This document shows positions 1 through 52,757 of a DNA stretch of 52,757 nucleotides, piece by piece (the first letter of the stretch is position 1; each line of letters begins with the position of its first letter). Source of the stretch: Bacteroides sp. (GTDB taxonomy: Bacteria > Bacteroidota > Bacteroidia > Bacteroidales > Muribaculaceae). The notes beneath the pieces were generated by a model. It searched no databases. It was not told the DNA's origin and worked only from the letters and a program-made list of their open reading frames with translations. Made by a program: the position numbers and the translations under genes. The stretch is from NCBI GenBank assembly GCA_014801865.1, contig JAAVDH010000015.1, positions 4,310 through 57,066 on the forward strand, written 5' to 3'.

Positions 1-100
1 GGCCTCCGTGGTCAAAGCAGAGTTCCTGCTGACGATCGCATGAGATGAGGATGATGGCTATGGCAATCATAGGGATAAGTAACAGGGTGAGGTACTTCAT
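1..100 (-). CDS. DUF5119-like lipoprotein, 5' part only
   Basis: Only the first 33 codons lie in the window; the gene runs off the left edge. The peptide begins MKYLTLLLIPMIAIAIILISC, a lipoprotein signal peptide with cysteine at residue 21, followed by DRQQELCFDHGG. The Cys-Asp-His stretch after the lipobox is what I associate with DUF5119 proteins, which often follow DUF3575 genes in Bacteroidales fimbria loci. Its ATG overlaps the stop codon of the upstream gene by 4 bases (ATGA), so translation is probably coupled. A good Shine-Dalgarno (AAAGGAGG) sits 5 bases before the ATG, which is unusual for this phylum. It is probably an outer-surface lipoprotein; the family call rests on a short peptide. 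Confidence 0.6.
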   Translation of the reverse strand, partial: MKYLTLLLIPMIAIAIILISCDRQQELCFDHGG

Positions 101-1353
101 CTGTGACCTCCTTTCCCAATAAGCCATACGAGCGATATGTCTGTACGTGTGGGGCCGAAGTAGTGACGATGACGTGTAGAGGTCCATACGCTGTGGCCGT
201 CCTGTATACGATATGTGACATAGCGTCCGGTTAGATGGCCGAAACCAATAGAGAGATCCAGTCTCAGATATTTGGCAAGTTCCAGACTATAACCGTACTC
301 TACACCTCCTCCCCATGAGGGGTGGTTAAAGAGAGGCGAGCGGGATCCTGAGCTGAGAATTCCTCTATTACCGAAACAGAAGTCATATCGTAGTAACTGA
401 GCATATATACCTAAATGGTGACCTACTAAGGTGCTATTTTTCAAATATTTTCTTACAGTCAGTTCACTGCCTTGCAGTCGCCAATATCGTCCGTGGCTAT
501 GGCTACTCCACCATGCATACATACCTGAAAGCGAGGTAGTCCAGCCTCTATCAAAGCAGACTGTAATTCCTGAATTAGGAACCATAGCTGCATCAAGCAT
601 GAGGTTAGTGAAAAGAGCTATACATACCCCCTTCTTTATAGTAATATAGTCCTTAATGACAGGGAGGGTCATTATGGCAGAATGTTCTGGAATGCTTAAT
701 GTAGAAGATACTTCTAATGGAACGAGATGAATGGTATCACAAACAACCTCATTTTGTTTCAAACTCCCTTTATACTCAATAGTGATAACGGAGACTCTTA
801 GCTCCGGGAAGATGTTTTCGAGTAGAAATCCACATGGCTCTTCTTTTCTGAAACTACTCAAACGTGATTTGAGGCTGTTGGTGACAATACTGTCTGCTGA
901 AGCGGTTTGTATTAAAGCCGTTATCTTATCACTATACTCGCATCCACTATTTTCTTTATTAATGTGGGTTAATAAACCGTCCCAATCAATGGCGGTAGAC
1001 TGTATAGATATTGAGCACGGATTCTGCAGTTCTTTGAGTATGCTGAGTGCTGCGAGTGAACGTCGCTCAGAAAGCTTTCTGTTGAAGATGGGATCTCCCT
1101 CGGGGGACGCAGTAGATACTATGGATGCGGAAATGACTGAATCACATCCCTTGACAAGGCTTGTGATTGCAGCTAAAACTTCTTTGTTGTTTCTATACTC
1201 ACTATCGACCGTTGAGCTACCCAGATGGTAATGGATAGTGAATGTCAAAGTATCAGTCGCGGCATGAGCTTGACAATAAGTTGCCAACAGTACATGCAGA
1301 CTTACAATCGTCAGTCTGAAAGTCAGGGGAAGTATGTCAAGTCTTGAAGCCAA
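97..1353 (-). CDS. DUF3575 family outer-membrane protein (fimbria-associated)
   Basis: A protein of 418 residues. Residues 1-31 form a signal peptide ending near QAHA. The middle has an OmpA-like alpha/beta stretch (ASPEGD.IFNRKLSERR, as in OmpA/MotB-type domains). The last 160 residues are rich in Trp, Tyr and Gly and look like a small beta-barrel of the DUF3575 type. Such proteins accompany Mfa/FimA-type fimbrial genes in Bacteroidales; the role here is inferred. No ATG is available in frame: the frame opens after a TGA at 1387-1389, and TTG at 1353 is the only start that leaves a sensible signal peptide. The gene is coupled by ATGA overlap to the next one. A nested inverted repeat lies just upstream. 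Confidence 0.7.
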   Translation of the reverse strand: MASRLDILPLTFRLTIVSLHVLLATYCQAHAATDTLTFTIHYHLGSSTVDSEYRNNKEVLAAITSLVKGCDSVISASIVSTASPEGDPIFNRKLSERRSLAALSILKELQNPCSISIQSTAIDWDGLLTHINKENSGCEYSDKITALIQTASADSIVTNSLKSRLSSFRKEEPCGFLLENIFPELRVSVITIEYKGSLKQNEVVCDTIHLVPLEVSSTLSIPEHSAIMTLPVIKDYITIKKGVCIALFTNLMLDAAMVPNSGITVCFDRGWTTSLSGMYAWWSSHSHGRYWRLQGSELTVRKYLKNSTLVGHHLGIYAQLLRYDFCFGNRGILSSGSRSPLFNHPSWGGGVEYGYSLELAKYLRLDLSIGFGHLTGRYVTYRIQDGHSVWTSTRHRHYFGPTRTDISLVWLIGKGGHR

Positions 1354-1360
1354 CTTATTT

Positions 1361-1414
1361 AGCAGTTTTAAAATGCATTGCCGGCTTCAGGCAATGCGTA
1401 CTTACAAAACTGCT
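1361..1414. repeat. Nested inverted repeat upstream of the DUF3575 gene
   Basis: The outer arms AGCAGTTTT (1361-1369) and AAAACTGCT (1406-1414) are complementary. Between them GCATTGCC (1375-1382) pairs with GGCAATGC (1390-1397) around a 7-base loop. The structure ends 8 bases before the TTG start, so it lies in the leader or the promoter region. It could be a transcript hairpin controlling translation, or a cruciform/protein-binding site. There is no T-run in the gene direction, so a terminator is less likely. Confidence 0.6.
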
Positions 1415-1893
1415 TAAAAAAGCAGAGCGTGAAGCCTTCTGTCACTCGCTCCACTATTCGAGGCCTTCGCATTGCCCATCAATCGAAACGAGCAACGGAC
1501 CTCACGCCGTATGATACGATACTACTGAGCGCACATATAGTTCAAACTACAGTGTACTTCGGTATATTATAAATCATACCCATGAGCATCATCGTTGCAT
1601 GGTTTCCTGATTGATTGAAAGTTGCGAAGTTTCGAATAGTCAGAAACCAAGCGTCAATAACGCTTTTCTATTATGTTGTGACCGTTTAAATTAACTTCTC
1701 ACGGTCTAATCACACGCCCTCCCTACAGATTTATCTCCTCAGATACGGCGTGAATCACTTGCAGTCGCAAAATTATTTTGTTTTTTTTGATTTACAAAAT
1801 AATGTCTAATTTTTAACAATTAGAAGAACAAGTCCTATTTTAAAAAAGCGAGCTCGATATAAGTATAGCTTCCGGTAAAATGGTCAGTTAAGA
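1415..1893. other. Non-coding stretch, no gene seen
   Basis: About 480 bases between the DUF3575 leader and the protease terminator. No convincing gene on either strand; the longest frame (about 64 codons) has no recognisable content. The sequence turns AT-rich from about 1770 on. The part around 1440-1520 is faintly similar in wording (CTCGCT...GCCTTCGC...ATCAA.CGAAA) to the palindromic element at 25.3 kb and may be a decayed relative. Confidence 0.4.
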
Positions 1894-1945
1894 ATAATCC
1901 TCCATACAGAGAGTTGGGGGAATAGCTCTCTGTATGGAGGATTAT
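1894..1945 (-). terminator. 20-bp perfect hairpin after the protease operon
   Basis: ATAATCCTCCATACAGAGAG (1894-1913) is exactly complementary to 1926-1945 around a 12-base loop. It follows the stop of the subtilisin-like gene by about 100 bases. Read on the minus strand, the hairpin is followed by TCTTAACTG, a weak T-tract, so it is most likely the operon terminator. A second small hairpin (CGGTATT, 2006-2012, with AATACCG, 2024-2030) lies between it and the stop codon. Confidence 0.75.
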
Positions 1946-2042
1946 GTGTACCTGGATCCTTTTCAGTCATCCCGGGTAATTTACTCCGGAATATTATGTC
2001 CTCAACGGTATTATATCTGATACAATACCGGGGTGAGAGGGA

Positions 2043-4340
2043 TTAGAGGACGATTTTGGCGGTATGGCGGGTGTCGCCGTAGGTGACGGTGGCGATGTAG
2101 AAGCCTCGGGGGAGGGTTACGTCGGCAACGTTGACTGTGGCGAGAGGACCGTCGACTGCGGTGGTGTAGACGGCGATGCCTCGCAGGTCAGTGAGGGTGA
2201 GTGTAGCCTGTCCGTCGTAGCCGGGAAGGGCCACTACGATATCGCCATCTTCAGCCTGATACCAGATGTTGCACTCCGTGTTGGAAACGCTGATGTTATC
2301 ATTAGAAGCGTTTCTGATAACATTGAGCACGGCACCATAGGAATTGATGCGTCCGGCTCCATAGGAGTTGCTGGGAAGTGTCTCTGAGATACTGGTCGTG
2401 ATGGCTGAGGACATGATGATGTCTTTAGCCGCTTCGGGTGTGAGATAGGGATCGGCCTGAAGCATCAGAGCTACTGTGCCCGCAACGAAGGGGGCTGCCA
2501 TGGAGGTACCTATGTTGTAGATGTAGTAGAAGGTGCCTCGGTCTGTAGTGGTCTTTGCGTTGGTGTCGGTGCTCAGCTGCAACTGGTACTCGAGAGCATA
2601 CTTGTTTGCCGCTGAGATTACGGGAAATCCGGGGGCAAGGATGTGGGGTGCCATACGGCCGTCGGCTGTAGGACCGCGGCTGGAGAATGAAGATACATTG
2701 AGGTGGTCATAGCCGGGTACGCTGGTCATGCTCATGGCCTGGCCGGTGATAAAGGGCACCTGGATGCGTCCGTCGTATGACCCTACGGTGATGATGTTCT
2801 TGGCGGTTCCTCCGATTTCACCTACGGTGTAGGCATTGTCTCCGTCGGTCCATCCGGCACGTCCTGTAGTGCCGAATTCGTGGTTGGAGTAGTTCCACAT
2901 GTGGATGGTGGAACCGGGTTCGCCTTCCACGATTATACCGAGGCGGCGTCCTTCGCCGAGGGTAAATACTTCGCAGGTTACGTCGACGTGGGGACGTTGG
3001 TTGGCGGGGTTGATTTCGCCACTGAAGAGAAATTCCGCGTCTACTCCGATATCGTCAAGGTCGAAGTACTTGTACATCATCTTCTGCTCCGTGAGGTCGT
3101 ATACATCGGAGGTGGCGAGTATCTGGCCTTTGAGGGGATTGACTACGCACATCTTGGCCTTGAAGGGGGCACCGTCGGAGCTCCAGATGTCGAGCTTGTG
3201 AATCTTGTGTGACAGGTCTTCGTTGAAAACAAGAAGTGTCTTGAGTTCGGTATCGCCCTCCGAGAGTGTCTTCGAGCAGTGGATTTTATATTCACCTTCA
3301 TTGCCGCAGGCGCCTACGATGATACGTCCGGGACCTGACATGCTGTCAATGATACGGTCGGTAGCCGAGGTGCCGTCGTGGGGGCCGATATGCGATCCGA
3401 GGCTCATGTTGATGACACAAGGCTTGCCTACACGGTCGGCATAGTCAAAAATGTATGATATGCCATCAGTGATGTTGGTATCGTCAGGGCCCATGCTCAC
3501 AAATACTATGTCGGCTTCGGTAGCTACTCCGTAATATTTGCTTGTCATGTCGCTTCCGGCGGCGATACCCATGGTGTGTGAACCATGAAATTCGCCGGCA
3601 GTGTCATAGTAGCTTCCTAAGATTTCCTCGGGAGTGGTGAACTCGGCGCCGTAGTCATATCCTTCGGGGGCTTTGCCTCGGTTGTTGTTCTGCTCCCATA
3701 CGGCTTTGATGCGCAGTTCTCCGTCGGGGCTGAAAAACGCAGGATGAGCGTATTCGACACCGGAGTCAATAAGACCCAGCACAACGCCGTTGCCGGTGTA
3801 AGGGTGTTGCATCAGATTATCGGCGTCGAGGCCTTTGTGTACGGCATCAACACCGGCATCTTTGCGTCCATAGTCGTTGAGCAGTTTTACGTCGCGTCCG
3901 GCTGAGATGTAGGTGACACCTTCTATTTCGGCGGCCTGACGCAGCATGTCAATGGGTATGATGGCTGTGATGATCACGCTGTTGTCATCAGTGGGGTAGC
4001 TGCGGCGTATCTTTACGCCAAGGTCTTCGAGCGCTGCGGTGGCGCTTTCGACATGCGAAGCTTCGACTGTGATATAGGTGTTGACGGTAGCGGGTGAGGC
4101 CTGTGTGTCGGCAGCTGGGGATGCCTGTGTGTCAGCAGCTGGCGTGCGCATAGGTGATTTGAGTGCATTGACGCGCTGAAGGCTGTCACGATACATCATG
4201 ACCTCGGTGCGCGGCGACAGCCCTCTGGTAGCTGGTACCGGGGATTTTGCCGCAGCATATAAGGGTAATCCTGCCGTAGCAATAGCAGCTACGGACAGGA
4301 TTACGTTACGATTCTTAAGGAAATTGTTTATGAAATTCAT
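2043..4340 (-). CDS. Secreted subtilisin-like S8 serine protease
   Basis: A protein of 765 residues: signal peptide (about 1-31), a linker with a duplicated ADTQASPA unit (about 69-83), an I9-like propeptide, then the S8 catalytic domain. The triad is visible as Asp192 (LIDSGVEYAHP), His252 (HGSHTMGIAAG) and Ser613 (GTSMAAPFVAG). A jelly-roll-like insertion sits between His and Ser, as in many Bacteroidetes members. The last 75 residues (LTDLRGIAVY... LPRGFYIATV... HTAKIVL) look like a type A sorting tail, so export by type IX secretion is likely; porV lies nearby. The ATG shares one base with the preceding stop (TAATG). It is the third gene of a coupled operon. The substrate is unknown. Confidence 0.9.
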   Translation of the reverse strand: MNFINNFLKNRNVILSVAAIATAGLPLYAAAKSPVPATRGLSPRTEVMMYRDSLQRVNALKSPMRTPAADTQASPAADTQASPATVNTYITVEASHVESATAALEDLGVKIRRSYPTDDNSVIITAIIPIDMLRQAAEIEGVTYISAGRDVKLLNDYGRKDAGVDAVHKGLDADNLMQHPYTGNGVVLGLIDSGVEYAHPAFFSPDGELRIKAVWEQNNNRGKAPEGYDYGAEFTTPEEILGSYYDTAGEFHGSHTMGIAAGSDMTSKYYGVATEADIVFVSMGPDDTNITDGISYIFDYADRVGKPCVINMSLGSHIGPHDGTSATDRIIDSMSGPGRIIVGACGNEGEYKIHCSKTLSEGDTELKTLLVFNEDLSHKIHKLDIWSSDGAPFKAKMCVVNPLKGQILATSDVYDLTEQKMMYKYFDLDDIGVDAEFLFSGEINPANQRPHVDVTCEVFTLGEGRRLGIIVEGEPGSTIHMWNYSNHEFGTTGRAGWTDGDNAYTVGEIGGTAKNIITVGSYDGRIQVPFITGQAMSMTSVPGYDHLNVSSFSSRGPTADGRMAPHILAPGFPVISAANKYALEYQLQLSTDTNAKTTTDRGTFYYIYNIGTSMAAPFVAGTVALMLQADPYLTPEAAKDIIMSSAITTSISETLPSNSYGAGRINSYGAVLNVIRNASNDNISVSNTECNIWYQAEDGDIVVALPGYDGQATLTLTDLRGIAVYTTAVDGPLATVNVADVTLPRGFYIATVTYGDTRHTAKIVL

Positions 4341-5389
4341 TATTTGACTTCTCCAGTGTAAAAGATGACCACGCGTTCGGGTGTGCCGCTTACTGTGGGT
4401 GTACCCCAGCCATAGTCAACTTTGTATTTGTTGGTTACATCGAATTCAAATGTCCAGGTGCCGTTGCCATTGTCTCTAACAAGTCCGGTAGCCTCCATGG
4501 CCTGGTTGCGGTACTGATTGTTGGGGCCGGATACCTGAATGTTCTCGTAGCGGAAGTTGAGCGAGTTTTGGGGAACGTCAAGGAAGTTAAAGGGCTCGCC
4601 AAAGAGCTCTTCAGCAATCTGAATGGTGCCGGTGTAGAATACGCCCTGTGTGGAGGTGCTCTCTGCCTTAAAGGTGAATTGTATAAGATTGTTATATGTT
4701 CCGCGAGTTACCTCGGTAATTATCGCGTGAATTGACTCTTCTCCATCCATATTGAAATAAACCAACTCGTTTGTGAATACTTCAGGTGGTGTAAGAAGAT
4801 CAATGGATTCTACCTCGGTGGGGCGCTTTACTATGTTGGTAATGAGCTTCATACCATCCTCAAAAGTGGCTTCAATCAGGAGTGTTATCTGACGATTCTT
4901 AGTATTGATGGATGAAGTGACTGTACCACTTGTGATTGCGGATGAGGTGTCAACGAGTTCGCCGTCTTCGTAGGTGTATCTTGTGAGTACGGCGGATGCG
5001 TTGTCAACAAGTGCCACATTTTCAGAGTAAAGTGCAGAGCTTGAGAGTGATAGTCCGAATGCGTATTTGCCACGCCAGAGGCCTTGGATGCTGTCCGGTT
5101 CGGCTGCGGTTCCGAAAGCGAATCCTGTGCTTTTACCAGCCTCGGAAGGAGCGGCTATGAACAGATTGTCAAGGAAGTCAACGCTGTGTATAATACCGTC
5201 ATTCTCGTAGATAAGTACGTGGGCAGAGGTATTGAGCTCTCCGAAATTAATTTTCTTTATATCGTTGACATTGTATTCGATATTGTCGCCGTTGGTTCTT
5301 TCGATTATGATACGGTTGTCATTTGCGGATGCATAAACCGTTGCTGCAAGAGCGGCAGCACTTAGAAACAGTGATTTGAAGAGTTTCAT
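4340..5389 (-). CDS. Secreted protein of unknown function in protease operon
   Basis: A protein of 349 residues, not recognised. A signal peptide (MKLFKSLFLSAAALAATVYA) is followed by a short motif, IIIERTNGDNIEYNVNDIKKINF, of the kind found at the start of many secreted Bacteroidetes proteins. The rest is predicted beta-rich with many Thr/Ser/Asn and no cysteines that stand out. There is no sorting tail. It overlaps both neighbours (ATGA upstream, TAATG downstream), so it is made together with the protease. It could be a surface ligand-binding or calycin-like protein; no function is assigned. Confidence 0.8.
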   Translation of the reverse strand: MKLFKSLFLSAAALAATVYASANDNRIIIERTNGDNIEYNVNDIKKINFGELNTSAHVLIYENDGIIHSVDFLDNLFIAAPSEAGKSTGFAFGTAAEPDSIQGLWRGKYAFGLSLSSSALYSENVALVDNASAVLTRYTYEDGELVDTSSAITSGTVTSSINTKNRQITLLIEATFEDGMKLITNIVKRPTEVESIDLLTPPEVFTNELVYFNMDGEESIHAIITEVTRGTYNNLIQFTFKAESTSTQGVFYTGTIQIAEELFGEPFNFLDVPQNSLNFRYENIQVSGPNNQYRNQAMEATGLVRDNGNGTWTFEFDVTNKYKVDYGWGTPTVSGTPERVVIFYTGEVK

Positions 5390-7224
5390 CGGAGGGCTAT
5401 TTTAATGATTGAGTTATTGACCTTGAGCAGATAGATGCCAGCGGGGAGTGATGAGCCGTCAATGACCTGAGAAGCGGAGCCGGTGGCTACGAGCTGACCG
5501 GTAGTGCTGTAGAGGGCGAGTGGAGCATCGCCGGCATTGAGTACAAGGATATTGCGTCCTTCTGTAACGACTTCAAAGTCTTCGGTCTTCACGGAGTCAA
5601 TACCTGCCTCGAGAGAAGTGGCGTCGTACATGAGTTCAATGGGACCGTCGTAGACGCCGTAGATGTGGAATCCAGCGTCGTCGTAGATGTCGATATCGAA
5701 GTGATAGTTCTTGTAGTCGTCGGTAGATACGGTTACTTTACCTTCTTCAGCGGGGCCGTGGAGGTCGTATACACACCAGCTGCCTTCGCGGAAGTGGGCA
5801 TAGCGTGTGCCTGTATCTGCTCCTCCGGTAGTGAAGTATCCTTTGTTGAGGCTGAAGGGTTCGTATTTACCACCTCCGAGGAGTTCGTTTGAGTCCCAGC
5901 GACGTTCAACGACGGTGTAGATACCGGGCTGTACTACAGAGTGGCCAAGGGGTGAGAGGAATTCCATGCGGAATAGGTCACCGCCGTTGTTGATGCCTTC
6001 GTCTCGACCGGCAGGTGATCCGAGGTCAACGATGAATGAGCGGCATCCGCCGGTTTCTCCCTGATGGAATGCGCGTCCTGTCTCAATCTTTGAGAAGTCG
6101 AGCTCAACGTCGTCGGTGAGGTTTGATACGGTGGCCTTGTAGGTGGCAGCGCTGTCGTCAAGTTTAAATGATCCGTTGTAGGTGGCTGTAACGTGGTATC
6201 CAAGGTTGGTCTCTGCATCGAGTGTGCCGGAGTATGTGCCGTCGCCGTTGTCCTTGATGGTGAATGTGCCGGTCTTGAGGTATCCGTAGATAGTTTCACT
6301 GCCTACGCGCTTCACGATGTATGAGCCGAAGGGGATGGTGAATACATCGGTACCGAACACGTAGTCAATTTCGCGGCAGGGATACCAGGTGTCGCGAGCA
6401 AAGTTGGTGGCGTTGGTGTAATCGCCGGGGAAAATCTGGAGATTCTCGCGCTTGGTGATGGGCTTGTGTGCAATCATCATGACAAGCATGTAGCCGTTCT
6501 CAGCCATACCTCCGGTCTCGGTGAATTGGTTGGAGTATGCGTTGAACTGTGTCACACCGTTGTGTGAGTAGTCGGTTATGCCTTGATAGAAAGCAAAACC
6601 GCCGTTGTTGAGCTTGAGGTCGAGGAGGTCTTCTTCAAGCATGGTGTAGGGGCTTGCCTTCTCGTTGGCGTTACGCATGTTGATGCGTCCCTTGTAGTGT
6701 ATGATTACGGTATTGTTGCCCTCCTTAGCCTTGGCTGTAATTTCGTAGATATTGCCGTCGCGTGTGATTTCGATGGTGTCAAATACGGGTATTACGCCCT
6801 GTTCCTTACCGTCCTTGTAGTAAGCGAGTCCGGTATATCCGGTGTAGTATGTTCCGGGAGGGGTAGAGCTGTCGTCGGAGTTTTCGGTGTAGTTCTGTGC
6901 GGGCAGTTCTACGGGGTCGGACACGTAGTTGTAAAGGTCAAGCGCGAGAAGGTATCCGGTGCTCATGGCAATGGTACCTGTCTGTGAGTTGTATTCAGCC
7001 GTGTTGTCGTCTGAGAGGAGGATGTAGTAGTTGGGAGTGGTAAAAGTCGCATCGTAGATACCTACTACGGCCTTTGACATCTCAAGGTTAACAGTAGCCT
7101 TGGGAGTAATGGACTGAGTGGCAGTGGCTGCCGGGCTCGGCGCCACAAGTGCCGGACGTGATGCCGCACAAAAAGCCGTTAGGGCGGCAAGTACGAGTGT
7201 AAATGAAAGTAAAGTACGTTTCAT
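5386..7224 (-). CDS. Secreted repeat-like protein with type IX sorting tail
   Basis: A protein of 612 residues with a signal peptide (about 1-22). The body holds recurring segments of the pattern F.I.DNGDGTYSGTLDAE and YKATVSNLTDDVELDF, suggesting repeated beta-sheet modules. The C-terminal 75 residues (VLNAGDAPLALYSTTGQLVATG ... LPAGIYLLKVNNSIIKIALR) match the type A sorting-domain pattern, so it is probably secreted or surface-attached by type IX secretion. First gene of the three-gene operon; its stop overlaps the next ATG by 4 bases. The repeats resemble those in other uncharacterised gut Bacteroidales surface proteins. Function unknown. Confidence 0.8.
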   Translation of the reverse strand: MKRTLLSFTLVLAALTAFCAASRPALVAPSPAATATQSITPKATVNLEMSKAVVGIYDATFTTPNYYILLSDDNTAEYNSQTGTIAMSTGYLLALDLYNYVSDPVELPAQNYTENSDDSSTPPGTYYTGYTGLAYYKDGKEQGVIPVFDTIEITRDGNIYEITAKAKEGNNTVIIHYKGRINMRNANEKASPYTMLEEDLLDLKLNNGGFAFYQGITDYSHNGVTQFNAYSNQFTETGGMAENGYMLVMMIAHKPITKRENLQIFPGDYTNATNFARDTWYPCREIDYVFGTDVFTIPFGSYIVKRVGSETIYGYLKTGTFTIKDNGDGTYSGTLDAETNLGYHVTATYNGSFKLDDSAATYKATVSNLTDDVELDFSKIETGRAFHQGETGGCRSFIVDLGSPAGRDEGINNGGDLFRMEFLSPLGHSVVQPGIYTVVERRWDSNELLGGGKYEPFSLNKGYFTTGGADTGTRYAHFREGSWCVYDLHGPAEEGKVTVSTDDYKNYHFDIDIYDDAGFHIYGVYDGPIELMYDATSLEAGIDSVKTEDFEVVTEGRNILVLNAGDAPLALYSTTGQLVATGSASQVIDGSSLPAGIYLLKVNNSIIKIALR

Positions 7225-7377
7225 GTAAATAATGATGGTAAAGATATTACTTATTTGATTTAGCTCGAAAAGTCGTGCTTTTCATTCTCTAAGGAGTGGA
7301 GAATGTGTAATTGGTGCTAATTTACGATAATTAAATATATCCACCAAAAGAATGCTTCGTTTTTGGTGAAAAAAAGA

Positions 7378-7428
7378 CATGAATCAGGAAGTGAGTATCA
7401 AAAACGATACATGCTTACCTGATTCATG
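7378..7428 (-). terminator. Rho-independent terminator after ychF
   Basis: CATGAATCAGG (7378-7388) pairs with CCTGATTCATG (7418-7428); an inner GTATC/GATAC extends the stem. On the minus strand the stem is followed by TCTTTTTTTC. It closes the ychF transcript and insulates the secreted-protease operon. A second hairpin, CACCAAAA/TTTTGGTG (7342-7349 with 7361-7368), lies just beyond. Confidence 0.8.
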
Positions 7429-7520
7429 TATGGGGGTAGAATAAGCCGGTCGGGGATAGCCCGGGGAAAGAGGAATCAGGAGAGAGGGGATTAATCGGGA
7501 CTAAATCAGGAATATCGAGA

Positions 7521-7695
7521 TTTATCGAGATTGGAAGGGGGTAGCCCGGCTGGGGATGATTTATCGAGATTGGAAGGGGATAGCCCGGCTGGGGATGATT
7601 TATCGAGATTGGAGGGGAGTAGCCCGACTGGGGATGCTTTATCGAGATTGGAGGGGGGGTAGCCCGACTGGGGATGCTTTAGCTTGATTGGGGGG
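7521..7695. repeat. 39-bp minisatellite next to ychF
   Basis: The phrase TTTATCGAGATTGGA begins at 7521, 7560, 7599 and 7638, a spacing of exactly 39 bases, with a decayed fifth unit from 7678 (40-base step because of one extra G). Each unit also holds AGCCCGRCTGGGGAT. The array ends directly at the ychF stop codon (7696). Because 39 is divisible by 3, one minus-strand frame stays open and would read a 13-residue repeat (SNLDKSSPAGLPP). That frame has no start signal of its own and I do not call it a gene. Degraded units continue to about 7450. Confidence 0.85.
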
Positions 7696-8799
7696 TCAGA
7701 CGTTGAAGAGGAAGTGCATGATGTCGCCGTCCTGGACGATGTATTCTTTTCCTTCAACGCTCATTTTACCGGCGGTTTTAACGGCTGACTCGCTTCCGAG
7801 AGTTACGTAGTCGTCATATTTGATTACTTCGGCGCGGATAAAGCCTTTCTCGAAGTCGGTATGTATGATGCCGGCGCACTTGGGTGCTTTGCTGCCTCGG
7901 AGGAATGTCCATGCACGAACTTCGTCGGGTCCTGCGGTGAAGTATGTCTGGAGGTCAAGCAGTGAGTATGCGGCGCGAATGAGTCGTGCCACGCCGGATT
8001 CTTCAAGGCCTATTTCGTTGAGGAATTCCTGACGCTCTTCATAGGTGTCAAGTTCGGCGATGTCGGCTTCTGTCTGAGCTGCTACGATGAGGAGCTGTGA
8101 GTTTTCGTCCTTGATGGCTTCGCGTACTGCTTCAACATATTTGTTGCCGCTTACGGCTGAGGCATCGTCAACGTTGCAGACGTAGAGCACGGGTTTGGAT
8201 GTGAGTAGGAAGAGCTCGCGGGCGAATTTCTGCTCATCTACGGTGTCGAACTGTACGGAGCGAGCGGGTTTGCCCTGATCGAGGGCCTCCTTGAGCTGAC
8301 GGAGGACTTCGTATTGCATCTTGGCTACTTTGTCGCCTCCGGTCTGTGCCTGCTTTTGTGTGCGGGCAATGCGGCTTTCAATAGTCTCGAGGTCCTTGAG
8401 CTGTAGCTCGTAGTCGATGATTTCCTTGTCACGCACGGGATCGACACTGCCGTCAACATGGGTGATGTTGTCATCATCGAAGCAGCGGAGCACGTGGAGT
8501 ATGGCATCAGTCTCGCGAATGTTAGCGAGGAATTTGTTGCCGAGTCCTTCACCTTTGCTGGCGCCCTTGACCAGACCTGCTATGTCAACGATTTCGACTG
8601 TTGCGGGAACTACGCTTTTTGGCTGACACATCTCGACGAGTTTTGTCAGACGGTCATCGGGCACGGTGATAACACCGACGTTGGGCTCGATGGTGCAGAA
8701 GGGGAAGTTGGCCGACTGTGCTTTTGCGTTGGAGAGACAGTTGAAGAGTGTGGATTTGCCTACGTTAGGCAGGCCTACAATGCCGCATTGAAGTGCCAT
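7696..8799 (-). CDS. ychF: Ribosome-binding ATPase YchF
   Basis: A protein of 367 residues, the usual length for this Obg-family ATPase, which binds ribosomes and is linked to oxidative stress responses. The P-loop is GLPNVGKST near the N-terminus, followed by [21 protein letters not shown]. The central part holds the helical arm and the end the TGS domain (GVMHTDF-like [17 protein letters not shown]). I use the ATG at 8799 ([11 protein letters not shown]), because the longer frame upstream adds 26 residues not seen in the family. The 39-bp repeat array starts right after its stop. Confidence 0.97.
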
Positions 8800-8904
8800 A
8801 GAGGGTATAAATGAATTACTTAATTTGTTAGGGGTGGTATTGCGTAGACGCATATGGCGCGCGCAATACGGGTACAAAGTTACGGAAAATCTTCGGGTCG
8901 GGCG

Positions 8905-9384
8905 TCATGTGCGACGGAAAAGGAGGGCTGTGGCCATGGCGGCGATACCTTCTTTACGTCCGGTAAATCCGAGATGTTCGGTGGTAGTGGCTTTGACGGA
9001 AACGGATGTGGGGTCAACCTCGAGGTCTGCGGCTACGGTATCAATCATCTGCTGTATGAAGGGGAGGAGTTTCGGGGCCTGAGCGATGATGGTGACATCA
9101 ACGTTGCCTACACGGTAGCCACGGGAGTGTATGAGCCCGACTACGTGGCGGAGCAGTTTGCGTGAGTCCGCGCCCTTGTATGCGGGGTCGGTGTCGGGGA
9201 AGTGATAGCCTATGTCGCGCAGGGCGAGTGCGCCGAGGAGTGCATCGGAGAGTGCGTGCAGAGCCACGTCGGCATCGCTGTGGCCGAGTAGACCGTGGGT
9301 ATGGGGCACGTTGACTCCGCAGAGCCATAGAGGACGGTCGGTAGTGAAGCGGTGGACGTCAAATCCGTTGCCGATGCGTATCAT
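8905..9384 (-). CDS. ispF: 2-C-methyl-D-erythritol 2,4-cyclodiphosphate synthase
   Basis: A protein of 159 residues. It catalyses the ring-closing step of the MEP isoprenoid pathway as a zinc-dependent trimer. Metal ligands are visible as Asp9 and His11 (GNGFDVHRF) and the His of [37 protein letters not shown] is the signature after it. Only 30 bases separate it from porV upstream, so the two are probably co-transcribed. Confidence 0.96.
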
Positions 9385-9414
9385 GATGTGAAAATCTTTA
9401 AAGATTGTTATGGG

Positions 9415-10605
9415 TTAGCGTCCGAAGATGTCGCGGAGTCCGTCCATGTCGAAGGTGAGGGTGAAGCGGAGTGTCTGGTCAAGGGGTGAGGTCTGTGCTG
9501 TGGCAAGCATGTAGGCTACATCAAGACGCATCACGTTGAGGGCGAATCCGGCACCCATTGTGAAGTACTGGCGGTTGCCTTTGGAGGCGTGTTCGTGGTA
9601 GTATCCCGCGCGGAGGAAGAATTGCTGGTTGTAGTTGTATTCACCACCAAGCGACCAGTTGATTTCCTTGAGTTCCTCGCTCATGCCTCCCGGGGCATCG
9701 GAGAATGACTTGAAGATACCTGTGATGGGTGACATGTTTTCCCAGTTTTCGAGCGCATCGTTGTAGGCGCGCTGTCCTTCGGGGTCGTCCATGTCGAAGT
9801 CTGCTTCGCGGGGACGTGTGGGAACGAGGAGTTTGTTGAGGTCAAGTGACAGGGAGAGGTTGTGGTAGTCGGCAAGGGGGAATGTGAATGTGGTGCCGAT
9901 TCGTAGGTTGGTGGGGAGGAAGGCCGGGTTGTTGCCGTTGTCATACGATACTTTGGAGCCGATGTTGGAGATGTCCCAACCTAATGACCACTGACATTCG
10001 TTGCGTCCAATGACGGGGAATGTCGTGTAGTAGCCGGAGATGTCGGCAGAGAATGCAGATGCACCGGTGTTCTGGTCACCGGCGTATGAGTCGCTGAATC
10101 CGAGGTCGGAGTAGATGTAGCGGAAGACGATACCCATAGAGAATTTCTCGGAGAGCTTGCGCGAGTATCCGAGGTCAAAGGCCATTTCAAAGGGGTTGAG
10201 TGTCTGTGCACCTCCGGTGACGGGGGAGGTGGTGACTTCGCCGAGGGAGAAGTAGCGCAGTGAGGCGCTGAGGGCCTGGTTGTCGTTGCGTCCGACTTTC
10301 CAGTATCCGGCTACGTAGGCGAGGAAGATATCGTTGACAAGTTTGCGGAGCCAGGGGGTGTAGCTGAGTGATATGCCACCCTGACTGTAGGCGAAGGCGT
10401 ATTTCGAGGGGTTCCAGAACTGTGAGTTTACGTCGGGGTCGGTAGCGGCTCCGAGGTCGCCCTGGGATGAACCGCGCGCATCGGGGGCAATACCGAGTGA
10501 TGTCACACCGGTCTGTATGGGGTTGAAGTCGTTCTTGTCCTGTGAGTAGGAGATGGCGGGTAGCAGAAATGCCAAAGCAATGAGTAATGCCTTTATTTTA
10601 GTCAT
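9415..10605 (-). CDS. porV: Type IX secretion outer-membrane protein PorV
   Basis: A protein of 396 residues from the ATG at 10605; another ATG at 10626 adds seven residues. The signal peptide MTKIKALLIALAFLLPAISYS begins at the inner ATG, which I prefer. The mature protein opens with the PorV pattern (TGVTSLGIAPDARGSSQGDLG) and continues as a FadL-like barrel (SQFWNPSKYAF, LRYFSLGEVT, FRYIYSDLGFS). PorV shuttles cargo with sorting tails from the translocon to the attachment complex. At least two proteins in this window (2043-4340 and 5386-7224) carry such tails. Confidence 0.93.
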   Translation of the reverse strand: MTKIKALLIALAFLLPAISYSQDKNDFNPIQTGVTSLGIAPDARGSSQGDLGAATDPDVNSQFWNPSKYAFAYSQGGISLSYTPWLRKLVNDIFLAYVAGYWKVGRNDNQALSASLRYFSLGEVTTSPVTGGAQTLNPFEMAFDLGYSRKLSEKFSMGIVFRYIYSDLGFSDSYAGDQNTGASAFSADISGYYTTFPVIGRNECQWSLGWDISNIGSKVSYDNGNNPAFLPTNLRIGTTFTFPLADYHNLSLSLDLNKLLVPTRPREADFDMDDPEGQRAYNDALENWENMSPITGIFKSFSDAPGGMSEELKEINWSLGGEYNYNQQFFLRAGYYHEHASKGNRQYFTMGAGFALNVMRLDVAYMLATAQTSPLDQTLRFTLTFDMDGLRDIFGR

Positions 10606-10723
10606 AGAGCAGGTCTTCTGGGTCATAATGATTGGGCTCCAAGGATGGGAGCTAATATTACTAACTCAGAAAAGGGCGAATTATTGCGCAGGAGAGGGAA
10701 AGTTAGGGAGGGGAGGCAGGGGG

Positions 10724-10787
10724 AATCCGCAAGCGGATTACACGGGGGACGCAGCGAGGGGGATTTCTTGGAATCCGCAAGCGGATT
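10724..10787. repeat. Two REP-like palindromes
   Basis: AATCCGCAAGCGGATT occurs at 10724-10739 and again at 10772-10787. A third copy is at 27921-27936, upstream of the REP-type transposase. The second copy and the third share a longer tail (ATTATGCAGG.GACG). They lie between porV and lpxB in a G-rich plus strand. Confidence 0.75.
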
Positions 10788-10827
10788 ATGCAGGGGACGA
10801 AAAGGGGGAGGGGATGAGGGGCGGGAT

Positions 10828-12012
10828 TTAGGGGCGGGTGAGGAGGGAGTAGAGGGCAGCGGCAGTGGTGGCTGCGGAGGGGGAGGTGCCGAGGCGGGTA
10901 CGCATCTCGGCATAGCCACGGAGCTGGGCATCACGGGCAGGGGTAGAAGGGGAGGGATGACTGGAGGAGGTAGGGTGGGAGGGGTGATTGGAGGTTGGTT
11001 GATTGGGAGGTAGGGAGGGGAGGAGGGCGGTGAGGCGGGCGGAGACGAGAGCGGGGGTGCAGAGGTGGAGGAGCATTTCGGGGATGATTTCGCGGCCTAC
11101 GATGAGGTTGGGGAGGGAGACGAATGGGGCGGAGATGAGACGACGCATGATGCGGTAGGAGAGTCGTGATCCGTTGGCACGGTAGCAGACTACCTGGGGT
11201 GTGCCGGCAAGGGCACATTCGAGTGTGGCTGTGCCGGAGGTGACGAGTGCCGCTGTGGCCATGCGCATGAGGTCAAGGGTGCAACCGGTGATGACAGGAA
11301 GTGTGGTTAGGGATTTGTAGAGCTCCGGGTCAATGGCGGGGGCACCGGCTATGAGTATGGTGTAGTCGGTGTGGGAGCGTGCGGCGGCTTCCATGATGGG
11401 GAGGTTGTTGCGTATCTCTCCGGCACGACTGCCGGGAACGAGGGCTATGATGGGTCGTCCTTCATATGGGCGCAGTTGCTCGGGTGTGGTGGCCTGGGCA
11501 AGATGGCGGTCGACTTCTTCAAGCGAGGGGTTGCCTACGTAGGTGACGGGGATGCCTTTGTCGGCAAAGTATTCTGTCTCGAAGGGGAGTATGCAGAAGA
11601 TGTGGCGCACGATTTTACGGAGTGTCTTGACGCGATATTCTTTCCAGGCCCATACTTTCGGGGAGATGTAGTAGTAGGCGGGAATGCCGAGACGGCGTGC
11701 ATAGGCTGCAAGGCGAAAGTTGAAGTCGGGGTAGTCTACGAGGATAAGTGCGTCGGGACGCTGTGTGCGCAGGGCTTCTTTGGCGGTGCGCAGATTGGCG
11801 AATATGTCGGGGAGATGACGCAGCACTTCGCTGAAGGCCATGTAGGCCATGCGTCGGTAATGAATCAGAGGCTGCGTACCGGCGGCTTCGGCCATGAGGT
11901 CGCCTCCGAGGAATGTAAATTTTGGGGCAGGGTCAATGGCTTTGAGGGCACTGATTAGTTGCGAGGCGTGGAGGTCGCCGGAGGCTTCGCCGGCAGATAT
12001 GAAGTAGTGCAT
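10828..12012 (-). CDS. lpxB: Lipid-A-disaccharide synthase
   Basis: A protein of 394 residues. It condenses UDP-2,3-diacylglucosamine with lipid X at the inner membrane in lipid A synthesis. Family signatures are clear: ISAGEASGDLHAS at the N-terminus, LVDYPDFNFRLA, YYISPKVWAWKEYRVKTL and VPGSRAGEIRNNLP. Odd: residues about 334-358 are a Pro/Ser/His-rich low-complexity insert (PPNQPTSNHPSHPTSSS...) just before the conserved C-terminal helix. It lies in a polypurine tract that is G-rich on the plus strand. It follows the GH95 gene by 30 bases. Confidence 0.95.
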   Translation of the reverse strand: MHYFISAGEASGDLHASQLISALKAIDPAPKFTFLGGDLMAEAAGTQPLIHYRRMAYMAFSEVLRHLPDIFANLRTAKEALRTQRPDALILVDYPDFNFRLAAYARRLGIPAYYYISPKVWAWKEYRVKTLRKIVRHIFCILPFETEYFADKGIPVTYVGNPSLEEVDRHLAQATTPEQLRPYEGRPIIALVPGSRAGEIRNNLPIMEAAARSHTDYTILIAGAPAIDPELYKSLTTLPVITGCTLDLMRMATAALVTSGTATLECALAGTPQVVCYRANGSRLSYRIMRRLISAPFVSLPNLIVGREIIPEMLLHLCTPALVSARLTALLPSLPPNQPTSNHPSHPTSSSHPSPSTPARDAQLRGYAEMRTRLGTSPSAATTAAALYSLLTRP

Positions 12013-12042
12013 GGGGTGACAATCAGAGATTGAGGGTGATAA

Positions 12043-14442
12043 TCAGAGTCGGAGTGTGGTGGAGTCGGAGGTGGTATGGGATACGGGAATAGTAAGGCCG
12101 TTGACAAGGAGTGTGGTGGTGGCGGGTCCTTCGGAGCGGAGCGTGACGTCGGTGACTTTGCCATTGCGCCACGAGTAGGTGAGGGTCCATCCGCCGCGGG
12201 CGAGCAGGCCTTCGACGCGACCTTGTACCTTCCATCGGTCGGGTATGGCGGGGAGAAGTGTTATGGTGTCGGGGGTGGACTGGAGAAGCATCTCGGCTAC
12301 TCCGGCGGTGCCTCCGAAGTTGCCATCGATCTGGAATGGGGAGTGGGCATCAAGGAGGTTGGGATATGTGCCTCCTCCACGGTAGGCGTCGTCGCCTTTG
12401 TATTGGTCGGGGCTTACGTAGCGAAGCAGGCGGCGATAGATTCGGTAGGCAGATTCGGCATCGCGTAGACGTGCGTAGAGGTTGACGCGCCATCCGGTGC
12501 TCCATCCGGTAGTTTCGTCTCCCTTGATTTCGAGGGTGCGTGCGGCGGCACGTGCGAGATCAGGAGTTGTGGCGGGGTCAATGTGGCGTCCGGGGAAAAG
12601 TCCGTAGAGGTGGCTCTGATGACGGTGGGTAGGCTCGACGTCATCGAAATCTTCGGGCCACTCGCAGAGGTTGCCTTTACGTCCTATGCGGTAGGGCGCG
12701 AGACGGGGAAGGACACTGTCAATTTCGGCTACGAGATCGGCGTCGACTCCGAGAGTTAGCGCGGCCAAGCGGGTGTCGGCCAGGCACTGGCGGGTAATGG
12801 CGAGGTCGGAAGTAGATCCGGCCGAGGTGGCGGCATGTGAGCCGTCGGGGGCTTTGAAGAGATTTTCTGGAGAGGTGCCGGGAGAGGTGATGAGTATTCC
12901 TTCGGGAGACTCTATGAGCCATGAGAGGCAGAATTCGGCGGCTCCCTTCATGGCCGGATAATAGCGGTTAAGAAATGCGGTGTCGGGTCGGAAGGTGTAG
13001 TGGTCCCAGATGTGTGATGCGAGCCATGCGCCTCCCATGGTCCAGTTGGCCCACATGGGGTGGCCGGTATTGAGTCCGACAGGATTTGTCATGGCCCAGA
13101 TGTCGGTGTTCTGTCCGAGACACCATCCTCGCGGTACGCCATAATAGGCTTTTGCAGAGCGCTCACCGCTGTGGGTGAGATTGTCAATGAAGGTTATCAG
13201 GGGCAGATGAAGCTCCGAGAGGTTGGTGGTGTTGGCCGGCCAGTAGTTTTCCTCGAGGTTGATGTTGGAGGTGTAGTTGCTACTCCATGGGGGGAGGATG
13301 CTTTCGCACCAAAGTCCCTGAAGGTTGGCGGGCACACCTGGTGTGCGTGATGAGCTGATGAGCAGGTAGCGTCCGAACTGGAAGTAGAGGGCTTCAAGGT
13401 CGGGGTCGTGCTGTCGCTGAGCGGAGTAGTTGAGCAGACGGCGGTCGGTGGGTATGGAGTCGAGAGATGCGTCAGAGTTACCGAGGCTCAGGCTTACGCG
13501 GTGGAAGAGATTGCGATAGTCAGTTTCGTGGGTGCGCTGTATGCTGTCGAATGAAGATGAGAGTGCACGGCTTATATTGCGATCGGCAATGGAGGTATAG
13601 GGACGTCCGTCTGTGGCAGGGTCGCGGTCAAATCCGTTGAAACTCGTGGCATTTGTGATATAGACTGTAGCTTCGTTGCCTCCCTTGACCGAAAGAGTGC
13701 CGTCGGGATTCGATGTCACGATGGATGAGGGTGCATCGGCGGCTACGATAGTACGGAAGTGTATGCCGCGCTCAGGGTCGTAGAAATGATGAGGGTCGGC
13801 GTGATAGTATACCGGCAGTGAGTGATAGGCTGCGTAGCCGTCGGAAACGATGCGTGAGCCGGTAGAGACGGTGGTGGCAGGGAGCTGTGAGGAAAGTGCA
13901 AGGGTGAAGTCAAGTCCGCCGGGTACGTTGGTGGTGAATCGCAGGGCTATGACAGAGTCGGGCGATGAGGCGATGTACTCGGTGGTGAATGGATGACCGT
14001 CGACGGAATATTCGGTAGAGGCCAAAGCGCAGTCGAGGTCAAGTTCACGATGGTAGTCGGTGATATTACGGTGGCCGTGGTGAGTGACGGTCAGAGAGCC
14101 GAGAGGCTGATAGTTTTCACTGTAATGGCCCTGTACTTTGCGCTGTAGGGAGTCGGCCGCGCTGTAGTCGCCCCGGTCAAGAGCCTGGCGTATGGCGGGA
14201 ATAGCGTTATGTGCATCGGGGGTGGTGACGCCTTTCTCCGGCTCACCGGTCCAAAGGGTTATATCGTTGAGGTTGATGCGGTCAACTTCGGGGCCGGCGT
14301 AAATGATGGCTCCGAGTTTGCCGTTGCCTATCACGATGGCTTCTTCAAAGAATTGGGCCGGACGGTCGTACCACAGCCGCAGCGGGGCGGCTTGTGACGC
14401 TATGGCGGTTAAGGCGGTTATAATCAATAGGGAGGGTCTCAT
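12043..14442 (-). CDS. GH95 alpha-L-fucosidase, secreted
   Basis: A protein of about 799 residues: signal peptide (MRPSLLIITALTAIASQA), N-terminal beta-sandwich (LRLWYDRPAQFFEEAIVIGN), then an (alpha/alpha)6 catalytic barrel. GH95 hydrolyses alpha-1,2-fucosyl linkages, as on mucin and milk glycans. The conserved active-site stretches are present: SNINLEENYWPANTTN and LLDAHSPFQIDGNFGGTAG. The ATG at 14442 is chosen over an upstream GTG at 14448. It probably acts in the periplasm on imported or surface-trimmed host fucosides. No SusC/SusD pair is nearby. Confidence 0.93.
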   Translation of the reverse strand: MRPSLLIITALTAIASQAAPLRLWYDRPAQFFEEAIVIGNGKLGAIIYAGPEVDRINLNDITLWTGEPEKGVTTPDAHNAIPAIRQALDRGDYSAADSLQRKVQGHYSENYQPLGSLTVTHHGHRNITDYHRELDLDCALASTEYSVDGHPFTTEYIASSPDSVIALRFTTNVPGGLDFTLALSSQLPATTVSTGSRIVSDGYAAYHSLPVYYHADPHHFYDPERGIHFRTIVAADAPSSIVTSNPDGTLSVKGGNEATVYITNATSFNGFDRDPATDGRPYTSIADRNISRALSSSFDSIQRTHETDYRNLFHRVSLSLGNSDASLDSIPTDRRLLNYSAQRQHDPDLEALYFQFGRYLLISSSRTPGVPANLQGLWCESILPPWSSNYTSNINLEENYWPANTTNLSELHLPLITFIDNLTHSGERSAKAYYGVPRGWCLGQNTDIWAMTNPVGLNTGHPMWANWTMGGAWLASHIWDHYTFRPDTAFLNRYYPAMKGAAEFCLSWLIESPEGILITSPGTSPENLFKAPDGSHAATSAGSTSDLAITRQCLADTRLAALTLGVDADLVAEIDSVLPRLAPYRIGRKGNLCEWPEDFDDVEPTHRHQSHLYGLFPGRHIDPATTPDLARAAARTLEIKGDETTGWSTGWRVNLYARLRDAESAYRIYRRLLRYVSPDQYKGDDAYRGGGTYPNLLDAHSPFQIDGNFGGTAGVAEMLLQSTPDTITLLPAIPDRWKVQGRVEGLLARGGWTLTYSWRNGKVTDVTLRSEGPATTTLLVNGLTIPVSHTTSDSTTLRL

Positions 14443-14529
14443 ATCCACAAAATTAGTAATAAAATCAGTAATGACAACTTTATAACCTCAAAAGGGCGGA
14501 TTCGTCACAGGACGGATTATGGCGGGGCG

Positions 14530-14537
14530 TAATTTTG
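14530..14537 (+). promoter_or_regulatory. Possible -7 box before the capsid block
   Basis: TAATTTTG followed by C fits the Bacteroidetes -7 consensus TAnnTTTG. No TTTG is found 19-20 bases upstream, so this is a weak call. A transcript from here would have a leader of about 90 bases before the first small gene. Confidence 0.35.
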
Positions 14538-14630
14538 CATCGTCACCACACACGATATCGATGCAATAGTTTTGGCCGGCCACAGATGGATGACATGAGA
14601 GAAAGAAATATTTGTAAAACCAAATTTTAA

Positions 14631-14791
14631 ATGAGGAAATGGACGATGATAAATCAAGAGAAGGAACTGGAGAATTCGGGATGGGAGAAGGTGCTGTCAG
14701 TGCTGATGTATCTGTGGCAGTTGCTGAGTGTGTTGATTCGCTTCCTGCGTCTGACGCGGAGGGAGAAGGAGAAGGACAAGGAAGCGGATTG
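14631..14791 (+). CDS. Small membrane protein at head of capsid block
   Basis: A 53-residue frame, too short for many gene callers. It starts MRKWTMINQEKELENSG (a second ATG is at 14646), has one hydrophobic helix (about WEKVLSVLMYLWQLLSVLIRFL) and a basic tail (RLTRREKEKDK). The 113-codon frame from 14639 overlaps it in another register, but its first 50 residues are acidic, Gly-rich and unlike a folded protein, so I think this frame is the coding one up to 14791. Its TGA overlaps a TTG (TTGA) in the frame of the next gene. Function unknown; it could be holin-like or anchor the capsid products to the membrane. Confidence 0.5.
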
Positions 14792-14980
14792 ACTGAGGAG
14801 GCGACTGAGGAGAATGCTGAGGAGGCCTATCTGCGTGGGCGTAATGACGCTATACGCGAGATTATGAACCGTCCCGGGCTTTATGAATCTCCCGTGGAAC
14901 GCTCAACCGGGTCGAAGAATGAGGGGGATAGCCTTACGGCAGGTTTCCTGACCCGGATTCGTCCGAGCGCTTGGGATTGA
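14788..14980 (+). CDS. Small protein upstream of capsid gene
   Basis: A 63-residue protein if started at TTG 14788; the same frame is open back to an ATG at 14639 (113 residues). The conserved-looking part is EEAYLRGRNDAIREIMNRPG followed by FLTRIRPSAWD at the C-terminus. I recall such short proteins beside capsid genes of Bacteroidales phage-like loci, but cannot name the family. The start overlaps the stop of the small membrane gene by 4 bases, suggesting coupling, or a -1 frameshift product. A scaffold or capsid-accessory role is a guess. Confidence 0.5.
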
Positions 14981-14998
14981 AGGAGGGGGAGGATGCAG

Positions 14999-15038
14999 AA
15001 TGTAAAATGCAGAATGCTGAAGGCATAATGTAAAATGC
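14999..15038. repeat. Short direct repeat AATGTAAAATGC
   Basis: The 12-mer occurs at 14999-15010 and 15027-15038 with related GCAGAATG words between. It sits in the 116-base gap before the capsid gene and probably reflects slippage-type sequence. No function is evident. Confidence 0.5.
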
Positions 15039-15096
15039 CGGATGGAGGATGTATAGTGAGATGTTGTATAATTTAAGAATTAATAGGTAATTGATT

Positions 15097-16392
15097 ATGA
15101 GTGAACTTATCAGCGGTACTCAGGGAGGTACACATGTGGCCGGCGCAGCTTTGACCACAACTTATGCCCGCGAGGCTTCACCCTCGCTTCTTGTAAATGA
15201 AGTGGACCGCAGGGTGACGCGTATACGCCCTATGTCGACTCCGCTTGACCAGATATCACGTATGGTAGGGGCTCGCTCCGCGAAGTCGATGGTGGTGGAG
15301 TATTATGCGGTAGACACAAAGAGCGGAGTTGTGGTGATGGACTCTTTGCAGGATGTGGATAAAGAGGTGTATGACAATCGCAGGGTGTATCTTCTGACGT
15401 TATCGGAGGGAAGTCTGGCTCCTACCGACACTCTGTTCGTAGCCGGAATCCGCGGGTCGGCCCCTGCTACAGGTGATGATACGGTGGTGTCACTGATGCT
15501 ATATGTCATCAAGCAGGTGACGGCTCAGACTTATCATGTAGTGGCAGTGAATGGTACGGAACAGGATGGAACGATGGGTATCAGTCCTCGTCCCGGACGC
15601 GGAACAAAACTGGTACGCATGGGACGTGGCGCTGCTGAACTTGATGTGCAGACTCCTCAGTTTGAAGCACTTCCCCGTAAGCAGCAAAATTTCTGTCAAA
15701 TTTTTAAGGCTCAGCTCGAGCAGTCGGCAGTGATGCGTCTTTCGGCCAAGGAGGTCGGGTGGCAGTTCAGCGATCAGGAGGAAGTTGCCATCATGGATAT
15801 GCGCCTTGGTATGGAGAAGAGCTATCTCTTCGGTGTGGGTGCACGTATCACCAATCCTCTTCAGGGGGATGAGGTGATGCTCACCACCGGTATATGGCAT
15901 CAGACGTCGAATACGGTGAACCTGCCTATCCATCGTCTTACGGAGAAGGATGTGATAGCCATGATGCGCAAAGCATTCACCGGTGAGAGCGCGGGTTCGG
16001 GCCGTAAGGTGCTTATAGCCGGTAGCGGACTGATAGAGGCGCTTAACTGTCTGGAATATACCCGTATGGTGACCAGCGGAGATGTGGTGACTCACTGGGG
16101 TATAGATTTCAGTGAACTCCGTTCGAAGTTCGGTACACTCTGTGTGGTACATTCGGAGGTGTTCGATCAGTGTGGTCGCGAGAATGACGGTATGATCATA
16201 GATCCGGACTATATCACCAAGTATTCGTTCATACCCTTCAAGGTGGAGCATCTTGACCTGAAGAAGAGCGGCGTGAGAAATACTGACGCTCTGGTGGTGA
16301 CCGAGGCGAGCTGTCTGGTGCTCCGTCATCCTATGGCGCATCTGCGTGTGGTGGGTGGTGTGACCGAAGATGATGAAGCGGAAGATGAGTGA
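15097..16392 (+). CDS. Phage-type major capsid protein (SU10/DUF5309-like)
   Basis: A protein of 431 residues from ATG 15097 (an in-frame TTG lies at 15091). The sequence has the outline of the SU10/DUF5309 group of HK97-fold capsid proteins: an N-arm (LLVNEVDRRVTRIRPMSTPLDQISRM), an E-loop-like region, the segment FCQIFKAQLEQSAVMRL and a later P-domain part ending LRVVGGVTEDDEAEDE. There is no signal peptide. It is followed at once by a strong terminator, as expected for a product made in large amounts. The family call is from pattern memory. No prohead protease or terminase gene is nearby. Confidence 0.75.
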   Translation: MSELISGTQGGTHVAGAALTTTYAREASPSLLVNEVDRRVTRIRPMSTPLDQISRMVGARSAKSMVVEYYAVDTKSGVVVMDSLQDVDKEVYDNRRVYLLTLSEGSLAPTDTLFVAGIRGSAPATGDDTVVSLMLYVIKQVTAQTYHVVAVNGTEQDGTMGISPRPGRGTKLVRMGRGAAELDVQTPQFEALPRKQQNFCQIFKAQLEQSAVMRLSAKEVGWQFSDQEEVAIMDMRLGMEKSYLFGVGARITNPLQGDEVMLTTGIWHQTSNTVNLPIHRLTEKDVIAMMRKAFTGESAGSGRKVLIAGSGLIEALNCLEYTRMVTSGDVVTHWGIDFSELRSKFGTLCVVHSEVFDQCGRENDGMIIDPDYITKYSFIPFKVEHLDLKKSGVRNTDALVVTEASCLVLRHPMAHLRVVGGVTEDDEAEDE

Positions 16393-16419
16393 GAGAGGGT
16401 GAATAAATAGTGATGTTCG

Positions 16420-16457
16420 ATAGGCCGCGGATGGGGCATCGGCGGCCTATTTTTTTT
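16420..16457 (+). terminator. Terminator directly after the capsid gene
   Basis: ATAGGCCGC (16420-16428) pairs with GCGGCCTAT (16442-16450) across a 13-base loop and runs into eight Ts. It separates the capsid gene from the portal part of the block. Confidence 0.9.
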
Positions 16458-16461
16458 AGAA

Positions 16462-16485
16462 TTAAACCAAATTCACTTTACTTAA
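16462..16485. repeat. 24-base motif shared with the palindromic elements
   Basis: This stretch (key words AAACCAAATT and TTACTTAA) matches 22 of 24 bases at 19263-19286 and 25454-25477. Here it lies between the capsid terminator and the ATG at 16499. It may be a leftover end of the repeat element at 19.2 kb, or a shared upstream control site; the gene at 19459 has it upstream too. Confidence 0.6.
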
Positions 16486-16498
16486 TCGTAGGAAACTA

Positions 16499-17032
16499 AT
16501 GATAGTGACTTTAGATGAGGAGCAGATGCTCGACAGGTGGTGTAGACACAAGCATCTGGGGCCGCTGCGCATGGATGCGTCAGTGGTACGTAGTGATCTG
16601 TTTGATATACGGGCCATGATGCTGGCGGAGATGAGGGGGTGGTATGGGAGAGTGCTCCGTAAGGCGCCGTTACATTTTCTGGGACTTAAGGATATGAGCA
16701 AGGTCGTGAATCTGATAGATTGCGGTGAGGGGATATATGAGGTGGCATTACCGGTAGGTGTGGTGCGTGTGGGTGAGGTGGTGATTGACGGCTGGGAGGC
16801 TCCGGCGCTCGTAGTGGCTCCCGACAGTCATGAAGCCAAGGCTCAGGCCAATCCGTTCGGCCGAGGAGGGAGTTGCCATCCTGTAGTTGTGAGGTATCCC
16901 GGCAGACTGCGGTTTTATATCGGTGAGAATCGGGGGGCTGTAATTATCGAGCGGCTTACGGCTGTGGTGGATGACGGAACGTATCAGCTTGACGATTCTC
17001 TGCTGGATTTCAGGGAGTATGTGTGTGAATGA
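16499..17032 (+). CDS. Unknown protein between capsid and portal genes
   Basis: A protein of 177 residues with no recognised family. The N-terminal half is helical (EEQMLDRWCRHKHLG... LFDIRAMMLAEMRGWYGRVL) and the second half beta-rich (YEVALPVGVVRVGEVVIDGW). There is no signal peptide. It lies 30 bases before the portal gene on the same strand. In phage head modules this position often holds head-completion or adaptor proteins, which is the most likely role but is inferred from position only. Confidence 0.65.
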   Translation: MIVTLDEEQMLDRWCRHKHLGPLRMDASVVRSDLFDIRAMMLAEMRGWYGRVLRKAPLHFLGLKDMSKVVNLIDCGEGIYEVALPVGVVRVGEVVIDGWEAPALVVAPDSHEAKAQANPFGRGGSCHPVVVRYPGRLRFYIGENRGAVIIERLTAVVDDGTYQLDDSLLDFREYVCE

Positions 17033-17062
17033 CAATAATGTAAGGGGATATAGTATAGGGGT

Positions 17063-18496
17063 ATGAATCAGATGTTGGAAAGAGCCTTTGAGGCGTGGTG
17101 TGGATGTGAGGAGTTGAGGAGTCGCCGCCGCAGGTATAAGAGATATACTTTCGGTGATCAGTGGAGTGATCCTGTGGAGATGCCCTCGGGGAAGTGGAGT
17201 ACGGAGTGGGAGTTTGCGGTGCAAGACGGTAAGCGGCCTCAGACGAATAATATCATACGTCAGCTGGTGAAGAGTGTGGTAGGGAGATTTCGTTACCGTA
17301 TGGTGCGTGAGAAAACTTCGGCAGCGGAGCTGGGTGTGGACCGCGAGGTGGCGATGCGCAATCATCTTGACGAACTTGACTGCCGTAGTATGGAGGAGTT
17401 TCTTATATCGGGTTGTGTGGTGCAGCGCGTGGTCATGGAGAAGCGTATGGCGGGCGATGGTGTGTGGGTTGATATTGTGAGCCCCGAGAAGTTTTTTGTG
17501 AATCGCTTTACCGATCCGAGAGGGCTTGATATAGAGCTTGTGGGTATGCTTCACGATATGAGTATGCGGGAGGTGATGATGAGGTTCGGAGATGATACGC
17601 GTCGATGTGAGGAGCTGGCAAAGATATATTCCGATTCAATGCGTGAGATGAATCTGCTCGGGGGCGTTCCGGCGGTGGGTGATGCGGCGGCAAGTGAGTT
17701 TTATCATGGCGAGAGAGGAAAATGCAGGGTGATAGAGGTGTGGAGTCTTGAGAGCCGCAATGTGGTGAAATGTCATGATACGCATCGCGGCAAGATGTTT
17801 ATAGTGCCTGAGAGCGAGATGGTGAAGATCGAGCGCCTTAACCGTAGCCGTGAGGCGGCGGGAGAGGGGAGAATCGAGATACGTCAGTGTGTAACGATGA
17901 GATGGCACGTGAGGTTTTTCAGTCCGTCGGGTGTGGTGCTCGATGAATATGATTCACCTTTCGGACATAATCAGCATCCGTTTGCGGTGAAGTTTTATCC
18001 GATGATAGATGGTGAGGTGCATTCGTTTGTGGAGGATGTGATAGATCAGCAGCGTCATGTCAATAGACTGATAACGCTTATAGACCATGTGATGGGTGTG
18101 TCGGCCAAGGGTGTGTTGCTGTTTCCTGAGGAGCAGCGCCTGCCGGGGATGTCGTGGGGTCAGGTGGCCGATGCGTGGTCGGACTGCAACGGGGTGTTGC
18201 CCTATCGTGTGGGCAGATTTCCCGGTATAGAGCCTCATCAGGTGGTGAGTAGCGGCGGAAATGCAGGTGCGTCAGATCTGCTACAGATAGAATTGCGGCT
18301 GATGGAGCAGGTGTCGGGGGTGAGCGGAGCACTTCAGGGTCGCCATACGTCGGGGGTTAACTCGGCGGCACTTTACGAGGCTCAGACGGATAATAGCGTT
18401 ATAAATCTGCTGGATCTGATAGAGGCTTTCGAGTCGTTCAGGGCAGGACGTAATGATCTGGTGAACGAATGTGAAGTATGTGGATGGAATGCTTAA
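17063..18496 (+). CDS. Podovirus-like portal protein
   Basis: A protein of 477 residues resembling P22-type portal proteins: an N-terminal basic helical part (RRRRYKRYTFGDQWSDP), the QTNNIIRQLVKSVVGRFRYR segment typical of portals, a stem-like region (DVIDQQRHVNRLITLIDHVM) and a crown-side part (IELRLMEQVSGVSGALQG). Phage portals form the dodecameric DNA gateway at one capsid vertex. The length is shorter than P22 (725 residues) but normal for the simpler portals. The frame is intact. A portal without a terminase beside it is the strangest feature of the block. Confidence 0.75.
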   Translation: MNQMLERAFEAWCGCEELRSRRRRYKRYTFGDQWSDPVEMPSGKWSTEWEFAVQDGKRPQTNNIIRQLVKSVVGRFRYRMVREKTSAAELGVDREVAMRNHLDELDCRSMEEFLISGCVVQRVVMEKRMAGDGVWVDIVSPEKFFVNRFTDPRGLDIELVGMLHDMSMREVMMRFGDDTRRCEELAKIYSDSMREMNLLGGVPAVGDAAASEFYHGERGKCRVIEVWSLESRNVVKCHDTHRGKMFIVPESEMVKIERLNRSREAAGEGRIEIRQCVTMRWHVRFFSPSGVVLDEYDSPFGHNQHPFAVKFYPMIDGEVHSFVEDVIDQQRHVNRLITLIDHVMGVSAKGVLLFPEEQRLPGMSWGQVADAWSDCNGVLPYRVGRFPGIEPHQVVSSGGNAGASDLLQIELRLMEQVSGVSGALQGRHTSGVNSAALYEAQTDNSVINLLDLIEAFESFRAGRNDLVNECEVCGWNA

Positions 18497-18541
18497 CGTT
18501 AGTTAACATCAGAGGGCAGGGATGGGGGACACCCCGGAATA

Positions 18542-18549
18542 TAATTTTG
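18542..18549 (+). promoter_or_regulatory. Possible -7 box before the basic protein gene
   Basis: TAATTTTG followed by C in the 114-base gap after the portal gene, 62 bases before the next ATG. No TTTG at the expected distance; weak call. Confidence 0.3.
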
Positions 18550-18610
18550 CCACGGAGATAATTAACGGAGGCTTCGACATCGGCAGTCTCATAAAAAGTA
18601 AGTTAGGGAT

Positions 18611-19072
18611 ATGGATATGACATTTACAGAGGCCCCTCTGTCGTCGGGAATTGCGGCAGAGGGTAACGCGCAGGTGATGAGTCGCCGGCGTCACAGGGAG
18701 TTTCTGGCGGCATGCCGTAGGGTGGTGGATGCACGGCCTAAGGGAGCGGCACCGCTCAAGGTGAGCGAAGTGGCCGGTCTGGCGGCAGAGAGTCCCGCGC
18801 CGAGGTATTATGTATCGTTTGACTACGCATTACGAATGTATAATCGCATAAGACGTGAGGGGTCGGCAGGCGTGGCCGGGCCTATGGGCAGGTGTTGGCA
18901 GGAGATTGCTGACAAGGTGACGGCAATGGTGGAGCAGTCGGGTGGGAAGCTCAGTGTGAAACATGCTCTGGCCAGAGTGCTTGCAGATGAGAGGGCTTCG
19001 TCGTTTTTCCTGACTCAGGCAACTGCCCGAAGACTATATCACCATGCATTGCGTCAGAGGAGAAGGAAGTGA
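18611..19072 (+). CDS. Basic, helical protein of capsid block
   Basis: A protein of 153 residues, strongly basic (SRRRHREFLAACRRVVDAR; LYHHALRQRRRK at the end), predicted all-helical. The segment APRYYVSFDYALRMYNRI resembles short motifs I have seen in uncharacterised Bacteroidetes phage-like proteins. DNA binding is plausible from charge, for example a small terminase-like or packaging-linked role, but no domain is identified. The repeat element at 19075 begins two bases after its stop codon. Confidence 0.65.
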   Translation: MDMTFTEAPLSSGIAAEGNAQVMSRRRHREFLAACRRVVDARPKGAAPLKVSEVAGLAAESPAPRYYVSFDYALRMYNRIRREGSAGVAGPMGRCWQEIADKVTAMVEQSGGKLSVKHALARVLADERASSFFLTQATARRLYHHALRQRRRK

Positions 19073-19074
19073 AT

Positions 19075-19242
19075 AAGTAAGTCTGCAAAATTATTTTAAT
19101 GTATGAGGAGATCAGTCTTTTAACTTCGGTGTCTTTTCGGCGCTGTACACTCTATGTGTCAGTCGTGTAGCTCACTACATGCCTTCGCCATCAAGCGAAA
19201 ATCATCCGGAAACAGTATAAAATAATTTCTGCGACTTATTTA
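19075..19242. mobile_element. MITE-like palindromic element A, copy 1
   Basis: About 168 bases with inverted ends: AAGTAAGTCTGCAAAATTAT at the left, and TATAAAATAATTTCTGCGAC at the right, which is its imperfect complement. The inside matches the copy at 25261-25443 over most of its length, including CGCCATCAAGCGAAAATCAT. There is no coding potential. Elements with inverted ends, no gene and several copies in intergenic DNA fit a MITE or an RNA-structured repeat. Confidence 0.75.
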
Positions 19243-19247
19243 GAATT

Positions 19248-19444
19248 AGAGTATGTTTACTTTTAAACCAAATTTACATTACTTAAGAGTATGACTAATT
19301 TTTGATTTCATCACAAAGAATCTTTTGGGTGCTTTTCCAAAGTTTTCATCGGTCACGATGCCCGCATCGCTCCCTCTTCAACTTTGGAAAATTCCGCCAA
19401 AATCTTCATTTGTGATAAAATCATTTAAAAGTAAACATACTCTT
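19248..19444. repeat. Long imperfect hairpin element B, copy 1
   Basis: GAGTATGTTTACTTTTAAA at 19249-19267 is the complement of the right end (19424-19444). Inner parts also pair, for example GATTT.ATCACAAA with TTTGTGAT.AAATC and TTTTCCAAAGTT with AACTTTGGAAAA, and the tip is GATGCCCGCATC. The copy at 25444-25494 keeps only the outer arms. It ends 15 bases before the ATG of the next gene. Confidence 0.75.
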
Positions 19445-19458
19445 AAAGATAGAAAGCC

Positions 19459-19893
19459 ATGATAGTAATAAATGTAGAGGCGGTAACGACCGTCATATAT
19501 GCGCAGAGTGCGCTCTATTATCATCTTCACGGAGGTGAACGTCCTGCGGTGTTGTGCCGTGACCAGCAGGCGGCTCTCGAAGAATGTGTGCGCGGCGGGT
19601 TTGCCACGATGATACTGCGACTGTATCCTTATATGAGTGATGTGAGGTTGGAGGATAGTTTGATGCTGGGGTGTGAGTTGAGGGAAGAGTATGGCGGAAC
19701 TGTGCAGGCGAAGCATCTTCGTGCAATACTCGAGACGGCGCTGGCTCATTATGTGATACATCTTGTGGCCATGGATTATGACCACAAGATGTCGGATCGT
19801 TATCTGGCGCAGTATCTGACAGTGATGGGCGATCTTGAGGCGAGCCTGAGCGGATGTAATACAGTGGTGCGCCTTACAGCTCACTATTTATAG
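19459..19893 (+). CDS. Unknown helical protein, last gene of capsid block
   Basis: A protein of 144 residues, not recognised. Predicted helical (AVTTVIYAQSALYYHLHGG, DQQAALEECVRGGFATMIL, LRAILETALAHYVIHLVAMDYD). There is no signal peptide or clear membrane segment. Its opening (MIVINVEAV, ATGATAGTAA) resembles the start of the 16499 gene (MIVTLDEEQ), and both are preceded by the same 24-base motif. It could be a head-tail connector-type protein by position. It ends 22 bases from the convergent transporter gene. Confidence 0.65.
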   Translation: MIVINVEAVTTVIYAQSALYYHLHGGERPAVLCRDQQAALEECVRGGFATMILRLYPYMSDVRLEDSLMLGCELREEYGGTVQAKHLRAILETALAHYVIHLVAMDYDHKMSDRYLAQYLTVMGDLEASLSGCNTVVRLTAHYL

Positions 19894-19915
19894 TAGATAG
19901 AGGGGGAGGGGCGGG

Positions 19916-21613
19916 TCAGGCGAGGAGTAGCACGAGGATGATGCCGAAGATGATGAGTACGGTATTGGAGACGGCATAAGTGATGGTGTAGCCTATGGCG
20001 GGTACAGAACTGCCGAGGCGTTCCTGAACGGCACCGAGTCCGGCGGTGGTCTTGCGCGCTCCGGCGCAGCATCCGAGCGCTATGGCGGGATGGAATTTGA
20101 ATACCTTGAAGCTGAGGATGAGTCCTATGAACATAGGTATGAGGGTTACGATAAGGCCGGCTATGAATATCTTTGGTCCTACGGCCTCGAAGGAGCTTAT
20201 GAATGAGGGTCCTGAGGCGATACCGATGACGGCGATATACATGTTGAGGCCAAGGTTGTTGAATACCCATAGGGATGCTTTGGGAATGGCTCCGTAGACA
20301 GGGCGTTTGGAGCGAATCCATCCGAGGAGAAGGCCGGCTATGAGTGCTCCTCCGCTGGTGCCGAGGCTAATGGAAACGTTGCCGAACTTTATGGCTAGTG
20401 TGCCTAAGAGTCCGCCGAGGAGTGTTCCGAGACCTACGAATACGAAGTCGGTGGCAAGGGTGGGGACATCGGCGTATCCGAGATGCTCGGCAGCGGTTGT
20501 CACCTCTTTTTTACGGCCTACAACTTCAATTATGTCGCCCTTGGTGATAAGGGTGTCGTCTTTTGGCGTGACGGGTGATCCGTTGCGCCAAATGTTTTTT
20601 ATCTGCACACCGTACATCCATTCCTGCTCTACGAGGTTGTGGATGGTCATGGGGGTGAATCGTCGTGATACTGTAATCTGCACGTCTTCGACGGGGAATG
20701 TGAGTATGCCTGTGCCGGGCACCTCATGGCCAAGCCATTCGTTGTCGCCGATGACGAATTCGCGACGTGAAGAGATGACAATGGTGTCGCCGGGGTTGAT
20801 TACCGTGTCGGATGCGGTGTCAATTAAAGTGCCGTCAGCACGACGTACACGCTCTACGGTTATGGGGCGTCCTTGAGACAGGTACTTTTTTTCGATTTCA
20901 GAGGCCGTGTGGGGAGTGGTCATCCATGTGCCGTCGGTGCGAAAGGCGCGGAAAGCTACCTTGCGGCATGCGTCAATGAATGCAGGATTGTCAGAGGCGG
21001 AGGAGGCCGTGTGGGTTTTCTCGTATTCGCGCGTCATCTGTCGCACTTTTTCGATGCCTCCCATCATGGCCGGGCCAATGTAGCCCAGAAGCCATACTGC
21101 ACCGATGGTGCCGAACACATAGGTCATGGCATAGCATACGGGTATAGCGTTGAGCATGGCGTCAACCTGTTCTTTGGGAAGACTGAGTCCTGCCACGGTG
21201 TCCTCGGCAGCACCTACGACGGGGGAAGCAGTGGAAGCTCCGGCCATCATGCCTGCGGCCTGACCGGGATCAAGACCCATCCAAAGGGCAACTCCAAAGG
21301 CAGTAACGAGAATGAGTATGCACATTACTACGGCAAAGATTACTTCCTTGAGGCCGTCGCCGCGCAGAGAGCGGAAGAATTGCGGACCTACGCTGTAGCC
21401 TATGCAGAATAGGAACAGCATGAATGAGACAGTCTTGAGCGGGCCTCCGACGTCAATGTTGAGCTGGCCGACAAGGACGCCGACTATGAGTACAGAAGTG
21501 ACTGTGCCGAGTGAGAAACCTTTGAATTTGATTTTGCCAAGCAGAAACCCTAACCCTATGGTGAGGAAAATGGCAAGGGAGGGTGTATGGCGGAGTGCGT
21601 CGATGAACCACAT
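19916..21613 (-). CDS. AspT/YidE-family transporter with two RCK_C domains
   Basis: A protein of 565 residues: about five N-terminal membrane helices (FLTIGLGFLLGKIKF...), two cytosolic TrkA-C-type domains (about 210-380, with GDTIVISSRREFVIG and GDIIEVVGRKKEV), then another set of helices. The repeated motifs GASTASPVVGAAED and GCCAGARKTTAGLGA are the two halves of the aspartate:alanine-exchanger family. The substrate cannot be read from sequence: amino-acid or dicarboxylate exchange is likely. No decarboxylase gene, the usual partner of AspT, is adjacent. Confidence 0.88.
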   Translation of the reverse strand: MWFIDALRHTPSLAIFLTIGLGFLLGKIKFKGFSLGTVTSVLIVGVLVGQLNIDVGGPLKTVSFMLFLFCIGYSVGPQFFRSLRGDGLKEVIFAVVMCILILVTAFGVALWMGLDPGQAAGMMAGASTASPVVGAAEDTVAGLSLPKEQVDAMLNAIPVCYAMTYVFGTIGAVWLLGYIGPAMMGGIEKVRQMTREYEKTHTASSASDNPAFIDACRKVAFRAFRTDGTWMTTPHTASEIEKKYLSQGRPITVERVRRADGTLIDTASDTVINPGDTIVISSRREFVIGDNEWLGHEVPGTGILTFPVEDVQITVSRRFTPMTIHNLVEQEWMYGVQIKNIWRNGSPVTPKDDTLITKGDIIEVVGRKKEVTTAAEHLGYADVPTLATDFVFVGLGTLLGGLLGTLAIKFGNVSISLGTSGGALIAGLLLGWIRSKRPVYGAIPKASLWVFNNLGLNMYIAVIGIASGPSFISSFEAVGPKIFIAGLIVTLIPMFIGLILSFKVFKFHPAIALGCCAGARKTTAGLGAVQERLGSSVPAIGYTITYAVSNTVLIIFGIILVLLLA

Positions 21614-21734
21614 GATGAGAAACGTAATAGTTAAGTGATGAATATTACAATGATTCGGAAAAATGGCGAAGCATTGAAGATGAATATCTTAATATTCTAA
21701 CTGTGGTTCGGGACGATTTGTTCGGTATGAGATT

Positions 21735-21751
21735 CGTGATTTTGAATCACG
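21735..21751 (-). terminator. Small hairpin after dnaG
   Basis: CGTGATT and AATCACG around a 3-base loop, 24 bases after the dnaG stop. The stem is short and there is no good T-run; weak terminator candidate. Confidence 0.4.
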
Positions 21752-21774
21752 GAAAAGTGATAATGAGGAGGGGA

Positions 21775-24075
21775 TTAGCGCAGGGGGGTGACCACACGGT
21801 CGCCGAGGTATCGCGAGAGTTCGCGTTTGATGGTTTGCAGTTCGCTCTGTCGGGTCATGAGCGTCATGATGAGGTCAAGGTCAGGCTGAGGAGAGGCGTA
21901 GGCATTTTTGATTTCATCGGTGAGCAGGCGTATCTGGTGGAGTATCACCATATTCTTTACTGCATAGACTGCGCGTGGCACACTGTCATCAAGTGTGTCG
22001 CGCTCGGGTGTCACGGTGCCGAATCGTGAGTATATCTTACTGAGTTTGTGGCGCTCGCTCATGAGGTCGGTAGTGACTCGGCGCACTGTGTCATCGGGGT
22101 CAGAAGCGAGACGGCGTGAAATGAAGAGACATCGGAAGTCTTTCTCTCCTTCGATCCGCATGTTTTCGAGTCGCTGGTCAAGTTCCTTCTGCAGGCGTTG
22201 AAGGGTGGTCATATCGGTGCCTTTGAGTCGTATCTCCTCTTCGCCTCGCTGGCGCTCACGGGCGATAAGCGGTTCGACGGTTTGCTCCATATATCTATGT
22301 AGTTCGTCGGCAAGGGGTATGCGTGAGGCATGGAGTGCAGCCTGGAATGTCAGGCGGTAAGGCTCGTTTGTGAAGGATATTTCATCATATTCCAGCTCCT
22401 GATGCACATACTCTATAACGCTCATTGGGCGTGTAGGAGATGTAGGGTCGTCAGTAGCTACTTCGCAAAAGTTGACCATACCATAGCGGATAACATAGGT
22501 GAGCAGGTCACGCTCACTGCTGTCGAAGAATGCTGCCTCAGAAGTGGTGGGTATTGCAGTGGTGACAGAGGCAGATGGTGATGGAGCGGAGGAGGGGGAT
22601 ACATTAGCTATACCGGCCGATGTAGACTGCTGAGCGGGAGCTACGGGAGCTGACTCACCGGATTGAGGTTGTTGAGGTGAGGAATTGAGGTCGGATATGG
22701 CCTGTCGGTTACGTCGTCGCAGGTCGTCCTGACGGTCGCGCTCGGCTTTGTCTGCCATATTTTTTGCGACCTGTAGGTTGAGCACCTTTTCGGGTATGTC
22801 AAGTGTGCGGCTACACTCGGCTATGTATACCGAGCGAGTGATCTGGTCCGGTATCATGGATATGGACATCACTATGTCGGCAATGGCCTTGGAACGCACT
22901 ATGGGGTCGCGGTCAGCCCCCTGAAGAAGTATGGAGGTCTTGAAGCGGATGAAGTCAGTCTCGTTGTCGGCGATATATTGCTCTACCTGCGATGATGAGT
23001 GTGACTGGGCAAATGAGTCGGGGTCGTCACCGTCGGGCAACAGAAGCACCTTTACGTTGAGCCCTTCGGCAAGCAGCATGTCGATGCCTCGGAGCGATGC
23101 TTTGATACCGGCCGGATCACTGTCGTAGATGACGGTGACATTGTCGGTAAATCGGTGGATGAGGCGTATCTGTCCTTCTGTGAGCGATGTGCCTGATGAT
23201 GCTACTACGTTTTCCACTCCGGCCTGATGCATGGATATGACATCCATGTAGCCTTCTACAAGGATACACTTGTCATGCTGTACGATGGCTTTCTTGGCTT
23301 GATAGAGTCCGTAGAGTACATTGCTCTTGTGGTAGATAAGCGACTCGGGAGAGTTGACGTATTTGGCCACCTCCTTGTCGCTGCGCAGGGTTCGTCCGCC
23401 GAAAGCGACTACCTTACCCGACACGCTGAATACAGGGTACATCACCCTGCCACGGAATCTGTCGCGTATCTGGCCGGCATTATGTCCCTGCTCGGCGCGC
23501 AGACACAGTCCGGTAGATAGGAGGAATTCCTCCTTGTAGCCTCGCGCTATGGCTTCATCGTAAAGCGCAGTGCGCCCTTCGAGTGAGTAGCCGAGGTGGA
23601 AGCGGGATATCATCGTGTCGTTTATACCGCGCTCATGGAAGTAGGCCAGACCGATGTCACGTCCGTCGGGGGTTGAGGTGAGATTGTGCTCGAAGGTCTG
23701 CATGGCAAAGTCATTGACAGCCATCATGGCCTCGCGCTGAGATGCCTCTTCACGCTCTTCGGCTGTGAGCTCGCGCTCCTGTATCTCGATGTTGTATTTC
23801 CGGGCCAGGTACCGCAGAGCCTCTGAATATCCCACCTGCTCAATCTCCATTATGAAGTTGACAGGGCTACCACCTTTACCGCAACTGAAACACTTGCATA
23901 TACCCTTGCTTTTTGACACGGAGAATGACGGTGTACGCTCGTTATGAAACGGGCATAATCCGATGAATCCCGAGCCTCGCCGCTTGAGATGCACGAAGTC
24001 GCTCACCACTTCCACGATATCGGAAGCGTCGAGAATCCTCTGTACGGTAGCTGAATCAATGCGGCTTTTAGGCAT
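21775..24075 (-). CDS. dnaG: DNA primase
   Basis: A protein of 766 residues that makes RNA primers at the fork with the DnaB helicase. The zinc ribbon ligands are Cys41, His44, Cys62 and Cys65 (CPFHNERTPSFSV ... CKCFSCGKGG). The TOPRIM core follows (CILVEGYMDVISMHQAG, VIYDSDPAGIKAS). It is longer than typical primases (about 600-650) because of a Gln/Pro/Ser linker (around SSPQQPQSGESAPVAPAQQS) before the helicase-binding C-terminal part. It is divergently transcribed from the lipid kinase gene. Confidence 0.96.
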   Translation of the reverse strand: MPKSRIDSATVQRILDASDIVEVVSDFVHLKRRGSGFIGLCPFHNERTPSFSVSKSKGICKCFSCGKGGSPVNFIMEIEQVGYSEALRYLARKYNIEIQERELTAEEREEASQREAMMAVNDFAMQTFEHNLTSTPDGRDIGLAYFHERGINDTMISRFHLGYSLEGRTALYDEAIARGYKEEFLLSTGLCLRAEQGHNAGQIRDRFRGRVMYPVFSVSGKVVAFGGRTLRSDKEVAKYVNSPESLIYHKSNVLYGLYQAKKAIVQHDKCILVEGYMDVISMHQAGVENVVASSGTSLTEGQIRLIHRFTDNVTVIYDSDPAGIKASLRGIDMLLAEGLNVKVLLLPDGDDPDSFAQSHSSSQVEQYIADNETDFIRFKTSILLQGADRDPIVRSKAIADIVMSISMIPDQITRSVYIAECSRTLDIPEKVLNLQVAKNMADKAERDRQDDLRRRNRQAISDLNSSPQQPQSGESAPVAPAQQSTSAGIANVSPSSAPSPSASVTTAIPTTSEAAFFDSSERDLLTYVIRYGMVNFCEVATDDPTSPTRPMSVIEYVHQELEYDEISFTNEPYRLTFQAALHASRIPLADELHRYMEQTVEPLIARERQRGEEEIRLKGTDMTTLQRLQKELDQRLENMRIEGEKDFRCLFISRRLASDPDDTVRRVTTDLMSERHKLSKIYSRFGTVTPERDTLDDSVPRAVYAVKNMVILHQIRLLTDEIKNAYASPQPDLDLIMTLMTRQSELQTIKRELSRYLGDRVVTPLR

Positions 24076-24115
24076 GTCTGAAGAGTGATTTCGCGTGGTG
24101 CGGGTAAGGTATAGG

Positions 24116-24146
24116 TTTGCAAATTTACGAAAATTCCCTAACTTTG
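24116..24146 (+). promoter_or_regulatory. Promoter of the lipid kinase gene
   Basis: TTTG at 24116-24119, a 19-base spacer, then TAACTTTG at 24139-24146: a good match to the Bacteroidetes housekeeping promoter. It places transcription start near 24151, which rules out starts upstream of 24179. Confidence 0.8.
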
Positions 24147-24178
24147 CGCCGCAAAATCGCGCCTATCACGATACGAGC

Positions 24179-25153
24179 ATGACACCCGATTCCGACAAGT
24201 GGTTACTTATCATAAATCCAATATCAGGCACTTCCGATAAGCAGGGCCTTGAACAACTTGCACTCGAGCGTTTCGCATCTCTCGGGGTGCACGTTGATGT
24301 AGCATGGACTACCGGTCACGGGGATGCTACAAATTTGGCCCGCCGCGCAGTAGCTGAAGGCTACGGGTCAGTAATAGCGGCCGGAGGCGATGGCACTATC
24401 AACGAAACGGCCATGGCGCTTCTCAATACCGGAGTGACGCTCGGCGTGGTTCCCTGCGGTTCGGGCAACGGACTTGCCCGCCATCTGGAGATACCGGTCG
24501 ATGCCGAAGAATCGCTTGACGTCATTGCTTTGCGCCATGTGACAAACTGTGATAGCGGCATGGTCAACGAGCGCCCTTTCTTCTGTACCTTCGGAGTGGG
24601 GTTTGATGCCGCTGTGAGTGAGAAGTTCGCCACAGAGAAACATCGCGGTAAACTCACCTACCTGCGCAATACTTTCCGCGAGTTTTTGAACTATGCCCCT
24701 GAGGAGTATGAGATAATGGCCAATGGCGAAGTGCTTACCCAGAAAGCATTCCTTGTGGCGGTGTGCAACGCATCGCAGTATGGCAATAATGCTTATATAG
24801 CCCCTGACGCATCCATGACCGACGGTCAGCTTGATATTACCATCGTACATTCGGGCAATCCGCTTACCACAGCTCTTGTAGGTGTCGATCTCATGAGCGG
24901 CAATCTCAACCGTAACACTCTCATAAGCCGACTACGTGTGCCCTCGGCTGTAATAACCCGCCGAGGTGGCGGCCCGGCTCATATTGACGGTGAGCCAATC
25001 ACACTTCCAGAGCGCCTTGAGGTGAAATGTCTCAATAATTCGCTACAGGTATATACGCCTCTTGAGATGCATCCCGTGCGCCCTATCATCACCCCGCTAC
25101 ATGCCATGGTCAAGGACCTCCAGATATGGTTTAAAAACCATATTCACGTGTAG
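24179..25153 (+). CDS. Diacylglycerol/lipid kinase family protein
   Basis: A protein of 324 residues from ATG 24179 (MTPDSDKWLLIINPISG). The DAGK catalytic loop is AAGGDGTINETA and the nucleotide/lipid region PCGSGNGLARHL; later GVGFDAAVSEKF and HIDGEPITLP are typical of the YegS/DgkB group. It phosphorylates diacylglycerol or a related lipid at the membrane. The frame is open further upstream, but that part overlaps the promoter. Closed by a strong terminator 44 bases downstream. Confidence 0.9.
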   Translation: MTPDSDKWLLIINPISGTSDKQGLEQLALERFASLGVHVDVAWTTGHGDATNLARRAVAEGYGSVIAAGGDGTINETAMALLNTGVTLGVVPCGSGNGLARHLEIPVDAEESLDVIALRHVTNCDSGMVNERPFFCTFGVGFDAAVSEKFATEKHRGKLTYLRNTFREFLNYAPEEYEIMANGEVLTQKAFLVAVCNASQYGNNAYIAPDASMTDGQLDITIVHSGNPLTTALVGVDLMSGNLNRNTLISRLRVPSAVITRRGGGPAHIDGEPITLPERLEVKCLNNSLQVYTPLEMHPVRPIITPLHAMVKDLQIWFKNHIHV

Positions 25154-25196
25154 TTTTTTTTAAAAATCCTTAATCACTGACTCCGCATAAAAATAA

Positions 25197-25233
25197 TCAG
25201 AGGGCGCTTCGGCTAATTTGAAGCGCCCTCTGA
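25197..25233 (+). terminator. Terminator of the lipid kinase gene
   Basis: TCAGAGGGCGCTTC (25197-25210) pairs perfectly with GAAGCGCCCTCTGA (25220-25233) and is followed by TGTTTTTATC. Confidence 0.92.
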
Positions 25234-25260
25234 TGTTTTTATCGATTAATGTATTAGAGT

Positions 25261-25443
25261 AAGTAAGTCTACAAAATTATTTTAATGTATAACTAAGTAA
25301 GTCTTTTAACTATCTTCGGTGTCTTTTCGGTGCTTTTCACTCTCTGTCTCAGTTGTGTAGCTCGCTACACGCCTTCGCCATCAAGCGAAAATCATCCGAA
25401 AATACTCTCGAAGATAGTATAAAATAATTTTTACGACTTACTT
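25261..25443. mobile_element. MITE-like palindromic element A, copy 2
   Basis: About 183 bases. AAGTAAGTCTACAAAATTAT at the left is complementary, with few mismatches, to TATAAAATAATTTTTACGAC followed by TTACTTA at the right. Inside, CTATCTTCG pairs with CGAAGATAG, and GTGTAGC with GCTACAC, so the single strand could fold fully. Nearly the same sequence as 19075-19242. The direct repeat AAGTAAGTC occurs a second time inside the left arm. Confidence 0.8.
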
Positions 25444-25494
25444 ATGTTTACTTTTAAACCAAATTTACATTACTTAAAAGTAAACATACTCTTA
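25444..25494. repeat. Element B, short copy 2
   Basis: ATGTTTACTTTTAA (25444-25457) pairs perfectly with TTAAAAGTAAACAT (25474-25487), followed by ACTCTTA. The order A then B is the same as at 19.1-19.4 kb, but the 150-base interior is missing. It ends 14 bases before the pnp stop and could double as pnp terminator. Confidence 0.75.
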
Positions 25495-25507
25495 ATCAGT
25501 CGGGGAA

Positions 25508-27766
25508 TTAGTGGCGGGGGCCGTTGTTGCGGTCGTCACGACGGGGACCACGGTCACCATCGCGGCGGGGAGCACGATCGCCTTCACGACGAGGTCCGCG
25601 AGGACGCTCGCCACCTTCGCGACGGGCAGGACGCTCGCGTTCTACGTAACCTTCTGGTTTGGGCTGAAGGACACGCATCGACAGACGGTACTTGCCGGAT
25701 TTCTTGTCGATTTCAATGAGCTTCACGTCTACTTCATCGCCTTCCTTGAGGCCTGAAGCCTCCATGTTTTCGAGGCGACCCCATGAGATTTCAGAGATGT
25801 GGAGGAGTCCGTCACGATTAGGCATGAATTCTACGAATGCGCCGAAGTCCATGATGGAGCGCACCTTGCCATGGTAGGTCTTGCCCTCTTCAGGCAGTTC
25901 TACGATAGCATTGATCATGGCCATAGCCTTGTCGATTGACTCCTTGTTGGAAGCTGCAACTTCGATATAGCCGCCTTCTTCGATTTCGTCGATAGATACC
26001 TTGGCACCGCTGGCTTCCTGGATGCCCTGGATAATCTTTCCGCCCGGGCCAATCACAGCACCGATAAGCTCTTTGGGTATGAGCATGGTAACGATGCGGG
26101 GCACGTGAGGCTTGTAGTCCTCGCGGGGCTGAGGTATGGTTTCGTTGATGATATTCAGAATGTGGAGACGACCGTCGCGGGCCTGAAGCAGAGCTTTCTC
26201 GAGGATTTCGTATGAGAGGCCGTCGCACTTGATATCCATCTGTGTAGCTGTGATACCGTCTTTTGTACCGGTCACCTTGAAGTCCATGTCACCGAGGTGG
26301 TCTTCGTCACCGAGGATGTCGCTGAGAATGGCGTACTTTGTAGCACCTTCGTCAGAAATAAGACCCATGGCGATACCTGCTACGGGCTTCTTCATCTTAA
26401 CACCTGCGTCGAGCAGAGCGAGGGTGCCGGCGCATACGGTAGCCATAGATGATGATCCGTTAGACTCGAGGATGTCGCTCACAATGCGGCATACATAGGG
26501 GAAATCATCGGGGAACATGCTCTTGAGAGCACGGTGAGCCAGGTTGCCGTGGCCGATTTCGCGACGTCCCACACCACGCTGAGGACGCGCCTCACCGGTT
26601 GAGAAGGGAGGGAAATTGTAGTGCAGGAGGAAACGCTCTGTACCCTGATTGAGAACGTCGTCAACGATCTTTTCGTCGAGTTTGGTTCCGAGAGTTACGG
26701 TCGAGAGGCTCTGTGTCTCACCACGTGTGAATACGGCAGAGCCGTGAGGGCCGGGGATGTAGTCAACCTCACACCAGATGGGGCGAATGTCGGTGGTCTT
26801 ACGGCCATCAAGGCGGATACCTTCGTCAAGCACACAGCGACGCATGGCTTCCTTCTCTACGTCGTGGTAGTAGCGCTTCACAAGAGGAGTCTTTTCGTCG
26901 CGTACCTCTTCGGGGAGGCTTTCGATATATTCGTCGCAGATGGCCTGGAAGCTTTCGTTGCGCCACTGCTTGTCTGCAGCGCCGGTCTTGGCTATGGCGT
27001 AGGCCTTGTCGTAGCACTTGTCGTGAACATCCTTGCGCAGTTCCTCGTCGTTTACCTCATGGCAGTATTCGCGCTTGGCCTTGTTGACCATCTTGGCGAG
27101 TTCTACCTGAGCCTCACACTGCACCTTGATAGCTGCGTGAGCGGCCTTGAGGGCTTCGAGAAGAACCTGCTCTGACACTTCCTTCATTTCGCCTTCCACC
27201 ATCATGATGTTGTCATAGGTGGCACCTACCATCAGTTCGAGGTCGGCCTTTTCAAGCTGTTCGAAGGTGGGGTCAATTACAAATTCGCCATTGATACGGG
27301 CTACTCTCACTTCTGAGATAGGACCGTTGAAAGGTATATCGCTGACGGCAATGGCGGCTGATGCAGCCAGACCGGCGAGGCAGTCGGGCATATCTTCGCC
27401 GTCAGTTGAATAGAGGGTCACGTTGACAAACGTGTCAGCGTGGTAGTTATCGGGGAAGAGCGGGCGGAGCACGCGGTCAACCAGGCGTGACACGAGAATT
27501 TCGTAGTCAGATGCGCGGCCTTCACGCTTGAGGAATCCGCCGGGGAAGCGTCCAAACGATGAAAATTTCTCTTTATACTCTACAGTCAGGGGCATGAAGT
27601 CAACCCCTTCGCCGGCCTCCTTGGCCGAACATACGGTGGCAAGAAGCATCGTATTGCCCATGCGCACCTCTACCGCTCCATCGGCCTGCTTGGCAAGTTT
27701 GCCTGTCTCGATAGTGATGGTACGTCCATCAGGCAGCTCGATGGTTTTTTTGATTGGATTCAACAT
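25508..27766 (-). CDS. pnp: Polyribonucleotide nucleotidyltransferase
   Basis: A protein of 752 residues, a 3'-5' phosphorolytic exoribonuclease. Two RNase PH domains come first ([34 protein letters not shown]), then KH ([18 protein letters not shown]) and S1 ([17 protein letters not shown]). The tail of about 40 residues is an Arg/Gly/Asp-rich low-complexity strip ([20 protein letters not shown]), longer than in E. coli and probably RNA-binding. I start at [11 protein letters not shown] (27766); the frame extends 11 codons further without support. Confidence 0.97.
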
Positions 27767-27807
27767 AAAAGTTTGTATGATGTATTGCTGTTTGCACAAA
27801 ATGCCCC

Positions 27808-27815
27808 CAAAGTTA
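27808..27815 (-). promoter_or_regulatory. -7 box upstream of pnp
   Basis: TAACTTTG on the minus strand, 42 bases before the pnp ATG. A TTTG upstream is only 12 bases away, so the -33 box is unclear. Confidence 0.45.
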
Positions 27816-27920
27816 GTAAATTACCGCCAAATAACCTCATCATACCCAAGGTTTTTTCACTCCCATCCCCCGCAGGAGATTTTTTATATCTTTTTTCTAT
27901 ATCTTTGAGGGGCAAAACCA

Positions 27921-27936
27921 AATCCGCAAGCGGATT
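27921..27936. repeat. REP-like palindrome upstream of the transposase
   Basis: AATCCGCAAGCGGATT, the same as at 10724 and 10772, followed by ATGCAGGAGACGGACAGG and a further GC-rich dyad (GTCAGCGACCAGC). It lies 146 bases before the REP-associated transposase gene, where such enzymes usually have their target palindromes. Confidence 0.75.
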
Positions 27937-28081
27937 ATGCAGGAGACGGACAGGTCGTCAGCGACCAGCGGCCATGAGTTTTGGCTGTATAGGTCGCATT
28001 GGCAGTTTCGTTTTGTGCAGCGCCGCTTGCGGCAAGAGTGAGTCTCAAATAAATGTATAACTCAAGAAAGCTTTTATTATA

Positions 28082-28978
28082 ATGGGCAGAGACCCTAAGC
28101 ATAATTACAGAAGCCGGTGTATCTATCATATAACTATCGGCAAGGCTCATGGTTGCCCTGACTTTTCGCGAGTATACGGTACTCCTGAACAGCCTTGTGT
28201 CGAGAGGTCGCGTATCGGCGCAATCGTTGAATCACAGATGCTTAATCTGCCGAATCTATGCCCATCCTTACAGATTCTGCAATATGTGATTATGCCTGAT
28301 CATATTCATTTTGCAGTCTTCGCGCATGATTATCTTCCCAAGCCGATAGGCAGCTATATAGGAATGATGAAAGTAAAATGCGGGCAACTGATCAGAGCCG
28401 AATTTCCTACGGTTACTGATATATTTATCCGTGGCTTTCATGATAGGTATCTGAGGCCCACCCACCGTCTCTCAACAATCATAGAGTACATCAACTCAAA
28501 TCCTCGTAGGCTTTTGGTACGGCGCCTTAATCCCGATTTCTTCCGCAGAATCAATAATCTCAACATATTTGGTGTGACGTGGCAGGCCTACGGCAATCTC
28601 CAATTGCTGGATAATCCATTCAAGGCTCCGGTGGTTATACATCGGAGTGATTCAGATGATACTCTCGCCGCCAAACACCGCCGATGGAAGCATGTTGCCG
28701 AAAATGGCGGAGTATTGGTATCTCCCTTCATCTCACCGGCAGAAAAAGCCGTGCGTCACCAGTGTGAAGAAACTGCGGGCAAAATCATTCTTATCTCGAA
28801 TGAGCCCTTTGGAGAGAGGGAAAAACCGGCTGCTCACGACTTTAATCTCTGTGCCGAGGGTCGATTATTGGTTATCGCACCGATAAATCGGCTTTCTCCG
28901 GGGCGTGAAACCTTTCTGTACCTTAATTCGATAGCTGAATCAATTTCATCTCATGTTTTTGTCAAGGATGTTGGGTAG
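28082..28978 (+). CDS. REP-associated tyrosine transposase with C-terminal Rossmann-like part
   Basis: A protein of 298 residues. The N-terminal 150 residues form a Y1 transposase domain (IS200-like, RAYT type): metal-binding His74 and His76 (VIMPDHIHFAVF) and nucleophile Tyr136 (IIEYINSNPRRLLV). RAYTs nick and join single-stranded palindromes and are usually single-copy and domesticated. The C-terminal 120 residues (GGVLVSPFISPAEKAVRHQC ... GKIILISNEPF ... LCAEGRLLVIAP) look like a Rossmann fold akin to DprA/LOG proteins; that likeness is from pattern memory. The palindrome upstream supports a RAYT-REP pair. It is not flanked by IS ends. Confidence 0.88.
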   Translation: MGRDPKHNYRSRCIYHITIGKAHGCPDFSRVYGTPEQPCVERSRIGAIVESQMLNLPNLCPSLQILQYVIMPDHIHFAVFAHDYLPKPIGSYIGMMKVKCGQLIRAEFPTVTDIFIRGFHDRYLRPTHRLSTIIEYINSNPRRLLVRRLNPDFFRRINNLNIFGVTWQAYGNLQLLDNPFKAPVVIHRSDSDDTLAAKHRRWKHVAENGGVLVSPFISPAEKAVRHQCEETAGKIILISNEPFGEREKPAAHDFNLCAEGRLLVIAPINRLSPGRETFLYLNSIAESISSHVFVKDVG

Positions 28979-29005
28979 AGGTGATGATGTTAGCGAGGTT
29001 TTTAG

Positions 29006-29013
29006 TAACTTTG
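29006..29013 (+). promoter_or_regulatory. -7 box before the ferredoxin-type gene
   Basis: TAACTTTG, 53 bases before the ATG. No TTTG at the usual distance. Confidence 0.45.
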
Positions 29014-29065
29014 ACTCTTTGAAATTACGTTAGTTCGCTCTCACTGATTTCCGGGAAAGATACTT

Positions 29066-29986
29066 ATGGTGATTAACCGCACATTACGTTACGGGCGCAT
29101 CGTGGTGTCGGTGGTGGCTTTCACCGCCGCCACTTCGGGGTTGGCATGCTACGGTATGCTGTGGCCGCGTGTGGCCGCGTGGATGGAGAGCATACAACTG
29201 ATACCGGCCACACTGACGCTGTCGCTGACGACGTTTGTCATCTGGCTTGTAGTGACTCTGCTCTTTGGCCGCATCTACTGCTCGAGTGTGTGTCCGCTGG
29301 GTACGATGCAGGATATCATAGCACGTCTGCGCCGTTGCGGACGTCATGATTCCTCAAAAGATTATCATTATTCGCCGCCTCTGAACAGGTGGCGCTACGG
29401 TTCGCTACTGATAGTGTTGGGTAGTCTGATGAGCGGGTGGCTGCTTTATATTCCCGCGCTTCTGTCGCCTTGGTCGGCTTACGAGCGTATAGCCGTAAAC
29501 TGCATGCGCCCTGTTGTAGGCGAGGGCATCAATGCCTTTTCCGAGCTTGGTGAGTTTATGTCACTGTGGCATACCCCGCCGGTAACGGTGGCAATCGCTT
29601 CGGCTCTCGGAGCGGTAGTGGCTGTGGTTACCCTCATAGGTATCGGGGTATTGGCTGCACGAAACGGCCGTACATTCTGCAATACTCTATGTCCGGCAGG
29701 AAGCCTGCTGAGTTTCGTATCAAACTATGCCGTGTTCAAGATCGATATTGATACAGATAAATGCATACAGTGCCGTCGCTGTGAGCATGTGTGTAAGAGC
29801 GCTTGTATAAACCTCACCGATCACGTGGTCGACGGTTCGAGGTGTGTCAACTGCTTTGACTGTATAAATGTGTGTCCCAACGACGCGATACGCTATACGA
29901 CGCGACGCAAGCAGCTGTCCATACCTATGATGCAGCAGACCACGACATCATTAACTATGACTTCCGAAAATGAAACAATATCTTGA
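29066..29986 (+). CDS. Membrane 4Fe-4S protein (NapH/CcoG-like)
   Basis: A protein of 306 residues. About four membrane helices ([40 protein letters not shown]; others near 115-190) carry two conserved CxxxCP sites ([13 protein letters not shown] and [13 protein letters not shown]). A C-terminal double ferredoxin domain follows ([15 protein letters not shown] and [15 protein letters not shown]), giving two 4Fe-4S clusters. It passes electrons at the inner membrane; the partner is unknown. Its last 17 bases overlap the start of thyA, so the two are co-expressed. Confidence 0.85.
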
Positions 29987-30764
29987 CCTTCTGCGCAGAA
30001 TCGTTAACGAAGGCACTGACCGCTCAGACCGCACCGGTACGGGTACACGTAGTGTCTTCGGCCATCAGATGCGCTTTGACCTCTCAGAGGGATTCCCTTT
30101 GCTGACCACCAAAAAGCTTCACCTGAAGTCAATCATACATGAGCTGCTGTGGTTTCTATCGGGTGATACCAACGTTCGATATCTTCAGCAGAACGGGGTG
30201 CGTATATGGAATGAATGGGCAGATGATAACGGTGACTTAGGCCACGTCTACGGCTATCAGTGGCGTTCATGGCCCGACGGTAAGGGGGGCACCATCGACC
30301 AGGTCCGCGAGGCTGTGGAGACCATTCGTAATAACCCTGACTCTCGTCGTATCATTGTCAGCGCATGGAATGTAGCCGACATACCCAACATGGCTCTTCC
30401 TCCCTGTCACGCCCTGTTTCAATTCTATGTAGCCGACGGACGACTGAGCCTTCAGCTCTATCAGCGCAGTGCCGACTGTTTTCTCGGTGTGCCGTTCAAT
30501 ATCGCATCTTACGCACTGCTTCTTATGATGATGGCGCAGGTGACAGGGCTTAAGCCGGGAGAGTTTATCCACACTCTCGGCGATACACATATCTATCATA
30601 ATCATTTGGAACAGGTGGCTCTGCAGCTTACCCGCGAGCCGCGCCCTCTGCCGGTGATGACGCTCAATCCCGATGTGAAGGATATATTTGACTTCAAGTA
30701 TGAGGATTTTACTCTGTCGGATTATGATCCTCACCCCCACATAGCCGGAGTAGTGGCAGTGTAA
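29970..30764 (+). CDS. thyA: Thymidylate synthase
   Basis: A protein of 264 residues, the same length as the E. coli enzyme. It methylates dUMP to dTMP with methylene-tetrahydrofolate. The nucleophile Cys146 is in [11 protein letters not shown]; the dUMP-binding [19 protein letters not shown] is intact. Overlaps the upstream gene by 17 bases and is followed after 18 bases by folA, which recycles the dihydrofolate it produces. Confidence 0.98.
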
Positions 30765-30782
30765 TTAATCAGATTATTGACA

Positions 30783-31268
30783 ATGGTATCAATCATAGTA
30801 GCTACCGCCCGTGACGGCGCCATAGGCGTAAAGGGCGACCTGCCGTTTCATCTCAGTCCAGACCTTCGCCACTTCAAGCAGGTGACTCTCGGCAAACCTG
30901 TCATTATGGGGCGCAAGACCTTTGAGTCGCTTCCCGGCGGTCCGCTTCCGGGGCGTCGCAATATAATAGTGACCCGCAATGCCGGTTACTCCCGTGCGGG
31001 AGCCGACATAGCCGGGTCACTTGATGAGGCTTTGGGTATGGTTGCCGATCAGGCGGAGGTAATGATAATAGGTGGTGGTGAGATATATCGTCAGGCAATG
31101 TCGCTGACCGATAGGGTGTATCTTACCGAGATTGATGCAGAGGTCAGTGATGCCGATACATTCTTTCCGGATATTCCTCAAGACTTTGGGGCGGTAGATA
31201 CGGGCGAGTGGCTCACGGATGAGCGCACCGGCCTGCGTTATCGGTTCATCACCTACGACAGACGATAA
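30783..31268 (+). CDS. folA: Dihydrofolate reductase
   Basis: A protein of 161 residues from ATG 30783 (MVSIIVATARDGAIGVKGDLPFHL). It reduces dihydrofolate with NADPH. IMGRKTFESLPGGPLPGRRNIIVT and VMIIGGGEIYRQAM are the cofactor-binding signatures. A TTG six bases upstream is in frame but unneeded. Its stop lies directly against the stop of the convergent ArgC-like gene, with no base between and no terminator. Confidence 0.95.
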   Translation: MVSIIVATARDGAIGVKGDLPFHLSPDLRHFKQVTLGKPVIMGRKTFESLPGGPLPGRRNIIVTRNAGYSRAGADIAGSLDEALGMVADQAEVMIIGGGEIYRQAMSLTDRVYLTEIDAEVSDADTFFPDIPQDFGAVDTGEWLTDERTGLRYRFITYDRR

Positions 31269-32195
31269 TTATAGACCTACACGCTCTTGGAGACCGAAGA
31301 GCAGGTTCATTGCGTGTATGGCAGCTCCGGCCGAACCCTTGTAGACATCGTCAATGACGGTGGTGACTACCAGTTTGCTTTTTACTTTTTCGAGATATAT
31401 CACACAGCGGTTGCTTCCGGCCACTTCACGCAGGTCGGGCAGTGAATCGCTGATGAAAGTGAAGCTGTGGTCTTCATAAAACTCGTCGTAGATATCGCGT
31501 ATGGCGTTGAGTTGCATGGGGGTGTCGAAATACATCGTCGCGACGATACCACGCTGCCATCCGGCGGCTGTGGCCAGCATCTCCACAGGGCTGTTGAAAC
31601 TGGTCTGGAGCTGACGCAGCGAGTGGGAAATTTCGTCGACCTGATCGTGGTCAAGGTAAGCTACCGGGTAAGCCGGGGGCATATCCTCGTTTGACGGCAC
31701 GAGTACGCTTGCGTGTATCGGAGAATTCAGAAGCAGATTCTTAGCCATGGGGAGGAGTCCTAATAGCACGGCTGCAGCCATGCCACCGGGTATAGCGGCC
31801 TTACGTGCGCCACGCACCAACGGTTTGCGGTTAAGTTCGGGCAGAGCATATATCCACTGTTCGGGCAACTCACCTTCTTCCGGCTCAAATCTGAAGTCGG
31901 GCGAGAGATCTATGATTCTCATCTCCGCTGGCACTTCGTTAACGGTCATGAATTCGGTTGACTCGCCATCATCGGTATGGCACAGAAAAAGCACATCGGC
32001 CTGCTCCATGTCAGGCTGTGAACAGAACCGCATATAGCTTTCCCCGATAAGTCCGCGATGGGCCGAGCTGAGCAGATGTCCCTCCGCTTCGGGAGCGCAA
32101 ACCCACATTAGTTCTACGTCAGGATGATGTATGAGGAGGCGTATCAGATGTCCTGCTGCGGGATGGAGCCCGCCTATAATACCGGCTCTAATCAT
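31269..32195 (-). CDS. ArgC-like protein lacking the catalytic cysteine
   Basis: A protein of 308 residues, clearly related to N-acetyl-gamma-glutamyl-phosphate reductase: IRAGIIGGLHPAAGHLIRLL, VLFLCHTDDGES, IIDLSPDFRF, YALPELNRK and the C-terminal KGSAGAAIHAMNLLFGLQE. But the NPGC(F/Y)xT site of the family reads IPGGMAAA here, so the catalytic Cys is Gly. The GxxGYxG start is GLHPAAG, and the GxTGAG substrate loop is VPSNEDMPPA. It is probably not an active reductase. The frame is intact, so it may be kept for another role, such as sensing, beside argR. Start ATG 32195 rather than TTG 32204. Confidence 0.85.
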   Translation of the reverse strand: MIRAGIIGGLHPAAGHLIRLLIHHPDVELMWVCAPEAEGHLLSSAHRGLIGESYMRFCSQPDMEQADVLFLCHTDDGESTEFMTVNEVPAEMRIIDLSPDFRFEPEEGELPEQWIYALPELNRKPLVRGARKAAIPGGMAAAVLLGLLPMAKNLLLNSPIHASVLVPSNEDMPPAYPVAYLDHDQVDEISHSLRQLQTSFNSPVEMLATAAGWQRGIVATMYFDTPMQLNAIRDIYDEFYEDHSFTFISDSLPDLREVAGSNRCVIYLEKVKSKLVVTTVIDDVYKGSAGAAIHAMNLLFGLQERVGL

Positions 32196-32250
32196 ATTAG
32201 TCAATATAAAATGGTGTGAAGGAGGAGATGATGTTATTTAAACAGTTTCT

Positions 32251-32289
32251 AAGTAAGTCTCCAAATATATATTTTTTACGACTTAAGTG
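32251..32289. repeat. Remnant of element A between argR and the ArgC-like gene
   Basis: AAGTAAGTCTCCAAATATAT ... TTTTTTACGACTTAAGT: the two ends of the palindromic element joined with nearly all of the inside missing. It lies in the 125-base gap between the two arginine genes. Confidence 0.6.
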
Positions 32290-32320
32290 AGTTCTAAAAA
32301 ATAAATCGTTATATGTTTAT

Positions 32321-32860
32321 TTATTGCTCACTTACTTGTTTGAGGGAGTCAGAATTTTCGGTTATGAAGTAGTTTCTTGCGTCCCTGATGATTTGCTCGG
32401 GGAGTATGGTGCTGAGGAGTTCGTATACTTCCTGGAGCGGAGCGTTGTCACGCATGGCCGCAAACACTGTGTCGGATCCAGCTACAGTACCTACTATAAG
32501 CGGTGAGTCATAGCTGTCGATATCTGAGGCTATACTTCCGGCATGTCCATTGCGTGTCTTGATGATTACAAGGTTGCCTGCCCGCGCTAATGAGTGGACG
32601 TATTTATTAAGCTGATGGGCTTCGCCGGTATTGGTCCGCGGCGTCTCTTTTGATGACTCCGGTGAGGATACATAACGGTAACCTCCTCTGCTGGTCGAGA
32701 CCTTTGTGGAGCGCAGTGATTTGAGGTCGCGCGATAGTGTGGCTTGTGTGACAAAAATATGTCGGGAGGCAAGAAGAGCCAAAAGCTCTTCCTGACTTCC
32801 GACAGTATTATGGTTCAGGATGTCAGATATGGCATCCAGTCTTTGTTGGCGTTTGTTCAT
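32321..32860 (-). CDS. argR: Arginine repressor
   Basis: A protein of 179 residues from ATG 32860 (MNKRQQRLDAISDIL); the longer frame upstream is only the shadow of galK. The N-terminal winged helix (EELLALLASRHIFVTQATLSRDLKSLR) is followed by the C-terminal hexamer/arginine domain (GTVAGSDTVFAAM). It represses arginine genes when arginine is bound. The start overlaps the galK stop by 4 bases (ATGA), so it is translated with galK. No ARG-box was identified here. Confidence 0.92.
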   Translation of the reverse strand: MNKRQQRLDAISDILNHNTVGSQEELLALLASRHIFVTQATLSRDLKSLRSTKVSTSRGGYRYVSSPESSKETPRTNTGEAHQLNKYVHSLARAGNLVIIKTRNGHAGSIASDIDSYDSPLIVGTVAGSDTVFAAMRDNAPLQEVYELLSTILPEQIIRDARNYFITENSDSLKQVSEQ

Positions 32861-33996
32861 TCCTGATAGCGACGTGCGCCGTCTGACACCACTATGGGGT
32901 AAATCTTGGGCTCGTGGCCGTAGCGCTCTTTGAAACGGCTGGTAACGGTATCGATGAAGTTGTCGTATATGTCGTCGCGCACGAGGTTGACGGTGCAGCC
33001 GCCGAAGCCGCCGCCCATGATGCGTGAACCGGTGACGCCACATTCCTTGGCTATGTCGTTGAGGAAGTCGAGCTCCTCGCAGCTTACTTCGTAGAGTTTC
33101 GACAGGCCCTGGTGGGTCTTGTACATGCGGTCGCCTACGGTTTCGAGGTCGCCACGGTTGAGGGCGTCGCATACATCAAGCACACGTTCCTTTTCACCTA
33201 TAACGTATTCGGCGCGCATGTAGTCTTCCTGGCTTATTTCGTCCTTGGCAGCGTTAAGCATATCCATGGTAGCATCGCGGAGGGTCTCCACGCCGAGTTT
33301 GCGGGCTACACGTTCGCAGCTTTCGCGACGCTTGTTGTAGGGAGAGTCTACGAGCTCATGCTTCACGCGTGAGTCTACAAGCACCAGCTTGTAGCCGTCG
33401 AGACGGATGGGGAAGTATTCAAATTCGCCTGAGCGGCAGTCAAGACGCATGATGTAGTCCTTCTTGCCGTGAACTGAAGCAAACTGGTCCATGATACCGC
33501 AGTTTACACCGCAGTAGTTGTGTTCGGTCGACTGTCCGATCTTGGCCAGTTCCATGCGGGGGAAGCGATTGTCATTGAAGAGGTCGTTGAGAGCGTTGGC
33601 AAAGCAGCTTTCGAGAGCGGCTGAAGATGACAGACCAGCTCCTAAGGGTACATTGCCGGCAAATACGGCGTCGAAGCCTTTTACCACACCACCGCGCTTG
33701 ATGATCTCGCGGCATACACCGAATACGTAGCGTGCCCACTGTTCCTTGGGAGCATCCTCCTCGTTAAGGCCGAACTCGCAGGAGGCGTCCATGTCGATAG
33801 AGTAGAGGCGTACTACACCGTCAGTACCATTGGGACGGATGTCAGCCATGATATATTTGTCAATAGCTCCGGGGAATACGAATCCGCCGTTATAGTCGGT
33901 ATGCTCGCCTATAAGGTTGAAGCGGCCGGGAGCCACGTAGAGAATGCCTTCTCCGCCAAAGTGTTTGGCAAAGGCTTCTTCGATCATCTTTTTCAT
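32857..33996 (-). CDS. galK: Galactokinase
   Basis: A protein of 379 residues of the GHMP kinase family, which phosphorylates galactose at C1. PGRFNLIGEHTDYNGGFVFPGA is the galactose-binding signature, PLGAGLSSSAALESCF the ATP loop, and GSRIMGGGFGGCTVNLV motif 3. It has its own strong promoter 120 bases upstream and leads a two-gene operon with argR. No galT or galE nearby. Confidence 0.96.
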   Translation of the reverse strand: MKKMIEEAFAKHFGGEGILYVAPGRFNLIGEHTDYNGGFVFPGAIDKYIMADIRPNGTDGVVRLYSIDMDASCEFGLNEEDAPKEQWARYVFGVCREIIKRGGVVKGFDAVFAGNVPLGAGLSSSAALESCFANALNDLFNDNRFPRMELAKIGQSTEHNYCGVNCGIMDQFASVHGKKDYIMRLDCRSGEFEYFPIRLDGYKLVLVDSRVKHELVDSPYNKRRESCERVARKLGVETLRDATMDMLNAAKDEISQEDYMRAEYVIGEKERVLDVCDALNRGDLETVGDRMYKTHQGLSKLYEVSCEELDFLNDIAKECGVTGSRIMGGGFGGCTVNLVRDDIYDNFIDTVTSRFKERYGHEPKIYPIVVSDGARRYQE

Positions 33997-34116
33997 AATG
34001 AAGGGTAGTATGAATATTAGTTTAAAGTTTTTTGTTTACAAGTCTCGGAGGGAGAGAGATGTTCGGCGTAGTGAAGGCAGTCGGTCAGTGAGGATGACAG
34101 CCTCTTACGCACCCTG

Positions 34117-34148
34117 CAAAAGTAAGTACTTTTCTGTATGATGACAAA
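34117..34148 (-). promoter_or_regulatory. Promoter of galK-argR
   Basis: On the minus strand TTTG (34148-34145), a 20-base spacer, then TACTTTTG (34124-34117). A full consensus match, giving a leader of about 115 bases. Confidence 0.82.
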
Positions 34149-34198
34149 TTTTTTTGGCAAGATTATACAGTTAAGTTCTGTATAATTATTCAAACCGT

Positions 34199-34206
34199 TA
34201 TATTTG
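34199..34206 (+). promoter_or_regulatory. -7 box almost touching the acyltransferase start
   Basis: TATATTTG then CACTC and ATG at 34212. With the usual spacing, transcription would begin within a base or two of the ATG, suggesting a leaderless mRNA. TTCTG near 34176 is a partial -33 box. Confidence 0.5.
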
Positions 34207-34211
34207 CACTC

Positions 34212-34820
34212 ATGCAATATAAAGTTTACCCTGTGGGTGAGGACACGATACGTGTGCCTGTGCCCGAAAGTTACCGCGATTGTTTTGAACTGATACGTTC
34301 CGACTCTTTCCGCCACAACGGTCGCCACGATTCACTGCTCCGTATATGGCTATCGGGATTCTCGCGTACAAGCGTAGGATTCGCCTTCTGGTTCCGGCTG
34401 GCTCAGCATCGTAAGGGATGGTTCCGGTTGCCGGCCAAATTCATGGTGGGCCGCTATAAGCGAGGCTACGGGCTGCTTATACCTGAGAAGACCACGATAG
34501 GCTACGGGCTATACATACAGCACTGCTGCGGCACGGTAATCAACCGCAATGCCGTGTTGGGCAACAATGTCAACATAGGTCAGTTCACCACCATCGGATC
34601 AAATGTTGACGGTAAGGCTCCCATAATAGGTGATAATGTCTATATAGGTCCGGGAGTAAGCATTGTCGATGACGTATGCATAGGCTCGGGAGCCTGTATC
34701 GGGGCCGGTGCGGTAGTGGTCAAGGACGTACCTCCCGGCGCGGTTGTGGGTGGCGTTCCTGCTCGTCCCCTCAATACCTCTCCCCATCCCGAATACATAC
34801 GCCATCCCTGGCCGTTGTAA
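34212..34820 (+). CDS. Hexapeptide-repeat acyltransferase, serine acetyltransferase-like
   Basis: A protein of 202 residues. The N-terminal 80 residues are helical; the rest is a left-handed beta-helix of hexapeptide repeats ([29 protein letters not shown] is its core, with the active-site His in IQHCC). It ends with [18 protein letters not shown], common to the serine-acetyltransferase-like group. Many such Bacteroidetes proteins act on surface sugars, so acetylation of serine or of a glycan are both possible. Convergent with the LtaS-like gene, 17 bases away. Confidence 0.82.
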
Positions 34821-34837
34821 CCTCCTAAGGGGTTGGA

Positions 34838-36658
34838 TTATTGGTCATGTGACTCAAGGAGATTGTAGCGTAGTATGCGGTCGGAGACCTTGCGGGCATT
34901 GAGCAGGGAGTTTCTTATTGCGGGTGCCAGTGAGGTGGTGTCACCTTCGAGAGCACCGTATGAATTGACTGCCACTCCGGGGTGGGAGGGGCTGAGTATA
35001 TCGGTGCCCATACCGTGCCAGGGGTAGCTGTCAAAGCCCAATGCATGGAGCAGAGTGGGGTAGATGTCAATCTGGCCTACCACGCTGTCGTGACGGCCGC
35101 CACGCGGGGCATTGGCAATGATGAGAGGTACATGCTGACGGGGATTGACGTATGGAAGCTGTGAGGCAAGCGCTGTCCGGTAGTCGGCAAGTCCTTCGTG
35201 GTCGCCGGTGATGACTACGAGCGTACGGTCGTAGTCGCTGCGTGATTGCAGGTAGTCGAGCAGTATGCCGAGTCCTTCGTCGGTATAGTGTGCCACGGTG
35301 AGATAGCGCCGTGCCACTTCGGGATAGTCGCCCTCCAGACGCAGATTGTCAAGCTCTTCGTTGAGAATAAAGGGATTGTGACCCGAATAGGTGACGAGCT
35401 GTACGAGAGCCGGTTTTCCTTCGGGAAATACTTCTCCGGCGCGCATCTTTTCGGTGACCTGACGCAGGAATGAACGGTCGCCGAGTTTCAGCCGGTATCC
35501 GCCGGCCTGTTCCTCCATGACCCAGTCCTGCTTGGTTAGCAGGGTATCGACGCCGAAGGATGAGGCTACGGCGGCCTGATTCCACACCACCGGTTTGTCA
35601 ACGGTGAGCAGGTAGTTGCGGCCGCCCCTTTCGGCCAGGGCGTGATTGAGGGTATAGTAACGGTTGAAGGGCACCTTCATGCTGTATACGCCTCGCTCCA
35701 TGGGCAGCATGCCGGCATTGATTATGAGCTGTGCGTCGATACTGCGTCCCGGTCCAACCTGCGACACTACGTGGGGCACATAGAGAGTGGTACTGTCGGC
35801 TACAAGTTTATTGAGATTGGGCGTTATCTCTTTTCCCTCGAGTGTGAGGCCTATAGGCCAGCTTTCGAGGGACTCGCACATGACTATAACTACAGAGGAG
35901 TAGTGGTGTGATATCAGTGAATCAGGTACTGTAGTGGCCATGTGATTATCAAGCCAGTTTCTTACCATGGCGCGGTCTGCATCCGTAGGTGTCGCGCTGT
36001 CGGTAAGGTAATCGTGGATGAGTGAACCGGCGACGGTATACATAGGCACTCTCATCGAATGGTGGTGGCAGTTCTCGAGGTCTTCCCATGCCTGACGCAG
36101 ACCTCCACGCATGGCAAGGAGTATGGTGGCCACAATGCCGATACTCAGTAGATAAGACATATAAGGGCCGAATGTAGCTGAGGCGTGGCGAGGGCTGTAA
36201 CGGCGTATCGTAGTGTTGCTTCGTGGCGTGCGTCCGAAGATGACAGCGAGGATGAAAATGAGAGGAAAACCTATGTCGGCGAGGCGAAGCGAGTCGGTGA
36301 CCGATGAAGTGAAGTCGCTCAGATTGCCTGCGAGTACGTAGCTCTCCAGAGGTATGGCATTGAAGTATGTGCGGCTGTATATGAGATTACATTCGAGCCA
36401 CACACAGACGGCTGCAAGCAGTATGCCCTGAATCCATCTGCGTCCCCATACCAGTATCGGCATAGAGAGCAACAGCGATATCGCCGCGGCGTTGACGTAG
36501 GTCTCCGCACGTGAAAAGGAGGTGAATGTCGTAGCCATACACCACTCTATGTCAAACCATATAAAGCATAGGAACATAGCCAACGCCCATATCCACCGGC
36601 GGCGCTGGAATGGGGTGGTGGAAAAAATGCGGGAAAGTATGGAGTATCGTTTAGTCAT
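34838..36658 (-). CDS. LtaS-like phosphoglycerol transferase / sulfatase-fold membrane protein
   Basis: A protein of 606 residues: about five membrane helices in the first 185 residues, then a periplasmic alkaline-phosphatase-fold domain. Metal site and nucleophile regions: VIVMCESLESWP, GPGRSIDAQ (Ser in place of the usual Thr/Ser nucleophile position) and VVITGDHEGL, with TYSGHNPF. Such proteins move phosphoglycerol or phosphoethanolamine onto envelope glycans or lipids; the exact substrate cannot be read. No operon partner. Confidence 0.85.
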   Translation of the reverse strand: MTKRYSILSRIFSTTPFQRRRWIWALAMFLCFIWFDIEWCMATTFTSFSRAETYVNAAAISLLLSMPILVWGRRWIQGILLAAVCVWLECNLIYSRTYFNAIPLESYVLAGNLSDFTSSVTDSLRLADIGFPLIFILAVIFGRTPRSNTTIRRYSPRHASATFGPYMSYLLSIGIVATILLAMRGGLRQAWEDLENCHHHSMRVPMYTVAGSLIHDYLTDSATPTDADRAMVRNWLDNHMATTVPDSLISHHYSSVVIVMCESLESWPIGLTLEGKEITPNLNKLVADSTTLYVPHVVSQVGPGRSIDAQLIINAGMLPMERGVYSMKVPFNRYYTLNHALAERGGRNYLLTVDKPVVWNQAAVASSFGVDTLLTKQDWVMEEQAGGYRLKLGDRSFLRQVTEKMRAGEVFPEGKPALVQLVTYSGHNPFILNEELDNLRLEGDYPEVARRYLTVAHYTDEGLGILLDYLQSRSDYDRTLVVITGDHEGLADYRTALASQLPYVNPRQHVPLIIANAPRGGRHDSVVGQIDIYPTLLHALGFDSYPWHGMGTDILSPSHPGVAVNSYGALEGDTTSLAPAIRNSLLNARKVSDRILRYNLLESHDQ

Positions 36659-36734
36659 TGTAAAAAGAAGCGGTTAGTAGTTACGGGGGCGCAAGTTAGG
36701 AAGTTCCTACGGATTTCGCAAGCAGATTTTTTCG

Positions 36735-36742
36735 TACTTTTG
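36735..36742 (+). promoter_or_regulatory. -7 box of the Ig-like lipoprotein gene
   Basis: TACTTTTG followed by C, 17 bases before the ATG at 36759; the -33 region is only a partial match. Confidence 0.5.
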
Positions 36743-36758
36743 CAGAAAAGTAAGTCTT

Positions 36759-38822
36759 ATGAATTGCTTGAACAAATCTTCATTAAGATATATGCGCCTT
36801 CTGGTAGGAGTCGTGGCAGGGCTTTTGCTCGTGGCGTGCGCCAATATGGGCCGTCCGGAGGGTGGCCCGCGCGATGAGACTCCGCCGGTATTTCTGCGCA
36901 GTAATCCCGGACAGGGAGCTTTGAATGTCACCTCGCCGCGAGTCAATCTTTATTTCGATGAGAATATAGCTCTTGACGATGCGATGTCAAAGGTGGTAGT
37001 GTCGCCGGCTCAGATAACGCCCCCGTCGGTCAGTGCCAATGGCCACCGTATAACGGTGGAACTGCGCGACTCATTGAAGCCTAACACTACTTACACCATT
37101 GACTTCTCCGATGCCATCAAGGACCTCAATGAGGGAAACGTGCTCGATGGATTTGCCACGGACTTCTCTACGGGCGATTATATTGACACACTTCAGATAT
37201 CAGGTATGGTATTTCAGGCCGAAAATCTCGAGCCTGCGCAGGGTATGCTCGTAGGGGTATACAGCAATCTGTCGGATACGGCGCTGACAACCCTTCCTAT
37301 GGAGCGTATCACCAAGACCAATCAGCTCGGACAGTTTACCCTGCGCAATCTCAAGGAGGGTACCTATCGTATATTCGCCATCAATGACGTGAACCGCGAC
37401 TATAAGTGGGATCGCTCTGAGAATGTGGCCTTCTATGACTTGACTGTGACTCCCGAGGCAACTCCGGCTACGTATAATGATACACTCGTTGCCGTTGACG
37501 GCACTGATTCCATAGTGGAGAAGGCCATGACGCGTTATCTGCCCGATGATATACTTCTTACGTGGTTTAACGAGGACTATAAGGCGCAGTATCTGACCAA
37601 GTATGAGCGCAGTGTGCGTAATAAACTTTACTTTGAATTCGCTGACCATTCTGACACTCTGCCCGAGATTCGTATTATAAACGGGCCGCGCGCCGGTGAA
37701 TCGATTGATCGCTGGGCGGTGCTCAACGGGTCGGCCACGCGCGACACTCTCGAATACTGGATACGCGACTCGCTGATTATCAATATGGACTCGGTGCTCA
37801 TAGAAGCACGCTATCTTCGCACTGACTCTCTTGACCTCCTGTCGTGGACTACTGATACTCTCAAGATGTTCATGAAGGCGCCCAAGAAGAGCCGCAAGAA
37901 TAAGGATAAGGAAGAGGAGAAGCCTGTGGCTGAAGCCGACACTCTCGCAACAGATTCCGTGGCTGAGCTACCTATAGAGTTTTTCAAGTTGTCGTCACGT
38001 CTCGGAGGTACCATAGATATGACTCAGTCTATAGTGATAGAGACTACGGAGCCGATAGACCGTTTCGACCCCAATGCCGTGCATCTTGACTATATGGAGG
38101 ACTCGGTGTGGATAGAGATAGAGCGTCCGCAACTCGCATTCCCCATCCCCACGCGACCTATGATTCTGAGGGGTGAGTATGAGTGGACACCCGGAGCACG
38201 CTATAGGCTGAGGGTTGACTCGGCCTCAGTATATGGTATGTATGGCACGTGGAATGCACCGCTTTCTATGGAGTTTGCAGTAAAGAAGGCCGAGGAATAT
38301 TCCTCGCTTACGCTCGACATAAGCGGCCTTGACGGACGCAGTGCCGTGGCGCAGATGCTCAATAGCAGTGATGCAGTGATACGTACTGCCCCGGTTGTCA
38401 ATTCACGCGTCACATTCCCCTATGTTAACCCCGGCACATATTATGCCCGCCTGTTTATTGACGGTAATGACAATGGCAGGTGGGACACCGGCAACGTGGC
38501 CGACTCGATTCAACCTGAGGAGGTGTATTACTACCCCAAGAAATTAGTGCTGAGACAGAATTGGGATGTCGAGCAGTCGTGGAATATTACCGAACTGCCT
38601 GTAGATCAGCAGAAGCCTGAGGATATCAAGAAGAATCGTCCTAAACCCAAGAAGGGGCAGAAGACCACCAATCGCACTGACGAGGATGACGAGGATGAGG
38701 ATGATTACTTCATGCCCGGAAATAGTCGAAACAATGGTAATAATCGCCTGAATAATTCCGGTAATAGAAATCTGCCCTATAGTCAGGGGTCAGGACGTTT
38801 CTCCACTATGTCGCGCTATTGA
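36759..38822 (+). CDS. Ig-like domain lipoprotein
   Basis: A protein of 687 residues. Lipobox LLLVAC gives acylated Cys27. Then comes GRPEGGPRDETPPVFLRSNP and a SbsA-type Ig-like domain (LYFDENIALDDAMSKVVVSP ... PNTTYTIDFSDAIKDLNEGN), a form found once in most Bacteroidetes genomes. Later parts include a carboxypeptidase-regulatory-like domain (FTLRNLKEGTYRIFAINDVN) and a second such stretch (NPGTYYARLFIDGNDNG). The C-terminus is a disordered Lys/Asp/Asn-rich tail. An inner ATG (36792) would shorten the signal peptide. Function unknown; it is probably periplasmic or on the surface. Confidence 0.85.
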   Translation: MNCLNKSSLRYMRLLVGVVAGLLLVACANMGRPEGGPRDETPPVFLRSNPGQGALNVTSPRVNLYFDENIALDDAMSKVVVSPAQITPPSVSANGHRITVELRDSLKPNTTYTIDFSDAIKDLNEGNVLDGFATDFSTGDYIDTLQISGMVFQAENLEPAQGMLVGVYSNLSDTALTTLPMERITKTNQLGQFTLRNLKEGTYRIFAINDVNRDYKWDRSENVAFYDLTVTPEATPATYNDTLVAVDGTDSIVEKAMTRYLPDDILLTWFNEDYKAQYLTKYERSVRNKLYFEFADHSDTLPEIRIINGPRAGESIDRWAVLNGSATRDTLEYWIRDSLIINMDSVLIEARYLRTDSLDLLSWTTDTLKMFMKAPKKSRKNKDKEEEKPVAEADTLATDSVAELPIEFFKLSSRLGGTIDMTQSIVIETTEPIDRFDPNAVHLDYMEDSVWIEIERPQLAFPIPTRPMILRGEYEWTPGARYRLRVDSASVYGMYGTWNAPLSMEFAVKKAEEYSSLTLDISGLDGRSAVAQMLNSSDAVIRTAPVVNSRVTFPYVNPGTYYARLFIDGNDNGRWDTGNVADSIQPEEVYYYPKKLVLRQNWDVEQSWNITELPVDQQKPEDIKKNRPKPKKGQKTTNRTDEDDEDEDDYFMPGNSRNNGNNRLNNSGNRNLPYSQGSGRFSTMSRY

Positions 38823-38833
38823 TCAAAGAAAAG

Positions 38834-39481
38834 ATGATTATGAGTCACGAGATACTTCCCGAACCTACTCTGCGCCGCCTCCCATGGTATCTGGCCTATG
38901 TGAGTTTGCTCCACTCGCGCGGAGTAGAGTATGTGTCGTCTACCGCTATTGCGCGGGAGCTTAATGTCGATGCCTCGCAGATAGCCAAGGATCTGTCATT
39001 TCTCAGCATCAGGGGCAAGACACGCATCGGCTATGAAGTGGCCGAACTGGAGAAGGAATTGAAGGATTTCCTGGGGTTTGATTCGCGCCATAATGCAGTA
39101 ATCATGGGTGTAGGGTCACTGGGAGCCGCGCTTATCAGCGACTCGGGACTTGCCCGTTACGGACTTAATGTAGTGGCCGGATTTGATGTTAACCCTCGGC
39201 TCATAGGGAGTACAATCAATGGTATACCGGTGTTCTCTCCCGAGGAGTTGCCTGAGCGTCGCGAGGAGTTCAACGCAGAGATAGGTATCATTACTGTGCC
39301 TGTGGAGGTCGCTCAAGGTGTGGCCGATGATATGGTGGCTGCGGGAATACGAGCGTTGTGGAATTTCACTCCCGTGCGCATACGCACTGCCGAAGGTATA
39401 GCCATAGAAAATACCTCGATATATGCCCATCTGGCCGTTATGTACAATAGGCTTGATGACCTCCGCGGATATCGCAAGTGA
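38834..39481 (+). CDS. rex: Redox-sensing transcriptional repressor Rex
   Basis: A protein of 215 residues (or 213 from ATG 38840). N-terminal winged helix (STAIARELNVDASQIAKDLSFLSI), then a Rossmann NADH domain (NAVIMGVGSLGAALISDSGL) and IITVPVEVAQGVADDMVAAGI. Rex releases DNA when the NADH/NAD+ ratio rises. It follows the Ig-like lipoprotein gene by 11 bases and is followed by a small FAH-like gene after 26. Confidence 0.94.
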   Translation: MIMSHEILPEPTLRRLPWYLAYVSLLHSRGVEYVSSTAIARELNVDASQIAKDLSFLSIRGKTRIGYEVAELEKELKDFLGFDSRHNAVIMGVGSLGAALISDSGLARYGLNVVAGFDVNPRLIGSTINGIPVFSPEELPERREEFNAEIGIITVPVEVAQGVADDMVAAGIRALWNFTPVRIRTAEGIAIENTSIYAHLAVMYNRLDDLRGYRK

Positions 39482-39507
39482 TTTATATATAATGTAAATA
39501 TCGACAA

Positions 39508-40074
39508 ATGAAGATAATAGCTTTCAGACGTTCCGTGGGCGCTCCTGTCACCATTCCTCCCGAGATAGATATTATGCCCGATTCGGCTATGACCGTGGCA
39601 AACAGGCCTCTGTTTCTCCCCGACTTTGCGCCGGAGTGGGAGGGGGTGGTGGCTCCGGCTTTCCGCATAAGCCGTCTGGGCAAAGAAATCGGGCGTAAAT
39701 ATGCCTCGCGTTACTATGATGCTGTAACTTTGGCACTGCGGATATCACCTGTAGGAATTCCTTGTAGTGACTCGGCGGTTATGAAGGCCTTCGACAGTTG
39801 TATAACCCTTGGCCCGTGGCAGCCTCTGCCATCCTCGGATAACAAGTCATTGGAAGAAGCTTCTTATGATATAAAGTGGCAGGATCTATCCACCATCCTT
39901 ACCAACGGCGAACTGTGTATTAATGAGGCCATAGAGGCTGTTAGCCACTACTGTACCTTCAAGACCGGTGATGTAGTGATACCCCTCGAACTCCGTCCGG
40001 CATTAGCTCTTCGTCCCGACTCCACATTCACAGCTTCAATCAATGGCGCAGAGTTTACTGTAAAAATCAAGTGA
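39508..40074 (+). CDS. Degenerate FAH-fold protein
   Basis: A protein of 188 residues. The order of motifs, RPLFLPDFAPEWEGVVAPAFRI, GKEIGRKYASRYYDAVTLAL and a C-terminal FKTGDVV, follows the fumarylacetoacetate-hydrolase fold seen in short Bacteroidetes members. The acidic metal ligands of active enzymes (ExE near the start of the core, later D) are not in place, so it is probably not a hydrolase. It sits right after rex, likely in its transcript. The role is unknown. Confidence 0.6.
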   Translation: MKIIAFRRSVGAPVTIPPEIDIMPDSAMTVANRPLFLPDFAPEWEGVVAPAFRISRLGKEIGRKYASRYYDAVTLALRISPVGIPCSDSAVMKAFDSCITLGPWQPLPSSDNKSLEEASYDIKWQDLSTILTNGELCINEAIEAVSHYCTFKTGDVVIPLELRPALALRPDSTFTASINGAEFTVKIK

Positions 40075-40148
40075 ACGAACGTTTTGAGCCTTTACCGAAT
40101 AGTTCTATATATCATAAATAATTATGAACGAACTAAGATGGGTTATAT

Positions 40149-40175
40149 AAGTAAGTCGTAAAAAAAGACTTACTT
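40149..40175. repeat. Short relic of element A ends
   Basis: AAGTAAGTC (40149-40157), GTAAAAAAA, GACTTACTT (40167-40175): the inverted ends of element A joined directly, followed by ATTTTTAAAATAATTT. Confidence 0.6.
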
Positions 40176-40205
40176 CATTTTTAAAATAATTTGTGGATTT
40201 AATTA

Positions 40206-40253
40206 ATAAACTTAGGGCTACGAAGCGGTAATGCTGCGTAGCCCTAAGTTTAT
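40206..40253 (-). terminator. Terminator of the GH130 operon
   Basis: ATAAACTTAGGGCTACG (40206-40222) pairs perfectly with CGTAGCCCTAAGTTTAT (40237-40253); T-rich DNA follows on the minus strand. 19 bases after the GH130 stop. Confidence 0.85.
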
Positions 40254-40271
40254 AGTGGAATGGGAGGGGGA

Positions 40272-41279
40272 TCAGATGATGCTGTTCTTCTTGGTCCACT
40301 CTACGATTTCGGGGATATAGCCGAAGGCGAGTCCGGTGCAGGTATCGGCACAGCCGTAGTAGATGGCTATGCGGCCTGTCTCGGGATCGTGGAGCGAGGC
40401 ACAGGGGAAGGTCACGTTGGGTACATCGCCTGTGAGCTCATAGATGGTCTGGGGTGACAGCAGATAGGGACCGCTGCGGGCCAGTACCTTCCAGGGTTCG
40501 TTGAGGTCAAGCAGGGCTGAGCCGAATGAGTAGACATAGCCGTTGCATGAGCGGAGCACACCGTGGTAGATGAGCAGCCATCCCTCTGAAGTTTCGATGG
40601 GCACGGGGCCGGCACCGATTTTCATGCACTGCCATGCGCTATCCTCAAACTTGGCGGGTGACATCACGTGGCGGTGGCGTCCCCAGAATTCGAGGTCGGG
40701 TGATTCGCTGTAGAATATGTCACCGAATGCGGTGTGGCCGGTGTCACTGGGGCGTGACAGCATAGCGAAGCGGCCGTTGATTTTGCGGGGGAACATCACA
40801 CCGTTGCGGTTGTAGGGCAGGAAGGCGTTCTCTACCTGATGGAAGGTCTCGAAGTCCTTGGTCCATGCCACACCGATGGTGGGGCCGAAGTATCCGTTAC
40901 ACCAGGTTACGTAGAATGTGTCGCCTATCTGTGTCACACGGGGGTCGTAACGATATTCCACGCGTGCCACTTCAGGGTCGGCACCTTCCATGGGCACGTC
41001 GCGCTCGTCGATGTCCCAGTTTATGCCATCCTTTGAGAAGCCTACATGCATGCGCATGCGGCGGTTGGTGTCGTCAACACGAAATACTCCCGCGAAGTTG
41101 TATTCGCCCTTCTTGAAGGGCACGACGGCGGAGTTGAAGATGCTGTTGGAGGTGGGCAGCAGATTACGGGGAATCACGGGGTTGGCCGAGTATCTCCATA
41201 AAATGTCATGAGCACCTTCGGGGCGGTCCTCCCAGGGCATGTTGGGCAGGGGGGCGCCGCTGATCTTAAGTTCCTTCAT
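40272..41279 (-). CDS. GH130 mannoside phosphorylase
   Basis: A protein of 335 residues, a five-bladed propeller enzyme. The pattern [51 protein letters not shown] and FWGRHRHVM fits GH130, closest by eye to subfamily 2, which phosphorolyses beta-1,4-mannosyl-GlcNAc from N-glycans. It is cytoplasmic (no signal peptide). The GPH symporter gene 78 bases upstream on the same strand would import the disaccharide, an arrangement known for N-glycan use in gut Bacteroidetes. Confidence 0.88.
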
Positions 41280-41357
41280 TTCGATAGAAATTGTAGTTGC
41301 TATTGGTTGTTCTGTCGGGAATGTAAACGGTTGAGTGTTATTCCAGCCGCTTACTTA

Positions 41358-42857
41358 TCAGAAATTGTTGTTGTCAATGAGTTCTTCTTTTGCCACTTCG
41401 GCCACGGGTGATGAGGCTATGGCTTCAGCAGCTCCGGCGCCACGCACGGCACGCAGTTCGGCCACGATATCGTCAATACGGCGGGTTGTGAGCGGATATG
41501 CCCAGATGACGAATACACCTATGAGGGATATGGCTGCGGGGATGAGCGATATGAGGGCCCACAGGCAGCTGATGGCACTTGCAGGCTGCACTACAGCCGC
41601 AGGGTCCATGCCGAGCTTCTGGGCGGCATCGGGAGTGATGTAGCCGAAAGCATCGAGGAGCCACAGCACGGCTGCGCCACCAAAGGCACCGCCGAATTTC
41701 TGAGCCATGGATGAGGAGGAGAATATCAGACCGGTAGAGGCGGTCTTGAAGCGCAGTTCGGCGTAGTCGCTTACGTCGGCATACATGGACCATACAAGAG
41801 GCGACATGATACCGGTGAGCACCGAGATGATAATCTGGAGCAGGAGCATCACCCACATACCTGCCTGAGAGTCGACGGGCAGGGCTATGAATGAGAAGTA
41901 GAACAGAAGGGAGAATATCACGAGACCTACGTTGACCAGCATGAAGGTGGTCTTTTTGCCTATGACGTTGCAGATGGGTACGGTGAGACCTACACCTACC
42001 ATGTTGGCTATCTCGCCCACGCCGAGGAAGAGTCCAGAGAAGAAGAGGAATGATGCACCGAAGAAGAGAATATGTGCGTCGGCGGGGATGATTGAGCTGA
42101 AGAAGAAGGCCACGGTAGCTCCGCGTACGGCTCCGAAGAGGTTGAAGCACATGGTGGCGGCGATGAGTATCCACCAGGGTGAGTTCTTGAACAGGCTGCG
42201 GAAGTCTGAGCCTATGGATACGGTAGAGGTGGTGAGCACATGCTCGCGGGTGAGCTTGAAGCAGCAGAGGAAGAGCAGGAAGCAGCCGGCAGCTATGACT
42301 ACCATGGCGGCTTGCCATGATGAGGCTACGGAGAAGCCGCATGACTCCTCAAACCATCGGCACATGGGTTCCCATGAGAAGAGTGATATGAATGAGCCGC
42401 CGTAGGCGAAGAACATACGGTAGGATGAGAATACGGTCTTTTCCTTGGAGTTGTCCGTGACCACACCGAGCATAGCGCCGTAGGGCACGTTGATACCCGT
42501 ATATACAGTCATCATGAGTACATAAGTGACGTATGCCCACACGAGTTTACCGGCATAGCCCCAGTCGGGGGTGGTAAACAGCAGTATGCCGCAAATGGAG
42601 AAGGGAGCCGCCATCCACAGCAGGTAGGGACGATACTTGCCCCAGCGCGTATTGGTGCGGTCAGAAATAATACCCATCATGGGGTCGGACACTGCATCCC
42701 AGAGGCGGGTGACGAGCACCAGCACACCGGCGTCAATGAGCGAGAGTCCGAAGATGTTGGAATAAAATATGGGAAGATAGTATGAAAATATCTTCCAGAA
42801 CATCGATGAGGACATGTCACCGAATCCGTATCCGATTTTCTCCGATAGTTTTGCCAT
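41358..42857 (-). CDS. GPH-family sugar:cation symporter
   Basis: A protein of 499 residues with about 12 membrane helices of the major facilitator superfamily. The GPH signature is DPMMGIISDRTNTRWGKYRPYLL in the first loop. Residues 1-30 (EKIGYGFGDMSSSMFWKIFSYYL) are also typical. It probably brings a mannose-containing disaccharide into the cytoplasm for the downstream GH130 phosphorylase. Confidence 0.92.
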   Translation of the reverse strand: MAKLSEKIGYGFGDMSSSMFWKIFSYYLPIFYSNIFGLSLIDAGVLVLVTRLWDAVSDPMMGIISDRTNTRWGKYRPYLLWMAAPFSICGILLFTTPDWGYAGKLVWAYVTYVLMMTVYTGINVPYGAMLGVVTDNSKEKTVFSSYRMFFAYGGSFISLFSWEPMCRWFEESCGFSVASSWQAAMVVIAAGCFLLFLCCFKLTREHVLTTSTVSIGSDFRSLFKNSPWWILIAATMCFNLFGAVRGATVAFFFSSIIPADAHILFFGASFLFFSGLFLGVGEIANMVGVGLTVPICNVIGKKTTFMLVNVGLVIFSLLFYFSFIALPVDSQAGMWVMLLLQIIISVLTGIMSPLVWSMYADVSDYAELRFKTASTGLIFSSSSMAQKFGGAFGGAAVLWLLDAFGYITPDAAQKLGMDPAAVVQPASAISCLWALISLIPAAISLIGVFVIWAYPLTTRRIDDIVAELRAVRGAGAAEAIASSPVAEVAKEELIDNNNF

Positions 42858-42964
42858 TGCCGAAGTGGTATAAGATTTTATAAGACGGGGGATAGGCAGG
42901 TTGCAAAGATTGGTCTGTCAGCCTGCATGATTATTTGAGATGATTGGGTTGTTTAGGTAAACAG

Positions 42965-43039
42965 TGGTACTCCGGAGCGGAATCGAACCGCTATCTAAGG
43001 TTTAGGAAACCTCTATTCTATCCGTTGAACTACCGGAGC
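42965..43039 (-). tRNA. tRNA-Arg (CCT anticodon)
   Basis: The minus strand reads GCTCCGG (acceptor), a D-arm with TAGTTCAACGGATA, anticodon stem GAGGT / ACCTT with loop TTCCTAA, giving anticodon CCT, a GCGGTTCGATTCCGC T-arm, and acceptor CCGGAGT followed by A and an encoded CCA. G1 faces T72, a wobble pair at the top of the acceptor stem. Confidence 0.95.
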
Positions 43040-43122
43040 ATGATTAGATACACTGCAAAATTAATCATTTATTTTGTAATTTTGCTGTCCTAATAACCAT
43101 TAAGAGGTTTACCCTATTTATT

Positions 43123-43887
43123 ATGCTTAAGTTCAGACACATCGCTATCGCATTTCTTTCGCTCGTGGCATCTATTCAGATATGTAGTGCTTCCTCTACG
43201 GAGTTTGTTGACCGGGCACGTCCGTCAAAGATAGTCGAAGTGGGAGTACACGCGCTCGTAGGTGGCAGTTATATTACGGATAATTACGCCAACTGTTTTC
43301 CCGAAATACGTCAGGCCAACTCCAATATGGGTGTGGCTTACGGCGCGGGCGCTGGTGTGACGCTGATGCTCCGCGAGTATTTCGGTTTCGGCACAGAGCT
43401 TAACGTCGTGGCCAATCATCAAAACATAAATGTGTTCACCACTGACGCCGAACTGAGCAGTGCCTCCAATATATATCTGCGCAACAGCTATGTGTACGGC
43501 AATATCCCGGTGTTCGCTTCGTGGCGCTTCAACGTGGCCTCTACCGTGCGGTGGGTGCTTGACGCCGGTGTGTTCTACTCCTATGGCCTGAGCGGCAATC
43601 AGCGTCAGACCATCTATCGTGCCGGCCTCAATGCCCTGGATCAGATGGTGTATAATATCAGTGAGTTCAAGACGGATTTCTTCAAGAGTCTTGACACATT
43701 TCAGAATGCCTTCCACCGCAGCAATATGGGTATACACCTCGGCTCCTCACTGGTGTTCAGAAATCATTTCGTGATCGGTGGGCGCGCTCAGTTCGGTCTG
43801 CGCAATATGGCCTATGTATATAATGGCATCACCACTCCCAGCATGCATAGTATTAACTTCACCTTTCGCCTCGGCTGGCGATTCTGA
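43123..43887 (+). CDS. Outer-membrane beta-barrel protein
   Basis: A protein of 254 residues: signal peptide (about 1-24, ending CSASS), then alternating amphipathic strands (VGVHALVGGSYITDN, GAGAGVTLMLREYFGFGTEL, VLDAGVFYSYGLSG) and a C-terminal SINFTFRLGWRF, a usual barrel end with a final aromatic. It is of the small outer-membrane barrel (PorT-like) class. 24 bases before the kinase gene on the same strand, so a shared transcript is likely. Confidence 0.8.
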   Translation: MLKFRHIAIAFLSLVASIQICSASSTEFVDRARPSKIVEVGVHALVGGSYITDNYANCFPEIRQANSNMGVAYGAGAGVTLMLREYFGFGTELNVVANHQNINVFTTDAELSSASNIYLRNSYVYGNIPVFASWRFNVASTVRWVLDAGVFYSYGLSGNQRQTIYRAGLNALDQMVYNISEFKTDFFKSLDTFQNAFHRSNMGIHLGSSLVFRNHFVIGGRAQFGLRNMAYVYNGITTPSMHSINFTFRLGWRF

Positions 43888-43911
43888 CCTCGCCTGACGA
43901 TATATACGACA

Positions 43912-45225
43912 ATGGATAATAACATCATATCAGGTTTTGGCGGTGTGGCTGACAACAGTGCGCCGTTTACGGTTGATTTCACTAAAGCCGAGCTTCTTGA
44001 CCGTAGCGGGTCGACATGTGATGCGTATGAGGCTACCGTGCAGCGTCGCCGTGTGTTTGTCAAGAGGCTTAAGGCCGAATATCGCGACAACCCTCTCTAT
44101 CGCGCTGCCTTCGATAAGGAGTATGATCTGGGGGTGTCGCTCAGTCATCCGTCACTGCCTCGCTACGTAGGGTATGGCGAAGACTATGTGGTGATGGATT
44201 TTATCGAGGGTGACACGTTGGCCGATCTGATTCAGCGCGGTGACAGCAGGCTGAGGGATAGGAAGTTTGTCAGAAGGCTTCTGTCGGAGCTCATTGATGT
44301 GGCGGAGTATCTCCACAATCGCAACGTGGTGCACTGCGATATCAAGGCTGACAACATTATGATATCGCCCTACAGCAATCGTCCCGCCACACTTATCGAC
44401 CTTGACAAGGCTTATTCTCCATGGCTTGACTCCACGCATGGCAATGCCGGGAATTACGGATGTGACTCTTGTGCCGATGGCGCGATTGATATCAAGGGCA
44501 TAGGCATGATTGCCTCCAAGCTCGGCATGAAGCGAATAGCCGATGCTTGCGATGCTGGAACTATGTCGTTGGAGTCGCTCGGGGAGTTGACTCGCAAGGG
44601 GGATAGGTCGCTGAGGTGGATATTGCCGGCGATTGGCATAGCAGCGTTAGCTGCGGGTGTTATCGGCCTTATACTTCACTCTGTGCCTGAAGTCACTCCT
44701 GAAGCAGTTTCAGAGGTTGCCGGGTCTGACTCTATAACCGTTGCTACGGTAGCTGATGCGTCAGCATCGGGGGATAGCGCCCGCGCGGCAGCAGGCGAGC
44801 ATCCGTCGGGACCTCTTACGAAGGCGATGGAGCAGGGTATTGACCCTGATTGGATAGCATCGCTGATAGCTAAAAAAGTGACGGAGTATAGAGTGCGTCA
44901 GAAGGAGATTCTGAGTATACTGGAGTGTGACACCATATCGGTGGGTGACAAAAGGACGGCCATCATGGACTGGGTGGGTGAGTATGGTATGCCGGCCTAT
45001 GATTTAATCCATCCGGCAGTGTCGCACTATTACTACATGTCAGAGCTTGAGGTACAGACTGCTGTGAGAAGTCACCCGGCCTGGATACGCCTTGAGGGGG
45101 AAGGAAGGGATTTCATAGAAAGGTTGATCTATTGGAATCCTGTAGAATCTCAACACTCGTCAGACCGCCACGTTTCGCAGCCTGATACGGTCCGAGATGA
45201 CACCCTTCGCGCTCCACGTCACTGA
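43912..45225 (+). CDS. Membrane-anchored Ser/Thr-type protein kinase
   Basis: A protein of 437 residues. Kinase lobe about 24-220: Lys51 (VFVKRL), Glu region, catalytic loop HCDIKADN (Asp143, Lys145, Asn148) and DLD (Asp163) for metal. The Gly-loop is weak. One membrane helix at about 236-256 follows, then a periplasmic tail of about 180 residues with a Glu/Ala/Ser linker and a helical end. The active residues are present. The last 113 bases overlap the end of the convergent HTH gene. It might transmit a signal linked to the barrel protein upstream (inference). Confidence 0.8.
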   Translation: MDNNIISGFGGVADNSAPFTVDFTKAELLDRSGSTCDAYEATVQRRRVFVKRLKAEYRDNPLYRAAFDKEYDLGVSLSHPSLPRYVGYGEDYVVMDFIEGDTLADLIQRGDSRLRDRKFVRRLLSELIDVAEYLHNRNVVHCDIKADNIMISPYSNRPATLIDLDKAYSPWLDSTHGNAGNYGCDSCADGAIDIKGIGMIASKLGMKRIADACDAGTMSLESLGELTRKGDRSLRWILPAIGIAALAAGVIGLILHSVPEVTPEAVSEVAGSDSITVATVADASASGDSARAAAGEHPSGPLTKAMEQGIDPDWIASLIAKKVTEYRVRQKEILSILECDTISVGDKRTAIMDWVGEYGMPAYDLIHPAVSHYYYMSELEVQTAVRSHPAWIRLEGEGRDFIERLIYWNPVESQHSSDRHVSQPDTVRDDTLRAPRH

Positions 45226-45691
45226 CCATCAGCTCGAACCCTACGTAGAATCCGGCTATCATCAGCCTGTCGCCCGCAAGCAATTTGCTGCCGCACGACT
45301 CCTCGGCTACATACTTGTTTTCACCCAGATACCGGAGCACAAGAGTGCGATTGGGATCGTAAGTAATCTGTATGCGTTCGCCGGGCTCGAGATCGGCCGA
45401 ATCGATACTATCCACCATCCTGAAATCAGATATCTCGCAGTCTTCGCCCAGATCCTTCGCCATAAGTGGATAATCGGCGTAGCCAAGGTAACGGGCTATG
45501 ATATCCAGCGACGCACGTCGGGGCTGTGCGGCTCCCTTGACAAACCCGAGCATACGCTTAAGGGTAGTAGTGCCCAGTGTCTGTCCCGTAGCCTCCTGAA
45601 TAGCCAGTGCGAGCGCCTCGCACTGTTGGGGATACTCCAGAGGGGAGCCGAACCGCTCCATGACTTTCTCTCTTATCCTCTCGTTAATCAT
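45113..45691 (-). CDS. Putative HTH-type regulator
   Basis: A protein of 192 residues. The N-terminal 75 residues contain LGTTTLKRMLGF ... SLDIIARYLGYADYPLM, a helix-turn-helix-like layout found in a conserved but unnamed Bacteroidetes family. The second part is beta-rich (GERIQITYDPNRTLVLRYLGENKYV) and could bind a ligand. DNA binding is inferred. It has its own promoter and overlaps the kinase gene tail-to-tail by 113 bases. Confidence 0.65.
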   Translation of the reverse strand: MINERIREKVMERFGSPLEYPQQCEALALAIQEATGQTLGTTTLKRMLGFVKGAAQPRRASLDIIARYLGYADYPLMAKDLGEDCEISDFRMVDSIDSADLEPGERIQITYDPNRTLVLRYLGENKYVAEESCGSKLLAGDRLMIAGFYVGFELMVSDVEREGCHLGPYQAAKRGGLTSVEILQDSNRSTFL

Positions 45692-45743
45692 GACTGAAAA
45701 TGTAGCGTTGTGGGTGTGGATGAGTTACTTTAGTTACTTTATG

Positions 45744-45775
45744 CAAAAGTAACAACTCTCGCTATAGCCCGCAAG
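45744..45775 (-). promoter_or_regulatory. Promoter of the HTH-type gene
   Basis: On the minus strand CTTG, a 20-base spacer, then TACTTTTG (45751-45744). A tandem GTTACTTTA word (twice, 45724-45740) lies in the leader. Confidence 0.65.
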
Positions 45776-45986
45776 AGCATAGAATGCCATGTGGTGGCCT
45801 ACCCGGTAAGTGAACGGAGTGAACGCCTTTTTGCTTTGTCATTAGGAGGAAACTCCGCAACTTTGCGAGGCAAAAGTCGGGCGACAGCAACGATACGAGC
45901 CGGTGGGATATGCCGAGGCATGTCTCATAGAACAACTGAATAAAATTTGTCCGTGATTTTTTTAACAGTCAGGACATCGTAAGATG
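45776..45986. other. Gap without a recognisable gene
   Basis: About 210 bases between the HTH promoter and the RNA promoter. One plus-strand frame reads ECHVVAYPVSERSERLFALS and LGGNSATLRGKSRATATI and stays open to TGA near 45941, but has no start codon. The wording reminds me of DNA flanking Bacteroides conjugative elements; I cannot confirm that. No hairpin of note. Confidence 0.4.
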
Positions 45987-46018
45987 TTTGGTTGCTTAAA
46001 AAGAATTGCTTACATTTG
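45987..46018 (+). promoter_or_regulatory. Strong promoter of the structured RNA
   Basis: TTTG (45987-45990), a 20-base spacer, TACATTTG (46011-46018): a full consensus Bacteroidetes promoter. It points to a transcript starting near 46023, with no gene until 46465. Confidence 0.85.
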
Positions 46019-46020
46019 CA

Positions 46021-46250
46021 GCAATCCGCTTAAAAGCGGTGCAAAATAAAGACATATATTAAACACGAAAGTGTCTTACTGATTCTCAAGAGTCAAAAGT
46101 GTGGAAGCTTAGAGACTAAAGATGAGGAGCGGAAGACACTCTCGCGCTGTATACTTTACGGCGTGGGAGTGCTATATCTACCCCAATTCTTTAGAGGCTT
46201 CTTCCACCGCCTGACTCTATTGGGATAGGATAGCGGCTCCCACGCTTTCG
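46021..46250 (+). ncRNA. Candidate structured small RNA (6S-like rod)
   Basis: No reading frame. The 3' half folds into a long rod: GCGTGGGAG (46161-46169) with CTCCCACGC (46237-46245), GCTAT (46171-46175) with ATAGC (46230-46234), CCCAAT (46182-46187) with ATTGGG (46219-46224), and an inner AGAGGC/GCCT tip. The 5' half has ACACGAAAGTGT and a GTGTCTT/AAGACAC pairing. Together with the strong promoter this supports an abundant RNA of about 230 bases. It may be the Bacteroidales 6S-type RNA (Rfam Bacteroidales-1), but I cannot confirm the family. It lacks the SRP, RNase P and tmRNA core motifs. Confidence 0.65.
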
Positions 46251-46274
46251 TCATTTCTAACCCCCTCTTTCCTC

Positions 46275-46331
46275 CCGGAGCCGGAAAGACCGAGACCGCC
46301 ACGCCGGCCTCCGGAAAAAGTATTTTTTTTT
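46275..46331 (+). terminator. GC-rich hairpin and T-run after the structured RNA
   Basis: CCGGAG (46275-46280) pairs with CTCCGG (46309-46314), with CCGG/CCGG inside; ten bases later comes an unbroken run of T (46323-46331). Likely end of the RNA transcript, or of a longer form of it. Confidence 0.65.
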
Positions 46332-46464
46332 GACAAGCAGGAAAGTTTTTTAATTATAGCTATAGATGAATAGCCCGTCATTACAAAAATATTGTAATGA
46401 AATGCCTTATGGCCACTGCCGTTAGTGAATAAAAGTAATAATCCAATCTCGTTATTATAATCCC

Positions 46465-47034
46465 ATGAATGTATTTAAAAAGCAAATGTCGTTAGCAACT
46501 TGTCAAAACCAGGATGAGCGAATGCTGGCTGAGAAAATCTTTCAGGCACTTGACAGGAATGTTATTGACTATGAACCGTTGGCGATATCTTTATCTGACC
46601 TTGAAATAGAGAAGTTTATCCCCTCCGGACTTATCTCAGAATTCTTGAAACAAGTAAATGTCAGATTGCTAAGACAATCAGCCGTAATTTTTGATCTATA
46701 TATCCCCTCAAAAAGATGGGTCACGAATTTTACAGAGGCGACAGCCAAGTGTGATGATTATCAGGAGTATCTTGAGGGGGCGGTATTATTGTCAGTGTCA
46801 CGCTTTATGTCTACCGTATATGGTAATCCTGTCCTTGACCTCATAGCGATTGGCGACACAAAAACCAGTCTTAAGGCTATTCTCTGCCAAGCGGTGAAAG
46901 CATGGTTGAAGAAGAATCAGATCACTCATCCTCTTGATGATGTGTCCGAACTGCGTTGTCCCGGTGAGACAAAAGGAACTTGCATCCTGCCACATGATAG
47001 TGTGGACGCATTCATCACATGTATAAAGAAATAA
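46465..47034 (+). CDS. Unknown cytoplasmic protein of AT-rich island
   Basis: A protein of 189 residues, not recognised. No signal peptide or membrane segment; mainly helical by appearance (DERMLAEKIFQALDRNVIDY, TSLKAILCQAVKAWLKKNQ). Codon choice and base content are more AT-rich than in the flanking housekeeping genes, as in the next four genes. First gene of the island after the structured RNA. Confidence 0.6.
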   Translation: MNVFKKQMSLATCQNQDERMLAEKIFQALDRNVIDYEPLAISLSDLEIEKFIPSGLISEFLKQVNVRLLRQSAVIFDLYIPSKRWVTNFTEATAKCDDYQEYLEGAVLLSVSRFMSTVYGNPVLDLIAIGDTKTSLKAILCQAVKAWLKKNQITHPLDDVSELRCPGETKGTCILPHDSVDAFITCIKK

Positions 47035-47116
47035 TGCCTATAACGTAATATACTTTAGTTTAACGAAAAGAATTTTTATAGAAGTTTTATTTTTATTATT
47101 AATTATCATTATTATT

Positions 47117-47569
47117 ATGAAAAAGCTTTTGTTTTTGATTGTGACTGTTTTTGTATGTAGTTTTGCTGCATATAGTCAGGATTTACCTGAGAGTTGGGAT
47201 AAAATGTATATGAATGGGGGACAATTTGAGTACTGTTCAACATCTTTTAAAGCATCAGGTGCAGAAATTACAATTACATTACTTAAAGAGGAGATGAATG
47301 TAGAGTATATTGGAAAGTCTTTGGGAAATCAAGTTTCAATGGACTTTAATGGTGTCATAGTTAATGGCGAGCTCTCGGAGTTGGATAAAACATGGTCATT
47401 CACTATACCCTATAGCAAAGAATTTGAGGAAGCTCTTGCAAAGACGACTTCAGGCTTGGTGAGAATCTCTTTCAAAGGAAATGAAGGTTCTGTTGTTACT
47501 CCATTTAGCGGTAAGGCTGTAAAAGAAATGAACCAGGCCGTAGTCTGGGCTAGAGAAAATAGTTTTTAA
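47117..47569 (+). CDS. Small secreted protein of unknown function
   Basis: A protein of 150 residues: signal peptide MKKLLFLIVTVFVCSFAAYSQ, then a beta-rich domain (AEITITLLKEEMNVEYIGKS; QVSMDFNGVIVNG; KTWSFTIPYSKEF). No family is recognised. It is followed after 9 bases by the Sel1-like gene, so it belongs to the same operon. AT-rich. Confidence 0.7.
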   Translation: MKKLLFLIVTVFVCSFAAYSQDLPESWDKMYMNGGQFEYCSTSFKASGAEITITLLKEEMNVEYIGKSLGNQVSMDFNGVIVNGELSELDKTWSFTIPYSKEFEEALAKTTSGLVRISFKGNEGSVVTPFSGKAVKEMNQAVVWARENSF

Positions 47570-47578
47570 TAAATAGTT

Positions 47579-48298
47579 ATGAAGATTATAAAAAAAATGG
47601 CCGGAAGTATTCTTCCGGCTTATTGCCTTGTATGTCTTCATGCAGTGGGATTTGCTGCAGAAGATGAAACAACGACAATATTTTCATTACCTTCTGTAGA
47701 AGTTGTTGATGAGGTGTATGACCATTTGTTACGACCGCTTGTTGATGTACCAGAGGCTACTGAATTCGACTTTAATGCTTGTCGTGATATATTTTTGAAG
47801 TATTCCACTGAGAGTGAACTTAAAGCTGATAGTCTATATCTTAAGGCGCAAACTATGGAACGTCAGGATAAGACTGAGGCTATTCGTTTATATAAAGAGG
47901 CATCTGAAATGGGACAGGCGCATGCTGCATATCGTTTGGCACAGATATATAACAATGGAATGAAAAATGATTGTGATCCTGCGTATCAGTATTATGAAAA
48001 AGCAGGCCATTTAGGTTTACCTGCCGCATTGTATATTGCTGCAACCCATAAGCAGAGTAAGCCACAAAAATTTATAGACTATATCAGGCAGGCATCCAGT
48101 GTAAATTATCTTCCTGCTGTAGAGTATCTAACACAGGAGGCTATAGATGATTATCGTAATCTCTATCGTGAAAACTTAAGGGTCAAGACAAAGTTAAATA
48201 GGGCTAGAGATAAAGCGTATAGTATGGTAAAAAGGGCTACCGAACTAGGATCTTCTAAGTCGAAACATTTTCAACAGCAATTAGATAAATTAAAATGA
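47579..48298 (+). CDS. Secreted Sel1-like repeat protein
   Basis: A protein of 239 residues: signal peptide (about 1-26), then Sel1/TPR-type helical repeats (AIRLYKEASEMGQAHAAYRLAQIYNNG; AYQYYEKAGHLGLPAALYIAA) and a helical end. Sel1 repeats are scaffolds for protein contacts. The stop overlaps the next ATG by 4 bases. Probably periplasmic. Confidence 0.75.
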   Translation: MKIIKKMAGSILPAYCLVCLHAVGFAAEDETTTIFSLPSVEVVDEVYDHLLRPLVDVPEATEFDFNACRDIFLKYSTESELKADSLYLKAQTMERQDKTEAIRLYKEASEMGQAHAAYRLAQIYNNGMKNDCDPAYQYYEKAGHLGLPAALYIAATHKQSKPQKFIDYIRQASSVNYLPAVEYLTQEAIDDYRNLYRENLRVKTKLNRARDKAYSMVKRATELGSSKSKHFQQQLDKLK

Positions 48299-48927
48299 AA
48301 TTGATACAGAGATTGACTTTAATAGTTTGTTTCATGCTCTTGTGTGGAACTACTTTTTCTGCAGCGCAAACTCAATCCGAAGTAGATCGAATAGTATCAC
48401 TTGGTAAGCAGGCTGAGAGACAGTATGATTATGCTTCGGCAAGTAGATTGTATCGTATTGCGGCTGGATTTGGAAATGCAGAGTCGGCATTCCGACTGTA
48501 TGTAATGTGTCGCTATGACTATGTGCCTAACAGTGACAATGAGTGGCTGGAATGGCTCAAAAGAGCAGGAGATCTTGGCGATGATGAAGCAAACTATAAA
48601 TATTGCTTAATTATACTTAAGGGAGGTCGAAGTTCGCGTAGTGATCACTATTCTTGTGAAGAGCGTATTGAAAAATTAGCGAAAAAAGGCCATAGGCAAG
48701 GTATGGTCTTATATGGCGACTATCTTATGACCTATGATACAAAAGAAAAGGCTATGGTATGGTATAAGAAAGCTGCTGCAAAGGGTGAGGTATATGGTGC
48801 ACTTAATGCAGGTTATTATTCATCCAATAAGGTGGAGCAAAGAAATTACTATAATCAGGCCCTACGTATAAATCCACGTTCGGCAAAGGAGTTTTTTGCT
48901 CAGAAACATGTAATGTTTAAACCATAA
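48295..48927 (+). CDS. Second secreted Sel1-like repeat protein
   Basis: A protein of 210 residues: signal peptide (ending TTFSAAQ), then Sel1-like repeats (ASASRLYRIAAGFGNAESAFRLY; WLEWLKRAGDLGDDEANYKYC; AMVWYKKAAAKGEVYGALNAG). ATGA overlap with the preceding gene shows coupled translation, and the two proteins are probably a tandem duplication that has diverged. Possible contact scaffold in the periplasm. Confidence 0.75.
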   Translation: MKLIQRLTLIVCFMLLCGTTFSAAQTQSEVDRIVSLGKQAERQYDYASASRLYRIAAGFGNAESAFRLYVMCRYDYVPNSDNEWLEWLKRAGDLGDDEANYKYCLIILKGGRSSRSDHYSCEERIEKLAKKGHRQGMVLYGDYLMTYDTKEKAMVWYKKAAAKGEVYGALNAGYYSSNKVEQRNYYNQALRINPRSAKEFFAQKHVMFKP

Positions 48928-48941
48928 ATCGGGTTATAAAT

Positions 48942-50210
48942 ATGAATCTATTTAAAGTTTTAATTGCCGGGGTTATTGCGTCGCTATTGTTGATTACACC
49001 AGAATATTTAGATGCCCAGACGCGTAATGGCAAGGGTACAACTAAAGTCTTGACGGGTCTACCAAAAGCGTTGCAGCCACGTCCTCTTGGTCCCGGGCAA
49101 TTTAAGTCCGGTAATCTAATATATACCGTCGTTAAGGGTTCGAATGAAACAGAGGTTTCTGTTGTTGCGGGTAGTAAATTATCGGGAATTGTGAAGATTC
49201 CTGCACAAGTTTCGAATGCAGGTAAGGCTTATAAAGTAACGTTTATTCCCAATGGTGCGTTTAGTAACTGTAACATTACGCGATTAGTCTTGCCAAAATC
49301 CTTAAAGGTAATTGATAGAGGGTCGTTTAATGGTGTAGAAGCTATAGAAGTACCAGATATAGCAATGCTTTGTAATATCAGGCATCTTACGAATGAGGGT
49401 CTTCATGTGCCAATCTATGTTAATGGCAATCTTGTTAAGGATTTGATTATACCTTCAGGAGTAAAGTCGATTTCAGACTTTGCATTTATGAATGCGCGTA
49501 AGGTTCGTTCTGTTACCATACCAGCTGGTGTTGAATATATAGGAAAAGGTGCTTTTGGAGGAATGACTGATTGTGTTAAAGTTACGATAGAAGATTCCTC
49601 GGAGCCTTTAGTTTTTGAAAATGGTAATTTCTCTTTGTCAAAGCTTGATGAAGTCTATGTCGGACGAGATATTGAATATAGCGATGATGAAAAAACGTTT
49701 CCTCCTTTTTATAAGCAAAGAAATCTTTCTGTCGTAGAATTTTCAAAATATGTAACTTGCATTCCTAGGGAGTTCCTTAGTCGTTGTATAATTGGTGAGA
49801 TAAGGTTTCAAGAAGGTTCTGAATTAGGCTCAATTGGTGAATATGCGATGAGCTTCTGTAAGGTTTCTTCACCACTTATTTTCCCGGAATCAGTTAAAAT
49901 GATTGATAAAGGAGCCTTAAGTTTTGCTGGTATGAATAATCTGTCTTTTCCCGGTTTGATATTTATTGGAGAATATGCTTTACAAAATTCAAATTTCATA
50001 ACAGCTGATTTCGGTACAGAATTAGCTGAAATATCAAAAGATGCATTTAATACATTCGGTGCACAAACTTTGATCATACCAGCAAGTGTCTCAACTGTTT
50101 CTGATCGAATATTTCAATATGCAAAAATTGATAAGTTGGATATCAGACCCGTTGATAATCCAGGTGGAGCTGCTGAAAAGTTGGTTGAATTGTTTGACAA
50201 GGAACAGTAG
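48942..50210 (+). CDS. BspA-type leucine-rich-repeat surface protein
   Basis: A protein of 422 residues: signal peptide (about 1-25), then LRR_5-type repeats of about 23 residues (ITRLVLPKSLKVIDRGSFNG; VRSVTIPAGVEYIGKGAFGG; AQTLIIPASVSTVSDRIFQY). BspA-like proteins of gut and oral Bacteroidetes mediate binding to host or bacterial proteins. No sorting tail or sortase signal is visible, so the way it is held at the surface is unknown. Last gene of the island operon. Confidence 0.85.
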   Translation: MNLFKVLIAGVIASLLLITPEYLDAQTRNGKGTTKVLTGLPKALQPRPLGPGQFKSGNLIYTVVKGSNETEVSVVAGSKLSGIVKIPAQVSNAGKAYKVTFIPNGAFSNCNITRLVLPKSLKVIDRGSFNGVEAIEVPDIAMLCNIRHLTNEGLHVPIYVNGNLVKDLIIPSGVKSISDFAFMNARKVRSVTIPAGVEYIGKGAFGGMTDCVKVTIEDSSEPLVFENGNFSLSKLDEVYVGRDIEYSDDEKTFPPFYKQRNLSVVEFSKYVTCIPREFLSRCIIGEIRFQEGSELGSIGEYAMSFCKVSSPLIFPESVKMIDKGALSFAGMNNLSFPGLIFIGEYALQNSNFITADFGTELAEISKDAFNTFGAQTLIIPASVSTVSDRIFQYAKIDKLDIRPVDNPGGAAEKLVELFDKEQ

Positions 50211-50277
50211 TAAATGAGTCGATACTGTAAATGAAACTTCGTTTATATTCAGGTTTATCTTAATCACTAAATATCCC

Positions 50278-50317
50278 AGAGTTGGATTGCATGATTGATG
50301 CAGTTCAACTCTTTTTT
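50278..50317 (+). terminator. Terminator of the secreted-protein island
   Basis: AGAGTTG (50278-50284) pairs with CAACTCT (50306-50312), with TGCAT/ATGCA inside the loop, followed by six Ts. Confidence 0.85.
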
Positions 50318-50411
50318 GTTGATAGACAGGAGGGTGGTAAGTGTGATTTATGTAAATTTGCAGTGGCACTGAAATTGCATAAATTTAGAGAATAGTTATA
50401 AGGATAAAGCA

Positions 50412-50448
50412 ACTGCGGTGTGTCAGAGGGGTTCTGACACACCGCAGT
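50412..50448 (-). terminator. Terminator after rplI
   Basis: ACTGCGGTGTGTCAGA (50412-50427) pairs perfectly with TCTGACACACCGCAGT (50433-50448) around 5 bases; on the minus strand TTGCTTTATCC follows. Confidence 0.85.
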
Positions 50449-50474
50449 GTTTGATATGATATAGAAGCGAGGGA

Positions 50475-50918
50475 TTATTCGCTTACTACTTCGAAGGGGA
50501 TTTCCACGCTTACTTCCTTGTGGAGCTTGATGGTGGCGGTGTAGTTGCCTACTTCCTTCACAGATTCCTTGAGCACGATGAGCTTGCGGTCGATGTTGTG
50601 GCCGAGCTTTTCGAGGGCTTCTGCGATCTGGATGGCGTTAACAGAACCGAATACGGTGCCGGTTGAGCTGGTCTTGGCGCCGATGGTGAGTGATACACCT
50701 TCGAGTGCCGCGGCAGCTGCTTCTGCGTCGGCCTTGATCTTAGCGAGCTTGTGGGCGCGCTGACGCTGGTTTTCAGCGAGAACCTTGAGGGCTGATTCGC
50801 TGGCGATGACGGCTTTGCCGGTAGGGATGAGATAGTTGCGGCCGTAGCCTGCCTTCACCTCTACCACGTCGTCCTTATAACCGAGGTTGGAAATGTCTTC
50901 CTTAAGTATGATCTTCAT
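50475..50918 (-). CDS. rplI: 50S ribosomal protein L9
   Basis: A protein of 147 residues, normal for L9. The N-terminal rRNA-binding domain shows KIILKEDISNLGYKDDVVEVKAGYGRNYLIP. A long helix follows (residues about 45-75), then the C-terminal domain. Third gene of the rpsF-rpsR-rplI operon. Confidence 0.97.
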   Translation of the reverse strand: MKIILKEDISNLGYKDDVVEVKAGYGRNYLIPTGKAVIASESALKVLAENQRQRAHKLAKIKADAEAAAAALEGVSLTIGAKTSSTGTVFGSVNAIQIAEALEKLGHNIDRKLIVLKESVKEVGNYTATIKLHKEVSVEIPFEVVSE

Positions 50919-50964
50919 AATTGATGTTCCTGAGTTAAATATGGTGAGTGATGGGTGAGGTTGA

Positions 50965-51234
50965 TTACTTCATCAGGTCGGTTACGTAGGGCAGGAGGGC
51001 GAGGTGACGAGCACGCTTCACGGCCTGGGCTACGCGACGCTGGAATTTCAGTGAAGTGCCGGTGATACGACGGGGAAGGATTTTGCCCTGTTCGTTGAGG
51101 AACTTCTTGAGGAATTCGGGGTCTTTGTAATCGATATACTTGATACCGCTGCGCTTGAAGCGGCAGTATTTTTTCTTCTTCACGTCAACAGACATGGGAG
51201 TGAGGTAGCGGATTTCACTGTTGGGCTGTGCCAT
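50965..51234 (-). CDS. rpsR: 30S ribosomal protein S18
   Basis: A protein of 89 residues: [23 protein letters not shown], then [29 protein letters not shown], the S18 core. Binds with S6 on the 30S platform. Only 3 bases after the rpsF stop. Confidence 0.97.
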
Positions 51235-51237
51235 GGC

Positions 51238-51621
51238 TTAGTTTTCCTTTGCTTCTGATTCTACTTCGGTTGCGGTCACTTCGGCCTTGGGAGCGTTGCT
51301 CTTGAGGCTACGACGCTTTGCAGCGTATTCGGCGGCGTACTTGTCGAGACGGAAAGTCAGGAAGCGGAGCACGCGCTCGTCACGGCGATATGCGGTTTCG
51401 AGCTTCTTCACCAGTGTGGGTTCGCCATCAAATTCGAGAAGGGCATAGAATCCTGTTGACTTCTTTTCGATGGGGTAAGCGAGTTTGCGAAGACCCCAGA
51501 GTTCTTCATTCACAATGGTTGCACCCTGATCGGTGAGCACCTTTGCGAACTTTTCTACCGCTTCCTTCATCTGAGCGTCAGACAAAACGGGAGTTAAAAT
51601 GAAAACGGTTTCGTACTTCAT
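51238..51621 (-). CDS. rpsF: 30S ribosomal protein S6
   Basis: A protein of 127 residues from ATG 51621 ([17 protein letters not shown]). [24 protein letters not shown] and [18 protein letters not shown] are typical of S6. The C-terminus has a Glu-rich extension ([10 protein letters not shown]). The longer frame upstream runs through the promoter and is not used. Confidence 0.97.
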
Positions 51622-51677
51622 GTTGAGTGATACAATATGATTTGTTATGATTTTATGTGGTTTCGTAAAACCGGGTG

Positions 51678-51709
51678 CAAAGTTAAACTTTTTTGCCGTA
51701 TTGTGCAAA
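51678..51709 (-). promoter_or_regulatory. Promoter of rpsF-rpsR-rplI
   Basis: On the minus strand TTTG (51709-51706), a 20-base spacer, TAACTTTG (51685-51678). Full consensus match; leader of about 50 bases. Confidence 0.85.
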
Positions 51710-51764
51710 CCTATGACGCGTAAAGTGATAGCCCGTGGCGCAGAATGTGGCGTCGTTGGGGCGA

Positions 51765-51959
51765 TCAGTTGGCCATCAAGGTGGTGAATGAGCCGGGAAC
51801 TGACTCGACGGGTATGTAGCAGCGAGCAAACTGCTGTAGTAGCATGAGGGTTATCTGCTTGGGCCCGGGGGTGGTGTCGTCGGTAGTCGCCTGGCGACGT
51901 TCGGCTTGCGAATCGGTAAGCGATTGAAGTTCGGGAGTAGAGATATGTTCCATAGGCAT
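51765..51959 (-). CDS. Small conserved-looking protein
   Basis: A protein of 64 residues (or 62 from the second ATG). The first half is Ser/Thr/Gln-rich; the second half, [17 protein letters not shown] followed by FTTLMAN, has the look of a short helix module I associate with small Bacteroidales proteins of unknown function. A dyad (51965-51973 with 51979-51987) lies 5 bases upstream of the ATG. A real gene is likely but not certain. Confidence 0.5.
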
Positions 51960-52196
51960 TTTTTAACCTGAGGGCACGCCTCGGGTTGTTAATGAGGTTA
52001 GATGGATGAGGAGGATTGTAAATGAATGATGAATGGGTGAGGCGGCACGTGCCTCGGTGCGGGGCTCTCCCCGGCGTGGTGACGGCCGCTGTGTACGACG
52101 AGTGTACATGGTTTAAACGTAGCTGTAGGGGGTATTATTATATGCGTCGCGGGATAATGTGAGGGATAATTTTAGAAAATTCAGAAACTCAGAAAA

Positions 52197-52240
52197 CTCA
52201 GACACCGGCTCTGCGCGTGGTGCGCGGGCCGGTGTCTGAG
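52197..52240 (-). terminator. Hairpin downstream of the sigma factor gene
   Basis: CTCAGACACCGGC (52197-52209) pairs perfectly with GCCGGTGTCTGAG (52228-52240); an inner GCGC/GCGC pair extends it. On the minus strand it lies about 175 bases after the sigma factor stop and is followed by TTTTCTGAGTTTCTG. Confidence 0.65.
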
Positions 52241-52244
52241 CTTA

Positions 52245-52281
52245 CAATAATAACCAATCAAATCAATAATAACCAATCAAA
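52245..52281. repeat. Tandem CAATAATAACCAATCAAA
   Basis: The 18-mer occurs at 52245-52262 and 52264-52281 (period 19); ACCAATCAAA occurs once more near 52321. Possible binding site for a regulator, or simple slippage. Confidence 0.6.
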
Positions 52282-52415
52282 AATCTTTTACCTTAGAATG
52301 TAGTCTTATCATTATGTTTTACCAATCAAATGTGTGTGGGTTGGAGAGAGAATATAATGTTTATTTGGGGGAGGGAGTATCAGTCGTGTCGTTCAATCGG
52401 GGGCAATGGCGGCGC

Positions 52416-52757
52416 TTAGCGATAGTCGGCGAAGCGTGTCTGGAGCTCCTGACGGGCGAAGAAGATGCGGCTCTTCACGGTGCCGAGGGGAAGATCCATC
52501 TTCTCGGCGATTTCGTTGTACTTGTAGCCGGCGACGTGCATCTGGAAGGGCACGCGGTATTTTTCGGGGAATTCGTTGATGGCGTTGAGAATCTCGCCTG
52601 CTGCGAATGAGCCTTCGGGAGTCTCGAGACCTGAATCCTGAGAGATGTTGAGGTGGTAGAGGTCCTCGGTCTGGTCGATCACAGTGGCCGAACGCGCAAC
52701 ACGGCGGTAGTTGTTGATGAAGATGTTGCGCATGATGGTGAACACCCAGCCCTTGAA
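52416..52757 (-). CDS. ECF-type RNA polymerase sigma factor, 3' part
   Basis: The gene runs off the right edge; about 113 residues remain. Region 2 ends at the edge (FKGWVFTIMRNIFINNYRR), region 4 is complete (EILNAINEFPEKYRVPFQMHVAGYKYNEIAEKMDLPLGTVKSRIF, a helix-turn-helix). It directs polymerase to -35 elements of an envelope-stress or housekeeping regulon; such ECF factors are numerous in Bacteroidetes. No anti-sigma gene follows within the window. Confidence 0.92.
   Translation of the reverse strand, partial: FKGWVFTIMRNIFINNYRRVARSATVIDQTEDLYHLNISQDSGLETPEGSFAAGEILNAINEFPEKYRVPFQMHVAGYKYNEIAEKMDLPLGTVKSRIFFARQELQTRFADYR

Follow-up and report, generated by a model that had tools for sequence, protein, structure and literature searches.

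We examined a 52,757-nt stretch of contig JAAVDH010000015.1 (GCA_014801865.1) from a member of the Muribaculaceae, here called the window, in which a block of six phage-derived genes lies at positions 14631..19893. The block is probably (probability about 0.72) one locus of a gene transfer agent (GTA)-like system whose ancestor was a temperate, probably short-tailed phage and whose genes are dispersed over the chromosome. Comparison with related genomes shows that the eight genes of this set (set A: scaffold-like, capsid, adaptor-like, portal, TerS-like, g144, large terminase or TerL, and c800) have remained intact and have been passed on chiefly along the host lineage.

RESULTS

The six-gene block and its phage relatives

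The six genes lie on the forward strand directly between lpxB/GH95 on one side and an Asp-Al_Ex permease and dnaG on the other, and the genes for TerL and c800 stand on contigs other than this one. The sequence-only reading of this DNA had described intact, same-strand capsid and portal genes between housekeeping flanks, with a terminator of the capsid gene's own, and all of this was borne out. The SU10/DUF5309-type major capsid protein (15097..16392; 431 aa, taking the ATG at 15097 as the start) matches PF17236 (E, 2.2e-49) and phrog_26635 (2.6e-72), and the P22-type portal protein (17063..18496) matches PF16510 (E, 2.7e-20) and phrog_156 (1.3e-37). An intrinsic-terminator-like hairpin followed by a U-run stands 3' of the capsid gene on the same strand (16419..16451; −23.3 kcal/mol; z, −4.22; 0 of 200 shuffles equally stable). 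Base content was said to resemble that of the host, which is the case for G+C (block, 0.512; window, 0.509) but not for GC3 (0.44 to 0.58 in the six block genes versus 0.60 to 0.68 in four flanking genes).

A small gene upstream of the capsid gene does exist, but not as the 53-aa membrane-helix frame first proposed (14631-14792). That frame had no tblastn match among 129 partly overlapping related loci, compared with matches in 45 of the 129 for the overlapping 113-aa frame (14639..14980, +), which we therefore take to be the gene. The product of the latter is scaffold-like; its YLRG motif is conserved (9 aligned loci), and its profile matches in 71 of 80 related loci. In g4, g10, and g11, a protein of 233 to 239 aa adjoins the scaffold gene. 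Exactly the same six genes in the same order, a check proposed with the first description, were found in 23 of the 80 related loci, some loci being cut by contig ends, and this conserved order excludes a chance association of the six. Paramuribaculum intestinale DSM 100749 also has the six-gene block (locus L135).

Homologues of all eight genes were found by profile comparison in the temperate Bacteroides phage BKO1-TP3 (PQ571269), of six in BF1-TP2 (PQ571263), and of the capsid and portal in BS-TP4 (PQ571277). The small block proteins are not orphans, each having a homologue in this phage group. The scaffold-like protein is a short relative of BKO1-TP3 gp48 (259 aa; E, 2.7e-05), which is encoded immediately upstream of the phage capsid gene; BF1-TP2 gp57 was not matched by this profile. 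The g177 gene (16499..17032, +), head-tail adaptor-like to judge from its place in phages, matches phage gp54/gp45 (E, 7.5e-13 and 5.9e-07), each encoded two genes after the capsid gene in its phage. The basic protein g153 (18611..19072, +), a candidate small terminase subunit (TerS-like), matches phage gp58/gp49 (E, 3e-15 and 3.2e-14), both two genes upstream of the phage TerL. The small protein g144 (19459..19893, +) matches BKO1-TP3 gp36 (E, 1.7e-05) and two prophage copies (E, 4.8e-08 and 3.2e-05), with no match in BF1-TP2; it is related to a paralogous phage family whose genes stand beside that for the c800 homologue.

There are also differences from these phages. The three phages are 64 to 68 kb long, and BF1-TP2 and BKO1-TP3 encode a tyrosine recombinase/integrase, replication functions, and a giant protein of 3,633 or 5,553 aa. 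At 477 aa, the portal protein stops about 120 to 136 residues before the C termini of its phage homologues (622 and 656 aa). A search of viral contigs with the capsid gave no match.

We considered TTAAACCAAATTnACnTTACTTAA, found upstream of both g177 and g144, as a shared promoter or regulon motif and dropped this because TTAAACCAAATTnACnTTACTTAA is part of a dispersed repeat with further copies at 25257-25495 and on contig C29.

The remaining genes lie at other loci

The block itself contains no terminase, as had been noted, but the genome does: a matching TerL is encoded on contig C29. The assumption that the other phage genes are absent was thus mistaken, the remaining genes being scattered over other loci. 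In this genome the eight genes occupy at least three places, with the block on contig C15, TerL on C29, and c800, a phage-derived protein of ∼840 aa, on C11. On a single contig of another genome (G173:C1), TerL (937079), portal (1358458), and capsid (1893624) are separated by as much as ∼1 Mb. In one genus all eight genes stand together (loci L203 and L089), and this arrangement connects TerL and c800 with the block.

The TerL motifs KARQxGxST, [ST]E, ESTAxG, DxGG, and HDD are kept in 28 of 28 rows (27 host, 1 phage), and the TerL profile aligns with T4 gp17 across both its ATPase and its C-terminal nuclease regions. At the position of the gp17 Walker-A lysine the TerL rows have a glycine, with a lysine 4 or 5 residues earlier, and the phage TerL is the same in this respect. 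These conserved residues would only allow packaging. The window genome's own TerL has a lysine-rich N-terminal insertion, and no Pfam model matched it at E 1e-3.

Database matches of c800 are weak, and it is a candidate connector or short-tail protein. It evolves fast, with long tree branches and no same-genus pair at 70% identity. Comparison of c800, g177, and a gp57-like protein with P22 and T7 proteins (including P22 gp10 and T7 gp12) by hhalign gave no match, and the positive control, our portal against the P22 portal, likewise gave none, so that this negative carries no weight.

Distribution, inheritance, and selection

In the window's family, matches were found for the capsid in 182 of 198 genomes and, among 196 genomes, for the portal in 184, TerL in 179, c800 in 174, and g153 in 167; these counts include a few phage-type copies, and only the capsid count was cleaned. 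Dropping 10 weak capsid matches with E above 1e-17 (G030, G069, G100, G102, G139, G167, G168, G176, G182, and G194) and two of phage type (G118 and G131) left 170 of 198, with G119, G191, and G196 (E, 1e-72 to 1e-75) retained. The capsid was matched in 29 of 30 sampled genera, and among the matches listed, most had no internal stop. Seventeen genomes of six further families carry capsid and TerL, mostly with the portal too, amid housekeeping genes.

Host copies separate from phage copies in four trees (support of 100 for the capsid and 99 to 100 for TerL, portal, and c800). The capsid tree requires 21 changes for 22 labels, which is the minimum, and 0 of 200 shuffles were as low. Most genera form clades in the capsid and portal trees, though the agreement is not complete: g1 (13 rows) is one clade in the capsid tree (99) but takes 4 changes for TerL and 2 for the portal, g6 takes 2 changes for the capsid and 4 for the portal, and the window's genus is not one clade in the TerL tree.

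Values of dN/dS were 0.02 to 0.25 where measurable (capsid, portal, and TerL), far below 1, showing that these three genes are under purifying selection. The earlier suggestion of domestication is therefore strongly supported by family-wide conservation, by four genes in which host and phage copies separate, by unbroken reading frames, and by low dN/dS.

For the four proteins compared, copies from the family have less mean side-chain carbon than phage copies do, but G+C differs too, and we did not count this as evidence. RcGTA reportedly has a bias toward low side-chain carbon.

Alternative explanations

Genes for lysis, receptor binding, and ejection were not found for the set in the window's family, apart from sporadic matches (14 of 119 and 12 of 119 genomes) to ejection-like genes of sister families. 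A PBSX-like killing particle, which would package random host DNA and act on competitors with no gene transfer, would need the same TerL, portal, and capsid genes. The sporadic occurrence of ejection-like proteins would suit such a particle, as would the fast evolution of c800, expected of a surface or tail protein. Against it, ejection-like genes adjoin TerL or portal in 5 of 7 sister-family genomes examined, which points to delivery as the ancestral role, and tail-sheath, lysis, and immunity genes were not recognized, no dedicated search having been made. We regard a killing particle as unlikely, though the strongest of the alternatives.

Nine genomes without set A carry all or parts of a separately derived set of similar make-up (set B), and the set A capsid was not found in these nine; some other genomes have neither set. 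Phage-type TerL genes in eleven genomes lacking set A suggested prophages and possible immunity, an idea dropped when their loci proved to be the second set, mostly in host surroundings. The absence of the set A capsid from the set B genomes would fit capsid, portal, and terminase parts acting as decoys that poison the assembly of related phages, and a short portal and a short scaffold could be dominant-negative. Such interference is nonetheless somewhat less probable still than a killing particle, because the phage residues are kept in both TerL domains and some genomes that have set A also contain prophages of this phage group (e.g., G184 and G090), while G139 has set B and a prophage together.

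The capsid gene's own terminator, and the occurrence of the capsid without a nearby portal in 7 of 21 loci, could be read as an encapsulin-like nanocompartment with the portal as a relic, one of the forms of domestication first suggested. This we consider very improbable, since the capsid is hardly more widespread than the portal, TerL, and TerS-like genes and purifying selection acts on portal and TerL. Six neighbor clusters recur in at least three genera (within 3.5 kb of core genes); they look ordinary by eye, and none is recognizably cargo-like. Finally, a decayed prophage whose structural core survived by chance, also proposed at first, might explain the truncated portal and the lack of an integrase or att repeats in the sequence-only reading, but it has a negligible probability given a capsid found across nearly all sampled genera, host-like trees, and low dN/dS, there being neither a pattern of frameshifted full prophages nor dN/dS near 1, nor a contiguous integrated genome at a block set amid host genes.

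DISCUSSION

In the parts of PMC9662315 used here, GTAs are defined as virion-like particles formed by caudoviricete-derived proteins, which encapsidate mostly random host DNA and deliver it to other cells; they are fully endogenised, often at multiple loci, the GTA genome is not fully packageable, and they are inherited vertically and co-diversify with the host. Our eight genes, known here as genes alone, are homologous to tailed-phage proteins, they are endogenised at multiple loci (C15, C29, and C11; G173:C1), and their inheritance is vertical with co-diversification as judged against genus and family labels rather than a species tree.

In a GTA-like system of this kind, the capsid protein and the shortened scaffold would build a small capsid with the portal as its DNA gate; loss of the portal C terminus and of most of the scaffold would fit a smaller head. 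The TerS-like g153 and TerL would load the head with host DNA, lacking the specificity of a phage and probably using a headful mechanism, and g177, c800, and g144 would form a connector and short tail. Lysis of a few cells would release the particles, and host DNA would be delivered or exposed.

The closest parallels are known GTAs. As the consulted sections of PMC9662315 and PMC7947584 describe them, RcGTA and the alphaproteobacterial type I GTAs likewise have a Caudoviricete-derived capsid and terminase, genes at several loci (five chromosomal loci for RcGTA), mostly vertical inheritance, and a clade distinct from viral homologues. Our set differs in its phage ancestor (SU10-type capsid and P22-type portal) and in that capsid, portal, TerL, and c800 are themselves at separate loci in many genomes. 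FpGTA of Faecalibacterium, according to portions of PMC12946183, shares a gut commensal host, a probably podovirus-like form, TerS, TerL, portal, scaffold, and capsid, and a split into two loci, which in one strain are separated by about 125 kb. It belongs to another phylum and is encoded by one 10.5-kb operon and a 5.5-kb structural and lysis operon; its particles with ∼9 kb of DNA have been demonstrated, whereas ours are predicted from gene content. The main text of that paper, as consulted, has no mention of Muribacul or Duncaniella.

To our knowledge, encapsulins lack a terminase and a portal. Neither word is present in the text consulted of an encapsulin paper (PMC8346489), which in part describes them as HK97-fold capsids domesticated by bacteria, like our set, and, unlike it, as shells with dedicated enzyme cargo. 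In the set, by contrast, packaging genes are conserved.

GTAs with known genes have been described for few lineages, going by parts of PMC9662315 and PMC12946183, and we found no published description of such a scattered set in the literature searched. By that literature, no mainly vertically inherited set spanning a gut family, together with six other families of the same order, would have been known before in the phylum. Gene cluster search tools would probably miss it because the genes are at separate loci and the window genome's own TerL has no Pfam match.

We put at even odds the broader proposal that Muribaculaceae-type gut bacteria, along with six related families, make small gene transfer particles of podovirus-like form from a phage genome broken up into single genes amid housekeeping genes, and that selection on this function is such that lineages which lost the ancient set A replaced it with set B, and perhaps a third, domesticated from other members of the same phage group. 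With this set, one can ask directly whether particles carry chromosomal DNA between gut Bacteroidales, and if the proposal is true, a lineage's exchange of one set for another would be an uncommon sign that the particles benefit the bacteria that make them.

Composition of the gene set

We examined the same-strand block between lpxB/GH95 and the permease/dnaG pair and confirmed that every frame in it is intact. Its six genes encode, in order, a 113-aa scaffold-like protein, an SU10-type capsid, the adaptor-like g177, a P22-type portal, g153, and g144. The sequence-only reading had also counted a small membrane-helix protein, but this 53-aa frame had no match in a set of 129 partly overlapping loci, 45 of which matched the 113-aa frame that overlaps it. 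The terminator proposed for the capsid gene is borne out by a strong terminator-like hairpin at the gene's end.

The block had further been described as lacking a terminase, but its genome (G000) carries a large terminase (TerL) match outside the block, at G000:C29:2480-4117. With the terminase of the temperate Bacteroides phage BF1-TP2 as query, matches were found in 179 of 196 Muribaculaceae genomes; among the matches listed, most were a distinct version starting at about query residue 72 (40 to 49% identity). In 16 of 27 TerL loci, the gene immediately before TerL, in the same orientation, encodes c800, a conserved phage-derived protein of about 820 aa. Its profile matched 174 of 196 Muribaculaceae genomes (own copy, G000:C11:8623-11130), and its homologues are BF1-TP2 gp33 (E value, 2.3e-30) and BKO1-TP3 gp34 (E value, 1e-34). 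The protein g153 is a candidate small terminase because of where the phages encode its homologue, two genes ahead of TerL.

The own TerL frame (L064:1841-4246, on C29) comprises 802 aa counted from the first start codon and includes a lysine-rich insertion of >100 residues in its N-terminal part without counterpart in the other aligned rows; a Pfam search with it gave no match at an E value of 1e-3. The TerL proteins of BF1-TP2 and BKO1-TP3 (L105:6117-8144 and L107:4872-6986) are labeled tail spike in the deposited records and are large terminases by homology.

Capsid matches occurred in 182 of 198 Muribaculaceae genomes, usually in single copy (45 to 59% identity among the matches listed). 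Among 50,697 phage records, capsid and portal each matched only BF1-TP2, BKO1-TP3, and BS-TP4, all temperate Bacteroides phages (34 to 37% identity), and a search of viral_contigs with close-relative patterns found nothing. Of the eight host profiles, all matched BKO1-TP3 and six matched BF1-TP2, where the scaffold-like and g144 profiles had no match; copies in prophages were matched too.

Gene order and scattering

Searching the named collection with the capsid yielded 80 loci, some of them cut by contig ends. The exact six-gene order recurred in 23 of the 80; the portal lay upstream of scaffold and capsid in another 10, and scaffold and capsid stood alone in 19. One (L203) held c800, TerL, and all six block genes together; L089 likewise has all eight. 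Where loci of the genera g20 and g22 were read, no more than about 10 kb separates TerL from capsid and portal. On one contig of G173, TerL is at 0.94 Mb, the portal at 1.36 Mb, and the capsid at 1.89 Mb, and the portal was the sole core gene in stretches L090, L114-L116, L121-L125, and L127.

A dispersed intergenic repeat lies between g153 and g144 (window positions 19071-19446). It recurs at 25257-25495, as a fragment only at 16462-16500, and whole or in pieces on contigs C29 and C11. Its inverted-repeat arms of 56 nt are 71% complementary, and pieces occur just 3' of TerL (L064:4404-4525) and 3' of c800 (L108:11213-11239). This repeat might have promoted the rearrangements that scattered the genes.

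Inheritance and selection

In quick trees, with SH-aLRT as the only branch support, the capsids (61 rows) split into phages and hosts at 100, and the 22 taxonomic labels needed 21 changes, the minimum. The 13 g1 rows formed one clade at 99, and g6 was broken by one g3-labeled row identical to a g6 row (G127:C169 and G116:C262), probably through misbinning; the G127 assembly is probably mixed, since it shows three capsid matches. The TerL tree (40 rows) supported phages at 99, hosts at 99, and the family at 100, with g1 needing 4 changes and many deep forks weak. In the portal (67 rows) and c800 (37 rows) trees, the latter with long branches that may mislead, the family, sister families, and phages each split off at 93 to 100; the portal tree requires 4 changes for g6 and 2 for g1.

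The ratios named as a check on domestication were low. For same-genus pairs with identity of at least 70% and dS of <1.3 (NG86; remaining pairs saturated or undefined), dN/dS was 0.024 to 0.202 for the capsid (8 pairs), 0.043 to 0.245 for the portal (8 pairs, some partial sequences), and 0.072 and 0.093 for TerL (2 pairs); no same-genus c800 pair qualified. The TerL signatures KARQxGxST, [ST]E, ESTAxG, DxGG, and HDD, which we take to be motor and nuclease motifs, were kept in 28 of 28 rows (27 hosts and BF1-TP2). The TerL profile matched the ATPase and C-terminal nuclease portions of T4 gp17, and the Walker-A lysine of gp17 aligns with a glycine in host and phage TerL alike.

Sister families

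Among 295 genomes sampled across the order, the TerL profile matched 24, of which 4 are Muribaculaceae and 20 are not. Seventeen of the latter fall in six further families, each represented by two or three matching genomes from a single genus, figures that count genomes with a match and not the share of each family's sampled members; the other three comprise a weaker, phage-like match (G216) and two partial ones. The capsid was found in all 17 genomes and the portal in 16. In the seven whose stretches were read (one or two per family), c800 adjoins the portal in five. Host genes are near neighbors: the portal of G264 is close to ribosomal protein L21, as is that of G224 by BLAST to G264, and in G256 a distance of about 6 kb separates TerL from ribosomal protein S2 and alaS. 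Frames were 622 to 724 aa for the portal and about 255 to 340 aa for the scaffold. A conserved 83- to 115-aa protein is encoded directly upstream of TerL (L210:13439-13690, L226:8445-8702, L219:8876-9223, and L223:11075-11401).

Five of the seven genomes read also carry an extra operon, which adjoins TerL in four of them and the portal in the other. It encodes proteins related to BKO1-TP3 gp57 and to segments of the giant phage protein. We infer that its products are DNA-ejection proteins; their matches to PHROG were weak only. Two ejection-like profiles matched 14 and 12 of 119 Muribaculaceae genomes, 10 of the 12 lying, like the phage copies, within frames of >2,000 aa; neither matched the own genome. 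The ejection part therefore seems to have been lost there or changed beyond recognition. The counts also offer a contrast, in that genes of this phage group outside the conserved set are sporadic in Muribaculaceae and the set itself is not.

A second, separately derived set

A phage-type TerL is present in nine genomes whose capsid matches were no more than weak (g30: G030, G069, G100, G139, G182, and G194; g4: G102, G168, and G176). A portal, with frames of 464 to 579 aa, was present in the stretches read of all except G182; G069 and G102 have TerL and portal on separate contigs. Capsids from six of these genomes had 54 to 60% identity to the prophage capsid of G090 and G139 and 21 to 24% to the window's. 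Of the other three, G069 showed no capsid in the stretches read and G102 part of one; the G176 capsid is 99% like that of G168, and dN/dS for this pair was 0.019 (capsid) and 0.038 (TerL). Among the host neighbors are PEP carboxykinase (identified by Pfam at L245 and by BLAST at L250 and L251) and nusA with infB (L249). The giant phage protein had no match in these stretches, except in a separate prophage of G139 (L248). Two genomes of the window's genus, G118 and G131, have a further type, with TerL in one stretch with serine-biosynthesis-like genes or adjoining engA; these copies may be prophage because TerL or portal sits near contig ends. In TerL and portal trees, rows of all these genomes group among phages, away from the window-type set. 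Judged from the loci read, it looks as if one domesticated set has been replaced by another.

A possible gene transfer agent

PMC9662315 gives a six-point definition of gene transfer agents (GTAs). Of its features, several loci and vertical inheritance are found here, and the first, caudoviricete-derived proteins forming particles, is matched in part, by homology of the genes. FpGTA, the nearest gut case, differs in belonging to another phylum and in having two operons (PMC12946183). In full-text literature searches (preprints and most subscription papers outside their scope), none of the titles and abstract starts listed described such a system in Bacteroidales.

Particles from these genes could be PBSX-like, killing instead of delivering DNA, which we consider the less probable of the two. 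The conserved TerL residues make a decoy function of the phage parts less likely, as do same-group prophages in genomes that have the set (G184 and G090).

A GTA needs a motor, a gate, a shell, a connector, and a tail-like protein; all of these are conserved here and, in the loci read, were found apart from replication and integration genes. The loci are so far apart that joint packaging is unlikely, and the genes should therefore not spread as a phage does. With GTA-type parts kept and no such spread expected, the reading we favor is that Muribaculaceae would pack host DNA into small particles.
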